NCBI GenBank assembly: GCA_025358085.1 | Contig: JANYKT010000176.1 | Coordinates: 1-52,850 of the forward strand | From: Deltaproteobacteria bacterium | Lineage (GTDB): Bacteria > Myxococcota > Myxococcia > Myxococcales > 40CM-4-68-19 | DNA: 52,850 nt | Direction of reading: 5' to 3' | Part shown: positions 1 to 52,850 of the stretch, piece after piece | Position numbering within the stretch: the stretch's first letter is position 1 | How the letters are laid out: each line of letters opens with the position of its first letter | Program-made: the position numbers and the translations under genes | The notes under the pieces: generated by a model | What the model was told of the DNA's origin: nothing | What the model saw: the letters and a program-made list of their open reading frames with translations, nothing else | Databases searched by the model: none

Positions 1-1
1 C

Positions 2-448
2 GACTCGTTGATTCATGCAGTGAAAAAGGAACGATTCGGTCTGGGCCGGAAAACGAGGCCGGCCTCGCCGGCAGGCCTTGCCGCACGGAAGGCAACGAAC
101 CTCCCTGTCACGCGGCACATCCCCGACGGCATCAAGCGCGCCGTCTACGAGCGGGACGGCGGGCGCTGCACCTTCACCGACGACAAGGGTCGCCGATGCG
201 TTGAGACCGGTGCGCTCGAGTTCGATCATCTCGACGGCTTCGCGCGTTCGCATAGCCATTCCCTGGAACGAATCCGCCTCCTCTGTCGTCCGCACAACCA
301 GTATGCAGCGGAGCTGATGTTTGGACGGGCATTCATGAATGGAGCGCGGAGCCCGAGGTCACCCGACAGGAAGCCGGTCGGCGAGCCCGGCGCGACTTGT
401 CCCGGGACAAGTCCTCAGTTTCAACTCTTTGGGGTCGATTGCACATGA
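2..448 (+). CDS. HNH endonuclease, C-terminal part (cut by window edge)
   Basis: The reading frame is open to the left edge, so the true start is probably outside the window; the first possible internal start is a TTG at 8. The readable part carries an HNH nuclease core: a basic helix with RDGGRCTF, a second Cys near CVETG, the EFDHLDG His motif, and LLCRPHNQYAAE, which supplies the last His/Asn. HNH proteins nick or cut DNA in a metal-dependent way. In GC-rich soil bacteria this form usually sits at the end of a longer protein with a helical N-terminus, and many copies occur per genome. The last 40 residues look unstructured. The family call is firm; the biological role is unknown. Confidence 0.75.
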   Translation, partial: DSLIHAVKKERFGLGRKTRPASPAGLAARKATNLPVTRHIPDGIKRAVYERDGGRCTFTDDKGRRCVETGALEFDHLDGFARSHSHSLERIRLLCRPHNQYAAELMFGRAFMNGARSPRSPDRKPVGEPGATCPGTSPQFQLFGVDCT

Positions 449-999
449 CCGGGTACGAATCGCCGAAGCTTGTCGCGTAAAGGCTTGGGGTTGGCAGACA
501 CGAGTTGGCCGCGAGCCCTTATGATGTGACCATCTTTGCGCCCCGATTTATCGATCACGACGGCTGAACCCACCCCGCTCATTTCGTAGATAGCCTTGCC
601 GGGCGGAAGCGCGCTTATGAGCGGCTTGCGCTGGTGCGGTCAGGCGGAATCGGGCTTATGAGCGGCTTTGCGCTGGTGCGGTAGGCGGAAGCGGGCTTAT
701 GAGCGGCTTTGCGCTGGTGCGGTCAGGCGGCAGCGCGACGGTGAAGCGACCGCCGGAAGTCCGCCGGGATAGGTGAGCCCCGACCAGTTTCAGCGGCCGA
801 TTGGGCCGCGATTATGGAAAACCGGGGATCATCTCGTCGACAATCGGAAGTTGCGCAATGCGAAGTCGCCGTTTTGAGCATGCCAGGATCATTCAGGTGC
901 TCTCGCGACGCACACGAATTGCACCCGCGCCGCCGCCGCAATCGGACGAACTGGCCGAGACGCAAGGCGCTGGCGCTGGGACACTCCGGTGCGCGGTGA
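449..999. other. Gene-poor stretch with tandem repeat
   Basis: I see no convincing gene in this 550-nt stretch. It contains the 41-bp tandem repeat listed separately. On the minus strand, 421-582 could encode a 53-residue basic peptide (ATG at 582, stop at 421) whose composition is protein-like, but it overlaps the HNH gene and matches no family I know. On the plus strand, reading through the repeat into 726-765 gives a short protein-like stretch (LALVRSGGSATVKRPPEVR) ending in TGA, so the area may be debris of a lost gene or mobile element. Confidence 0.4.
602..735. repeat. Three tandem copies of a 41-42 bp unit plus a partial fourth
   Basis: Copies lie at 602-642, 643-683 and 684-725, each opening with GGCGGAA(G/T)CG and containing CTTATGAGCGGC, TTGCGCTGGTGCGGT. 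A fourth copy begins at 726 and loses similarity after about 10 bases. The copies differ by only a few substitutions and single-base gaps, so the expansion looks recent. Each unit contains the phrase that would read YERLALVR in one frame, suggesting repeated duplication of the end of a former coding sequence. Confidence 0.85.
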
Positions 1000-1725
1000 C
1001 TAGGGCGAGAGGCGCTTGAAGAGACGCTCCGGCAGCGTGCGAATCAACAGCATGATGAAGCGCCAGAAAAACGGCAGGTAGACGACGTCCGCATTGCCGT
1101 CCACCGCGCGCACGATGCCGCGCGCGACCGCGCCGGGCGAAGCAAACAGCGGGTTCTTCCTGATATGAGCCGTCATCGGCGTATCGACGAAACCGGGTTT
1201 AATCGTCACCACGCGCACGCCACGCTTGCACAGCCGGTTGCGCAGCGCCGAAAGGAATGCGTCAAGCCCGGCCTTCGAAGCTCCGTAGACACCGTTCGAG
1301 GCGCGGCCCCGGTCGCCCGCCACCGATGAGATCGCCGCGATGCAGGCGCCCTCCTTCAACAGCGGCGCGATGCGCGTCAAGAGCGCCACGGGTCCAACCA
1401 GGTTGGTCTGGAGCACGCGGGCTGCGGCCTCGGAGCTCTGGTCGGTTTCGGCCGGGTCGCCCAGCACGCCTTGCGCGAGCAGCACGACATCGATTCCGCC
1501 GAGGGCCGCAAAAGCTTCGGCGAGGACTTCTGCCGAATCAAGATCGAGGTCGTGCACTGCCAGAGTCACGGCGCCCGCCCCGCGCGCGCGCAGGTCCTCG
1601 GCCACCGCGGCGAGCCGCAAAGCATTGCGTGCAATCAAATGAATCGAATCGCCGCGGCCCGCCCAGATCCTCGCCGCCTCCTGCGCAATGGCAGAAGTTG
1701 CGCCCAGCACCAGGACGCGCTTCAT
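1000..1725 (-). CDS. dprE2: SDR-family reductase, DprE2-like
   Basis: A 241-residue short-chain dehydrogenase/reductase. The N-terminal NAD(P)-binding motif is GATSAIAQ (about residues 8-15), and the catalytic Ser-Tyr-Lys set is visible as ISS (133-134) and YGASK (Y147, K151). The position right after a DprE1-type oxidase suggests the DprE2 role: reducing the 2-keto polyprenyl-phosphoryl sugar that the oxidase makes, which together epimerises ribose to arabinose at C2. The start is the ATG at 1725, which overlaps the oxidase stop in an ATGA, so translation is probably coupled; the ATG fits better than the in-frame GTG at 1740. The C-terminus has a hydrophobic helix (FFWRFIMLLI), which may attach it to the membrane. 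The lipid-sugar substrate in this organism is inferred, not shown. Confidence 0.75.
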   Translation of the reverse strand: MKRVLVLGATSAIAQEAARIWAGRGDSIHLIARNALRLAAVAEDLRARGAGAVTLAVHDLDLDSAEVLAEAFAALGGIDVVLLAQGVLGDPAETDQSSEAAARVLQTNLVGPVALLTRIAPLLKEGACIAAISSVAGDRGRASNGVYGASKAGLDAFLSALRNRLCKRGVRVVTIKPGFVDTPMTAHIRKNPLFASPGAVARGIVRAVDGNADVVYLPFFWRFIMLLIRTLPERLFKRLSP

Positions 1726-2977
1726 GCGACCCTTCGCCACAGCGACGACGAGAACGCAGGATCACGGAACGGCTCAAACTCTGCGCGCCGGGGATAGCTG
1801 CGCGCGAACGTCTCGCGAGACATGCGGGCGTCCTTTGCCGGATAGAGCGCACCACCCGCGGCCGCGACGATGGCCTCGAGACGATCGAGCAGCGAGAGCG
1901 TTTCCGCGCCGCGGTTGGCGAAGTCGAGTGTCAGGGTCGGACCCGGGCGGGGGAACGAAAGCATCCCCGGCGAAGGAAGGTCGCCGAAGGACTTCAAGAC
2001 GCTGAGGAATGAGCCCATTCCCGAACGGGCCACGGCATCGATCAGCTCGGCGATGGCGTCGCGCCCGGGCACCGCGCATTGGAATTGAAAGAACCCGCGG
2101 CGGCCGTAGATGCGATTCAGCCGGCGACCGCGTCGAGGGGAAAGAAGAAAGGATTGGCATCGACCACGCGCGTGCTCCTGCGCTTGAGCGCATAGACGGC
2201 ATTGAAGGCGCGCACGGTCAGCGGATTCAATGCCATTGAGGGAAACTCGAATGGAACCGACAGCCGGGTGACGGCGGGCGTGGCAGTGCCCTCGGCGTGG
2301 TCGCCGCGGAAGAAGACGCCGCGGCCTGCGCGCGAAAAACAGTCCATCCAGGCCACGGTATATTCGAAGCGCGCATCTGATTCATCGGCGATGGCAAAAA
2401 ACTCAGTGAGAGTGCCAAAGGGAATAGTCTCGACTTTGATGCGCGCGCCCGGCACCGCGCGCAGCTGCAGCTCGGCCCAGGTAATCAAACCGGTCAGGCC
2501 CAGACCAGCCACGGTCGCGGCAAAGAGCGGCTCGCCGGGGCCGCACTCGACACGTCCGTCCGAGCGCAACAACTCCAGCCGCCGGACGTGACGGCCGAAG
2601 GTCCCGACGCGGTGGTGGTTCTTGCCGTGAATATCATTCGCGATAGCGCCCCCGACCGAGACGTAGCTGGTGCCCGGCACCACCGGGAGGAACCACCCGC
2701 GCGGGACGATCAGCGCGAGGATATCGCCCAGGGAGACTCCTGCTTCGCAGCGCAGCACGCCGGCCGAGGGATCGAATGAAATGAAGCGGTCGAGCGTGCG
2801 CGTGGTGAGAAGCGTGCCGCCCTCGTTCAGACAGCAGTCGCCATAGCTGCGCCCGCGACCGAACGGGAGCAGCGAGGCCGGGGAGACCGCCAGCGGATCG
2901 CTGCGCCAGACCACTGGCCGCGCGGCCAGGTGCTGAAGGACCGGATAGCGCCCCCACGATTCGATCGGAGCAGGCAT
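1722..2977 (-). pseudogene. dprE1: FAD-binding oxidase, DprE1-like, one frameshift
   Basis: The N-terminal part (from ATG 2977, preceded by an AAGG ribosome site) has a PCMH-type FAD-binding fold with GRGRSYGD near residues 40-47 and VSVGGAIANDIHGKN, typical of DprE1/alditol-oxidase proteins. The frame ends at 2117 in a TGA just after DAVAG. The next frame continues without a gap as NRIYGRRGFFQFQ and runs to 1722, giving the expected family C-terminus. One extra G at about 2117 (TGAATCGC to TGGAATCGC) restores W-N-R and a single protein of about 418 residues. This is either a real recent mutation or a one-base sequencing loss. If intact, it would oxidise C2 of a polyprenyl-phosphoryl pentose and hand the product to the next gene. 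Confidence 0.75.
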
Positions 2978-3025
2978 TGGCGCTGCCTTACCACGCGAAC
3001 TGAGCGCAAGTGCCCGCAATCGCAG

Positions 3026-3886
3026 TCAACGCGACCGCTCGTGGCATGCGCGCGCGTGGTGCCGCAAATGGTCCTCGACGAACGTGGCGATGAAGTAATA
3101 GCTGTGGTCGTACCCCTCGCGCATGCGCAGCTGCAGGTCCTGGCCGACGTCCGCGCATGCCTGGCGAAAGCGCTCGGGCTGCAGCTCTCGCTCGAGGAAT
3201 TGGTCCGCGGTTCCCTGATCGATGAGAATGGTCCCCGGGAACCGCTGCCGCCGGACCAGGGCTGCCGCGTCATGCGCAACCCAGGCCGCGCGATCCTCGC
3301 CCAGGTATGCGCGAAAGGCTTTGATACCCCAGGGGACCTCGCTCGGCGCGACGATGGGCGCGAAAGCCGAGACGCTCTGGTAGTCCCCCGGCAGGCCAAG
3401 AGCGAGAGTCAGCGCGCCGTGGCCTCCCATTGAATGGCCGGAGATGCCGCGGACATCGGTGCGAATCGGGAAGCTCGATTCGACGACCTGGCGAAGCTCA
3501 CGGGTGACATAGGTACGCATCCGGTAAGCGCTCGACCAGGGCGGCTGCGTGGCATCGAGATAGAAGCCCGCGCCCTGCCCGAAGTCCCACGCAGCATCGT
3601 CTCCGGGAAAGCGCGCCGACCGCGGGCTGGTGTCGCAGGTGATGAGTGCGAGGCCCAATTCGGACGCCCAGCGCTGTGCGCCAGACTTGAGGACGAATGT
3701 CTCCTCGGTGCAGGTGAGTCCCGCGAGAAAGTAAACCGCCGGGACCTCATTGCCTTTGCGGGCTTGCGGCGGCAGGTAGACGGAGAAGCGCATGGGCCCG
3801 GCGCACGCCGCGCTCAAATGCTCATAGAAGCCCTGGATGCCTGCAAAAGCCCGCTGCTCGGAGCGCGTCGTGATGCCGGCCATCAT
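3026..3886 (-). CDS. fghA: S-formylglutathione hydrolase
   Basis: A 286-residue alpha/beta hydrolase of the esterase D family. The nucleophile lies in [10 protein letters not shown] (S152), the acid is in GTADQFL (D228) and the base in YDHSYYF (H261). These motifs and the length match FghA, which hydrolyses S-formylglutathione to formate and glutathione, the second step of glutathione-dependent formaldehyde removal in the cytoplasm. It follows the alcohol dehydrogenase of step one with an ATGA overlap at 3883-3886. Two ATGs (3886 and 3883) are possible starts. The strict gene pairing makes the assignment strong. Confidence 0.95.
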
Positions 3887-4995
3887 TCGTATTCCACCAC
3901 GGTCCGGATGGAAGTCCCGGCGTGCATCAGGTCGAATGCCTCATTGATGCGCTCGAGCGGAAGCTTATGAGTGATGAGGCTATCAATCTCGATCTTCCGG
4001 TCCATATACCAGTCCACGATTCGAGGGACATCCCTGCGGCCCCGGGCGCCTCCGAAAGCGGAGCCTTTCCACACTCGCCCGGTGACGAGCTGGAATGGCC
4101 GGGTGGAGATCTCTTGTCCCGCGCCCGCTACGCCAATGACCACGCTCGTGCCCCAGCCGCGGTGACAGCACTCGAGAGCCTGGCGCATCAGGTTCACGTT
4201 ACCGATGCATTCAAAAGTGTAGTCGGCCCCACCAGAAGTAAGCTCTACCAGGTGATTCACCAGGTCTCCGTGAATGTCTTTGGGATTCACGAAGTGCGTC
4301 AGTCCAAACTTGCGTGCAAGCGCTTCTCTTGCGGGATTCAAGTCCACGCCAATGATCTGCGTGGCGCCGGCCCAGCGCGCGCCCTGCACCACATTGAGAC
4401 CGATGCCGCCCAGGCCAAAGACGACGACGCTCGCGCCAGGCTCTACTTTGGCAGTGAAGATGACGGCGCCGATGCCGGTGGTGACTCCACAGCCGATGTA
4501 ACAGATCTTGTCGAAGGGGGCGTCCGCGCGGACCTTCGCGACGGCAATCTCCGGCAGCACGGTGTGATTCGCGAACGTGGAGCAACCCATATAGTGGTGA
4601 AGCCGTTGACCCTTGAGCGAGAAGCGGCTGGTGCCGTCCGGCATCACTCCTTTGCCTTGAGTCGCGCGGATGGCGGTGCAAAGATTGGTCTTGCCGCTCA
4701 GGCAACTTTTGCACTGCCGGCACTCCGGTGTGTAGAGGGGAATCACGTGGTCGCCCGCGCGGACGCTGGTCACGCCCGCGCCCACTTCCAGCACGATACC
4801 GGCTCCTTCGTGTCCGAGGATGACTGGGAAAAGGCCTTCCGGGTCTTTGCCCGAGCGAGTGAATTCATCCGTATGGCAAACTCCCGTGGCTTTGAGTTCG
4901 ACGAGCACTTCGCCCGCGCGCGGACCCTCCAAATCCACCTCCTCGACCACCAGAGGTTTTCCAGCTTCGAAGGCAATCGCGGCGCGGGTCTTCAT
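3883..4995 (-). CDS. frmA: S-(hydroxymethyl)glutathione dehydrogenase (class III ADH)
   Basis: A 370-residue zinc-dependent medium-chain dehydrogenase. Catalytic zinc ligands are visible in GVCHTDEF and GHEGAG; the structural zinc site is the four-Cys loop [15 protein letters not shown]. The NAD-binding [10 protein letters not shown] motif follows, and [14 protein letters not shown]-type C-terminal sequence is as in class III ADH. It oxidises the spontaneous formaldehyde-glutathione adduct to S-formylglutathione, the substrate of the next gene. The ATG at 4995 gives the usual family length; the longer upstream open frame is a GC artefact. No dedicated regulator (FrmR) is seen nearby, so expression may be constitutive. 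Confidence 0.95.
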
Positions 4996-5100
4996 AGGAC
5001 GGTCTCCGGAAGTCGTGTTCCATAGCGATCGCCTGCTCGGCGTTCCTGCGCGACGGGCCGTAGCATAGCCGCGCCAGGATCGCGCCGCAGAACGCCTTTT

Positions 5101-5278
5101 GCTCGTCTTGCTCTTGACCCCTGCGAAGGGTGTGGAGATGACCGGGAACAAGCTCTCCCCGAGGCCGTGGGCCAGGGCTTCGAAGCCCTCCTGGACGGGG
5201 TCATGACTACCGGGGAGCCCATTATCGGCACTGAAAGACCTATCAAGCTGGAACGCACTGGCACCGGACGGAAGGCCT
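5101..5278 (+). pseudogene. Stranded PAS-domain fragment of a sensor kinase
   Basis: The plus-strand frame at 5101-5278 reads a short protein whose middle part, [16 protein letters not shown] followed by TTGEPIIG, closely matches the PAS domain of the kinase encoded just beside it on the other strand (LPEAAGQGFEILMDRV, then SGVPFIGNE). There is no start region, no kinase core, and the frame ends in TGA at 5278. After the stop, another frame gives [10 protein letters not shown], which resembles the end of a PAS domain, so an internal deletion is likely. This is a dead remnant of a paralogue in inverted orientation. Confidence 0.6.
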
Positions 5279-5296
5279 GATTGCGGCTGTTACCGA

Positions 5297-8200
5297 TCAG
5301 TCCGGCAGCCGCGCCTGGCGGGAGTTCTCAACAAGTGGGCTCGCCTGCGTTGAGGTAATTTCTAATGGCAGGCGCACGATGAATTCGCTGCCCTTGCGCG
5401 CGCCGTCGCTGTACGCCGAGACGCTGCCGCCGTGCATCTCCACCAGACGCTTGACCAGGGTGAGCCCGAGCCCCAGGCCACCCGTGGTCCGGTCGAGGGT
5501 GGGTGACACCTGGACGAAGGGGTCGAATATCTTATCGAGCATCTCCTTCGGAATACCCCGCCCGTTGTCTTGCACGCGGAGGATGGCCTCGGGTACGCCA
5601 GCGACTTCCTCGCGGTCGAGTTGCACCGAGAGGGCGCCCCCCGTTTCAGTATATTTGGCCGCATTGACGAGAAGGTTGACCAGTACCTGTTCGAGCCGGG
5701 TCGCATCGGCGTTCAGCCGAAACGGCCCAGTGCCAATGGTCGCCTGCAGCGCGTGCCCGCGCGCCTCGATGGTGGGCCGGATGGTAGCAAGTGCATTTTC
5801 CACGATGGTCGCCAGATCAATCGCGCCGGTCCGCAATTCTATGTGGCCACGTGTAATGCGCGATACGTCGAGCAGGTCGTCTACCAGGCGAACGAGATGG
5901 GCGACTTGCCGCTGGGCAGTCTGGCGGTATTTGGCCGACTTGACGGCGTCCCCCTCGACGCGCTCGAGCATGGTTTGCGCCATGCTGATGACTGCCAAAG
6001 GATTTCGCAATTCGTGAGCGAGCATGGCAAGGAATTCGTCCTTCCGCGCGTCCGCGACCTTCAAGTCCTGGAGCAGAGCTTCGACTCGCTGGCGGGCGCG
6101 GACCTGTTCGGTCACATCGATTGAACAGACGAAGAGACCATCGATCTCGCCGCGCGCATTGCGCTTGGGGCTGTAGACGAGATTGAAGAAGATCTCGACG
6201 AGTTGGCCGTCCTCGGCACGGCGAACAGTGCCGGGCACCTCATTACCTATGAAAGGCACGCCGCTCGACGTTACGCGGTCCATGAGGATCTCAAAGCCCT
6301 GGCCTGCTGCCTCGGGCAAGGCTTCGAAAAGCCTTTTGCCCACCACGTCCCGCCCTCCGACAAAAGCGCCGTAGGCCGGGTTCGCAAAGGTAAAAGTATG
6401 CTCGGGGCCTTCAATGATGCAGATAGCGACCGGAGTTTGCATGAAGAGCCCGTAAAGCTCCTCGCGCGCCGCAACCGCCGCGGCCCGGGCGGCCTTCTCA
6501 AGAGCGAGCGTGTGATTCCGAGCCCGGGCAAATTCCACCCGCGCCGCAACTCGCGAAACCAGCTCTTTCCCGGAGAAGGGCTTCACGAGGTAGTCGTCGG
6601 CTCCTTTCTGCATTCCTTCGATGGAAGCCGCCTCGCCCGCGCGAGCGGAGAGCAGAATGACGGGCACGGCCGCCGTCTTTTCGTCGTTTCGCAATGCCAG
6701 TAACAGCTCGAAGCCGTCCATGCCTGGCATCATCACGTCGGTCAGCACCAGGTCCGGGCGTCGCACTCGCGCGCTTTGAATGGCCGCTTTGCCGTCGCCC
6801 ACGGCCTCCACCGTCCAGCCTTGCTCGACGAGGATTTTCCCCACGTACTCCCGCATGTCCGCGTTGTCGTCCGCCAAAAGGATGTGACCAGATTTCCTGG
6901 AAGGTGGTGCCTGGGTCGCGGGCAGAGGACAACCTTTGCTGGGGCCGGCTATTTGCTGCGCGGTCACGTTCTGTGCCCAGCCGGAGGCTTCCTCGAGGAA
7001 GGAGGCCGCGCTCCAGCTCCCGGCTCTTGATTTGGAAGCTACGTGACGACCGTTCGGAGCCGCTTGCGCCCGGCCCGACAGAAGGGAAGCGGTGCCGAGA
7101 GGAAGGGAAACGGTGAAACAAGTGCCCTTGCCGAGCTCGCTCCCTACCGCGATTTGGCCCCCGTGCAGCTTCACCATTTCCTGCACCAGAGCCAGCCCGA
7201 TGCCGCTGCCTTCGATGGTCCGGCCCGCGCTGCCCTCGACCCGGTGAAAGCGTTCGAAGAGGTGAGGCAGATCGACATTTGCGATGCCGACTCCGGTGTC
7301 CGCCACCGCCAGCCGGACACTTCCCTCATGCACCGCGAGCGACACTCGAATGTTGCCTTTGAAGGTGAACTTGAAGGCGTTCGAGAGCAGGTTCAAGACG
7401 ATCTTTTCGTACATCTCGCGGTCGACGTAAATGGGCTCCGCCAATGGCGGGCAGTCGACCGTGAGCGTGAGTCCCGCATTCTCTACCAGCGATCGAAAGG
7501 CGCTGGCGAGGTCGGCGGTGAAAGCTCCCAGCTCGGTTGATTGATGAATGACTTCAGTTCGCCCGGCTTCAATCCGGCTGAACTCGAGCAGCGAGTTGAC
7601 CAGCTTCAAAAGCCGCTGGCCGTTGCGATGAACGATTGAGAGTCGATTGAACTGAATCGGAGCCAACAGCGCAGCGTCGGCAAGCGCGTCTTCCAACGGG
7701 TTCAGCATCAGCGTCAGCGGAGTGCGGAATTCGTGGCTGACGTTGCTGAAAAAAGCGGTCTTCGCGCGGTCGATTGCCGCAAGTTCTTCAGCGTGGGCGC
7801 GCTCTTCCTCACTTGCCCTGGCGTTGCGGATCGCGGTCACCACCTGGCTCGCAGCCAGCTCGAAGAACGTCTGGTAGCCATCGTCGAGCTCGCGATGAGG
7901 ATTCATCCCGGCGATGAGAACGCCGTAGGGATAGGCTTGTTCGGGCGAGGCGAGGGGAAGCGAGATCGCCAGGCGAGGGAATTCAGTCCAGCTGCCTTTT
8001 GGAAGAGCCGCGAATTTTTCAGGCAAGTCCTTGAAAACATCAATCACACGATCTCTGACTGAGCGAAAGATTGGCCAGCCAGCCCCGGCTGGCGAGGCGG
8101 AATCGAGCTCAATCACCGCCGGGTTTGCCAAACCCGTCTCAGAAGCAAATCCGTGGCTGGCAACGAGGCGAGCGTGATTGCCATCGGGGTCGAGTAAATA

Positions 8201-8860
8201 GAACAGGCTGAACGGAACGTCGGCAGAATTTTCCTTGAGCACGGCTGCCGCTGATTCACACGCCTGCACCGGAGTCCGGACGGCGGCGGCCCGCACCGCC
8301 AACTCACGCAGCGTCTTGAGCTGGCGTTCCCCGAAGACCTGCTGCGTCGTCTCTACCACGGTCGACAGGACCCCTCCGACACCCGGAAACGGGACGGTCT
8401 CGTCGGGCACCGGGCTGTGGGCAATTTTGAAATGCGTCTCTTCGAGGAATCCTTTCCGGTCAATCAGCAGGACCAGATCATCCAGACAGATTGCAGGCTT
8501 TCCCGTAAATGGCGGCTCTAGCAATCCTTTGGCGAACTGCTCCCAGACTTCCTTGAAGATCTCGCTGCAAGGTTGGCCGAGCGCTCTCGGATGCTTGGTG
8601 CCCAGGATCGCTCGATAACCGTCGTTATATAGATGAATGAATTGGGGACCCCAAAACAGATTCATCGGGAACGGGTTTCGCAGCAAAACCCCGATCATGG
8701 TCCGCAAGCTGTGGGACCACCCCGACACCGGCCCGAGCGCAGTCTGGTCCCAGTCGAGAGCGCGCATCAGCGAACCCATCTCCCCTCCCCCGTCGAGGTG
8801 ATTTCGCAGCAGGCTCGGGCCGCCTTCCGGGCCGGAACGAGCTGCGGTCGAAGGATTCAT
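5297..8860 (-). CDS. Hybrid histidine kinase: PAS-GAF-kinase-REC-PAS-kinase
   Basis: About 1187 residues, cytoplasmic, without membrane segments. In order: PAS-like sensor (about 35-165), GAF-like region (190-350), first HisKA with SHEFRTP (H376), first ATPase domain with GSGIGLALV (to about 590), a low-complexity linker, receiver with LADDN and TDVMMPG (D708), second PAS (about 800-920), second HisKA with AHELRNP (H949) and a second ATPase domain with GGLGLGLTLV. So it holds two complete transmitter units around one receiver. It probably autophosphorylates in response to a small ligand or redox cue and passes phosphate to its own receiver; the final output is unknown. The ATG at 8860 is preferred over the adjacent TTG at 8863. 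It lies downstream of the phytochrome locus on the same strand, separated by a decayed kinase. Confidence 0.88.
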   Translation of the reverse strand: MNPSTAARSGPEGGPSLLRNHLDGGGEMGSLMRALDWDQTALGPVSGWSHSLRTMIGVLLRNPFPMNLFWGPQFIHLYNDGYRAILGTKHPRALGQPCSEIFKEVWEQFAKGLLEPPFTGKPAICLDDLVLLIDRKGFLEETHFKIAHSPVPDETVPFPGVGGVLSTVVETTQQVFGERQLKTLRELAVRAAAVRTPVQACESAAAVLKENSADVPFSLFYLLDPDGNHARLVASHGFASETGLANPAVIELDSASPAGAGWPIFRSVRDRVIDVFKDLPEKFAALPKGSWTEFPRLAISLPLASPEQAYPYGVLIAGMNPHRELDDGYQTFFELAASQVVTAIRNARASEEERAHAEELAAIDRAKTAFFSNVSHEFRTPLTLMLNPLEDALADAALLAPIQFNRLSIVHRNGQRLLKLVNSLLEFSRIEAGRTEVIHQSTELGAFTADLASAFRSLVENAGLTLTVDCPPLAEPIYVDREMYEKIVLNLLSNAFKFTFKGNIRVSLAVHEGSVRLAVADTGVGIANVDLPHLFERFHRVEGSAGRTIEGSGIGLALVQEMVKLHGGQIAVGSELGKGTCFTVSLPLGTASLLSGRAQAAPNGRHVASKSRAGSWSAASFLEEASGWAQNVTAQQIAGPSKGCPLPATQAPPSRKSGHILLADDNADMREYVGKILVEQGWTVEAVGDGKAAIQSARVRRPDLVLTDVMMPGMDGFELLLALRNDEKTAAVPVILLSARAGEAASIEGMQKGADDYLVKPFSGKELVSRVAARVEFARARNHTLALEKAARAAAVAAREELYGLFMQTPVAICIIEGPEHTFTFANPAYGAFVGGRDVVGKRLFEALPEAAGQGFEILMDRVTSSGVPFIGNEVPGTVRRAEDGQLVEIFFNLVYSPKRNARGEIDGLFVCSIDVTEQVRARQRVEALLQDLKVADARKDEFLAMLAHELRNPLAVISMAQTMLERVEGDAVKSAKYRQTAQRQVAHLVRLVDDLLDVSRITRGHIELRTGAIDLATIVENALATIRPTIEARGHALQATIGTGPFRLNADATRLEQVLVNLLVNAAKYTETGGALSVQLDREEVAGVPEAILRVQDNGRGIPKEMLDKIFDPFVQVSPTLDRTTGGLGLGLTLVKRLVEMHGGSVSAYSDGARKGSEFIVRLPLEITSTQASPLVENSRQARLPD

Positions 8861-8982
8861 CAAGCAAGGCTCCCATCAGGTTGAATCGGCTGAAGTCTGT
8901 CAGGGTAACAGAGCCGTTTGTGCTGGAGCACGAGAGCGGGGCGGCCTTGACCGGGTTTGAACAGCCCGCGAGCCACGTAGGA

Positions 8983-9505
8983 CTACTCGTGCTCGAGGGA
9001 GTTGCCGGAAGCAGAGCGCGAGAGCGCCGCCTCGAGCTTGACGAGATCCACCGGCTTGACCAGATGCTCATCGAAGCCAGCGCTCAGAGCGAGCTCGATA
9101 TCGCCCTGCTGACCGTAGCCCGTGACCGCGATCAGACGCAGCTGCGCGCAGTCCGGCCGCCGGCGCAAAGTCCGCGCGAGCTCGTAGCCATTCATGACGG
9201 GCAAGCCCCGGATAGCGTCGGCATTGATCAGGAGCCCCTGCCCCGGCACGGTCACCACAAGCTCGTGGCGGCGCTGCTCGACGAGCGGACTCGCGATCTC
9301 GACCGTGCGAGCGACTCCCGCTGGTGATACGCGATACGTCGAGCAAATCATCGACCAGGGTTGTGAGATGTTTGACTTGACGCTCAATGATGGTGCGCTC
9401 CCGCTCGGCGCCATCGTTGCCACGCATGCGCAGAATCTGCAGGGCTGTAACGATTGGAGCGAGTGGGTTGCGGAGCTCGTGTCCAGGCAACTTAGAGCGC
9501 GCCAT
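8983..9505 (-). pseudogene. Decayed hybrid histidine kinase
   Basis: Two minus-strand frames together give pieces of one kinase. The first has GHELRNPLAP and LTTLVDDLLDVSRIT, a HisKA domain. After a frame change comes ARTVEIASPLVEQRRHE, the start of an ATPase domain; then the sequence jumps directly into GLPVMNGYELARTLRRRP and AVTGYGQQGD...DEHLVKPVD, the second half of a receiver. Most of the ATPase domain and the phospho-acceptor half of the receiver are missing. I read this as a deletion-scarred pseudogene. The sensor part upstream is also gone. It begins right after the stop of the downstream phytochrome, so it once lay at the end of that gene string. Confidence 0.8.
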
Positions 9506-9574
9506 ACATTCCGCAGCGAGGCACGTTGATGAGAACGGGTGTGGCCTGAACGGCGTGAGTTGAATTCCAGATAC

Positions 9575-11869
9575 TTACTCACTCGCTTCGAGGGTGAAAT
9601 AGAAGGTCGTCCCTTCGCCCTCCCGGGAATCGCACCAGACCTCGCCGCCGTGCCGCTGCACGACCTTGCGCACGATGGTCAGCCCGGCTCCGGTCCCACC
9701 ACCATATTCAGACTTCTGGTGCAGGCGCCTGAAGATGCGAAACACCTCTTCCCGGTACTCCGGACCAATGCCGATGCCGTTGTCCTTGACGTAGAAACAG
9801 CGCGCACTGTTCTGCGCGCGCGAGGGAAAGCCGGGCTCACCACGCAGCAGGTAACCCACCTCCACGAGCTTGTTCGCTTTGTCGTTGTACTTCAGGGCAT
9901 TGGAAAGCAGGTTGATGAAGATCTCCTGCAGCCCGACGCGGTCGGCTCGCACGACCGGCAAGAGTCGCGGGATACTCACTTGCGCGCCCGTCTCGCGAAG
10001 CCGCGTGTCGATCGACTCGAGAGCGTCGTGGACGGCGACGTTCAGATCGACGGGCTCTGGATCAAGAGGGCCGCGCCCGAGCCGGGAGAAATGAAGCAAT
10101 GAATCAATCAGCGCCTGCATCCGCTTTGTCAGGCGGACAATGGTCTCCACCTTTTCGCGATCTTCCGGCTCAAACTTTTCCTCGCAGTCAACAAGGAGGA
10201 AGTTTGCGTAGTTATAGATGCCCCGCAGCGGCTCCTTGAGGTCGTGGCTCGCGACATAGGCAAAGGAGTCGAGTTCCGCGTTGCTGCGCGAGAGCTCCAG
10301 GTTCACGCTTGCCAGCGCTTCCCCGCGGTGTTGGAGCACGTCCATCATCGAGACCCGCAATTTGCGCACGGCTTCCATTTCGAGGTCGAGCCACGCGGCG
10401 CAATGGCCCCGGACCGTGTCCTGCCAGAGCGCGAACGACTTCCGCGGAGTCAGGCGATCGCCCATTGGCCCGACCTCCATGGGCTTGCTGGGATCGCCTG
10501 CCCATCGAACGGTCTGCAACAGCTCCGGACGCATCCAGAGGATGTAATCGCCATGCGCTTTGGAGAGAGGGAGGACGAGAATACCCGACGCTGTATCCTT
10601 GAATTTGTCAGCGGCAGGATAGAGGGAAGGCAAGCAATCGGTGGCGAAGACATCGATTCCCCGGTTCTGGCGCAGCCACTCCACCAGCGCGCGCAGTGCC
10701 GGTTCTCCCGGCGTCTTGCCGACGAGATGACAGATTCCGCGGCTGAACACGGCAGCCCCGCCGCAGTCGAAGAGCTCGAGCAGATTCGGCTTGCAGTCAA
10801 CGAGTGCGTCGGCCAGGTCGTCGTGCTTTGCGAGGCTCCGCACCAGCCCCTCGTGCACTTCACTGATCCGCGCCCGATAACCGGACTCGTCGTGAAGTTG
10901 CTTGTCGGCGATTTGCATGGACACCACCCGCGCGAGGAATTCGCAGGCGGTGCGCACGTCGTAGGGGATCTGCCGCGTTGAGTAGTGATGGCAGGCAATC
11001 AATCCCCAAAGCCGATCGTCTTTGGTAATTGCAATGGTCAGCGAGGCATTGACACCCATATTCAACAGGTACTCGGTGTACATCTGCGAAGTGCCGCGCA
11101 GGAACGCAAAGGTCATGTCGAGCGGCTGGCCGGTGCGCGGATTGATTTCGGGAATGATCTGCGAGCGGACATAGCGCGCGTCCGGCAGCATGCGGATGGT
11201 GTTCAGGAGAAAGAGTGCGCGCGCCTGGGAAGGGATGTCGCTCGCCGGATAATGCAGGTCGAGATAGGGACTGAGCCCCTTGTCCTTCGTCATGCTCTCG
11301 GCGATGACATGTCCGCTCCAGTCCCGGCCGAATCGATAGAGCATGACGCGGTCGTAGCCGCTGACCCGGCGCACCTCCTCGGTGACGAGTTCGCAGAAAT
11401 CAATGACGCTCGTGGCTCTCTGGAAACGAGCCACGCTGCGCTTGAGCATGTCGTAGAAGTCAGGCTGGGTAAGCTCGCTTGCGACCCGCTCGAGTTCGAG
11501 CAGGAATAGACCGGCGCGCACATGGCCAATGGCGTGGAACGGCCCGTGTCCGCACACGAGGCCGGTGAATAGATAGAGCGGATTGTTTTCCAGGTGATCT
11601 TCCCGGATGGATCGGTGCAGTGCCGCGAGATTCTCTGCGCTGAGTAGAGCTTCCAGCGGCCTACCCAGCAGAGCCAGCGTGGGGATACCCAGATAGGTCT
11701 CGGTGTTGTCGCTCGCCTGGAGCACCGTCAGGTCGCTGGCGCCGAGCGCGAGCAGCACGCCGTGGGCGCGGATCTGACCGGGAATGTGAATAGGTTCGCG
11801 GTCGCAATTGGTCAGATCAATCTTGACGTCGTGCGGCAGGTCGCCTCGGTCGAAATGTGCTTCAGCCAT
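9575..11869 (-). CDS. bphP: Bacteriophytochrome histidine kinase (copy 1)
   Basis: A 764-residue red/far-red photoreceptor: PAS (about 15-125), GAF (140-310), PHY (325-500), HisKA with ASHDLKEPLRG (H542) and ATPase domain with GGGTGAGLTIV. C22 in LTNCDREP is in the position of the biliverdin-binding Cys of bacteriophytochromes. YPASDIPSQAR carries the conserved Asp (D211) and ACHHY the chromophore-contacting His pair (H294, H295); PRKSF at 475-479 is the PHY tongue motif. All features for biliverdin attachment and kinase activity are therefore present. ATG 11869 has a GGGAGG site ahead. It follows the REC-PAS kinase by 65 nt and is probably in the same transcript. No receiver domain is fused, so it needs a separate receiver partner. 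Confidence 0.95.
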   Translation of the reverse strand: MAEAHFDRGDLPHDVKIDLTNCDREPIHIPGQIRAHGVLLALGASDLTVLQASDNTETYLGIPTLALLGRPLEALLSAENLAALHRSIREDHLENNPLYLFTGLVCGHGPFHAIGHVRAGLFLLELERVASELTQPDFYDMLKRSVARFQRATSVIDFCELVTEEVRRVSGYDRVMLYRFGRDWSGHVIAESMTKDKGLSPYLDLHYPASDIPSQARALFLLNTIRMLPDARYVRSQIIPEINPRTGQPLDMTFAFLRGTSQMYTEYLLNMGVNASLTIAITKDDRLWGLIACHHYSTRQIPYDVRTACEFLARVVSMQIADKQLHDESGYRARISEVHEGLVRSLAKHDDLADALVDCKPNLLELFDCGGAAVFSRGICHLVGKTPGEPALRALVEWLRQNRGIDVFATDCLPSLYPAADKFKDTASGILVLPLSKAHGDYILWMRPELLQTVRWAGDPSKPMEVGPMGDRLTPRKSFALWQDTVRGHCAAWLDLEMEAVRKLRVSMMDVLQHRGEALASVNLELSRSNAELDSFAYVASHDLKEPLRGIYNYANFLLVDCEEKFEPEDREKVETIVRLTKRMQALIDSLLHFSRLGRGPLDPEPVDLNVAVHDALESIDTRLRETGAQVSIPRLLPVVRADRVGLQEIFINLLSNALKYNDKANKLVEVGYLLRGEPGFPSRAQNSARCFYVKDNGIGIGPEYREEVFRIFRRLHQKSEYGGGTGAGLTIVRKVVQRHGGEVWCDSREGEGTTFYFTLEASE

Positions 11870-11934
11870 CTGGATGTGCCTCCCGATGAAACACGTCGAG
11901 TGTCAATCACGAGCGAGCCGCGAGCAACGCCTTT

Positions 11935-14370
11935 TCATCGTGCTGCCAGCGGACGGTCGCTCGCTTCCCGCGGCAGTCGAACGATGAAGCGGGTGCCCTC
12001 TGCAACCGTCGAACTGACTTCGATGCGGCCGTTGTGGGCCCTGACGATCTGGTCCACGATATAAAGGCCCAGCCCTGCGTTGCGATTGTTTCGCTTTCCG
12101 CTTCCAGCGCCAAAGGGCTCGAACAGGTGCGGCATTACATCGAGCCGAATGGGCTCCCCGCGATTGCTGATCTCGAGCAGGACAAACTGGTTCTGCTGCT
12201 CTTTCACATCCACAATTACCGGCGCGGAAGCATCCCCGTGCTGGAGCGCATTGGCGACCAGGTTGGTGATCATCTGATCCAGCCGCTCCCGATCCCAGGC
12301 GCCGCTCAGATCACCGTGCACGCGCAGGACGATGTCGCGGGCCGGATTGGAAAGCCGCAAAGCCTCGACTGCCTGCAGGACCACCTCGCCGAGATCGCCT
12401 TTGCGCCTGACAATCGAGAAGCCGCCGCCGCTGCGTCCCTTGGCGAAGTCGAGCAGATCGGAGATGAGCTGGTTGCTGCGCCGGGCCGCGCGTTCGACCC
12501 GGCCAAGCCCCGTGCGAAGCCCCTCCGAAAGGCTCTCTCTCTGCATCATCTGCGCTTGCATCAGGATGGTCTGCAGCGGGGTCTTCAGATCGTGGCTGAC
12601 GATACCGATGAGATGTTTCTCGAAGGCCGCGGTGGTCTTGAGCAACTCGTGTGCTCGCTTGCTTTCGGTGATATCGGCATTCACCGTTACCGCGGCGACG
12701 ATCTGACCTTGGACAATCACCGGCGCCGAGGCGGCGCGAAGGATGAGCTCGCGGCCGTCCTGCTGGTGCCGCACCCGCAACTCCATCACTGATTTCACGC
12801 CCTCGCGCAGTGCCCGCACGTAGCCCGACTTTTCGCGCGGCAGCGTCTCTCCGGTGGCGGGGTCGCGCGCTTCGTAACCAAGCCGCAGCTCCTGCACCCT
12901 GAAATTCAAGGGCTGACTGATATCCAGGCCAAGCATATCGACCGCAGCCTGGTTTGCGTAATGAACGCGGTCCATATCGCCCATGAAGACGCCATCCGGG
13001 ATGCTCTCGAGGACGGCATGAAGCTCGGCCGCGCGGCGCTCGGCCTGGTCGCGGAGCTCGGTTTGCTCCTGCTCAAGCCGCCGGCGCTCGGTGATATCGA
13101 CATTGGCACCGACCCACTCGCGCACGCGTCCGTCGAGTTCGCGCACCGGCACCGCGCGCACCTCATGGCGCCGCCAGCCGCCTCGCTGGTCCCGAACCCG
13201 GAGTTCAGCGGAATAGATGCGCGAGGTCGAAAGAGCTTCCGCCCAAAGTCGCAGCGCGCGCTCTTGGTCCTCCGGATGGACGGCCTCGAACCAGCCGCGG
13301 CCCGTGGCCTCCTCGCCCGTCTGGCCAGTCAAGGCTGCCCAGGCGACGGTGGTCGAGACGATTTGCCCGCGCTCATCGGTGCTCCAAATGATTGGCGTGC
13401 CCGCTTCCACCAGAGCCCGATACCTTTCGGCGGCAATGCGAAGCTGGTCTTTTGCCTCCCGCTCGCCAGCCTGGGTCCTGGCCCGGCGCAACGCCTGTTC
13501 GCAGACCCCACCGAGCAGATGCAGGAAGGCAACATCGGCCGCGGAGAACTCCCGCTCCTCTGTAAAGGAGAGGAAAAGAACCCCCAGGACCCCATCTCCG
13601 GCGACCAGCGGCAAGACCGCCAGAGCCTTCTCGCTTTGCGCAGACTGGAGAAGCGCGGGGTAGCGTTTGTTACGCTCCGCGAGCGTTGAGCAGGTAATGA
13701 GCGCGCGAGCGCGAGCCGCCTCCGCCGCCGGCAGCTCTGCCTCGAGCTCGAGCTGTTTCCAGGACGGCTTGTCATTGGGTGGCTGACCGCTGAATGCAGC
13801 CACGGACAGGTGCTTGCGATCCTCTGCCAGCAGCGCGACAAAGCCGCTCGTCGCGGAGGCCGCGCGGATACCTCCGTCCAGCAGGATCTGAATCACCTTC
13901 TCCGGCGTGTCAGCGCTGGACAGCGCGGTGGACAACGTCACCAGCAGTGCGGAGCGGCTGGCGTTTTCCTCCAGCCTGCGCTGCAGCGCGACCCGGATGG
14001 TGGCATTCGAGATTGCCCGGGTGAGAACCGTGGGGGTCAGTTCGTCCTTGACGAGAAAATCGACCGCTCCGAGTTCCAAAGCCTGATTGGCAAGGTTCCT
14101 GGCCAGGTTGAGGGTCAGGACCACGACCGGTGCGCTGAAACCGCTGCTGCGCAGTGTTCGCAGGACGCCCAGGCCGTCGAGTCCGGGCAATTGCATGTCG
14201 AGCAGGATCACGTCGTGCCCTCCACGCTGGCAGAACTCGAGTCCTTCTTCGCCACTCGACGCTTCATCGATAGAAAAATCTGTCTCCCGGTCTGACAGCA
14301 GGAAGCGCCGGATGATTGCCCGATCCTCGGGAGTGTCGTCGATGACGAGGACGCGGCGGCGCGGCTTCAT
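11935..14370 (-). CDS. Receiver-first sensor kinase (REC-GAF-PAS-PAS-HisKA-ATPase)
   Basis: An 811-residue cytoplasmic protein. The N-terminal receiver has VIDDTPED and ILLDMQLPG (D58), then a GAF domain (about 145-295), PAS 1 (315-430), PAS 2 (450-575), HisKA with VSHDLKTPLQ (H593) and an ATPase domain with NLVANALQHG and NAGLGLYIV. A receiver placed at the front of a kinase usually accepts phosphate from another kinase and tunes the kinase behind it, so it may act as the relay for the phytochromes on each side. The start is ATG 14370, overlapping the stop of the single-domain receiver gene (ATGA); the longer open frame upstream is not used. The final output protein is not in the operon. Confidence 0.9.
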   Translation of the reverse strand: MKPRRRVLVIDDTPEDRAIIRRFLLSDRETDFSIDEASSGEEGLEFCQRGGHDVILLDMQLPGLDGLGVLRTLRSSGFSAPVVVLTLNLARNLANQALELGAVDFLVKDELTPTVLTRAISNATIRVALQRRLEENASRSALLVTLSTALSSADTPEKVIQILLDGGIRAASATSGFVALLAEDRKHLSVAAFSGQPPNDKPSWKQLELEAELPAAEAARARALITCSTLAERNKRYPALLQSAQSEKALAVLPLVAGDGVLGVLFLSFTEEREFSAADVAFLHLLGGVCEQALRRARTQAGEREAKDQLRIAAERYRALVEAGTPIIWSTDERGQIVSTTVAWAALTGQTGEEATGRGWFEAVHPEDQERALRLWAEALSTSRIYSAELRVRDQRGGWRRHEVRAVPVRELDGRVREWVGANVDITERRRLEQEQTELRDQAERRAAELHAVLESIPDGVFMGDMDRVHYANQAAVDMLGLDISQPLNFRVQELRLGYEARDPATGETLPREKSGYVRALREGVKSVMELRVRHQQDGRELILRAASAPVIVQGQIVAAVTVNADITESKRAHELLKTTAAFEKHLIGIVSHDLKTPLQTILMQAQMMQRESLSEGLRTGLGRVERAARRSNQLISDLLDFAKGRSGGGFSIVRRKGDLGEVVLQAVEALRLSNPARDIVLRVHGDLSGAWDRERLDQMITNLVANALQHGDASAPVIVDVKEQQNQFVLLEISNRGEPIRLDVMPHLFEPFGAGSGKRNNRNAGLGLYIVDQIVRAHNGRIEVSSTVAEGTRFIVRLPREASDRPLAAR

Positions 14371-14804
14371 CCCGCTCTCCCGCTTTGCTGCGGCAACAGG
14401 ACAGCGCTGAACCAGTATTCGAGTATTGCGCGAAGCGAGCTGGTTTGTTGCTGCAGGTCCATCACCTTGAGGACAAAGCCCGACGCGCCATTGCGATAGC
14501 AAAAGTCGACGTCGTTCGGATTGTCGGAGGTGGAGAAGATCACCACTGGTATGGTCAAAGTCTTCTCTTCGGCCTTAAGGCGCTTGAGAAAGCCGCGTCC
14601 GTCGAGGCCCCCCAGATTCAGATCGAGCAGGACGATGGCCGGGTTGAGGCTACCCGCCTTGAGCAGGCCCAGTGCTTTCTCGGCATCATTGAAATGCAGG
14701 ACCGGCCGCGCAAAGCCTATTTCGCGAAGGGCGCGCAGGAGGACGGCCAGATCTTCACCGCTGTCTTCAATGACGAGCAGCGGCCTCGCTGGAACGGAAC
14801 TCAA
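14367..14804 (-). CDS. Single-domain response regulator, Rcp1-like
   Basis: A 145-residue stand-alone receiver. It shows VIEDSGED acidic residues, the phospho-acceptor D61 in VLLDLNLGG, a conserved Ser/Thr in VIFSTSDN, and a Lys in FVLKVMD. The NPNDVDFCYRNGASGF wording and a C-terminal LEYWF are typical of receivers paired with phytochromes (Rcp1 type), which lack an output domain. It is wedged between phytochrome 2 and the receiver-first kinase with 4-nt overlaps on both sides. The start must be the TTG at 14804 (TTGA overlap with the phytochrome stop) because no ATG or GTG precedes the receiver fold; this ties its translation to the phytochrome. Confidence 0.9.
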   Translation of the reverse strand: MSSVPARPLLVIEDSGEDLAVLLRALREIGFARPVLHFNDAEKALGLLKAGSLNPAIVLLDLNLGGLDGRGFLKRLKAEEKTLTIPVVIFSTSDNPNDVDFCYRNGASGFVLKVMDLQQQTSSLRAILEYWFSAVLLPQQSGRAG

Positions 14805-17086
14805 TTCGCTCCGAGGGTGAAATAAAAGGTGGTACCGCCACCCTCCTCAGACTCGCACCAGACCTCGCCGTCGTGCCGCTGCACGACCTTACGCACGATG
14901 GTGAGGCCTGCTCCCGTTCCACCACCGAATTGATCCTTCTGGTGGAGGCGCCGGAAGATTCTAAAGACCTCCTCGCGATAGGCCGCGGGGATACCAATAC
15001 CGTTGTCGCGCACGTAGAAACACCGCGTGGACTCCTGTGCGCGCGCCGGAAACCCGGGCTCGAAGCGCTCCAGACTGCCGACCTCTACGGCCTTGTCGGG
15101 TTTGTCATTGTACTTGAGAGCATTAGCAATAAGATTGATGAACACCTCTTGCAGGCCCACACGGTCTCCGCGCACCGTGGGCAAAGGCCGCGGGATGCTG
15201 ACCTGCGCCCCCGATTCGCGCAGCCGCGCGTCGATGGACTCGAGAGCATCGCGGACCGCCTCATTGAGATCGATCGGTTCGAGCGCGATGGGATCCCGGC
15301 CCAGCCTGGAAAAGTGAAGCAGGGAATCGATCAATGCCTGCATCCGCTTGGTCAAGCGGACAATGGTTTCCATCTTCTCCTTGTTCTCGGAGTCGAGCTT
15401 GTCCGTGCAGTCCTGCAAAACGAAGCTGGCGAAGTTGTAGATACCGCGCAGCGGCTCTTTCAGATCATGACTCGCTACGTAGGCAAAGGAGTCGAGTTCC
15501 GCGTTGCTGCGCGACAATTCAACTCGCGCAAGCGCTTCTGCCCGGCGCTGGATGACGTCGGTCATGGCGACGCGGAGCTTCCGCGCGGCCTCGATCTCGA
15601 GGTCGAGCCACCCGGCCCCGCGCCCTCGCACGGTGTCCTGCCAGGCCGCAAAGGACTTTCGCGGTGTCAGGCGGTCGCCCATCGGCCCGATCTCGACTGG
15701 CTTGCTGGGATCGCCCGCCCAGTTCACCGTCCGCAACATCTCGGGGCGCATCCAGATGATGTATTCGCCGTTCGCCTTCGACAGGGGAACGACAAGGATG
15801 CCCGCCGCGGTATTTCTGAATTGCTCCGCAGCTGGATACAGCGAGGGCAAGGCATCAGTTGCGAACACCTCGTTGTCCGGGGCCTGGCGCAACCATTCGA
15901 GCAGCATGCGCAGCTCAGGTTCGCTGGGTGTTTCGCCTGCGCGATGACAGACTCCCCGGCTGAACACGGCCACACCGCCGCAGTCGAAGAGCCCAAGCAC
16001 GCTCGGGTCGCAGCCGATGATCGCACTGCCCACGTCTTCGTTGCGCATCAGGCTTTGCATCATTGAATCGTGCACTTCGCCGATTCGCCCCCGGTAGCCG
16101 GCTTCGTCGTGAAGCTGCTTGTCGGCAACCTGCAATGAAACGACCCGGGCAAGGAATTCACAGGCCGTGCGCACGTCATAGGGGATCTGCCGGGGTGTAT
16201 AGTGGTGGCAGGCAATCAGCCCCCAGAGCCGGTCGCCTTTGGTGATTGCGATAGTCAGTGAAGCATTGACTCCCATGTTGAGCAGGTACTCGGTGTACAT
16301 CTGCGAAGTTCCGCGCAGGAACGCATAGCTCATCTCGAGCGGCAGGTTGGTGCGCGGACTCAGCTCGGGAACGATGCGCGACTGGATATAGCGGGCATCA
16401 GGAAGCATACGAATGGTGTTGAGCAGAAAGAGTGCGCGCGCCTGCGAAGGGATATCACTCGCGGGATAGTGCAGACCAAGATAGGAATCGAGTTGCTTTC
16501 CCTTCTTGATGCTCTCGGCGACGACGTGTCCGCTCCAGTCCGGGGCAAACCGGTAGAGCATGACGCGGTCATAGCCGCTGACCCGCTGGACCTCTTCGGT
16601 GATGAGGTTGCAGAAATCGCCGACGCTCGTGGCCCTCTGGAAGCGCGCTACACTGCGCTTGAGCATCTGGTAAAAGTCGGGCCGCTCGAGGTCGCCTGAC
16701 GCCGGCTCCAGTTCAAGCAGGAAGAGCCCGGCACGCAGGTGTCCAATGGCGTTGAATGGCCCCCGGCCACAGACGAGGCCGGTGAAGAGATAAAGAGGAT
16801 TGTCTTCCAGGTGCTCTTCGCGAATTGCGCGGTGAAGGACTCCCAGATTCTCCCGGGTCAGCAGCGCGCTGAGCGGCGTGCCGAGGAACGCTGCTGTCGG
16901 GATGCCGAGAAACGCCTCCGTGTTGTCGCTCGCCTGCAGCACCGTGAAGTCATCCGCACCCAGCGCGAGAAGCACGCCATGCGCCAGGATCTGTCCCGGA
17001 ATGTGGGTCGGCTCGCGGTCGCAATTGGTGAGGCTCAGCTTCACCGCTTGCGGCACGACGCTAGGCTCCAGCTGTGCCTCGGCCAT
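14801..17086 (-). CDS. bphP: Bacteriophytochrome histidine kinase (copy 2)
   Basis: A 761-residue phytochrome with the same PAS-GAF-PHY-HisKA-ATPase plan as copy 1 and extensive identity along its length. Biliverdin-binding C22 (LTNCDREP), YPASDIPSQAR, ACHHY, PRKSF, ASHDLKEPLRG and GGGTGAGLTIV are all present, so it should bind chromophore and signal. It begins at ATG 17086 with a GGAGGAG site and overlaps the end of the heme oxygenase gene by 26 nt, which links chromophore supply and apoprotein synthesis. The receiver gene follows with a TTGA overlap. Differences from copy 1 cluster in the PHY domain and the linker before the kinase, which could shift spectral or kinetic behaviour. The kinase domain is probably of the dimeric HisKA type. 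Confidence 0.95.
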   Translation of the reverse strand: MAEAQLEPSVVPQAVKLSLTNCDREPTHIPGQILAHGVLLALGADDFTVLQASDNTEAFLGIPTAAFLGTPLSALLTRENLGVLHRAIREEHLEDNPLYLFTGLVCGRGPFNAIGHLRAGLFLLELEPASGDLERPDFYQMLKRSVARFQRATSVGDFCNLITEEVQRVSGYDRVMLYRFAPDWSGHVVAESIKKGKQLDSYLGLHYPASDIPSQARALFLLNTIRMLPDARYIQSRIVPELSPRTNLPLEMSYAFLRGTSQMYTEYLLNMGVNASLTIAITKGDRLWGLIACHHYTPRQIPYDVRTACEFLARVVSLQVADKQLHDEAGYRGRIGEVHDSMMQSLMRNEDVGSAIIGCDPSVLGLFDCGGVAVFSRGVCHRAGETPSEPELRMLLEWLRQAPDNEVFATDALPSLYPAAEQFRNTAAGILVVPLSKANGEYIIWMRPEMLRTVNWAGDPSKPVEIGPMGDRLTPRKSFAAWQDTVRGRGAGWLDLEIEAARKLRVAMTDVIQRRAEALARVELSRSNAELDSFAYVASHDLKEPLRGIYNFASFVLQDCTDKLDSENKEKMETIVRLTKRMQALIDSLLHFSRLGRDPIALEPIDLNEAVRDALESIDARLRESGAQVSIPRPLPTVRGDRVGLQEVFINLIANALKYNDKPDKAVEVGSLERFEPGFPARAQESTRCFYVRDNGIGIPAAYREEVFRIFRRLHQKDQFGGGTGAGLTIVRKVVQRHDGEVWCESEEGGGTTFYFTLGAN

Positions 17087-17714
17087 CGTGGCGCTCCTCC
17101 AACCAGGCAGTCAGGGTCGTAAAGGTTTGTTGCGCGGCCAGGACTACCTGAGAATCAGAACGTTCCGACCGGGACCAGCCGGAAAGGGCGCCAGCAAAGC
17201 CTCTCCACATGCTTCCGGTGTGCTCGCCATAGGGGTTCAGAAAGCGAGCGCCTGAAGAGGTCTCGAGCCCCAGCGCATCACGCAAGCGCCGGGAAAGGAT
17301 TTGACCACCCAGTGTGGAGCCTTCCAGCACATAGAGCACGCCCCAAGCCGACGCAAGCGTATCGGTGCGGGGAAGAAAACGGCAATCAGGAGCGTCGGCG
17401 ATTTCGCCCGAATTCATCTGAAGCGCTGCGAGATCCTGCTCGAGGAACGTCGTTTTGAGGCGCTCGGTGAAGTCGAGTCCAGACAGCGCCCACTCGCCGC
17501 TGAAGCCTGCGAGTTGACGCTCGAGCGGCCGGTAGTAACCGAGCAGGCGCTTTAGATAGTCTCCGTATTGCGACAGCTTCAGGCCGGGCCGGAGGAGAGG
17601 CACCACGCACTCGATGCGCTCGTGCATCGCGTTCGTCTCGGCCTTCAGAAGCTGCAAAACCGCGCCCCGGCCGCCCGCGCGGGGAGCGTGTTCTTCGTTG
17701 GGCATCATGCGCAT
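17061..17714 (-). CDS. bphO: Heme oxygenase, biliverdin-producing (BphO)
   Basis: A helical protein of about 217 residues of the bacterial heme oxygenase family. The proximal heme ligand lies in LKAETNAMHERIE (H31 from ATG 17714), and the distal helix carries GVLYVLEGSTLGGQILSRRL with its conserved glycines. It opens heme to biliverdin, CO and iron; biliverdin is the chromophore of the phytochromes encoded next. The stop lies 26 nt inside the phytochrome gene, so the two are surely co-expressed. ATGs at 17714, 17708 and 17705 are all possible starts. A reductant partner (ferredoxin or flavodoxin) is not encoded nearby. Confidence 0.93.
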   Translation of the reverse strand: MRMMPNEEHAPRAGGRGAVLQLLKAETNAMHERIECVVPLLRPGLKLSQYGDYLKRLLGYYRPLERQLAGFSGEWALSGLDFTERLKTTFLEQDLAALQMNSGEIADAPDCRFLPRTDTLASAWGVLYVLEGSTLGGQILSRRLRDALGLETSSGARFLNPYGEHTGSMWRGFAGALSGWSRSERSDSQVVLAAQQTFTTLTAWLEERHDGRGTAGA

Positions 17715-17798
17715 TCTGCTACCTGTTGTTCGTCCCGGAAGCAAACGCGTAAGAACCTGGTTGTCCTGAACTGCGCGCGCCTGCTTCTTCCCGGGCGC

Positions 17799-18212
17799 TC
17801 AGCCCCGTGCGGCGGCCTCGAGAGCAGCGAGGCCAGCTTGCGCGCACTGCTCGTCCTGGTTGGAAGCCGCGCCCGAGACGCCGACCGCCCCCACGAACTC
17901 GGCGCCGCTTTTGATGGGCAGCCCGCCCTGCACCCTGATTTGTCCCGGAAAGGTCACCAGTGCGGGCCGGTCTTTGACCATGTCCTCCAAAGCCTTGGTC
18001 GGCGTCCGCACCGCCGCTGCCGTCCGCGCCTTGCCAAAAGCGATCTCCGCACTTTGCGGAAAAGCACCATCCGCGCGCTCCAGCGCAACAAGTGCGCCGC
18101 CATCGTCAACTACCGCGACAGTGACCGCCCAGCCATTCTTCTCGGCCTCTGCACGCGCTGCGGTGAGAATGAGCTTTGCGTCAGCCAGAGTCAGAGTGAG
18201 CTTCATCCGCAT
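17799..18212 (-). CDS. HbpS/GlcG family putative heme-binding protein
   Basis: A 137-residue protein of the DUF336/GlcG/HbpS family: LTLADAKLILTAARAEAEKNG, VAVVDDGGALVALERADGA, and the Gly-rich end with GGLPIKSGAEFVGAVGVSGA. Members include HbpS, which binds and degrades heme in Streptomyces, and GlcG of glycolate and propanediol loci. It lies 84 nt before the heme oxygenase gene on the same strand, so a role in heme or iron handling for biliverdin supply is plausible but unproven. There is no signal peptide. The start ATG 18212 has GGAG 9 nt upstream; ATG 18206 is an alternative. Confidence 0.75.
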   Translation of the reverse strand: MRMKLTLTLADAKLILTAARAEAEKNGWAVTVAVVDDGGALVALERADGAFPQSAEIAFGKARTAAAVRTPTKALEDMVKDRPALVTFPGQIRVQGGLPIKSGAEFVGAVGVSGAASNQDEQCAQAGLAALEAAARG

Positions 18213-18228
18213 TAGTGATAACTCCAGC

Positions 18229-18999
18229 TCAAGCGGCGTGGCGCAGCGGCTCGGGGAGCACCTGTGATTCGGGAGCGCGAACCTGGATGGCGCCCAACGC
18301 ATGCAGAACGCGCATGACCTGCCAGGTGGGATCGATCTCGAACCATTTGGCGGCGAAGTTCGGGCTGGCGCCGAACTTGTGGTGGTTGTTCTGGAACAGC
18401 TCGCCCATGGTCAACACGTCAATGGGCAGCGTGTTGCGCGACCTGTCGGCATTGTCGAAGTTCCGGTAACCGTACTTGTGGCCGCACCAGTTGACGATGG
18501 CCCCGTGCACCGGCCCCATGACGAAGTGGAACGGGAGCATGAAAGCGATCTGCCACCAGTGCGTGGCGAAGGTGAAATAGAAGGCCGTATAGACGACGCC
18601 CCAGAGAACGCGCATGGCCCAGGACTGCCCGAGCGTCTGATCGATCAGCTTCCACTCCGGATATCCACCCAGGAAGCGCGGCTCCGGATCAGCGCGGTAA
18701 TGCGCGTAATCGTCATAGCGCTTCTTGGTCTTCCACATCATTGCCAGCGCGTTCGGATAGAAGCCGGGCGCGTGCGGATCCTGCTCAGTGTCGGAGAAGG
18801 CGTGGTGCTCGCGGTGCAGGATCGCATAGCCGCGCGGCGACAGGTAAGAGGAACCCTGCACGAACCAGCAGAGGAAGTGCATCACCTTCTCGCCGCGGGG
18901 AGACATGTTGTACATGCGGTGGGCGGCATAGCGATGCAGGAACAGGCTCTGGAACAAGACGCTCAGGAGCCAATGACCAATGAAAAAAGCGTAGACCAA
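18229..18999 (-). CDS. Acyl-CoA/lipid delta-9-type fatty-acid desaturase
   Basis: A 256-residue membrane di-iron desaturase. The three histidine clusters are HRYAAHR (from residue 22), HREHH (62-66) and QNNHH (to 207), with hydrophobic helices between them. It inserts a cis double bond into saturated acyl chains with oxygen and an electron donor, raising membrane fluidity. The start is a TTG, chosen because GGAGG lies 5-6 nt upstream and the short N-terminus is usual in this subgroup. It lies 16 nt before the HbpS-like gene and may head the transcript that runs into the phytochrome genes; whether that is functional or chance is unknown. No electron donor is encoded beside it. Confidence 0.88.
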   Translation of the reverse strand: MVYAFFIGHWLLSVLFQSLFLHRYAAHRMYNMSPRGEKVMHFLCWFVQGSSYLSPRGYAILHREHHAFSDTEQDPHAPGFYPNALAMMWKTKKRYDDYAHYRADPEPRFLGGYPEWKLIDQTLGQSWAMRVLWGVVYTAFYFTFATHWWQIAFMLPFHFVMGPVHGAIVNWCGHKYGYRNFDNADRSRNTLPIDVLTMGELFQNNHHKFGASPNFAAKWFEIDPTWQVMRVLHALGAIQVRAPESQVLPEPLRHAA

Positions 19000-19069
19000 G
19001 TGGACCTCCGGTGGGGAGCCAGTAGGTAAGCCTTGCCTGTCATCGGGTTGTCACAAGTCCGTGAACTTT

Positions 19070-19843
19070 TCAGGGAGCCAGGTCGATCTGCGGACCAGGC
19101 GAGGGCCCGCGCTCCATCTCTCGATAGGCGGCCCAGGCGTCTTCGACCGCGCCATCGAACGCGACCCGGCCGTGGTGCAGCACGGCCGCGCGCGGGCAAA
19201 GCTGTGCGGCCGATTCGAGGCTGTGCGAGACGTAGCAGAAGGTCACGCCGGCGGTGCGGAAGTCGAGGATGCGCCGCCTGCACTTTTCCCGGAACCGCTC
19301 GTCGCCGACGGCAAGCACTTCGTCGATGATGAGAATGTCCGGCTCCACGTCTTGCGCCAAGGCGAACCCCAGGCGTGCATACATGCCTGAGCTGTAGCTC
19401 TTGATCGGCATATCGATGAAATCGCCGAGCTCGCTGAAGGCGACGATGCGGTCGAATTTGGCTTCCATCTGCTTGCGCGAGAAGCCGAGCAGCGCTCCAT
19501 TCAGATAGACGTTGTCGCGGCCGGTGAGCTCAGGGTCGAAACCCGCCCCCAATTCGATCATCGGGCTGATACGGCCCAAGGTCTCGACCTCACCCTCGCT
19601 GGGCGTCAGTACGCCGGCAATGGTCTTGAGCAACGTGCTCTTGCCGCTGCCGTTGTGACCCACCAGCGCGATGGCCTCGCCGGGTGCGATGGTGAGCGTC
19701 ACGTGGCGCAGCGCCCAGAAAGATTCGCTCGTGCGCAAGTGGCGAAAGCGATTCACCACGGCTTCTTTGAGCGTGGTCACCTTTTCGCGGTAGAGCCGGT
19801 AGCTGACGCCGGCGTCGCGGATGCGGATCTCGCCCGTGCGCAT
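19070..19843 (-). CDS. wzt: ABC transporter ATPase for polysaccharide export (Wzt-like)
   Basis: A 257-residue ATP-binding subunit. Walker A is GHNGSGKST, the signature is SYSSGMYARLGFA, and Walker B is DILIIDEVLAVGD, followed by YVSHSLESA; the SSGM signature and the VLAVGD string are typical of Wzt/KpsT/RbfE-type exporters. It pairs with the permease directly upstream (1-nt gap, start ATG 19843). The protein ends soon after the nucleotide-binding domain, so the C-terminal glycan-binding domain of long Wzt proteins is absent and export should not depend on a terminal sugar modification. The neighbouring rml genes suggest a rhamnose-containing glycan. Confidence 0.92.
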   Translation of the reverse strand: MRTGEIRIRDAGVSYRLYREKVTTLKEAVVNRFRHLRTSESFWALRHVTLTIAPGEAIALVGHNGSGKSTLLKTIAGVLTPSEGEVETLGRISPMIELGAGFDPELTGRDNVYLNGALLGFSRKQMEAKFDRIVAFSELGDFIDMPIKSYSSGMYARLGFALAQDVEPDILIIDEVLAVGDERFREKCRRRILDFRTAGVTFCYVSHSLESAAQLCPRAAVLHHGRVAFDGAVEDAWAAYREMERGPSPGPQIDLAP

Positions 19844-19844
19844 A

Positions 19845-20696
19845 TTAAAGGTGATGGATGTGGCGAGGGGAAAGCCGGACAAAGACGGCGAAGCCCACGA
19901 CCAGCGCGCCGATGGACCAGGCAGCGGCGACGGCGACGACCAGCAGCGAGGGGAACCGCGCGTAATAGACCGGATCGCGCACCAGCGGGATCAGGTAGGT
20001 CATGGGGTTCACCGCCAGGAAGTCGCGAAACATGTTGAACCACCAGCTGCTCTTCCCGCCCAGCTGTGTGACGTCGTAGAGCACGGGAGAAAGGTACATC
20101 AGCATCTGCAGCAGCACTTCGGTGAGGTGTTTGACGTCGCGGAAGAAGACGGTGGCGGTGGCAAAGAGCAGCGTGATGCCGCTGGTAAAGACGGTCAGCA
20201 GCAGGACCGAGATCGGAAGGAAGAGGAGCGCGGCGCTGAAGGGCTGCCCGACGCCGAGCATCAACGCCACGAGCGGCACCAGCGAGAGCGTGAAGTTGAC
20301 CAGGTTGGAGCCCACCACCGAGAGCGGGAAGACGGCCTGCGGTACGCGGACCTTGCGGATCAGCTCCTGGTTCGCCAGCACCGAGTTCAGGCCCTGCATG
20401 AGCGCCGTGGAAAAAAAGATCCAGGGGAGCAGCGCCGAGAGCAGGAAGACGGAGAAGTTGTGCTGGCCCGACGGCATGATGGTGGTGAAGACGATGGTAT
20501 AGACGACCATCAGGAGGAGCGGATTCAGCATCGTCCAGAGCAGCCCGAGAACGCTGCGCTTGTAGCGGACCTTCAATTCGCGGACCACCAGCATCAGGAT
20601 GAGCTGGCGGAACTTGATTAGATCTTCGATGGGTCCGGGCTTGCGCAGGGCCACGGTGGGCGCGCTCGCGAGCTGCAGTTCGGCGTCGGCCTTCAT
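19845..20696 (-). CDS. wzm: ABC-2 type polysaccharide export permease (Wzm-like)
   Basis: A 283-residue inner-membrane protein with about six membrane helices. The N-terminal VVRELKVRYKRSVLGLLWTM is the hallmark entry of Wzm/KpsM permeases, and ATVFFRDVKHLTEVLLQMLMYLSPVLY matches the family core. With the ATPase it moves a completed lipid-linked glycan across the inner membrane. ATG 20696 overlaps the rmlD stop (ATGA), and the longer open frame upstream is not used. The gene belongs to the five-gene rmlA-rmlB-rmlD-wzm-wzt string. No glycosyltransferase or ligase is in the string, so the assembly genes lie elsewhere. Confidence 0.93.
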   Translation of the reverse strand: MKADAELQLASAPTVALRKPGPIEDLIKFRQLILMLVVRELKVRYKRSVLGLLWTMLNPLLLMVVYTIVFTTIMPSGQHNFSVFLLSALLPWIFFSTALMQGLNSVLANQELIRKVRVPQAVFPLSVVGSNLVNFTLSLVPLVALMLGVGQPFSAALLFLPISVLLLTVFTSGITLLFATATVFFRDVKHLTEVLLQMLMYLSPVLYDVTQLGGKSSWWFNMFRDFLAVNPMTYLIPLVRDPVYYARFPSLLVVAVAAAWSIGALVVGFAVFVRLSPRHIHHL

Positions 20697-21700
20697 GCGG
20701 AAAGCTCCGCGAGGAAGCGGTCGAGACCTTGTTCCAGGGAGAGCGGCATGGAGGCGCCCAGCAGCCGCTGGATCTTTTCCACCCGCAGCGCACAGCGCAG
20801 CGGGCGCGGCGCCGGCAGCCGGAGCTCGGCGAGCGAGACAGGGACGACCAGCGCCTCGTCCGCGCCCACCTTGCGCGCCAGCACGCGACAGAACTCGACC
20901 CGGCTTACGCACGTCGCGCCGGCGCAGTGGAAGACACCTGCGGCGGTGGAGCGCGCGAGGCCGATGACCATCTCCGCGGCATTGTCGGCCAGGGTCGGCG
21001 AGACCACTTGATCCTGGAAGGCCTTGACCTTCTCGCCTCGGCGCAAGCTCTCCAGCGCGGCGAGCGCGAAGGTGCGCTTCGCGCCGGGCCGGCCGCTGTA
21101 GACAACCGCGACGCGTGCGATGGCGCAGCCGGGAGCGAGCAGGAGCGCGGTCTCCTCGCCGATGCGCTTGGTGACCGCGTAGGCGCCGCGCGGATTCGGG
21201 GCAGCTTCTTCGTCGTAAGGGCCGGCGAGTCCATCGAAGACGTAGTCGGTCGAGAGCGCGACCAGCCGCGTACCGGTGCTGCGGCAGCCCAGCGCCGCCG
21301 CCTCCACCGCACGCACGTTCACGAGCCAGGCCGCCACCGGGTCCGCCTCACAGCCGTCCACGTCGGTCATGGCCGCGCAGTGGATCAAGGTGCGCGGTCG
21401 GACCGATTCAATCAGCGCGCGCAGCTGCGCAGGCTGTGCCAGATCGAGCGATCGATAATGAATTGCCTGATCGAAACGAGTCTCGCCGCGGCCGACCGCC
21501 AGAACCTTCTCGCCGGCTTGTCGGAGTTGCGCGACCACGCGGCTGCCGACCAGCCCGTTCGCGCCGGTGACCAGGAACCCTTCCAGCGCGGGAGCGCCTT
21601 TGGTGGTCGGCTCCAGCCACGAGCCTGCAGGCCCGGAGCTCGGCAAGGCCGTGCTCGATGTCTTCGGCTCCGCGCTCAATGTCTTCGATTCCGCGCTCAT
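20693..21700 (-). CDS. rmlD: dTDP-4-dehydrorhamnose reductase
   Basis: An extended SDR enzyme of 335 residues. The NADPH-binding motif is VTGANGLVGSRV (after about 45 residues), followed by HCAAMTDVDGCE, STDYVFDG and YAVTKRIGEE with the catalytic Tyr and Lys; all are RmlD-typical. It makes the last reduction to dTDP-L-rhamnose. The start at ATG 21700 overlaps the rmlB stop; it leaves an unusual 40-residue Ser/Thr/Pro-rich N-terminal extension before the fold, so a later start is possible although no ATG is seen in it. The substrate comes from an epimerase (RmlC) that is not present in this window. Confidence 0.9.
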   Translation of the reverse strand: MSAESKTLSAEPKTSSTALPSSGPAGSWLEPTTKGAPALEGFLVTGANGLVGSRVVAQLRQAGEKVLAVGRGETRFDQAIHYRSLDLAQPAQLRALIESVRPRTLIHCAAMTDVDGCEADPVAAWLVNVRAVEAAALGCRSTGTRLVALSTDYVFDGLAGPYDEEAAPNPRGAYAVTKRIGEETALLLAPGCAIARVAVVYSGRPGAKRTFALAALESLRRGEKVKAFQDQVVSPTLADNAAEMVIGLARSTAAGVFHCAGATCVSRVEFCRVLARKVGADEALVVPVSLAELRLPAPRPLRCALRVEKIQRLLGASMPLSLEQGLDRFLAELSA

Positions 21701-22704
21701 CGCGCCCCATAGTTGCGCTCGTAATACGAACGGTACTCGCCAGTCCGGACGCGCTCCCACCAGCCACGATTCTCGACGTACCAGTCGACGGTGCGCTGCA
21801 GCCCTTCGGCAAAGGGGATCTGCGGTGACCAGCCCAGCTGCGCGTGCGCCTTGCGCGCATCGATGGCGTAGCGGCGGTCGTGGCCGGGCCGATCCTTCAC
21901 GTATTCGATCGCGCCCTTGCCGAGCATTTCGATAATCCGGTTCACGATAGAGAGGTTCGGCCACTCATTGTCCGAGCCAATGTTGTAGACCTCGCCTTTG
22001 ACGCCCTTTTCCAGGGCGGCGAGGATGGCGCGGCAGTGATCGTCGACATGGATCCAGTCGCGGATCTGCTGTCCATCGCCATAGACGGGCAGCTTCCGGC
22101 CCTCGAGCGCGTTGGCGATCATCAGCGGGATGAGTTTCTCGGGAAACTGGTACGGGCCATAGTTATTGGAGCAGCGCGTGACCACCACGTCGAGCCCGAA
22201 GGTGTGGCCGTAGGAGAGCGCCAGGAGGTCCGCGGCGGTCTTCGAAGCCGAGTAAGGGCTGGACGGCTTCAGCGGCGAGTCCTCGCTGAACTTGCCGGTT
22301 TTGCCGAGCGATCCGTACACCTCGTCGGTCGAGATCTGCACGAAGCGATTGACCTTCGAAAGCCGCGCCGCCTCGAGCAGCACTTGCGTCCCGGAGACGT
22401 TGGTCTCGACGAAGATGCCGGGGCCGAGGATGCTGCGATCGACATGGCTCTCGGCGGCGAGATTGAGCACCGCGCTGACGTCATGGCTGCGGATCAGGTG
22501 CTCGACCAGCTCGGCGTTGGCGATGTCCCCGCGGACGAAAATATGGCGCGGGTCGGAGCGCAGGTCGGCGAGCGATTCGGCGTTGCCCGCGTAGGTGAGC
22601 TTGTCAAGATTGACGACCGTCCATTGCGGGCGCTCGCGCAGCAGCAGCTGGACCAGGTTTGACCCGATGAAGCCTGCGCCACCGGTGACCAGAATTGTCT
22701 TCAA
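21697..22704 (-). CDS. rmlB: dTDP-glucose 4,6-dehydratase
   Basis: A 335-residue extended SDR. The NAD-binding motif is VTGGAGFIGSN, then NLAAESHVDRSI, VQISTDEVYGSLG with the Thr-Asp-Glu active-site set, YSASKTAADLL with the catalytic Tyr/Lys, and VVTRCSNNYGPYQFPEKLIP. These identify RmlB, which converts dTDP-glucose to the 4-keto-6-deoxy sugar. The start is a TTG at 22704 overlapping the rmlA stop (TTGA); it gives MKTILVTGG, the usual family beginning, and nothing longer is needed. Flanked by rmlA and rmlD with overlapping stops and starts, hence one operon. Confidence 0.95.
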   Translation of the reverse strand: MKTILVTGGAGFIGSNLVQLLLRERPQWTVVNLDKLTYAGNAESLADLRSDPRHIFVRGDIANAELVEHLIRSHDVSAVLNLAAESHVDRSILGPGIFVETNVSGTQVLLEAARLSKVNRFVQISTDEVYGSLGKTGKFSEDSPLKPSSPYSASKTAADLLALSYGHTFGLDVVVTRCSNNYGPYQFPEKLIPLMIANALEGRKLPVYGDGQQIRDWIHVDDHCRAILAALEKGVKGEVYNIGSDNEWPNLSIVNRIIEMLGKGAIEYVKDRPGHDRRYAIDARKAHAQLGWSPQIPFAEGLQRTVDWYVENRGWWERVRTGEYRSYYERNYGAR

Positions 22705-23441
22705 CGGCGCTCCGCGTCCTGCGCATTGGTGGCCCGGCCCAGCACCAGTTCGTTGGCGGCCGCCAGCGACTCGAAGGTCCCAGCGTCGGTCCACCAGCCC
22801 TGAAGCTGGTCGAACTGCAGCGTGCCGGCGCGCAAATATTGATTGTTGATGTCGGTGATTTCCAATTCTCCGCGAGCGCTGGGCTTGAGCCTGCGGATCA
22901 TCGAGAAGACTTGCGCGTCGTAGAAATAGACGCCGACAACCGCGAGATCGCTCCCGGGCTCCTTCGGCTTTTCGACGATGCGGGTCACGCGCTTGCCGTC
23001 GGTCTCGGCCACGCCATACCGCTGCGGATCGTGCACCTGCTTGAGCAGCAGCCGCGCGCCTTTGCCTTGCTCGCCAAAGGCCTTCACGTACGGTGCGATC
23101 GAATTCTGGAAGATGTTGTCGCCGAGGATCACGCAGCAAGGGTCCTGGCCGGCGAAGTTCTCGGCCAGGCCCAGCGCCTGCGCGATGCCGCCCGCCTCGT
23201 CCTGGACCTTGTAGGTGAAGCGGCAGCCGAAGTCCTTGCCCGAGCCGAGCAGGTTGACCACGTCGCCCATGTGCTCGACGCCCGTGACCATGAGGATCTC
23301 GGTGATGCCCGACTCGGTGAGCTTCCTGACAGGGTGGAAAATCATCGGCTCGCGGCCCACCGGGAGCAGATGCTTGTTGGTGACCTTGGTCAACGGAAAC
23401 AGCCGGGAGCCGGTGCCACCTGCGAGGATGATGCCCTTCAT
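22701..23441 (-). CDS. rmlA: Glucose-1-phosphate thymidylyltransferase, short form
   Basis: A 246-residue nucleotidyltransferase. It begins MKGIILAGGTGSRL with the GxGxRL nucleotide loop, then FPLTKVTNKHLLPV, and LGDNIF with the metal-binding Asp. It joins glucose-1-phosphate and dTTP to dTDP-glucose, the first step to dTDP-rhamnose. It is about 45 residues shorter than the common 290-residue RmlA and lacks the C-terminal helices that carry the allosteric site, so feedback control by dTDP-rhamnose may be absent or different. ATG 23441 has AAGGA upstream and is the first gene of the rhamnose/export string. Confidence 0.9.
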   Translation of the reverse strand: MKGIILAGGTGSRLFPLTKVTNKHLLPVGREPMIFHPVRKLTESGITEILMVTGVEHMGDVVNLLGSGKDFGCRFTYKVQDEAGGIAQALGLAENFAGQDPCCVILGDNIFQNSIAPYVKAFGEQGKGARLLLKQVHDPQRYGVAETDGKRVTRIVEKPKEPGSDLAVVGVYFYDAQVFSMIRRLKPSARGELEITDINNQYLRAGTLQFDQLQGWWTDAGTFESLAAANELVLGRATNAQDAERR

Positions 23442-23554
23442 TTGATCCTTTCGTGGCTGCTGCAAAGCGCCGCTTGTGCCAGAACTCCACCGTGCTCACA
23501 AGTGGGCAGTGCCGGACCTTCGAGCGCACGGTGCGGTCACTCTCTCTCGGCCCC

Positions 23555-24682
23555 TCACAGCGCGAACCCGAGAAGAATCATCGCGCCAGACACCAGGCTC
23601 GGGACCGTGCCCGCGATCCAGGGATCGAGCGCGCCCGAGAGTGAAACTGCGTGCGCCACCACCGACACCGCCCAGAGCAGCAGGGAGAGAGCGATGCCCA
23701 GCGCGACCGCGCCCGCGGGCGGCATGCGCTTGCGGCGCCGCGCGGTCGAGAGAGTCAGCGAGAAGGCCGCGAGCGCCGCAGGGACCGCCTGGAGCGGCTG
23801 CGCGGCGCGCTCCGCGATCGCGAGCGCATACTCGCGCGAAGACTGGCCGGCAGCCTCGCGTCGCTCGGTCTGCTCGCGCAGCTGGCGCCAGGGCAGCTGC
23901 CGCGGGCGGCCCGACCGCAGCTCAAAGTCCTTGGGAGTCTCGGAAAAGTCCTCGATCAGCACGGCCAGATGGCGCTCGGTGATTTCTCCGCCGGGCTGGG
24001 CGGTCAGCGAATAGCGCGTCTCGGTCGCATCGAGCAGCATCCAGCGTCCGTCGGGCCCTGGCTCCATCCGCGCCGCGAGAATCCGCCGGGAGAGCCTGAA
24101 GTCGCGATCGGCGCTCCTGGGGTCGCCGATCTCCAGTACGGTGACGAGGTCGAAGCCGTTGCCGCTCTGCCCGCCGATGTGGAAGATGCGCCCGCCGCGA
24201 CCGCGCACCCAGAAGGAGCCGACGTGATAGGTCGCCCAATCGCCCCAACGGTTGAAGCGCTTGACGGTGATCTCTTCGACGCGGGCATCGGCGCGCACCA
24301 CCACTTTCTCGCCCAGCAGGAACATCGCCGCGCCGAGCACGGCAGCGAAGAAGGCCACCGGCGCCGCGATGCGCGCGGGCGACACGCCAACCGCGAAGAT
24401 GGCCGTCAACTCCCCCCGGCGCGCGAGCGAGGTGACCAGGAGCGCGACGGCGATGATCAGCGCCGCGGGCGCGAGCTGGTAGCCGACCACCGCCGCTTTG
24501 TTGGCATAGAGCTCGAGCACTGCCTTGCCCCAGGCGCGCCCACGGTACCCGTGCGCGCGGTCGGCGAAATCGATCACCAGATAAATGAGCACCACTCCGC
24601 CGAGCGTGGCGGAGAAGAGCCGCAGCAGCATGGAGAGGATCAGCCGGTCCAGCTGGCCGAGCGCGCGCGGCAGGCCGATCAT
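23555..24682 (-). CDS. LptF/LptG-family lipopolysaccharide transport permease
   Basis: A 375-residue inner-membrane protein with the LptF/G plan: N-terminal helices (LDRLILSMLLRLFSATLGG, then about four membrane segments to residue 130), a periplasmic beta-rich domain (about 130-280), and C-terminal helices. GELTAIFAVGVSP is the family's cytoplasmic coupling helix that meets the LptB ATPase. LptF and LptG pull LPS out of the inner membrane toward the LptC-A-D bridge. Its length fits either LptF or LptG, and I cannot decide between them; no partner copy is adjacent. The start at ATG 24682 overlaps the purD stop by ATGA. Confidence 0.83.
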   Translation of the reverse strand: MIGLPRALGQLDRLILSMLLRLFSATLGGVVLIYLVIDFADRAHGYRGRAWGKAVLELYANKAAVVGYQLAPAALIIAVALLVTSLARRGELTAIFAVGVSPARIAAPVAFFAAVLGAAMFLLGEKVVVRADARVEEITVKRFNRWGDWATYHVGSFWVRGRGGRIFHIGGQSGNGFDLVTVLEIGDPRSADRDFRLSRRILAARMEPGPDGRWMLLDATETRYSLTAQPGGEITERHLAVLIEDFSETPKDFELRSGRPRQLPWRQLREQTERREAAGQSSREYALAIAERAAQPLQAVPAALAAFSLTLSTARRRKRMPPAGAVALGIALSLLLWAVSVVAHAVSLSGALDPWIAGTVPSLVSGAMILLGFAL

Positions 24683-25947
24683 GCCTCGCGCGCCGCGATG
24701 TCCTGGCGGAACTGCATGCCGCGAAAGCCAAGGCGCGCGATGGCGCCGTAGGCTCGCGCCCGCGCCTGCGAGGGTCCCGCGCCCAGCGCAGCCACCGTGA
24801 GGACGCGACCGCCCGAGGTGACCAGCTTGCCGTCGTGCAGCCGGGTGCCGGCGTGAAGGATCCAGAGGTCTTCGCCCTCGACCTCGCGCAGAGTGTCCAG
24901 CCCCGCTATCTCGTCGAGCGCGCGCGGATGGCCCGGGTACCCGTGCGCCGCCAGCACCACCGCGACCGCGGTGCGCGAGTCCCACACCGGCCGTTGGCCC
25001 GTGAGACGTCCCTGCGCGGCGGCGAGAAAGAGCGGCAGCGGATCGGAGCGCAGCCGCAGCAGGATGGCCTGCGCCTCGGGGTCGCCGAGGCGGCAGTTGA
25101 ACTCCAGCACCCGCGGGCCCTGCGGCGTCATCATCAGGCCCGCATACAGCGCGCCCACGAAAGGCATTTTTCGCTCTGCGAGCGCGCGCGCGGTGGGCCG
25201 CAGCACTGTCTCGAGGATGCTCTCCACCAGCGCGGGCGGCGCGTCGGACGGCGGACTCACCGCGCCCATGCCGCCCGTGTTGGGGCCGCGGTCAAGATCC
25301 AGGAGCCGCTTGTGGTCGCGCGCAGGAGGCAGGGCGATCAATGTCTCGCCGTCGCAGAGCGCGATGACCGAGAGTTCGGGACCGCTGAGCCTCTCTTCGA
25401 CGAGGAGGCGCGCGCCCGGCCGCCAGAGCTCGTCGACAGCGGCCACCGCCTGCGCGGCGTCGTCGCAGACCACGACTCCTTTGCCGGCGGCGAGGCCGTC
25501 GAGCTTGACCACGCAGCCGTGCTTCTGGCTCCTGGCGTGAGCGCGCGCCGCGTCGCGTTCGTCGAACAGCACTGCCTCCGCAGCGGCCACGCCAGCCTCG
25601 CGCATGATCTCTTTCGCGAACGCCTTCGACGCTTCGATCCGCGCCGCCTTCGCGCTCGGTCCGAAGCACGGCACCCGCTCCGCGGTCAGCCGGTCAGCGA
25701 GACCGTCGGCGAGCGGCGCTTCGGGCCCGACGATGACCAGGCTTGGGCTTTCGGCCAGCGCGGCGTCGGCCAGCGCTTGCGCGTCGTTCCCGCGCGGCTG
25801 CACGCAGCGAGCCTCCCGCGCGATGCCGGGATTTCCGGGAACGCAGACGAGCTCTCTCGGCTCGCCCACCGCTGCGCCCTGCAAAAGCGCCCGCACCAGC
25901 GCATGCTCGCGCGCGCCCGACCCGATCACGACCACCTTCGCAGCCAT
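24679..25947 (-). CDS. purD: Phosphoribosylamine-glycine ligase
   Basis: A 422-residue ATP-grasp enzyme beginning [18 protein letters not shown], the PurD N-terminal signature. Further motifs are [49 protein letters not shown] and [11 protein letters not shown] with metal-binding Glu/Asn. It joins glycine to phosphoribosylamine in step 2 of purine synthesis in the cytoplasm. It follows purH by a 73-nt gap on the same strand and is overlapped by the Lpt permease gene at its end, so purH-purD-lpt may share a transcript. Confidence 0.97.
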
Positions 25948-26020
25948 GCGCGGGCTTCTAGCACGCCGCCGCTGCCGGGCGTGGCCCGGCGACCCGGAGC
26001 CCTGGTGTCGCCCTAATCGA

Positions 26021-27607
26021 TTAGTGCCGGAAGTGGCGGACGTTGGTGAACACCATCGCGATGTCGTGCTTGTCGGCGGCGGCGATCACCTCGGCGTCGC
26101 GGATCGAGCCGCCCGGCTGCGCGATGGCGGTGACGCCCGCCTCCGCCGCGGCCTCGATGCCGTCGGGAAAAGGAAAGAAAGCGTCGGAGCCCATCGCCGC
26201 GCCACGCGCCTTCGCGCCCGCGCGCTGCGCTGCAATGCGGACCGAGTCGACGCGGTTGGTCTGCCCCATCCCGATGCCCACCGTGACGTCGCGCGCCGCC
26301 AGCACGATGGCATTCGACTTCACATGCTTGACCACCGCCCAGGCGAACTCGAGCGAAGCGAGCTCGTTCTGCGTAGGCGCGCGCTTGGTCATCACCTTCC
26401 AGCCGCGCGCGTCGACCTCGGCGAGGTCGCGCCCCTGCACCAGCAGGCCGCCGGGCACGCTGCGAAGCTCTTTCGCTTCGAAGACCCACTTGTCGCGGCC
26501 CTCTGACAGCGTCGGCAGTTCCAGCAACCGCAGCGCTTTCTTCTTGCTGAGCACACTGAGCGCCGCCTTGTCGAAGCCGGGGGCGATCACCGCTTCGAGG
26601 AAAGTCTCGGCGAGAAGTGCGCCGGTGGCCGCATCGACGACCTGGCTGAGCGCCACGATGCCGCCGAAGGCACTGATGGGGTCGGCGTCGCGGGCCGCGC
26701 GGTAGGCATCCAGGATGGAGTCGGCGCGCGCCACGCCGCAGGGATTGGTGTGCTTCACCACCACCGCGGTCGCGGGACCTGACGGGCCGCGCGTGTGCTC
26801 CTTCAAAGCTTCCAGAGCCGCTGATGCGTCGAGCAAGTTGTTGTACGAAAGCTCCTTGCCCTGCAGCTGCCTCGCCGACGCGAGCGTGGGCTCGCGCGGC
26901 TGCGGCACAGCGCCGTAGAAGGCCGCGCGTTGGTGCGGATTCTCGCCATAGCGCAGCGCCTGCAGCCGTTTGTATTCCGGCACCGGCGGCGCCTCGGCAT
27001 AGGCGCCCGGCTCCTCCTGCTCGGCGAGCCAGCCCGCGATGGCCGCGTCGTAGGCCGAGGTGTGAGCGAACGCGCGCGCCTGCAAGCGCTTGCGGGTACT
27101 AAGGTGGATCTCGCGCTTCTGCTGCAGCTCTGCGAGCACCAGCTTGTAGTCGCCCGGATCGACGATGACGGTGACGAAGGCCGCATTCTTGGCGGCCGAG
27201 CGGATCATCGACGGCCCGCCGATGTCGATGTTCTCGATCACTTCCTCCGGCTTGAGCTTCTTCGCGACGGCGTCGCGGAATGGGTAGAGATTCACCACCA
27301 CGAGATCGATGGGCAGGATGTCCTGCGCCTTCATGTCGGCCTCGTCGGACTTGAGACCGCGGCGCGCCAGGATGCCGCCGTGAATCTTCGGGTGCAGGGT
27401 CTTGACGCGGCCTCCCAGCATCTCCTTTGCCCCGGTGAAGTCCTGCACCTGCTTGACGGGAATCCCTTCCTGCTCCAGCAGCGCCGCGGTTCCGCCGGTC
27501 GACAACAGCTCAATTCCCAGCGCGGTGAGGCCGCGGGCGAAGTCGACCAGGCCGGTCTTGTCCGAGACGGAAAGCAGCGCGCGCGAGACGGTCATGCGGC
27601 GCTGCAT
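26021..27607 (-). CDS. purH: Bifunctional AICAR formyltransferase/IMP cyclohydrolase
   Basis: A 528-residue protein covering both PurH domains. The N-terminal cyclohydrolase begins with RALLSVSDKTGLVDFA and has STGGTAALLEQ and GRVKTLHPKIHGGIL; the C-terminal formyltransferase has VVVKHTNPCGVA with the conserved Lys-His and SDAFFPFPDGIE. It ends in NVRHFRH, as usual. The two steps close the purine ring to IMP. Starts at 27607 (MQRRMTVSRA, similar to the E. coli N-terminus) or 27595 are both possible; no clear ribosome site decides. The gene is divergent from the frameshifted membrane protein, so the 55-nt gap 27608-27662 must hold both promoters. Confidence 0.97.
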   Translation of the reverse strand: MQRRMTVSRALLSVSDKTGLVDFARGLTALGIELLSTGGTAALLEQEGIPVKQVQDFTGAKEMLGGRVKTLHPKIHGGILARRGLKSDEADMKAQDILPIDLVVVNLYPFRDAVAKKLKPEEVIENIDIGGPSMIRSAAKNAAFVTVIVDPGDYKLVLAELQQKREIHLSTRKRLQARAFAHTSAYDAAIAGWLAEQEEPGAYAEAPPVPEYKRLQALRYGENPHQRAAFYGAVPQPREPTLASARQLQGKELSYNNLLDASAALEALKEHTRGPSGPATAVVVKHTNPCGVARADSILDAYRAARDADPISAFGGIVALSQVVDAATGALLAETFLEAVIAPGFDKAALSVLSKKKALRLLELPTLSEGRDKWVFEAKELRSVPGGLLVQGRDLAEVDARGWKVMTKRAPTQNELASLEFAWAVVKHVKSNAIVLAARDVTVGIGMGQTNRVDSVRIAAQRAGAKARGAAMGSDAFFPFPDGIEAAAEAGVTAIAQPGGSIRDAEVIAAADKHDIAMVFTNVRHFRH

Positions 27608-27662
27608 ATCATGCGGCGTTCAGCCACGCCGAGAAGCCGCGCGATGCGTCTATTTTAGTTAA

Positions 27663-28621
27663 ATGAACGCCTCGCTTCGGGTGCGTCCGCCGCTGATCTT
27701 TGTCGCCGGTGCAGCCGCACTGGTCGCGGCCGAGTTCGCCGTCCTCGCGTCCCAGGCGTTCGTCCGCCACCCGCAGACTGTCGCTTTTGCGGTGGCCTTC
27801 GATCTCGTCGCGATGCCCGCCTTGCTCGCGTGGCTGACCGGCGCGCTCCGACCCTGGACCGCGGCGATGGTGGGGGCGGCGCTGGCGGGAAGCCTGCTGC
27901 CGGGCGTGCACCTGCGCTGGTTGACAGCTCCCGCCGAGCTGGTGGTAGTCGGGCTCGTGCTGCGGAAGTTTTCGCGAGGCAGCGGCGATCTGATCGAGCG
28001 CCTGCGCGCGGCGCTGCCCGATACAATCGCCGCGCGCATCGCCATCACCGAAGCGACATTGATCTGGTGCGGACTCCTTTCGTGGCGCACCAAGCCCGGG
28101 CCGGGCTTACCGCGCACCGGCGCGCGGGGCTCGTCGCCATCAACGCGGCGCTGATCCTCTCCGGCTTCGCCGAAGCGATCCCGATCCACTTCTGGCTGCA
28201 CGGCCGCTGGCGTGTCGGCATCGGCCTTCTTCACGCCTACTCGATTGTCTGGCTGCTCGGCGATCTACAAGCACTGCGCCTTCGTCCTATGACCGTTGAG
28301 AACGGTGTGCTCCAGCTGCGCATCGGGCTGCGCTGGGAGGCGCGCATACTCTTGTCGAGCATCGCCTTCGCCGGCGCGCCAGAGCCATTCAATCATTCAC
28401 TAAATGAGTCGCCTTCGGGTAGCGCCCCGCTGCGCGTCGGCGTGATCGGTTCGCCCAATGTGGTCCTGCGCTTCACCGAACCGCAGACCTTGCGCCCCAT
28501 CTTTGGACGTGAACGGCGCACGACCGCCATGGCGCTGCTCGTGGACGACCCGGTTGCTTTCATCGCTGCGCTGCAGGCTCAGGAGCAAGGCCCGCAGTCA
28601 GGCGTTCATCAGTCGTCGTAG
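27663..28621 (+). pseudogene. Unknown integral membrane protein, one frameshift
   Basis: The first frame (27663 to about 28100) encodes about four hydrophobic helices; it then loses sense and stops at 28154. The second frame picks up from about 28095 with LTAHRRAGLVAINAAL, two more helices (IPIHFWLHG, then LLHAYSIVWLLGD) and a soluble tail resembling a small beta-rich domain (VENGVLQLRIGLRW), ending at 28621. Adding one G to the GGG in the sequence GCCCGGGCCGGG near 28100 joins both into a protein of about 319 residues. I recognise no family. As with the dprE1-like gene, sequencing error is as likely as true decay. Its end overlaps the convergent gene by 13 nt. Confidence 0.6.
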
Positions 28622-29184
28622 TCGTCGCGCTGTTCGATGCGCGGATAGGGGGCTACTTCCCGCGGCTCGTCGTCGGCGATCACCCGCAGCTTGACCAGCC
28701 CGCGCATTTCAAGCTGCCGTACACGCTCGCGGGTGAGGTTCATGATCACGCCGACCTCTTCGAGCGTGATGCCGGCGCGGTCCGCGACGTCGAGCGCGCA
28801 GGTGTCGGCGAGCTCCTCCAGCTCCTTGTCGGGGAAATTCATCTTCACCGACCCGGTCTTGGGATTGACATCGACAAAGAGGTTGTACTTGCAAGAAACG
28901 TAGGGGCACGGTCGCGGCCCCGTGGCGCAGTCCCCGCGCGTCTTGGGGCGGGTCGCATCGAGCTCGGCGGCGAGAGCTTCCAGCTCGGGATCAATCCCCC
29001 CCGCCGCGGTCTGCTGGCGGAACTGCCGGGCCATCTCCTTCCGGCTCATGGTCCGGGCACGCTGCCGCGGCTGATCGTCGTCGTCAGCCGCCCCACCGTC
29101 GTCGAGTTGCCGGGCGGGCCCAGCCAGGGGCGGCATCAGGATCGGGAACTCTGCGTCGTCGGCCGTCCGCTTCGGATCGCTCAT
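28609..29184 (-). CDS. Sigma-70 region-4-like DNA-binding protein with Cys cluster
   Basis: A 191-residue protein. The N-terminal 60 residues are acidic and disordered. A middle segment has three close cysteines (C86, C93, C98 in [15 protein letters not shown]) plus C129. Residues about 130-168 form a helix-turn-helix that reads [21 protein letters not shown], nearly the sigma-70 region 4 signature. Regions 2 and 3 of a real sigma factor are missing, so it is more likely a regulator that touches the -35 element or RNA polymerase than a complete sigma factor. The Cys set might bind zinc or an iron-sulfur cluster. I recall similar small proteins in myxobacteria without defined function. It is coupled by ATGA to the MerR gene upstream. 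Confidence 0.75.
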
Positions 29185-29702
29185 GGGTCTCTCCCAGGCT
29201 CTTCGCGCTCGGTGATCTGTTGGACCGTGCGCTCCATGTCCTTGACGAACTGCACGGCCTTCTTGCGGCCGTCGGTCAGCAGCCTCTCGAACTCCCTGCG
29301 GCGCGAGGGCTTCATCTCTGCCTTGTCCGCGATGCTCTTGTCGAGCGCCGCGAAGAACTCGTCAAGCGAGCGCTCGACGCCGTCCAGCTGGCCGCGGAAA
29401 TAAATGAACGAGCCACGAATGTCCTCGAGGGTCATTCCCTCGTCCATCAGCGACTTGATCATTGAGATGCGGCGGACGGCGGCGGCCGGGTAGAGCCCGC
29501 GGGACCCGCGGTGCTTGCCCTTCTCGCCCACCCGCCGGCTGCGCGGGAGCAGGCCGAGCTGGACGTACTTGCGGAAGGTGGCCTGGGCGAGCTTGACGCC
29601 GCGGGGCGCGAAGAACTCCACGATCTGGCCCGCCGAGAGCCCCTGGGGGTGCTCTTCTTCGAGACGGTCGAACTCGTCTGTCTCGCGCTGGGCCAAATTC
29701 AC
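29181..29702 (-). CDS. MerR-family transcriptional regulator
   Basis: A 173-residue regulator. After about 20 residues comes a MerR winged helix: LSAGQIVEFFAP, ATFRKYVQLGLLPRSRRVG, GLYPAAAVRRISMIKSLMDEGMTLEDI. The rest is a coiled-coil dimerisation helix rich in charged residues, without the Cys metal-binding residues of metal-sensing MerR proteins, so the signal is unknown. The GTG at 29702 is the start because no ATG fits ahead of the fold; GGGAG is very close to it. Its stop overlaps the start of the region-4-like gene, so the two regulators are made together and may act on one target set. Confidence 0.85.
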   Translation of the reverse strand: MNLAQRETDEFDRLEEEHPQGLSAGQIVEFFAPRGVKLAQATFRKYVQLGLLPRSRRVGEKGKHRGSRGLYPAAAVRRISMIKSLMDEGMTLEDIRGSFIYFRGQLDGVERSLDEFFAALDKSIADKAEMKPSRRREFERLLTDGRKKAVQFVKDMERTVQQITEREEPGRDP

Positions 29703-29746
29703 ATCTCCCGCCGTAGATTGAAGCGATGCTCTTGAGTGGCATCGCG

Positions 29747-29789
29747 TGAAGCTATGACTTCAAGTATCGTATCTTCAGTAGCCTGTCAA
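29747..29789 (-). promoter_or_regulatory. Probable promoter and inverted repeat ahead of the MerR gene
   Basis: On the minus strand a perfect TTGACA (29784-29789) is followed after 15 nt by GATACT (29763-29768), a short-spaced sigma-70-like pair. Just downstream, TGAAG-N6-CTTCA (29747-29762) is a perfect inverted repeat that would lie at the transcription start. A dimeric regulator binding there, possibly the MerR protein itself, would control the operon. This is sequence inference only. Confidence 0.45.
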
Positions 29790-29854
29790 CTCGCCGACCA
29801 ACCAGGCGTGCAAGCAGGTGAAGGCATCGATCGCTTGCGACTCGGTGCGGGCCG

Positions 29855-31171
29855 CTACTCGGTGAGATCGACTTCGAGGGCGTGGACGACGTTCTCCCGT
29901 ACCGTCACGTCGGCGGCACGCCACTTCTCCAGGCGCGGGCTGCCCACCCTGACGGCGTGATGGCCCACCGGCAGCACCGCCAGGTAGGGCGTCTGTCCGC
30001 GCAGCGAGCCGTCGACGTAGACCTCGGCGGCAGTCGGCTGGCTGTGCACGCTCAGTTCGCCGCTCGGCGCGTGCAGGCCGGGTCTGCGCAGGTGAATCAG
30101 GCCGCGTTGCTGTGCCTCGGCGACGAGGAACGCGATCGGCAGCAGCACCGCCATCGCAACGCCCATCCAGGCGACGGTGCGCATCAAGCGGCTGCGCGGC
30201 GGGGGCACAGAACCGAAGAGCGGCTCGGTGGGTAGACGGACCGCGGGGAGCTCGATCTGCGGCGGCTCGCCATGACTGGTGGTGCGAACTTCCAGGGCTT
30301 CCGCCGCGGCGCGCGCGAGCCAGGACGACAGCGCCCCATCCGCGTCGGCCGGCGGTGGGCAGGCTGCGACGAGCGCGGCCGCGAACTCCGCGGCAGTCTG
30401 AAAACGATCGCGGGCTTCGTCCGCCGTGGCCTTGTCCAGCACGGCGCGCAGCAGGGCTCCGCAGTTCACGTCGGCAGCCTCGGCGACCACGCGCCCGAGC
30501 GAGAACACGTCGGCTGGCGGCCCGACCGGTTGCCGTGCTGCCTGCTCAGGGGCCATGTAGCCCACCTTGCCCTTGGGGGCTGCGCCGGGCGAGGTGACCT
30601 CCGAGCTGCCGACGGCGCGCGCGACGCCAAAGTCGCCCAGGTAGACAGCGCCCGAACGCGACAGCAGCACGTTGTCCGGAGAGACGTCGCGGTGCACCAC
30701 GCGCAGCGGCTTGCCTTCAAAATCGCACGCAGTGTGAGCCGCATGCAGCGCCCGCGCGACCTGCGCGCCGACATGCGCGGCAAGCGACTCGGGCATCAAC
30801 TCGTTCGAGTGGCGCGCCAGCCGCAGCGCGGTCCGCAGCGAAGTGCCGTCGACATACTCCAGCACGAAGACCGGTCCTTCGTCGGGAGTCTCCAGATAAT
30901 CGAGCGCCGTAATGATGCCGGGATGGTGCAGAAGGCCAACGACCCGCGCTTCATCGGCCAGCATATGAGCGATGCGGTCGTCGCCTCGCCGGTCGGGCGC
31001 GAGGACCTTGATGACCACGCGGCGCCGGAACGCGCCGTCCCCGTGAAGTTCGGCGAGCCACACTTCGCCCATGCCGCCGACCCCCAGCCGCCGCTGGAGG
31101 ATGTAGCGCCCGGCAACCGCCTGACCGGGCTGGAGCCCCCCTGAAACTTCGCTGGTCACGGGCTCAGCCAT
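29855..31171 (-). CDS. Membrane Ser/Thr protein kinase with PEGA domain
   Basis: A 438-residue Hanks-type kinase: glycine loop GVGGMGEV (about 30-37), VVIKVL with K55, HRDVSPDN (D162 catalytic), DFG (180-182) and YMAPEQA. The kinase domain is compact, ending near residue 275. A single membrane helix (about 331-352) follows, then a PEGA domain (about 371-437) outside with AEVYVDGSLRGQTP. Such kinases phosphorylate cytoplasmic targets in response to an external or membrane cue and are abundant in myxobacteria. It is divergent from dnaK with 103 nt between starts, so the two share a promoter region. The target is unknown. Confidence 0.93.
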   Translation of the reverse strand: MAEPVTSEVSGGLQPGQAVAGRYILQRRLGVGGMGEVWLAELHGDGAFRRRVVIKVLAPDRRGDDRIAHMLADEARVVGLLHHPGIITALDYLETPDEGPVFVLEYVDGTSLRTALRLARHSNELMPESLAAHVGAQVARALHAAHTACDFEGKPLRVVHRDVSPDNVLLSRSGAVYLGDFGVARAVGSSEVTSPGAAPKGKVGYMAPEQAARQPVGPPADVFSLGRVVAEAADVNCGALLRAVLDKATADEARDRFQTAAEFAAALVAACPPPADADGALSSWLARAAAEALEVRTTSHGEPPQIELPAVRLPTEPLFGSVPPPRSRLMRTVAWMGVAMAVLLPIAFLVAEAQQRGLIHLRRPGLHAPSGELSVHSQPTAAEVYVDGSLRGQTPYLAVLPVGHHAVRVGSPRLEKWRAADVTVRENVVHALEVDLTE

Positions 31172-31177
31172 GATTCC

Positions 31178-31206
31178 TTGACACCCCCTCTTGGGTACTT
31201 ACTGTA
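31178..31206 (+). promoter_or_regulatory. Candidate dnaK promoter
   Basis: The plus strand has CTTGACA (TTGACA at 31178-31183) 7 nt after the divergent kinase start codon, with TACTGT or ACTGTA 16-17 nt later. The -35 is convincing, but the -10 is poor. A CTTGA-type -35 would also suit a heat-shock sigma factor. I see no CIRCE element (TTAGCACTC-N9-GAGTGCTAA) in the gap. Confidence 0.35.
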
Positions 31207-31274
31207 CCGCCGCACCGCGGCGTCGAAGGAACAAGTCGCGAAACTTTCGCCGAACCACTCGGCAGGAGACGGAA

Positions 31275-33203
31275 ATGAAGAAGATTATCGGAATCGACCT
31301 GGGCACCACCAACTCCGTGGTCGCCATCATGGAAGGTCGAGACCCCAAGGTCATCGAGAACGAGGAAGGCAGTCGCATCACTCCTTCGGTGGTCGGCTTC
31401 ACCAAGGAAGGTGAAGTCGTGGTCGGCCAGGTTGCGCGACGCCAGGCCATCACCAATCCGGAGAATACCGTCTACTCGATCAAGCGCTTCATGGGGCGCA
31501 AGTTCGAGGAGACGACCGACGAGCGCAAGCGCGTTCCCTACAAGATCGTCAAGGCCGACAACGGCGACGCCGCGGTCGAGATCGACGGCAAGAAGTGGTC
31601 GCCCCCCGAGGTCTCGGCAAAGGTGCTGCAGAAGCTGAAGCGCGCCGCCGAGAATTACCTGGGCGACACCGTGACCGAGGCAGTCATCACCGTCCCGGCC
31701 TACTTCAACGACGCCCAGCGGCAAGCCACCAAGGACGCAGGCCGCATCGCCGGTCTCGAGGTGAAGCGCATCGTCAACGAGCCCACCGCGGCGGCGCTGG
31801 CGTACGGCCTCGACAAGAAGAAGGACGAGATCATTGCGGTGTTCGACTACGGCGGCGGCACTTTCGACATCTCCATCCTCGAGGTGGGCGAGAACGTGGT
31901 CGAGGTCATCGCCACCAATGGCGACACGCACCTGGGCGGCGATGACATCGATCAGCGGATCATGGAGTGGCTGATCGTCGAGTTCAAGAAAGAGACCGGC
32001 CTCGACGTCGCCAAGGACAAGATGGTCCTCCAGCGCCTGAAGGAGGCCTCGGAGAAGGCCAAGATCGAACTGTCCACCACGCTGGAGACCGAGATCAATC
32101 TGCCCTTCCTCACGGCCGATGCTTCGGGTCCCAAGCATCTGGTCAAGAAGTTGTCGCGCGGGAAATTCGAACAGATGTGCGACGACCTCTTCCAGCGCGC
32201 CATCGAGCCGACAAAGAAGTGTCTTGCTGACGCGAAGAAGCAGGCAAATCAGATCGACGAGATCGTGCTGGTCGGCGGTTCGACGCGTACGCCGAAGATC
32301 CAGCAGATCGTGAAGGAGTTCTTCGGCAAGGAGCCGAACCGCTCGGTAAACCCCGACGAAGTGGTGGCCATCGGCGCGGCGGTTCAGGCCGGCGTGCTCT
32401 CCGGCGAAGTCACCGACATCCTCCTGCTTGACGTCACCCCGCTCTCCTTGAGCATCGAGACGCTGGGCGGAGTGGCCACGCCGCTCATCCCGCGCAACAC
32501 CACGATTCCGACCCGCAAGAGTGAGGTGTTTTCGACGGCGGCGGACGGCCAGACAAGCGTCGAGGTTCACGTGCTCCAGGGCGAGCGCCCGATGGCGCGG
32601 GACAACAAGACGCTGGGCCGATTCCACCTCGACGGCATCCCGCCTGCGCCCCGCGGTGTCCCGCAGATTGAAGTGACGTTCGACATCGACGCGAACGGCA
32701 TCGTGCACGTCGGCGCCAAGGATCGCGCCTCCGGCAAGGAGAGCAAGATCACCATCACCTCGTCGTCGGGTCTCTCCAAGGAAGACGTCGACAAGGCAGT
32801 GAAAGAGGCGCAGGCACACGAGGCTGAAGACAAGGACCGCCGCGAGGAGATCGAGACTCGCAACAAGGCGGACAACCTTGCGTACGCTACTGAAAAGAGC
32901 TTGAAGGACCTGGGCGACAAGATTCCGGCCGAGACCAAGACGGATCTCGACGCCAAAATCAAAGCGGTCCGCGATGCGCTCGCCGGCACCGACGTGGCCG
33001 CGGTGAAGACTGCCGCCGACGCGCTGACGCAGGCGTCGCACAAGATGGCGGAAGAGGCGTACAAGGCGGCTGGTCCGACGGGAGCGGGCGGCCCTCCTGG
33101 CGAAGGCGGCGCAGGCGGCCCAGCCGGCGACCCTGCGGCCGGGGCAGCGCCTACCGGTAAAAAAGATGACGTAGTCGACGCTGAATTTGAAGAGCAAAAG
33201 TAG
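31275..33203 (+). CDS. dnaK: Hsp70 chaperone DnaK
   Basis: A 642-residue Hsp70. ATPase motifs include [41 protein letters not shown] and [13 protein letters not shown]. The beta substrate-binding domain begins around [14 protein letters not shown] and includes [15 protein letters not shown]; the lid ends in a Gly/Ala/Pro-rich stretch and [10 protein letters not shown], the usual DnaK tail. It refolds client proteins with DnaJ and GrpE, neither of which is beside it. ATG 31275 has AGGAGA upstream and gives the canonical [10 protein letters not shown] start. A strong hairpin terminator follows, so it is a single-gene transcript. Confidence 0.98.
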
Positions 33204-33272
33204 CGCCTGCGGTTTAGAACCTGCGACGTAGCAGCGTCCCCGGCCGAATCCCCCCTCGAGCCGGGAGGCGTG

Positions 33273-33310
33273 AAAGGCGAGATCCCTTCCGGGGATCTCG
33301 CCTTTCGTTT
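33273..33310 (+). terminator. Rho-independent terminator of dnaK
   Basis: AAAGGCGAGATCCC (33273-33286), a 4-nt loop TTCC, and GGGATCTCGCCTTT (33292-33305) form a perfect 14-bp stem, followed by CGTTTG. It starts 70 nt after the dnaK stop. The stem's own TTT end plus CGTTT serves as a weak U-tract. Confidence 0.85.
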
Positions 33311-33768
33311 GTGAATCCCTCGCCATGCGACTTCGGGCTTGCCGGAGCCTTCGGACCGGCGGAGGTCACTGGTCCCCAGGCGCGCGCGGCGACTTACTTC
33401 GGATGAGGACCGCTGGCCGTCCCGGTGCCGCCGCTCTGCGCGCCTTCCCCGGCGGGACCGGCAGTCTTGCTCCCGCCTGCGCCGCCGTGTCGGTTGCGGC
33501 CCCGTCCGCGCTGTCGAGAGAGGGCACTTCTGTCGTTGCGGCGCGCCCAATACCAGGGGCTTCGTTGGTGACTGACAGTTTTGCCGCGGGAGCCTCGTAG
33601 GTCACGTGCGCGTAATCCGTCCCGGTGACCGGTGCCGCCACCATCGGCGCGCGGTCCGCCGGTCGAAGCAGAGAGCCTTTGGCGCTCGGTCCACGGTCCG
33701 GCCCCGCACGGCGTGTTTGGCTCTCGGACGGCTGCCCGTGGAGCCCAGTTTGTCCGTCGGGGCCGCGG
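33311..33768. other. Low-information region after dnaK
   Basis: No recognisable gene. The minus strand is open from 33941 down to 33366 without a good start; its translation is Ala/Pro/Arg-rich with MVAAPVTGTDYAHVTYEAPAA in the middle, which could be a secreted low-complexity protein or a shadow of GC-rich DNA. Plus-strand frames are equally unconvincing. Confidence 0.3.
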
Positions 33769-33945
33769 TCAGTGCGTCCGCCAGCCATGCCGTTTGCCAT
33801 CCCCAGTTCGATGCCCGGCCCGAGAGGTCCTATCCCTGCTCGCGCCGCCGAGTTCCGGGCACCCGGACACGTCCTCGGTGAGAGGCCGTGAGGCTGACTC
33901 CGCGTGCACCAACGCCAACAAGACAGCGAGTGTCGCGCCCGTCAC
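33769..33945 (-). CDS. Possible short secreted peptide, weak support
   Basis: A GTG at 33945 overlaps the stop of the preceding small ORF (GTGA) and opens a 58-residue frame. It begins with a hydrophobic segment, TGATLAVLLALVHAES, that resembles a signal peptide, then a short polar tail. No family is recognisable. The coupling and signal-like start are the only support; chance is quite possible in DNA this GC-rich. Confidence 0.22.
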   Translation of the reverse strand: MTGATLAVLLALVHAESASRPLTEDVSGCPELGGASRDRTSRAGHRTGDGKRHGWRTH

Positions 33946-34160
33946 TGCGCGCTCCCCATCGGGTTCGCTGTCGCGCCGTTCCTGTTTCGCGTGCCGGCGA
34001 GAGCGCGATTCGCCGAGTTGCTCAAACTCGACGAGGTTTCCCGCGGCGCTCCGCGACCTGCGGGACCACTCGAGCGTGCGTTTTGTCCGGTTTGCGCTGT
34101 CGCCGCCAAAGCGAAGGCGGCTGCGACGGCTGCAAACATAACTCCGTGAAACTTCATCAT
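33942..34160 (-). CDS. Small secreted protein of unknown function
   Basis: A 72-residue ORF with a good AAGGAG ribosome site about 6-8 nt before twin ATGs (34160, 34157). The first 22 residues (MMKFHGVMFAAVAAAFALAATA) form a standard signal peptide with an ATA-Q cleavage site. The mature part is Ser/Asn/Arg-rich and looks unstructured. No homologue comes to mind. It is minus-strand, convergent with dnaK and downstream of the helical protein gene at 34251. Confidence 0.5.
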   Translation of the reverse strand: MMKFHGVMFAAVAAAFALAATAQTGQNARSSGPAGRGAPRETSSSLSNSANRALAGTRNRNGATANPMGSAQ

Positions 34161-34250
34161 CGGCTTCTCCTTGAGAAGAAGCTGATGTCAGAGCGCTTTC
34201 ACCGCACTGGGCGGTCGCTCGCCACCTCGAGCTGCTCTGGAGCGCTACCT

Positions 34251-35078
34251 TCAGGCGGCGGAGGACTCGTCCGGGCGCCGCTGGTGGCGGCGATCATCGG
34301 CGCGCGGAATCAAACCGAGCAGCCGGGCCCGCTCGTCCGGGTCGCCAGCGAAGGCGAGCAATGCCTTGGCTGCGACCAGATCGAACCAGGCGCGCAGCGC
34401 GCCCTGCGCCTCGATGAGCTGCCGATGCTCGTCTGCGCGCGGTCCGGTCGAGGGCACCGCCAGGTCGTCGGCCAGACCCTTCATGGTCTGCAGATCGTCG
34501 GCGCCCAGGCCGATGTCGCTCGCGGTCTCAGGATAGGCCTTGGCGGCGACGAGGATCCGCTGCAGCGCCCGCACTACATGGGCCTGCTGCCGCACACTGA
34601 AGGGTTCTCCGAGTCCGAAGGCGCGGGCGACTGCGCGACCGTCGGGTCCGCGAGTCACCCGCAAGACTGCGTCTCGCACGGCAAGCGCGGTGGCCGCGGC
34701 GTCCGCCAGAAGCTCAGCGTCCTCCTTCGAGCGCCCTCGCGCCGACACAGCTGCCGCCGGCAGCGCCTGCAGATGTTCCTCGATTTCCCGCGCCAGCTGC
34801 AGCGCCGCGGCAGTCATGCCCTTGTCCAGCCCGCGGCGCGACATCTCCTTCGCGTGCGCCTCGACAAACTGCGCGACGGCGCGGGCACCTTTGACATCGG
34901 ACAGCGGGTCCGAGCGGGATGCGTACGCACCTCCGGCGTTTGCCGCCGCGCGATCAAGCAGCGTCTGCCGCGAGTCGGGCTTCGCGCTGGTCTTGCCGGC
35001 CGTGGCGGGCTTTTCGGTGGTGGGTACAATCTTGCTGCTCTTCTCCGCGGGTGCGGGTGCGGGTGCCTTGCGGGCCAT
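34251..35078 (-). CDS. Unknown helical protein with disordered N-terminus
   Basis: A 275-residue cytoplasmic protein. It starts at ATG 35078, which has GGAGG at the right distance; the open frame before that is a GC effect. The first 40 residues are Ala/Pro/Lys-rich (MARKAPAPAPAEKSS). The rest is predicted helical, with many Ala/Leu/Glu/Arg heptad-like stretches such as AVAQFVEAHAKEMSRRGLD and VVRALQRILVAAKAYPETASDIG. No catalytic motif, membrane segment or signal peptide is visible. I do not recognise a family. It is divergent from the pyrimidine-breakdown cluster, with a 233-nt gap that should hold both promoters. Confidence 0.65.
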   Translation of the reverse strand: MARKAPAPAPAEKSSKIVPTTEKPATAGKTSAKPDSRQTLLDRAAANAGGAYASRSDPLSDVKGARAVAQFVEAHAKEMSRRGLDKGMTAAALQLAREIEEHLQALPAAAVSARGRSKEDAELLADAAATALAVRDAVLRVTRGPDGRAVARAFGLGEPFSVRQQAHVVRALQRILVAAKAYPETASDIGLGADDLQTMKGLADDLAVPSTGPRADEHRQLIEAQGALRAWFDLVAAKALLAFAGDPDERARLLGLIPRADDRRHQRRPDESSAA

Positions 35079-35311
35079 GAAGGCCCTCCGTTCCTGAGTT
35101 GTGCGGCGACTGGCTGGTCGACTTGGCTGAGGGCCGAAAAACTTCCGCGACTCGGAAGCGCGGCCTCTCTCTCTTCTGGTCTGACGTAAAGACTGTCGCA
35201 AACGATTGCCGAACGCAACCTGATCGAGAGCCGGTTCATCCGTCCTGCGCCGGAGTTGACTTCGCGCTGGGTCGGCGCGACGGTTCGCCCGAAAATCTAC
35301 CAGGAGGGCAC

Positions 35312-36178
35312 ATGCCCCGCATCGTCCGCTCCGGCCTGATCCAGTGCGCCAACGCAAAGTCCGAGGGCTCCGTCAAAGAGATCCAGGAGGCCATGTTCGA
35401 AAAGCACCTGCCCCTGCTGGAGGAGGCAGCGAAGAAGGGCGTGCAGATCCTCTGCCTGCAGGAGATCTTCAATGGCCCGTACTTCTGCCCCGCGCAGACA
35501 CCCGACTGGTACGACGCCGCCGAGCCCGTGCCTGGCCCCACCACGGCACGCCTGCAGAAATTTGCCAAGGCGCACGAGATGGTGCTGGTGGTGCCGGTCT
35601 ATGAGCGCGAGATGGCCGGCGTCTATTACAACACCGCCGCCGTCATCGACGCTGACGGCAGCTATCTGGGCAAGTATCGGAAAAACCATATCCCGCAGAC
35701 GAGCGGCTTCTGGGAAAAGTATTATTTCAAGCCCGGAAACCTGGGCTACCCGACCTTCCAGACCCGCTATGCGAAGATCGGAGTCTACATTTGCTACGAT
35801 CGACATTTCCCGGAGGGCGCGCGGCTCTTGGGCTTGAATGGCGCCGAGATCGTCTTCAATCCAAGCGCTACCGTCGCAGGGTTGTCCCAATATCTCTGGA
35901 AGCTGGAGCAGCCCGCGCACGCCGTTGCCAATGGCTACTATATGGGGTGCATCAACCGGGTCGGCACCGAAGCGCCCTGGAACATCGGCAAGTTCTACGG
36001 GCACAGCTACTTCGTCGACCCCCGTGGCAAGTTCCTCGCCGAGGCCAGCGAGGACAAGGACGAGTTGGTGGTGGCCGATTTGGATCTCGATGTGATTGAA
36101 GAAGTCCGCCGGGTCTGGCAATTCTTCCGCGACCGCCGACCCGAAACCTACAGCAACATGACGGAGCAACTGCCATGA
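35312..36178 (+). CDS. Beta-ureidopropionase / N-carbamoyl amidohydrolase
   Basis: A 288-residue nitrilase-fold amidase. The catalytic triad is E51 (CLQEIFNGPYF), K124 (GKYRKNHIPQ) and C161 (YICYDRHFPEG). The GFWEKYYFKPG segment is typical of beta-ureidopropionase and N-carbamoylputrescine amidase. Because dihydropyrimidinase lies two genes on, the likely reaction is N-carbamoyl-beta-alanine to beta-alanine, ammonia and CO2, the last hydrolytic step of reductive uracil/thymine breakdown. ATG 35312 has AGGAGG. N-carbamoylputrescine remains an alternative substrate. Confidence 0.88.
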   Translation: MPRIVRSGLIQCANAKSEGSVKEIQEAMFEKHLPLLEEAAKKGVQILCLQEIFNGPYFCPAQTPDWYDAAEPVPGPTTARLQKFAKAHEMVLVVPVYEREMAGVYYNTAAVIDADGSYLGKYRKNHIPQTSGFWEKYYFKPGNLGYPTFQTRYAKIGVYICYDRHFPEGARLLGLNGAEIVFNPSATVAGLSQYLWKLEQPAHAVANGYYMGCINRVGTEAPWNIGKFYGHSYFVDPRGKFLAEASEDKDELVVADLDLDVIEEVRRVWQFFRDRRPETYSNMTEQLP

Positions 36179-36435
36179 TTCACCCGAAGACCCTTGTCGC
36201 CGCCCTCCTCGGCCTGCTGCTCGCGGCCTGCTCTTCCTCGAATGCGGCGCTGACCAAGAGCGCCGGAGACAGGCGCAGCCGCAACGTGCGCTGCGTGAAC
36301 AGGTCCACCGTAATCACGCCCATTCACCCGGGAGACCAGCCGCGCACCGACGGAGGCGTCGAGACGGTGAGCCCGCGCGGCGAGCTCGAGACAGACGCCA
36401 TCGGCGGCTGCGACACCGACGAAAAGACAAAGTAA
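36175..36435 (+). CDS. Small lipoprotein of unknown function
   Basis: An 86-residue protein. The signal peptide ends in a lipobox, LLAAC (C19 or so), after hydrophobic LVAALLGLLL, so it should be lipid-modified. The mature part is polar with two further cysteines, which could form a disulfide in the periplasm. Its ATG overlaps the preceding stop (ATGA) and it ends 15 nt before the dihydropyrimidinase start, so it is surely made with both enzymes. Why a pyrimidine-breakdown operon carries it is unclear. Confidence 0.75.
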   Translation: MIHPKTLVAALLGLLLAACSSSNAALTKSAGDRRSRNVRCVNRSTVITPIHPGDQPRTDGGVETVSPRGELETDAIGGCDTDEKTK

Positions 36436-36450
36436 GCGAGGGACCTGCCG

Positions 36451-37851
36451 GTGCGCACGCTGATCGAGAACGGGACCGTGGTCACGGCCTCCGAAACTTA
36501 TGTTGCTGACGTATTGATTGAAAACGAGAAGATCGCTGCAGTGGGGGCGGGCCTTGCCCGGCAGCTCTCGGGTGGCGGCTCCGCAAGCTTTGATCGGCGC
36601 ATCGACGCCACCGGCAACTATGTCATTCCGGGCGGTATCGACGTGCATACGCACCTCGATATGCCTTTCGGCGGGACGGTGAGCGCCGACGACTTCGAAA
36701 GCGGCACCATCGCCGCGGCCTGCGGCGGCACCACTACCTTGGTGGACTTTGCCATCCAGCCGCAGGGCGGTGCCCTGAAGCAAGGACTCGCCAGCTGGCA
36801 CCAGAAGGCCGAAGGCAAGGCCGTCATCGATTACGGCTTTCATATGATCATTCGCGAGGTGACCAAGGCTTCGCTCGCCGAGATGGACGACCTGGTGAAG
36901 CGCGAAGGCGTCACCAGCTTCAAGCTCTTTACCGCCTATCCCGGCGTGTTCTTCGTCGACGACGCGGCGATCTTTCGCGCGCTGCGGAAGACCGGCGACA
37001 ACGGCGGCCTGATCTGCATGCACGCCGAGAACGGCCCGGTGATCGACGTACTCATCGAGGAGGCGAAAGCCCGCGGCGAGACGGCGCCGGCGTGGCACGC
37101 CTTGACGCGGCCGCCGCGTCTGGAGGCTGAGGCGTCGCACCGCGTGCTGGCTCTGGCGGAAGTCGCGCAGGTCCCGATCTATATCGTGCACCTTTCAGCG
37201 CAGGAGGCGCTGGAGCAGGTCCGCTTCGCGCGGGACCGCGGCGTGCGGGCCTATGCCGAGACCTGTCCGCAATATCTCTTTCTCGATCACCGCAACTACG
37301 AAGAGCCCGGATTCGAAGGCAGCAAGTATGTAATGAGTCCGCCCCTGCGGATGCCAGGCAACTCTGATGCTCTCTGGCGCGGCCTCGCGCTCGACGACCT
37401 GCAGGTCATCTCTACTGATCACTGCCCCTTCTGTATGAAAGAGAAGCGGCTTGGCGAGGGCGACTTCAGCAAGATCCCCAACGGCGCACCGGGCGTGGAG
37501 ACGCGGCTCTACCTGACTTTCGAAGGAGTGCGAAGCGGCAAGATCTCTTTGAATCGATGGGTGCAGCTCAACAGCGCCGCCCCCGCCAAGCTGTTCGGCA
37601 TGTTCGGCAAAAAGGGCACGCTCGCCCCCGGCGCCGACGCGGACGTGGTCGTCTGGGACCCTGAGAGGCGGCACACCTTGAGCGTCAAGACTTTGCACCA
37701 CCGGGTCGATTACACGCCCTATGAAGGCCGCGAGGTGGTCGGCGCGCCAACCCACGTTCTCTCGCGCGGCAAAGTCGTCGTGGAAGGCGGCAAATTCGTT
37801 GGCCGTAAGGGCGATGGACGGTTCATCAAAAGAGGGCTGACGCTCGCCTGA
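36451..37851 (+). CDS. Dihydropyrimidinase (D-hydantoinase family)
   Basis: A 466-residue amidohydrolase with a full binuclear metal site: H66 and H68 (DVHTHLDMPFGG), the carbamylated lysine K158 (TSFKLFTAYPG), H191 (CMHAENG), H247 (YIVHLS) and D323 (STDHCPF). It opens dihydrouracil or dihydrothymine to the carbamoyl amino acid that the ureidopropionase upstream would cleave. The start is GTG 36451 with GAGGGA upstream. Length and motifs are standard. The reductase for step one (dihydropyrimidine dehydrogenase) is not in the window. Confidence 0.95.
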   Translation: MRTLIENGTVVTASETYVADVLIENEKIAAVGAGLARQLSGGGSASFDRRIDATGNYVIPGGIDVHTHLDMPFGGTVSADDFESGTIAAACGGTTTLVDFAIQPQGGALKQGLASWHQKAEGKAVIDYGFHMIIREVTKASLAEMDDLVKREGVTSFKLFTAYPGVFFVDDAAIFRALRKTGDNGGLICMHAENGPVIDVLIEEAKARGETAPAWHALTRPPRLEAEASHRVLALAEVAQVPIYIVHLSAQEALEQVRFARDRGVRAYAETCPQYLFLDHRNYEEPGFEGSKYVMSPPLRMPGNSDALWRGLALDDLQVISTDHCPFCMKEKRLGEGDFSKIPNGAPGVETRLYLTFEGVRSGKISLNRWVQLNSAAPAKLFGMFGKKGTLAPGADADVVVWDPERRHTLSVKTLHHRVDYTPYEGREVVGAPTHVLSRGKVVVEGGKFVGRKGDGRFIKRGLTLA

Positions 37852-37923
37852 TTGCTGCACGCAGCTTCTGCCAGCCAGTCCGTGACGCGGCGATGACGGA
37901 GCGATGCATACGCTTTCGCCATA

Positions 37924-38853
37924 ATGTTTCTCTCGCGACTCGCGGTCTGGCATCCGGAAGAAAAGCTCACCAACGCTGACCTGGGTCGAATGGTGGACAC
38001 CAGCGACGAGTGGATCGTCTCGCGCGTTGGCATCCGTGAGCGCCGTCGCGCGCCGCCCGAGATGCGAGTCCACCAGATGGGCGCCCAGGCCGCGAAACAG
38101 GCCCTCGATGGGAACCCGGTCGACCTGGTGGTTTGCGGACTGTCTATCGCCGACTACCACTTGCCGTCGACGGCAAATCTGATTGCAGCGGAAGTCGGTT
38201 GCGACGAGGCGGCCGGGTTTGACGTGCGAGCGGCTTGCAGTTCCTTTGCTTTCTCCCTGCATACGCTGCGAGGTCTATTCGCGCTGGGCGAGTTGCAGCG
38301 CGCCCTGCTGGTGATTCCCGAGGCCTACACGCACGTCACCGATTACACCGACCGCGGCACTGCCATTCTCTGGGGCGACGCCGCCTTCGCGTGCCTGGTG
38401 ACGCGCGACGCGCCAGCGGGACCGTCGCTCGAGGTGCTTGACACCTTCATCGGCTCGCGATCGCAGGATGCGCTGCTGGTGCAGGCCGAGGTGGGCGGGA
38501 AGTTCAAACAACAGGGCAATGCGGTGCACGCCTTCGCCATCCGCAAGATGTCCGAAGTGGTCGAGACGTCGCTCACGCGCTGCCATCTCACTGCGCAGGA
38601 CCTTGCGTTCTTCATTGGCCACCAGGCGAACCTCGGTATCCTGCAGCGCGCCTGCGAGCGCGTGGGGATCCCGCCCGAGAAGCATTTGAGCAACATCGAG
38701 ATGTTCGGCAACTGCGGGGCCGCCGGAGCACCATCGGTGCTGGCGCAGAACATGGATCGCTTTCGCGGCGGCGACCGCATCGCCGTCGCGACCGTAGGGT
38801 CTGGGCTCAGCTGGGGCGGCGCCCTGCTCCGCGCCCGCAATCGCGCGGATTGA
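37924..38853 (+). CDS. FabH-like 3-oxoacyl-ACP synthase III
   Basis: A 309-residue thiolase-fold enzyme with the KAS III triad: C105 (VRAACSSFAF), H233 (FFIGHQANLGIL) and N263 (MFGNCGAAG). SDEWIVSRVGIRERR near the start is the usual FabH acyl-pocket signature. It condenses an acyl-CoA starter with a malonyl thioester. No other fatty-acid synthesis gene lies nearby and it sits within a catabolic string, so it is probably a specialised copy (branched starter, secondary lipid or quinolone-like product) rather than the housekeeping FabH. ATG 37924 is the start. Confidence 0.85.
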   Translation: MFLSRLAVWHPEEKLTNADLGRMVDTSDEWIVSRVGIRERRRAPPEMRVHQMGAQAAKQALDGNPVDLVVCGLSIADYHLPSTANLIAAEVGCDEAAGFDVRAACSSFAFSLHTLRGLFALGELQRALLVIPEAYTHVTDYTDRGTAILWGDAAFACLVTRDAPAGPSLEVLDTFIGSRSQDALLVQAEVGGKFKQQGNAVHAFAIRKMSEVVETSLTRCHLTAQDLAFFIGHQANLGILQRACERVGIPPEKHLSNIEMFGNCGAAGAPSVLAQNMDRFRGGDRIAVATVGSGLSWGGALLRARNRAD

Positions 38854-38984
38854 GATAGTTCCGCCGAACCAGACCGGCGCACCTGATTGCGACCGCCGAC
38901 GTGGCAGCATCTGAAAGCGAACCTGCGTGCGCTCGCGGCGGACGAGTAGTAGAACGGATCCGCACTGCCAGGAGGAGTCAACCC

Positions 38985-40277
38985 GTGGACGCAGCCGAGC
39001 TCGCACGCAAGCAGAAGGAATTTCTCTTTCCCAATGTCTCGACCTATTACCAGGAGCCGCTGATCATCGAGTCGGGCAGCGGCATGTTCGTCAAGGATGT
39101 TGAAGGAAAGCAGTACCTCGACTTCTTCGGCGGCATCCTCACGGTCAGCGTCGGGCACTGCCACCCCGCGGTCACCGAGGCGGTGGTGGCGCAGCAGAAA
39201 AAGCTCGTGCACGTCTCGACGCTTTACCCCACCACGCCGCAGATCGAGCTGGCCGAGAAGCTCTACCAATTGAGACCCATGAAGGAGCCGGTGAAGTCTT
39301 TCTTCACCAACTCCGGCACCGAGGCGAATGAGACCGCGGTGACGCTCGCCAAGGTAGCCACCGGCCGCGGCGACCTGGTCACGCTGCGCCACTCGTATGG
39401 GGGCCGCGGCCTGCTGGCGACCAATATGATGGGCAATAAGAACTATCGCCCTCTGCAGAGCGAAGTGGCGGGCATCAAGCATGCTCACGCTCCCTATTGT
39501 TATCGCTGTGACTTCGGGCTCAAGTATCCCGACTGCGGCGTGGCCTGCGCCACCGACATCAAGAACCTGATCGAGACCACGACCACCGGCGCCATTGCCG
39601 GCTTCATGGCCGAGCCCATCCTCGGCGTGGGCGGATTCATCGTGCCGCCGAAAGAATACTTCGAGATCGCGGTGCCCATCATCCGCGCGGCCGGCGGCCT
39701 CTTCATCGCCGACGAGGTGCAGACCGCGTGGGGCCGCACCGGCAGGTGGTGGGGCGTGCAGCAATTCAATGTCGAGCCGGACATCCTTACCAGTGCGAAG
39801 GGTATGGCAAATGGCCAGCCCATCGGGCTCACCATGGCGAAAGCGGACATCGCCAACAAGTTCACCGGCGCATCCATCTCCACCTTTGGCGGCGGGCCGC
39901 CGTCCATGGCGGCGTCGATCGCGACTTTGAAAGTCATTGAAGAAGAGAAGTTGCTGCACAACGCGCAGCTGCTCGGACAGGTGTTCCGCGATGGGTTGAA
40001 TGGGCTGGCCGAGAAGCACCGCGGTATCGGTGACGTGCGCGGCATGGGCCTGATGCAGGCCATCGAGCTGGTCAAGGATCGCGGGACCAAAGAGCCTGAT
40101 GCAAAGGGCGCCCTGCGCCTGATGGAGGCCACCCGCAAGCGCGGCCTCCTCATCGGCAAGGGTGGCCTGTATGGCAACACCATGCGCATCGCGCCGCCGA
40201 TGATCGTCTCGCGCGGGCAGATCGACGACGCGCTCAAGATCATCGGCGAGGCGCTGACCGAGGCGCTGCCGCGATGA
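38985..40277 (+). CDS. Class III aminotransferase, beta-alanine/aspartate family
   Basis: A 430-residue PLP enzyme. The PLP lysine is K272 (TSAKGMANG), the cofactor Asp D243 (IADEVQTAWGRTG), and FFTNSGTEANETA the phosphate-binding region. The start is GTG 38985, preceded by GGAGGAG. The family covers beta-alanine-pyruvate and AGXT2-type enzymes; next to ureidopropionase and dihydropyrimidinase, removal of the beta-alanine amino group is the likely job. Residues 172-188 form an inserted four-Cys loop (C172, C175, C184, C188 in YCYRCDF and DCGVAC), which may bind a metal. Its stop overlaps the next gene's ATG. Confidence 0.9.
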   Translation: MDAAELARKQKEFLFPNVSTYYQEPLIIESGSGMFVKDVEGKQYLDFFGGILTVSVGHCHPAVTEAVVAQQKKLVHVSTLYPTTPQIELAEKLYQLRPMKEPVKSFFTNSGTEANETAVTLAKVATGRGDLVTLRHSYGGRGLLATNMMGNKNYRPLQSEVAGIKHAHAPYCYRCDFGLKYPDCGVACATDIKNLIETTTTGAIAGFMAEPILGVGGFIVPPKEYFEIAVPIIRAAGGLFIADEVQTAWGRTGRWWGVQQFNVEPDILTSAKGMANGQPIGLTMAKADIANKFTGASISTFGGGPPSMAASIATLKVIEEEKLLHNAQLLGQVFRDGLNGLAEKHRGIGDVRGMGLMQAIELVKDRGTKEPDAKGALRLMEATRKRGLLIGKGGLYGNTMRIAPPMIVSRGQIDDALKIIGEALTEALPR

Positions 40278-40774
40278 AATCAGAGCGGCTGCGGCGGTTC
40301 GTGCTCCTGGCCAATCTGGGCGGCCTGCTGCTTTTGCCGGGCTGCAAGAAAGAATCGCGTCCGCCGTCGCTCGGTGAGGCTCTCTCGGTGGAGCAGCCGG
40401 GGGCCTCGGTGGCACAGCTGGTTTCGCAAGGCAGCGAGATCCCGACCAGCGCGACCGAGAGCTTTACCACCGCGCACGATGACGACAGGAAGGTCACCAT
40501 CCATGTGCTGCGGGGCGCGGGCCGCACCGCCGACAAGCTGCACAGCGACGGCTGGTGGACCGTGGACGGCGTCACTCCGGGCAAGGCGGGAGAGGCCAAG
40601 GTGATGGTCACCTTTGAGCTCGACGCGCAGGGTCTGCTCTCGGTGGTCGCGCGCGAGAACGAGCGCAAGCTGGCCGTTCGCAAGCTGGAGGAGGCGCCGG
40701 CAGGAAAGCTTGCGCCCTCGCCGTTGTCGGAGCCCGACGACGACGAAGACGCGGACGCCGACGAGGCGGAGTAG
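40274..40774 (+). CDS. Lipoprotein with Hsp70-type beta substrate-binding domain
   Basis: A 166-residue protein, not a standard DnaK. The signal ends in a lipobox LPGC (C24), so it should be membrane-anchored. From about residue 50 to 140 it follows the beta substrate-binding domain of Hsp70: SEIPTSATESFTTA aligns with the DnaK stretch [22 protein letters not shown] with VEVHVLQG; and VMVTFELDAQGLLSVVARE with [19 protein letters not shown]. The nucleotide-binding domain and helical lid are absent, and the tail is a run of Asp/Glu. It might hold unfolded or hydrophobic peptides outside the cytoplasm without ATP. It is coupled to the aminotransferase by ATGA and followed 6 nt later by the sterol-desaturase gene. 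The homology call is by eye. Confidence 0.7.
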   Translation: MKSERLRRFVLLANLGGLLLLPGCKKESRPPSLGEALSVEQPGASVAQLVSQGSEIPTSATESFTTAHDDDRKVTIHVLRGAGRTADKLHSDGWWTVDGVTPGKAGEAKVMVTFELDAQGLLSVVARENERKLAVRKLEEAPAGKLAPSPLSEPDDDEDADADEAE

Positions 40775-40780
40775 CCGCGC

Positions 40781-41884
40781 ATGCCGAATCCCATCGCGCT
40801 CGCGATCCCGTTCTTCTTTCTGCTGATCGCGATTGAGCTTCTGGTAGCGCGGCGGCGCGGGATGCCGGGATACTATCGATTCAACGATGCGGTCATTGAC
40901 CTTTCCTGCGGCGTCACGCAGCAGGTCTTCGTGGTCTTCGAGATCGCGGTGCTCGTCTCCGGATATGTCTGGCTCTATCAATATCGCCTGTTCAGCTTCG
41001 CAGAAGGCAGCTTGTGGCCCTGGGTGATTGCCTTCTTTGCGGTGGACTTCGTCTATTACTGGTGGCACCGGCTCAGCCACGAGGTGAACTTCCTCTGGGC
41101 GGTCCACGTAGTCCACCACCAGAGCGAGGATTACAACCTGGCGGTCGCGCTCCGGCAGGCCGTCCTCAGCCCGTGGACCATCTGGCCTTTCCATCTGATT
41201 CTTGCTCTTGCCGGGATTCCACCACTGACACTCTTCGTCGTCGATTCAATCTCGACCTTGTATCAATTCTGGATTCATACCGAATTGATTGGTCATATGG
41301 GCTGGTTCGAGCGCGTCTTCAATACTCCCGCACAGCACCGGGTCCACCATGCGGTCAATCCGCGCTATCTCGACAAGAACTATGCAGCGACACTCTGCAT
41401 CTGGGACCGGCTCTTTAACACTTTCGCAGAAGAGAACGAGCAGCCGGTCTACGGCCTGGTGAAGCCATTGAAAAGCTTCAATCCCTTCTGGGCGCAGTTC
41501 CACCTTTTCTTTGAGTTGGCCAGCCGCAGCGCGGGATTGCGCGGCTTCGACCGGGTGCGTGTCTGCCTGCGCGGGCCGGACTGGGGCTATCCGCCGGCGC
41601 CGGGAACCAGCCGCGCGCAACAGCAGAAATATGATCCCCGGGTGTCGGGCCGTAGGAGGGCGTGGATTGCCGTCAATCTGGTGGCGGCCATTGTCACAGC
41701 GTCGTTGCTTCTCTGGTTTCAGGCGATGCTGCCGCTGGACAAGAAGCTGCTTCTTGCGGCGCCGGTGCTGATGACGCTCTTCGGCTTCGGCGCGCTGATC
41801 GAGCGTCGCCGCTGGGCCCTGCCGCTCGAAGCAGTGCGACTCGCAGCTATCGCCGCCGCGGCCGTGGTCTGGGTCCGGCTCTGA
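40781..41884 (+). CDS. Sterol desaturase / fatty-acid hydroxylase family oxygenase
   Basis: A 367-residue membrane di-iron enzyme. Histidine clusters are HRLSH (96-100), HVVHH (109-113) and HRVHH (186-190), with membrane helices on both sides and extra C-terminal helices after about residue 290. The order and WWHRLSHE, VHVVHHQSEDYN and NTPAQHRVHHAVN wording resemble alkylglycerol monooxygenase and related lipid hydroxylases. It would hydroxylate or desaturate a lipid with oxygen. It starts 6 nt after the Hsp70-like lipoprotein gene and is convergent with the metalloprotease (2-nt gap). Confidence 0.85.
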   Translation: MPNPIALAIPFFFLLIAIELLVARRRGMPGYYRFNDAVIDLSCGVTQQVFVVFEIAVLVSGYVWLYQYRLFSFAEGSLWPWVIAFFAVDFVYYWWHRLSHEVNFLWAVHVVHHQSEDYNLAVALRQAVLSPWTIWPFHLILALAGIPPLTLFVVDSISTLYQFWIHTELIGHMGWFERVFNTPAQHRVHHAVNPRYLDKNYAATLCIWDRLFNTFAEENEQPVYGLVKPLKSFNPFWAQFHLFFELASRSAGLRGFDRVRVCLRGPDWGYPPAPGTSRAQQQKYDPRVSGRRRAWIAVNLVAAIVTASLLLWFQAMLPLDKKLLLAAPVLMTLFGFGALIERRRWALPLEAVRLAAIAAAAVVWVRL

Positions 41885-41885
41885 G

Positions 41886-43208
41886 CTAGCGCTTGCGCCG
41901 GCGCAGCAGCGAGAGCAGCGCCAGCAGCGGGAGCGCCCCGACCGAGGACGCCGTCGAGCAGCCCGCCGAGTTGGCCGAACCCGTCTGCGTCAGTGTGATG
42001 GGATCGCTGATGCAGGTGACGGTCGGCTTGCCGGCGGGATAGATGCCCTGAATGGCTTGGATATCGTCGTCGTGCAGCGTGCGCTTGGAGATCTCTCCCT
42101 CGGGAGCGGTGGCGAACATGGTCGCGTCGGGCACCGTGGTGTGGTCGAGACCCAGCGAGTGCCCGGCCTCGTGAGTGATGGTGTTCTCGATATCCGTGCG
42201 CACGCAGCCGGTCTGGTTCGGGTCGCTGCACGGCGGGCCGTCATTGGCGGTGAAGACGAACTTGGTCGAGCCGTCGCTCCCGGGCGCGTCGTTGAGCTCG
42301 ATATCGGTGTCGGAGATCTGTCCGGTGTAGCGGTTGGACGTGGTGGTGGTGGTGGCGATGACGGCGTCGCCGTGATCCCAGCAGTCGTACTTGTTTCCGC
42401 AGCCGCCTTCCTGCAGGCAGGCGTCGCCGGGCGGAACCGCGCTGGCGCAGTTGGCGGTGCGCCACAACACCAGGTTGACGTTGAACTGGCCGGGGAAGAA
42501 ACCGATCTTGCGATTCTTTGGATCGAGCGAGAGCCCCTGATCAGGGAACGACAAGTCCGAGCCCGGCACGCCCGCCCAGGCGGCGAAACTTTTGCGGACG
42601 GCGGTGAACGCGGCGGTGCCCACCACGTCGGGAGTCCCCCTGCCATCGATGAGGAAGCTGTGGCCGCGCGTGGCCCAGAAGACGCAGAGGCCCCCGCTGT
42701 TCACCGACCGCTTCGATGCGTGCGCCGGAAACGAGCCGAGCACCAGGGCCAGGGCCAGTCCGCTCCGAACGCCCGGGGCCCGGCGCAGCGACCGGACGGC
42801 GCGCACCAGCGCGGCGCGGCGACGACGGCGGGCGAGGAACGCTGCGAGCGGTAAAAAGCCCCCGGGCAACCCGCCGCTGCCGAAGCCGTGCGTCGCCGTG
42901 CCGCCCCAGCGCACCGGCACGTGCGCGGACGAAACCGCCTGCCACGCCGACGCGGCGGCGACGACGGCCGAGCGCAGACCCTCGGCCCCGCGCAGGTGCA
43001 GCGCGGCCGGCGGCGAGATCAAGCGGACTCGCACAACGGCTCCGGGCCCCGCCCAGCGCAGGTATTGGCCGTCGACCGCGCGGTGCGCCTCCCAGGCGGG
43101 CGCGGCCGTGGCGGTGAGCACGACGGCAGACAGCGCGGCCAGCGCTGCGCGTCGCACAGGCGGGCAATGCCGCGTGCGCGCTGCCGCAGACTTGCCCGGC
43201 TGGCTCAC
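41886..43208 (-). CDS. Secreted metzincin metalloprotease, apparently a fusion of two genes
   Basis: One frame of 440 residues. The C-terminal 306 residues look complete: signal-like helix SGLALALVLGSFPAHA, a metzincin site HEAGHSLGLDH, a Met-turn (ATMFATAP), and a MYXO-CTERM-like tail (Cys in AGCSTASS, hydrophobic ALPLLALLSLL, then RRRKR), which suggests myxosortase-type surface sorting. A GTG at 42806 would start this part. The first 134 residues (GTG 43208, overlapping the upstream stop as GTGA) hold another signal peptide, the first half of a similar domain, and a second tail-like stretch GGLPGGFLPLAAFLARRRRR. I read this as two tandem protease genes, the first gutted by an in-frame deletion. 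Which start is used is open. Confidence 0.75.
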   Translation of the reverse strand: MSQPGKSAAARTRHCPPVRRAALAALSAVVLTATAAPAWEAHRAVDGQYLRWAGPGAVVRVRLISPPAALHLRGAEGLRSAVVAAASAWQAVSSAHVPVRWGGTATHGFGSGGLPGGFLPLAAFLARRRRRAALVRAVRSLRRAPGVRSGLALALVLGSFPAHASKRSVNSGGLCVFWATRGHSFLIDGRGTPDVVGTAAFTAVRKSFAAWAGVPGSDLSFPDQGLSLDPKNRKIGFFPGQFNVNLVLWRTANCASAVPPGDACLQEGGCGNKYDCWDHGDAVIATTTTTSNRYTGQISDTDIELNDAPGSDGSTKFVFTANDGPPCSDPNQTGCVRTDIENTITHEAGHSLGLDHTTVPDATMFATAPEGEISKRTLHDDDIQAIQGIYPAGKPTVTCISDPITLTQTGSANSAGCSTASSVGALPLLALLSLLRRRKR

Positions 43209-43696
43209 TGCCGCAGGCTCCCGCGTACGCGCGAGCGCAGGTCGGAGAGCGAAAGCGCGTCCTCTTCGTTCGCCCGGCAGCCCACGCAAGAGACGCCGCT
43301 GCGATCGCGCGAGGCCGCGCCCTTGCTGACGGAGAATTTTCCCAGCGCCCAGCGCTCGACGCCAAACAGGCTCGGGGCGAGCTGCCGCAGGAAGACCACC
43401 ACCTCTTCGTTCTCGCTGAACTTCGCCACGCCCTGCACCGTCTGGTCGATCTCGCCCACCGCGCCGCCGGGCACCCTGACGATGACCTCGGGCCGCGCGC
43501 GCCCTTTAAACCACTCGATGGGTGCGAGGGTGACGCGCGTATAAATGACGCCGCTCGCCGGGCCGCCCGCGCCCCAGGCGCTCTTGCTGTGCAGGACTCG
43601 CGCATGGACGACGGCGTCGGACGCGTAGGTCAGCGTGGCGACGTCCGCGGGGCCGCGCAGAGTGGCGGCAATCAGGTAAAGAAGCGCGAGGTTCAT
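43205..43696 (-). CDS. Secreted protein of unknown function, partner of metalloprotease
   Basis: A 163-residue protein with a short signal peptide (MNLALLYLIAATLRG) starting at ATG 43696. The mature part is beta-rich: ASDAVVHARVLHSKSAWG, IYTRVTLAPIEWFKG, EVIVRVPGG, EEVVVFLRQ. This pattern looks like a small secreted fold that I have seen beside myxobacterial metalloproteases, but I cannot name it. Two Cys near the end (SCVGC) may form a disulfide or bind metal. It is coupled to the protease frame by GTGA, so inhibitor, chaperone or cofactor roles for the protease are possible. Confidence 0.65.
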   Translation of the reverse strand: MNLALLYLIAATLRGPADVATLTYASDAVVHARVLHSKSAWGAGGPASGVIYTRVTLAPIEWFKGRARPEVIVRVPGGAVGEIDQTVQGVAKFSENEEVVVFLRQLAPSLFGVERWALGKFSVSKGAASRDRSGVSCVGCRANEEDALSLSDLRSRVRGSLRQ

Positions 43697-43719
43697 GGCG
43701 GCTTTGAGGATAGCAGAGG

Positions 43720-44553
43720 CTACCGCTCGAGCAGCACGAACCCAACGAAGCGACGGGTCTCTTCGGGGCCGAGCAGCCGCAACACCTGCCGCAACAACCC
43801 CAGGCCCCACACGCCGCGCTCCAGCCGCTCGGCCTCTTCCAACTGCGAGTGGAATTGGACCTCGCGCCAGCCGAACGGGACGAAGAAAGCCGTCCCTTCG
43901 GCGGGCGCGAATCGGAACGCCGCGTTGCCGCGCTTGAGCACGCGGCCCCAGCGCGTCTTCATGAAAGACAGCAGGCGCGGGCTACCCAGATCGAACAGCC
44001 AGGAGTGGAAATTCGGCGGCGCGTGCAGGTCTCGTGCGAGCGCCGCCACATCGGCCAGCTCCAGATAAACCAGCAGTCCTTCACTGATGATGAGCACCCG
44101 CTGCGCCTCCCCCGAAACCCTCTGGAAGAGAGCTTGCCGCGCGGATGCGTCCCGCAGATCGAGCCGCACCGCCTCGTACCGGCAGCGCGGCGGCTCCGCG
44201 CGCAGCGCACCGGTCTTGTAGTCGAGGATACCGGGCAGATCGACGTCGACCCAGCGCAGTGCGGGTGGCAGTGGAAGCCGCCAAGGCCGTGCATCGAGGC
44301 CCGCGGCGAGGTTGAGCACCAGGTCCACGCCCGAGGCGACGCCCTCGAGGATGACCCGGTCGAAGACGTGGGTCCGAACGATCATCGCCCAGGCGGCCTG
44401 GCGCCGACGGTCCATCAGATTTGCCACCTGCACGCCGCGCTCGCCCGCCAGCCGCCCCGCGTAGGGGTCGCGGAAGAGAGCGTCCGGCCGCGCCGACTCC
44501 ATCGCGCGGTAGACAGCCACCCAGCGCGCGGTGTCGGAGACGCTCTCAATCAA
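43720..44553 (-). CDS. SAM-dependent methyltransferase, LCMT/TIGR00027-like
   Basis: A 277-residue enzyme. It begins IESVSDTARWVAVYRAMES, has NLAAGLDARPWRL for the SAM-binding loop and VDVDLPGILDYK with the acidic ribose-binding residue, then ISEGLLVYLELADVAAL. This order is that of the leucine-carboxyl-methyltransferase-like family, whose bacterial members mostly lack known substrates. The TTG at 44553 overlaps the stop of the gamma-glutamyltransferase gene (TTGA) and gives the usual length; the upstream open frame is an artefact. Confidence 0.83.
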   Translation of the reverse strand: MIESVSDTARWVAVYRAMESARPDALFRDPYAGRLAGERGVQVANLMDRRRQAAWAMIVRTHVFDRVILEGVASGVDLVLNLAAGLDARPWRLPLPPALRWVDVDLPGILDYKTGALRAEPPRCRYEAVRLDLRDASARQALFQRVSGEAQRVLIISEGLLVYLELADVAALARDLHAPPNFHSWLFDLGSPRLLSFMKTRWGRVLKRGNAAFRFAPAEGTAFFVPFGWREVQFHSQLEEAERLERGVWGLGLLRQVLRLLGPEETRRFVGFVLLER

Positions 44554-46235
44554 GGCGTGGCTCCGGTGCCCTCGTAGCGCGGGTCCGCGGCCGCGCTCCT
44601 CCAACCGGTCTCGGGGTCAACCATCACGCCGTTGGTGTTGCCCCAGGGTTGTGCGAACAGCCCGCCCTTGCCCGGGCCCTCCGCGGCGAAGTCAAGCTTG
44701 TGCCCGCGCGCCTCGAGCGCGTGCGCGGTCTGGGCGTCGAGCGCGTCGGGCTCGGCGTGGATCACGTCGGGGAAGAGGTTGTGGTGGATGCGCGGAGCCG
44801 CGATGGCGCGGTCGATGGGCATGTGGTCGTCGACGATGTGGAGAATCGCCTGCGCGACGCTGGTGGGGATGGTGGCGCCGCCAGCCGCGCCGATGCTCAA
44901 CACCAGATCGCCATCGGGGTCAAACATCATCGTGGGCGACATCGACGAGAGCGGCACCTTGCCGGGGCCGGGCGCGTTCGCGGCGTCGCCCATCAGGCCG
45001 TAGACGTTGGCCACGCCGGGCGCCACAGCGAAGTCATCCATCTGGTCATTGAGGATCACGCCGGTGCCCCTGGCGATGACGCACGAGCCGAAGGTGTCGT
45101 TGACGGTGGTGGTGAGCGCGACCGCGTTGCCCTCTTCGTCGATGACCGAGATGTTCGAGGTGTGCGGGCGCTCCAAAGGCTGCGTCAGCGACGCGGCCGG
45201 CGTTGCCTTCTCGCCGATCTCGCTGCGCAAAGTGCCGGCGTAGTCCTTGGTGATCATCTCCCGGACGCTGGCATCCACCTTGGGGTTGAAAGCCGGGTCG
45301 CCCATTTTCTGGCGGCGCGCGAAGAGCCGTTTTTCGGTCTCGGCCATGACGTGCAGGAGCTTCTCGGGCCGGTAGCCGCCCGCCCGCGGCTCCTCGCGCT
45401 CGAGAACGTTGAGGAGCGCCAGCAGGAGGAACCCTCCCGACGACGGCGGCGGCATGGTGACCACGCGATAGCCGCGATAGGTGGAGGCAAGCGGCTCGCG
45501 CTCCCGCAGCTTGACTTGCCCGAAGTCTTCCAGGGTGAGGATGCCGCCGCGCGCGCGCAGCGTCTCGACGATGCTGCGCGCGACCACGCCCTTGTAGAAC
45601 GCATCGGCGCCGTGCAGCCCGATGGCGTGCAGCGTGCGCGCGAGGTCGGGCTGCACCAGCTTGTCGCCGGGCGCGGGGCCCACCAGATCGCCGTCGCGAT
45701 CCTTGTGCAGGTAGATGCGCGTCGCTTCGGGATCTGCTTCGAGGCAGTCAAGCCGGCTTTCCACCGCCCGCGCGTGCACCACGCCCACCTGGTAGCCGCG
45801 GCTCGCGAGCAGCTCGGCGGGACCGGTCAACTGCGAGAGCGGCTTCTTGCCGAAGCGCCGGGCGAGCTCGGTGTAGCCGCGCACCGCCGCCGGAACCGCA
45901 ACGCTGAGCGGGCCTGCCGCCGCCAGGTCCTCGCGCGCCTTGCCGTTCTCCAGATACATGTCCGCCGTGGCCTTCAGCGGCGCGAACTCGCGGAAGTCGA
46001 AAGCGTGCACCTTCCCCTCGTGCGCGTCGTAGACCAGCGCGAACCCGCCTCCGCCCAGGCCCGAGCTCTGCTGGCCCACCACCGACAGCGCGAAGGCCGA
46101 AGCAATGGCCGCATCCACGGCATTGCCACCGCGGCGCAGGATGGCCGCGCCGACTTCACTGGCGAGCGGGTGGGGAGTGGCGATGGCGGCTCTGGGCGAG
46201 GTAGCGGCGACGGAGACAAGGAGCGCGAGGAGCAT
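44550..46235 (-). CDS. ggt: Gamma-glutamyltransferase
   Basis: A 561-residue Ntn-hydrolase precursor with a short signal peptide (MLLALLVSVAATSPRA). Expected motifs are GGNAVDAAIASAFALSVV, SGLGGGGFALVYD, PPPSSGGFLLLALLN, and the cleavage/catalytic site PHTSNISVIDEEGNAVALTTTVN; T359 in HTS is the likely nucleophile that frees the small subunit. It transfers or hydrolyses the gamma-glutamyl group of glutathione and related peptides in the periplasm. It shares a string with the methyltransferase downstream. Together with the glutathione-dependent formaldehyde genes it suggests that glutathione is used in this organism. Confidence 0.93.
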   Translation of the reverse strand: MLLALLVSVAATSPRAAIATPHPLASEVGAAILRRGGNAVDAAIASAFALSVVGQQSSGLGGGGFALVYDAHEGKVHAFDFREFAPLKATADMYLENGKAREDLAAAGPLSVAVPAAVRGYTELARRFGKKPLSQLTGPAELLASRGYQVGVVHARAVESRLDCLEADPEATRIYLHKDRDGDLVGPAPGDKLVQPDLARTLHAIGLHGADAFYKGVVARSIVETLRARGGILTLEDFGQVKLREREPLASTYRGYRVVTMPPPSSGGFLLLALLNVLEREEPRAGGYRPEKLLHVMAETEKRLFARRQKMGDPAFNPKVDASVREMITKDYAGTLRSEIGEKATPAASLTQPLERPHTSNISVIDEEGNAVALTTTVNDTFGSCVIARGTGVILNDQMDDFAVAPGVANVYGLMGDAANAPGPGKVPLSSMSPTMMFDPDGDLVLSIGAAGGATIPTSVAQAILHIVDDHMPIDRAIAAPRIHHNLFPDVIHAEPDALDAQTAHALEARGHKLDFAAEGPGKGGLFAQPWGNTNGVMVDPETGWRSAAADPRYEGTGATP

Positions 46236-46361
46236 GGGCCGTGCACCTTAGCAAAGCCGCTCGAGCGCGGGGACGTGGTCGCGGCGTCAAAGCCCATCCC
46301 ATCCAAGCCGAAACGGCGGCAATTGAAGTGGACTGGGCTCTGGTGTTATGGGCGCTGCCCC

Positions 46362-47798
46362 ATGCCCGCACCGAGAGTTCGCTTCGCCCCCTCGCCCACC
46401 GGTTACCTGCACATCGGCGGCGCACGCACCGCGCTGTTCAACTGGCTCTTTGCGCGGCGGACGGGCGGCACGTTCATCCTGCGCATCGAGGACACCGACC
46501 GCGTGCGCAGCACCGAGTCGTCGCTGCAGGCAATCCTCGATGGCATGCGCTGGATGGGGCTCGACTGGGACGAGGGCCCCGCCGTGACCACCGCGGACGG
46601 CACGGTGATCGGCGGCGGGCCACACGCGCCCTACTTTCAGATGCAGCGTCTCGGCACCTACGAACGCCATGCCGATGCGCTCATCGAAGGTGGCCGCGCC
46701 TATCGCTGCGTCTGCACCAAGGCAGAGCTCGACGTGCTGCGCGAGCAGGCCAAGGCGGAGAAACGCGGCTTCAAGTATCCGGGGACCTGCCGCGACCGCG
46801 GGATCGCCAAGGGCACGCCGGGCGCGGTGGTGCGCTTTCGCATGCCTGCCGAGGGCGCGACGGTCCTGCACGATCTGGTCAAGGGCGAGATCGTCACCCA
46901 GCACAGCGAGCTGCAGGACGAGGTGATTGTCCGGGCCGACGGGGTGCCGCTCTACAACTTCGGCGCGGTGGTGGACGACGTCGAGATGGGCATCACGCTG
47001 GTCGCGCGCGGGGACGACCACGTGGTCAATACGCCGCGGCAGATGTTGATGTACCAGGCTTTGAATTATCCGGTCCCGGTCTTCGCGCACCTGCCGATGA
47101 TCCTCGGCGCCGACAAGCAGCGCCTGTCGAAACGGCACGGCGCGGTCAGCGTGCTGCAATATCGCGACGATGGATATCTCCCCGGTGCGTTGCTGAATTA
47201 CCTGGTGCGGCTGGGCTGGTCGCACGGCGACGAGGAGATCTTCACGCTTGAAGATCTCAAGTCCAAGTTTGACTGGGAGCACGTCGGCGCCACGGCGGGC
47301 GTGTTCAATCCCGAGAAACTGCTCTGGCTCAATCAGGAATGGATCAAGCGGACGCCGGTCGCGGAGCTGTCCGCGCTGGTCCGGTCGCTGCGGGATCTGG
47401 GCCCGGCCGAACAACTGGACGGCTTCATCCTCTTGATGAAGGAGCGCGCGAAGACGCTGCTGGACTTCGCGGACGCGTACACGCGGCTGATCGCGCCTTT
47501 GCAGGTCGAGTACGACGCGAAGTCGGTGGCGAAGAATCTCACGGCCGAGTCGAAGCCCATGCTGGCCGAGGCGCGCGCGCTGCTGGCCACGCGTTTCGAC
47601 GACGGCACGCCGGCGCTGGACGCGGCTTTCCGCGATTTCGCTGCGCAGAAGGGCCTGGGGCTCGGCAAGGTCTTGCAGCCGCTGCGCGTCGCCACCACGG
47701 GGTCCACGGTGAGCCCGCCGCTCTTCGAATTGCTTGCGCTGGTGGGCAAGGAACGCACGCTTGCGCGGCTCGACGCGGCGCTGGAGAAGATCGCATGA
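46362..47798 (+). CDS. gltX: Glutamyl-tRNA synthetase
   Basis: A 478-residue class I synthetase. HIGH is present as YLHIGGARTAL (H17) and KMSKS as KQRLSKRHG; FNWLFARRTGGTFILRIEDTD confirms the Glu type. It charges tRNA-Glu, and perhaps also tRNA-Gln if the enzyme is non-discriminating. ATG 46362 begins MPAPRVRFAPSPTG, the family N-terminus, though no strong ribosome site is visible before it. The frame is open for some 640 codons upstream only because of GC content. A small secreted protein gene overlaps its end, and tRNA-Gln and tRNA-Glu lie 0.4-0.8 kb downstream. Confidence 0.97.
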   Translation: MPAPRVRFAPSPTGYLHIGGARTALFNWLFARRTGGTFILRIEDTDRVRSTESSLQAILDGMRWMGLDWDEGPAVTTADGTVIGGGPHAPYFQMQRLGTYERHADALIEGGRAYRCVCTKAELDVLREQAKAEKRGFKYPGTCRDRGIAKGTPGAVVRFRMPAEGATVLHDLVKGEIVTQHSELQDEVIVRADGVPLYNFGAVVDDVEMGITLVARGDDHVVNTPRQMLMYQALNYPVPVFAHLPMILGADKQRLSKRHGAVSVLQYRDDGYLPGALLNYLVRLGWSHGDEEIFTLEDLKSKFDWEHVGATAGVFNPEKLLWLNQEWIKRTPVAELSALVRSLRDLGPAEQLDGFILLMKERAKTLLDFADAYTRLIAPLQVEYDAKSVAKNLTAESKPMLAEARALLATRFDDGTPALDAAFRDFAAQKGLGLGKVLQPLRVATTGSTVSPPLFELLALVGKERTLARLDAALEKIA

Positions 47799-48169
47799 AG
47801 CTGCTCGCCTCATTCACGCTCGCGCTGCTGCTCGCCTCGCCCGGCTTCAAGGCGCGCGGCTTCTCGCTGCCCGACGGCGCGGTCAAGGTGGACGACGACC
47901 GCTACCGGCTCCCGCAGGCGTGGGACGACGCGCTGAAGTTCTACAAGTCGGTCTACCCGCCGGCGAAGTACCCGCGCCACACGCTGCACAGCGCCTCCCA
48001 GGTGCGCGCCGTTCACATCGACAACCCGTCCTCGCGCGACGACTGGGAAGGCGCAAATCTCTACGAGCTGGGCCGGGGCGAAGTTCGCGTCTACGTGCTC
48101 TCGCGCGAGGCTCCGGCCGAGGCAGCGTCGCCGGCTGCTCCGTCGAGCGCGCCGCGGAAGAAGAAGTAG
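47795..48169 (+). CDS. Small secreted protein of unknown function
   Basis: A 124-residue protein beginning at ATG 47795, which overlaps the gltX stop (ATGA). The first 20 residues (MKLLASFTLALLLASPGFKA) form a signal peptide. The mature part has a mixed alpha/beta look with DALKFYKSVYPPAKYP and VRAVHIDNPSSRDDWEGANLY, then a Pro/Ala tail ending in Lys. I recognise no family. Translational coupling to gltX suggests growth-linked expression. Confidence 0.7.
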   Translation: MKLLASFTLALLLASPGFKARGFSLPDGAVKVDDDRYRLPQAWDDALKFYKSVYPPAKYPRHTLHSASQVRAVHIDNPSSRDDWEGANLYELGRGEVRVYVLSREAPAEAASPAAPSSAPRKKK

Positions 48170-48235
48170 CTTGCCGAGCGCTCCTTGACAGCCTCGAAGC
48201 GGTTGGGCTACACAGCGCGCCCTTAAGAGCTCTGC

Positions 48236-48309
48236 TGGGGGATCGTCTAACGGCAGGACGTAGGACTCTGACTCCTACTATCTAGGTTCGAATCCTAGTC
48301 CCCCAACCA
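48236..48309 (+). tRNA. tRNA-Gln (CTG)
   Basis: A full cloverleaf can be drawn: acceptor TGGGGGA/TCCCCCA, D-loop, anticodon stem TAGGA/TCCTA with loop CTCTGAC (anticodon CTG, decoding CAG), T-arm GGTTCGAATCC, and encoded CCA. The U1-A72 pair is typical of tRNA-Gln. Confidence 0.95.
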
Positions 48310-48617
48310 ATCTGGACGCTGCGCAGATTGACCCGTTTCGATAGACCGCGACGCCTTGAGCAGTTGTAGTCCCAGGTCCCCGAACAATCGATTGCTGAAG
48401 ACCGGGTACCTACGGTCAAGCTCGCGCGCAATGATTACGGACATCAGTCTTTCAATGGTTGCACTTCTTCAAACGTGATTGTTTTGATCGAGAAGGATAT
48501 GGAGCCTGGATATGCGTGCGGTCAAAGCCCAAGATCAGAGTTGACAAGAGCGGGCAACGAAGCGAAAACCCGCGCCGGCTAAGCAAGCCGACAACGCTTT
48601 GAATCGGTTCAGGATGT
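48310..48617. other. Spacer between the two tRNA genes
   Basis: AT-richer than its neighbours. A TTGACA at 48541-48546 could be the -35 of the tRNA-Glu promoter, but the -10 is poor. On the minus strand, ATG 48444 opens a 49-residue frame ending inside tRNA-Gln; its composition is protein-like but it is probably chance or a relic. No hairpin with a T-run follows tRNA-Gln, so both tRNAs may share one transcript. Confidence 0.4.
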
Positions 48618-48693
48618 GGCCCTATCGTCTAGTGGCCTAGGACGGAGGCCTCTCACGCCTCAAACATGGGTTCGAATCCCGTTAGGGTCACCA
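48618..48693 (+). tRNA. tRNA-Glu (CTC)
   Basis: Acceptor GGCCCTA pairs with TAGGGTC (one G-T pair), the anticodon stem GAGGC/GCCTC encloses CTCTCAC (anticodon CTC, decoding GAG), the T-arm is GGGTTCGAATCCC, and CCA is encoded. Confidence 0.95.
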
Positions 48694-48697
48694 CTCT

Positions 48698-48733
48698 TGG
48701 CCCGGCTGTGTGAGACAGCCGGGCCACTTTTTT
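48698..48733 (+). terminator. Rho-independent terminator after tRNA-Glu
   Basis: TGGCCCGGCTGT (48698-48709) pairs with ACAGCCGGGCCA (48715-48726), a perfect 12-bp stem with a 5-nt loop, followed by CTTTTTT. It is the strongest terminator in the window and ends the tRNA transcript. Confidence 0.92.
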
Positions 48734-48761
48734 GCCTCGCACCAGCCCGCTACGGCTAGTC

Positions 48762-49952
48762 TTAGGCTGTCTTCGAGACCGTTCGGGCAGTGCGATTCCA
48801 CATCTGCCCCTGGCTGCCGCGGCTGAACCGGTAGAAGCCCACCAGGAGAGCCGCGTTCATCTCGACGAAGTGCGCGGCCCCATCGGCGAGGCTGCGGAAC
48901 TTGCGCGGCGAGGCGCCGAGCAGGCCCAGCGCGGCCAGGAAGTAGCAGACGCCCTGCCCCAGCATCAGCGCGGCGAAAAAGGGGCTGCCCGGCGCGAGGA
49001 TGAGATTGGTCAGCAGCGCGACCAGCATGGCTTGCGGGACAATCCAGCGCAGGACCTTGTGGCTCCAGAGCGCAAAGGCCGTGAAGCCGTGGCGCGGCGA
49101 GAGCAGATTGCGGAACTGGGACAGGGCGCGGAAACAGCCGTCAGCGATGCGGACGCGGCGCTTGTACTCGCCGCCGTGGCCGGGCGCTGCCTCCTCGTGC
49201 GCCACGGCCTCGGCCTCGTAGCGAACCTCGTAGCCGGTCTGGAGAACGCGAAGGGCGGCGACGAAGTCGTCGACGATGGTGCCCGCGGGGAGCGGCGGGA
49301 AGAGGTGCTTGCGCACGGCATAGATCCCGCCGTTCGCGCCCATCACGCAGCCGCGGCGCGACTCGTACATCTTGAGCAAGCTCTCGAGCTTCCAGTACGC
49401 GCCTTCGGCGACCGGCGCGCCCACCGGGGAGTGCAGGCGGAGACGGCCGCAGACGAGCCCGACCGCCGGGTCGCGCAGCGGCTGGACCAAGCGCCGGATG
49501 GCGTCCTTCTCGAACTCGGTGTTGGCGTCGGTCATCACCAGCACCTCACCCTTGGCGAGCGCGATCAACCGCGCCAGCACGCCCGCTTTGCCAGCGCGTT
49601 CGCCGCGCGAGAGCCTGACCCCGCGGGCGGCAAACCGCTGCACGATGGCGTCGGTCTCGTCGCTTGAAGCGTCGGAGCCGATCAGGATCTCCAGCCGGTC
49701 GGCCGGGTAGTCCTGGTCGAGCAAGTTCTCGATGCGCTGGCCGATGCAGGAAGCTTCGTTGTAGGCGGCAACGAGCACCGAGACGTGGGGCAATCCTAGC
49801 TGCGCCAGCGGCCGGCGTCGTTCGTCCCCGCCCAGGTAGGCCCAGGCGCCGCGAGCCTGCGCGAGCGCGTCGAGGGAAATCAGCAGGAGCGGGTAGAGCA
49901 CGTAGGTGTGGATGATGCAGCCGACGGCAACCCAGAAGAGGATAGCAAGCAT
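48762..49952 (-). CDS. Membrane glycosyltransferase, family 2
   Basis: A 396-residue GT-A enzyme with an N-terminal membrane helix (LFWVAVGCIIHTYVLYPLLLI) and two to four C-terminal helices. Catalytic-site motifs are VAAYNEASCI, GSDASSDETD, VMTDANTEFE (the metal-binding DxD equivalent) and GTIVDDFVAALRV, with EYKRRVRIADG in the place of the QxxRW-type motif. It adds a sugar to a lipid or polymer at the inner membrane, as in exopolysaccharide or hyaluronan-type synthases. The stand-alone position gives no clue to the product. It faces the tRNA terminator tail-to-tail. Confidence 0.9.
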   Translation of the reverse strand: MLAILFWVAVGCIIHTYVLYPLLLISLDALAQARGAWAYLGGDERRRPLAQLGLPHVSVLVAAYNEASCIGQRIENLLDQDYPADRLEILIGSDASSDETDAIVQRFAARGVRLSRGERAGKAGVLARLIALAKGEVLVMTDANTEFEKDAIRRLVQPLRDPAVGLVCGRLRLHSPVGAPVAEGAYWKLESLLKMYESRRGCVMGANGGIYAVRKHLFPPLPAGTIVDDFVAALRVLQTGYEVRYEAEAVAHEEAAPGHGGEYKRRVRIADGCFRALSQFRNLLSPRHGFTAFALWSHKVLRWIVPQAMLVALLTNLILAPGSPFFAALMLGQGVCYFLAALGLLGASPRKFRSLADGAAHFVEMNAALLVGFYRFSRGSQGQMWNRTARTVSKTA

Positions 49953-50083
49953 ACGGTCGCTCTGAGCAACGTCCGTGCCGTCACGGAGCGCGAGGTTGCC
50001 GGACGAAGGGGAACGCGAAGACCGTGCGTCAGGGAAATCTTCTGCCCAAACGTGGAACAGCGGCGCCGGGATGGAGTCTGAAG

Positions 50084-51250
50084 CTACTCCGCGGCGGGAA
50101 CCAGGGAGAGCAACCGCTTGGCCCGCTCATGCAAAGGATTGGCCTGGAGCACCTGCTCAAAACCGCTCCGTGCAGGTCCAAGCTGTCCACGGTCAAGCGC
50201 AACGGCGGCCGTCTCCAGGATGGCGCGCAGCAGCCGCGGCTCGGCCTGCCGCGCGATGGCCAGCGCCGACAGCGCGCGGTCCTGCTTTTCGCGCGAGGGC
50301 GGACCCGCCATGGCCAGCGCTGCGCGCGTATAGGCTGCGAGCGCATCGTTGGGGGCTCGCCTTTCCGCCTCGGCCAGATAACGCGCGCCGCGCTCGCTTT
50401 CGTCGCTCAGCGCGCAGTAGAGAGCCATTGCGCGCAGCGCCGCTGGATTTTCCGGGTCGTCGTCCAGCGCCGCCTTGGCCGCGGCGACTCCCTGCTGCAG
50501 CATCCGCGTGGCCTCGCGCACGTGCGGCTCGCGCTCGGCAGCGAGCTGCGCGGCTTGCTGGGTCAGCGCTGGAAAGCGTGTCTCGAAGCCCAGAGGCTTG
50601 TCGGCCGACACCTTCCCTGCATCCTCTAGAAGTGTGCGGCCCCGCGACTCCAGCCTGTCCGCCAGATCCTTGTGAGCGGCCGCGACGAGCAGCAGGGCAA
50701 AGGCGCGCTCGGCCTCGGGCAGCGCGTCGCCGGGCGCGAGTCGTGCCGCCTCGGTCGCGAGGGTCGCGGCCTGCTGGAGACTCTGGTTGTCGTCGAGCAT
50801 GACCATGGCGCGAGCGGCTTCGAGGCGCTCGCGCACCATGCGGGAGGGCCCGAAGTGCGAACGCAGCTGCACCGCTCCCACGGCCGCCAAGGCCAGCAAT
50901 GCCAGAGTGCTAGCGCCGAGGAGAAGCTGCCGCCGCTCCTTGGACGTCCCACGCAAGTCAGCTCTGAAGCCGTCCGGGGCGGCTCCCAGCGGGCGCCGGG
51001 GCCGGAGGGCCCGTGAGAGCTCGGCGGTTGCTGCCTTGCGCTCCAGAGCCGCGGACGGCTCCGCCTTAGGAGCCTGCGGTGCGGGCTTCGCCGCGGGAAG
51101 GCCCTGCGGCGGCGTCGCGGGCCGCTGCGGACCCGGAGCCTCGAAGACCTCGAGGCACCTTCCGCACTTGACCTGAAAGGAGACGCCAGACGTAGCAACG
51201 CCGTCCTGCAGCGTGTAGAGCGCCCGGCATTTTTGACAGCGGATCAGCAT
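50084..51250 (-). CDS. Zinc-ribbon (MJ0042) membrane protein with TPR-like repeats
   Basis: A 388-residue protein. It opens with a zinc ribbon of the MJ0042 type (C5, C8, C29, C32: MLIRCQKCRALY and VKCGRCLEVF), then a Pro/Ala linker, one membrane helix (about 109-128), and a C-terminal set of paired helices that look like TPR units (ENPAALRAMALYCALSDESERGARYLAEAERRAPNDALAAYTRA). The plan is common in myxobacteria; the ribbon is cytoplasmic and the repeats probably periplasmic. The function is unknown; a scaffold or export-related role is a guess. It begins 3 nt after the aspartate kinase gene, so both are co-transcribed. Confidence 0.8.
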   Translation of the reverse strand: MLIRCQKCRALYTLQDGVATSGVSFQVKCGRCLEVFEAPGPQRPATPPQGLPAAKPAPQAPKAEPSAALERKAATAELSRALRPRRPLGAAPDGFRADLRGTSKERRQLLLGASTLALLALAAVGAVQLRSHFGPSRMVRERLEAARAMVMLDDNQSLQQAATLATEAARLAPGDALPEAERAFALLLVAAAHKDLADRLESRGRTLLEDAGKVSADKPLGFETRFPALTQQAAQLAAEREPHVREATRMLQQGVAAAKAALDDDPENPAALRAMALYCALSDESERGARYLAEAERRAPNDALAAYTRAALAMAGPPSREKQDRALSALAIARQAEPRLLRAILETAAVALDRGQLGPARSGFEQVLQANPLHERAKRLLSLVPAAE

Positions 51251-51253
51251 GGG

Positions 51254-52483
51254 TCAGCTCGCGGGCTTCGCGTCCAGCCCGAAGGCAGTATGCAGCGCCC
51301 GGACGGCAAGCTCGGCGTACTTCTCATCGATCAGGCAGCTGACCTTGATCTCGCTGGTCGAAATGACGCGGATGTTGACGCCCTCGTCGGCGAGCACCTG
51401 GAACATTTTGGCGGCGACGCCTGCGTGGTTGCGCATGCCGACGCCGACGATGGACACCTTGGCGATGTCCACCTCGTGCTCGACCTTGCCGGTGCCGATT
51501 TGCCTGGCTAGTTTGCGCAGGCAGTCGCGGGTCTTCTCGAGATCGAGCCGCCCGACGGTGAAGGCGAGGTCGGTGCGCTTGTCGTCGTGCGCGGGCGTCT
51601 GCACGATGACGTCGACCACGATGTCAAGGCCCGCCAGTGTGCCGAAGATTTTGGCGGCGAGGCCGGGCTTGTCTGGAACGTTGCGAACGACGAAGCGCGC
51701 TTCGTCGCGGGTGACGGCAATGCCTGAGACCAGCACGTTCTCCATCGCCTCGTCCTCCTCGGTGATCAGCGTGCCCGAGTCGTCGCTGAAGCTCGACTTC
51801 ACCCAGAGCGGCACCTTGTATTTCATCGCGAACTCGACCGAGCGGATCTGCAGCACCTTGGACCCGAGCGAGGCAAGCTCCAGCATCTCTTCGTAAGCGA
51901 CGCGATCGAGCTTGCGGGCGCGATCGCAGATGCGCGGATCGGTCGTGTAGACGCCGTCCACGTCGGTATAGATTTCGCAGGCCGAGGCATGCAGAACCGC
52001 AGCCAGCGCGACCGCCGTGGTGTCGGACCCGCCGCGCCCGAGGGTGGTGATGTTGCCCTCCTCGTCGATGCCCTGGAAGCCGGCGACGACGGCGATCTCC
52101 TTGCGCTTGAGGCTCGCGAAGAGCCGTTCGCTGTCGATGCTCTTGATGCGGGCGTTGGCGAAGGCCGAGTCGGTGAGGATGCGGACCTGGTGGCCGAGGA
52201 AGCTGCGCGCCTTCGCCTTCTGCTCCTGGATTGCCAGCACCACGAGCCCCACCGTTACCTGCTCGCCACTCGAGACGACCACGTCTTGCTCGCGCTCGCT
52301 GGGGCGCTTCGAAAGTTCACGCGTGAGCTTCAGCAGGCGGTTGGTCTCGCCCGACATGGCCGAGACAACCACCACCACGTCGTACCCTTGCTTGCGGGCC
52401 GCGATGGCCCGGCGGGCAACGTTGCGGATCCGGTCGGGGTCGCCGACCGAAGTGCCGCCGTACTTCTGCACGATGAGCGCCAC
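51254..52483 (-). CDS. lysC: Aspartate kinase
   Basis: A 409-residue amino-acid kinase with two C-terminal ACT domains (about 265-400). Motifs are VQKYGGTSVGD, VVVVSAMSGETN, VSSGEQVT, TTLGRGGSDTTAVALAA and EIYTDVDGVYTTDPR. It phosphorylates aspartate at the head of lysine, threonine, methionine and diaminopimelate synthesis; the ACT domains provide feedback control. The GTG at 52483 gives MALIVQKYGG, the family start; the longer frame is spurious. It sits between a membrane protein (11 nt upstream) and the zinc-ribbon protein (3 nt downstream). Confidence 0.97.
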   Translation of the reverse strand: MALIVQKYGGTSVGDPDRIRNVARRAIAARKQGYDVVVVVSAMSGETNRLLKLTRELSKRPSEREQDVVVSSGEQVTVGLVVLAIQEQKAKARSFLGHQVRILTDSAFANARIKSIDSERLFASLKRKEIAVVAGFQGIDEEGNITTLGRGGSDTTAVALAAVLHASACEIYTDVDGVYTTDPRICDRARKLDRVAYEEMLELASLGSKVLQIRSVEFAMKYKVPLWVKSSFSDDSGTLITEEDEAMENVLVSGIAVTRDEARFVVRNVPDKPGLAAKIFGTLAGLDIVVDVIVQTPAHDDKRTDLAFTVGRLDLEKTRDCLRKLARQIGTGKVEHEVDIAKVSIVGVGMRNHAGVAAKMFQVLADEGVNIRVISTSEIKVSCLIDEKYAELAVRALHTAFGLDAKPAS

Positions 52484-52494
52484 TGGAAAGAAGC

Positions 52495-52850
52495 CTAGAA
52501 GTTCCCTTGCAGCGCAACGGCAGCGCCGCCGCTGAGCGGCACCACGGAACCTTGCAGCCCGCTGCCGCCGTCCTCTTTCGACTTGCCCTTGGGCGACGGC
52601 CGCGCATCGTTGTCGTCCCCGTGCCACGACGCCCCCTCGATGAAGTAGAGGGCTACCGAGGTGGCGAGCAGTCCCGCGCCAGCGATGGTGAGAATCGTCG
52701 CCTTGGTGCCCAGCGACTTGTTGGCGTCGTATTGCGATTGCAGCGTGACCGGGTTGTTGGCCTGGTCGGTGAGGCGCGCCTTATACGCGTCGTCCGCCGT
52801 CTTGACCGCCGCGCCCGCCAGGAGCCCGCCCGCCAGCGCGCCGAGGCCGA
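52495..52850 (-). CDS. Unknown membrane protein, C-terminal part (cut by window edge)
   Basis: The frame enters from the right edge and ends at a TAG (52495-52497). The readable 118 codons start with a Gly/Ala-rich stretch, then DQANNPVTLQSQYDANKSLGTKATIL leading into one membrane helix (TILTIAGAGLLATSVALYF), and a polar, Gly-rich tail ending in LQGNF. A polar repeat domain before a single membrane helix is a common plan in large myxobacterial tetratricopeptide proteins. The full protein lies outside the window and I cannot name it. Confidence 0.6.
   Translation of the reverse strand, partial: GLGALAGGLLAGAAVKTADDAYKARLTDQANNPVTLQSQYDANKSLGTKATILTIAGAGLLATSVALYFIEGASWHGDDNDARPSPKGKSKEDGGSGLQGSVVPLSGGAAVALQGNF

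Follow-up and report, generated by a model that had tools for sequence, protein, structure and literature searches.

Hsp70 chaperones are understood as operating through an ATP-driven cycle of domain coupling. Fragments of DnaK limited to its substrate-binding domain (SBD) fold alone and bind peptide. At the level of individual residues, a replacement of D481 abolishes ATP-induced substrate release by DnaK, while changes in D481 and K414 raise its basal ATPase and disrupt its allostery (PMC4595643). The periplasm contains no ATP (PMC8144458). A natural peptide-gripping half of Hsp70, with its coupling residues lost and placed in an ATP-free compartment, would test what the clamp does alone. 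A candidate for such a protein is encoded on the contig JANYKT010000176.1 of a Deltaproteobacteria bacterium, in a stretch of 52,850 nucleotides that was analysed as a whole and is referred to below as the window.

Architecture and predicted fold of the lipoprotein

The gene (window 40274-40774, forward strand) is a complete ORF of 166 aa with an ATG start and a TAG stop, as judged from the ORF itself, the Pfam match and the orthologues. Its sole Pfam-A family is HSP70 (PF00012; E=2.1e-15; 56.4 bits, the cut-off being 20.6 bits), with residues 37-132 (40382-40669) aligned to positions 394-489 of the 599 in the profile. Since the match is confined to these positions, it corresponds to the beta SBD alone; a PDB profile search and AlphaFold combined with Foldseek lead to the same assignment. 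An Hsp70 beta SBD in the mature protein had been proposed by eye in the initial annotation, and the profile search of this region indeed returned a strong Hsp70 match. PF00012 is matched by all ten orthologues (see below), and the profile built from them finds the solved DnaK SBDs in the PDB at E=2e-19, ungapped across 95 positions.

The SBD is preceded by a predicted signal peptide (residues 1-23, MKSERLRRFVLLANLGGLLLLPG; 40274-40342) with a charged n-region, a hydrophobic core and the lipobox LLPG-C, an equivalent of which is found in 10 of 10 orthologues, by the lipobox Cys24 (40343-40345), an invariant alignment column and the putative +1 residue of the mature protein, and by a short linker (residues 25-36; 40346-40381) with an invariant PP[SA]LGE motif. 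It is followed by a C-terminal tail (residues 133-166; 40670-40771), in which the orthologue alignment reveals a conserved acidic end of the PL[ST]EPDD type (D and E make up 45-50% of the last 20 residues). The nucleotide-binding (actin-like ATPase) domain is missing, as follows from the length of the ORF and the restricted PF00012 match. In the alignment with DnaK, the segment in front of the SBD reads CKK..RPPSLGE and contains no hydrophobic interdomain linker. The alpha-helical lid is replaced by the acidic tail, where the predicted models show no helix. The lack of the ATPase domain and the lid, as well as the presence of a lipobox and an acidic tail, all originally pointed out for the window protein, extend to the entire set of ten orthologues.

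An AlphaFold2 model of the lipoprotein was built from an alignment whose only Hsp70 sequences were nine orthologues, and so does not lean on DnaK; its pLDDT was 64 over the whole chain and 63-91 for the core blocks. In a Foldseek comparison with the PDB its best 50 matches were all Hsp70 SBDs, DnaK being at the top (2.7e-7, probability 1.00). Addition of four DnaK SBDs, on which the second model does lean, gave a pLDDT of 80 (84-92 in the core), a match to DnaK at 7.4e-11, a superposition of BiP at 1.3 A over 105 columns, and a match at 7.7e-9 to the complex of HscA with the IscU peptide ELPPVKIHC. This second model also contains isolated bridge residues at mature-protein positions 9 and 128, where its confidence is limited; the tail or the PPSLGE segment may possibly serve as an autoinhibitory element. 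Overall, the prediction is an SBD beta sandwich rather than some other fold, as the initial annotation had anticipated, and the fold and architecture of the lipoprotein are well supported. A chance resemblance to Hsp70 is ruled out by the Pfam, orthologue-profile and PDB matches and by Foldseek.

Distribution, selection and gene neighbourhood

The ten orthologues (including the window protein) all belong to one uncultured soil Myxococcota family. A search of 60 related genomes located full-length orthologues in 9 of the 11 other genomes of this family, the two without one being 61% and 74% complete. The nine are 45-66% identical to the window protein, two of the ten start with GTG or TTG, and each has the same layout of a lipobox-type signal peptide, one short PP[SA]LGE linker, the SBD and an acidic end, so that the survey of relatives bore out the expected pairing of a signal peptide with an SBD. 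When 84,980 species representatives were scanned, eight loci came up, all in metagenome genomes labelled 'Deltaproteobacteria' or Myxococcales and all corresponding to the orthologues above. Of 195 genomes of the phylum that were searched, none outside the family gave a full-length match, no relative of the lipoprotein was found in viral contigs, and a complete listing of Hsp70 proteins in 16 genomes of 13 other families contained no SBD-only form. One candidate from another genome (G070, 275 aa) was discarded, as it ends at a contig end and an ATPase-domain half lies at the end of another contig; these two DnaK halves (ATPase domain, and SBD with lid; L088 and L089) are a gene split by the assembly and not a natural separation of domains.

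The Nei-Gojobori omega for the closest pair of orthologues is 0.10, and over all pairs the mean pN is 0.25 versus a mean pS of 0.53 that is compressed by high GC, both pointing to purifying selection on the lipoprotein.

In 9 of 10 genomes the gene directly upstream encodes a class III aminotransferase (window 38901-40277, forward strand), whose stop codon and the start codon of the lipoprotein overlap in an ATGA (40274-40277), suggestive of translational coupling of the two. The next recognised downstream gene in 7 of 10 genomes encodes a membrane protein of the fatty acid hydroxylase/sterol desaturase type (40781-41884, forward strand). The order of genes before the lipoprotein is dnaK, a carbon-nitrogen hydrolase (beta-ureidopropionase-like; 35099-36178 for the ORF as listed, its true start being uncertain), a dihydropyrimidinase-type amidohydrolase of the same cluster (36451-37851), a ketoacyl-ACP synthase (KAS) III-like protein and the aminotransferase, the two hydrolase genes being likewise on the forward strand. 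In the single genome where the aminotransferase does not occupy this place, the dihydropyrimidinase is directly upstream of the lipoprotein. In the window, and in the three loci that extend far enough to include some or all of it, dnaK precedes the lipoprotein gene in the same orientation; in two more genomes it lies close by on the contig that carries the lipoprotein. Judging from the families of its members, the cluster resembles one for reductive pyrimidine catabolism, and the KAS III-like protein is an odd presence within it (35099-40277). No functional link of this cluster to a peptide clamp is evident, and no link of the lipoprotein gene to secretion or envelope-stress genes is visible, a point against the clamp reading given below. 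In a genome of another family (G015), the dihydropyrimidinase and the aminotransferase are adjacent with no lipoprotein between them, which is most simply explained by insertion of the lipoprotein gene into an existing cluster.

These data bear on the trivial explanation that the ORF is a recent gene fragment or an annotation artefact devoid of function. Its confinement to one family and the GC-rich surroundings, where spurious ORFs are many, would be in line with such an origin. On the other hand, the ends and the gene order are conserved across the ten orthologues, which are under purifying selection; this makes it extremely improbable, and we rejected a pseudogene or fragment on the grounds of orthologues, selection and synteny.

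Several other features of these loci were recorded. In two genomes of other families, G018 (L077, after 2871) and G019 (L081, after 2478), an ORF with a lipoprotein-type signal and no Hsp70 domain closely follows the 3' end of the homologous aminotransferase. A matrixin-type (Peptidase_M10) metalloprotease is encoded in the window at 41886-43289 on the reverse strand; its homologues are found downstream of the cluster in several genomes of the family, and in G015 (L076) such a homologue comes directly after the aminotransferase. Elsewhere in the window (9575-11869 and 14801-17086, reverse strand) there are two similar bacteriophytochrome-like sensor histidine kinases of 764 and 761 aa, an apparent duplication separated by an ORF for a response-regulator/PAS kinase (families assigned by eye).

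Groove residues, and probable ancestry and cellular location

From L399 onward the alignment of the orthologues with E. coli DnaK is free of gaps, which allows a position-by-position comparison; the roles of the DnaK pocket residues are presumed here to be those in the DnaK-NRLLLTG structure. Five pocket positions are hydrophobic in all ten orthologues: I401 is replaced by V and F426 is retained throughout, the position of V436 has L, I or V, and those of I438 and I472 have V or I. A sixth, V407, has become Ser in 8 of 10. In the arch, M404 is changed to Pro in 9 of 10, and the position of A429 is small in 9 of 10, while the rim residues Q433-S434-A435 have given way in all ten to an acidic residue followed by two that are basic or His. 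An invariant pair W94-W95 (window 40553-40558) takes the place of Q456-F457 in each of the ten. Among the residues of DnaK involved in coupling to the ATPase, K414 is replaced by Gln in 8 of 10 orthologues and is never Lys, and D481 by Gln in nine and Lys in one, as opposed to Arg414 and Asp481 in 15 of 15 sequences of the HscA clade. In terms of the alignment, a kept pocket together with lost coupling residues would fit a clamp that has no ATPase. Another change, Ala for Arg467 at the lid-latch position, was considered as a mark of lid loss and dismissed; it is common to all 15 HscA-clade sequences and therefore is not evidence for it.

The presence of Pro404, Ser407 and a new charged rim means that the groove may have a different ligand or none at all. 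A possible, albeit minority, reading is that the SBD fold has become a scaffold without peptide binding, an interaction module of an inner-membrane complex, for example with the neighbouring fatty acid hydroxylase-type protein. The altered arch, pocket and rim positions, the invariant Trp pair and the recurrence of the hydroxylase gene downstream in 7 of 10 genomes all speak for it, but a groove that is out of use would be expected to lose its exposed aliphatic and aromatic residues, and the five pocket positions have stayed hydrophobic in every orthologue.

As to the ancestry of the domain, NCBIfam ranks HscA (TIGR01991, 1.1e-18) above DnaK (TIGR02350, 4.6e-17), both being equivalogs whose cut-offs the lipoprotein does not reach (67.1 bits versus 708.55 and 61.6 bits versus 822.55, respectively). 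In trees of 94-95 columns the ten lipoproteins form one clade (100/100). One tree joins this clade to HscA and sets it apart from DnaK at 97/91 (starred), and the bootstrap overall is 94-97%, a rough figure. Upon removal of long-branch paralogues the HscA grouping was retained at 94/92 (unstarred), for a domain that is short and on a long branch. The window also encodes a canonical DnaK of 642 aa (31275-33203, forward strand), which scores above its equivalog cut-off. The initial annotation had compared the lipoprotein to this DnaK; the match of the SBD stands, yet the closest relatives appear to be the SBDs of HscA, and an origin from the neighbouring DnaK finds no support in the trees. The same genome keeps a normal HscA (812.8 bits versus the cut-off of 708.55) in an iscA-hscB-hscA-fdx arrangement, with neighbours named by eye. 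Taken together, the profiles and trees suggest with moderate confidence that the lipoprotein arose when an SBD of the HscA type was duplicated and joined to a lipoprotein signal; the confidence is no higher because the domain is short and its branch is long.

An affinity with HscA might also mean that the clamp recognises the fixed motif of one partner, as HscA does with LPPVK of IscU, instead of unfolded proteins in general. The branching of the domain with or next to HscA, the HscA-like IPTSAT..FTT region and Ala467 common to both, and the high conservation of the charged rim, suggesting a fixed ligand, are all compatible with such a client-specific receptor. It appears unlikely to us, given a tree of only 94-95 columns with a long branch and given that the arch and rim residues of HscA itself are not kept.

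The lipobox-like ends of the orthologues, judged by eye on the alignment, are [AG]C, HAC or TAC with the Cys invariant in 10 of 10. None of the nine mature proteins in alignment A2 contains a second Cys, and the tenth orthologue (L013) has no further Cys in its sequence. These features, with the signal peptide assessed by eye, suggest export and lipidation at Cys24. The +2 residue is Lys in 9 of 10. In Myxococcus xanthus, +2 Lys is tied to the inner membrane (8 of 12 inner-membrane lipoproteins have it) and +7 Ala to the extracellular matrix (PMC3222651). By analogy with this other myxobacterium, the lipoprotein likely sits on the inner membrane at its periplasmic face, since nine of the ten orthologues conform to the +2 Lys pattern.

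Proposed role and relation to known systems

The reading we favour, with a probability of about 0.5, is that of an ATP-independent, lidless, membrane-tethered clamp for exposed peptide segments, made of an SBD, probably of the HscA type, that would be exported to the inner membrane. After secretion as a lipoprotein and attachment of a lipid to Cys24, the protein would stay tethered to the inner membrane on its periplasmic side, where its retained pocket would bind short hydrophobic polypeptide segments without ATP. Peptide exchange would be fast because there is no lid, and the role could be that of a tethered holdase or a peptide receptor. The lipoprotein likely works like the peptide-binding half of DnaK or HscA. 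We consider the chances about even that evolution has here produced an Hsp70 peptide clamp with neither ATP nor a lid, acting outside the cytoplasm on a lipid anchor. If true, this would show that the Hsp70 SBD is able to function by itself, with no coupling to a nucleotide cycle; the ATP-independent envelope chaperones would gain a further fold, and a peptide-binding module of small size would be available ready-made.

Searches of the open-access literature turned up no account of an exported Hsp70 reduced to its SBD, and the initial claim that no named family is like it agrees with the lack of a described family of the same architecture in Pfam, NCBIfam, the PDB, the searched genomes and that literature. 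With ATP-independent periplasmic chaperones such as Spy, the lipoprotein would share a proposed ATP-free holding of unfolded proteins; their folds are unrelated to it, and in the passages covered of the review PMC8144458 none has an Hsp70 domain as its basis. The best sequence matches of the lipoprotein in the PDB, DnaK SBDs isolated as fragments of 115-135 aa (1dg4, 1q5l), comprise the same lidless beta subdomain, but these are laboratory constructs and not natural proteins. DnaK (PF00012; TIGR02350) has in common with it the beta sandwich and the hydrophobic peptide pocket, whereas the lipoprotein is without the ATPase domain, linker and lid, is changed in the ATPase-contact residues and is predicted to be an exported lipoprotein. 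HscA (TIGR01991) is the closest by profile and probably also by SBD in the trees, sharing the IPTSAT..FTT region and Ala467; unlike the lipoprotein, it is a cytoplasmic protein of about 600 aa with its own ATPase domain and lid, encoded in the isc operon. Overall, the lipoprotein represents an apparently undescribed, conserved new arrangement of a known domain, which by the features that define those two families is neither DnaK nor HscA.
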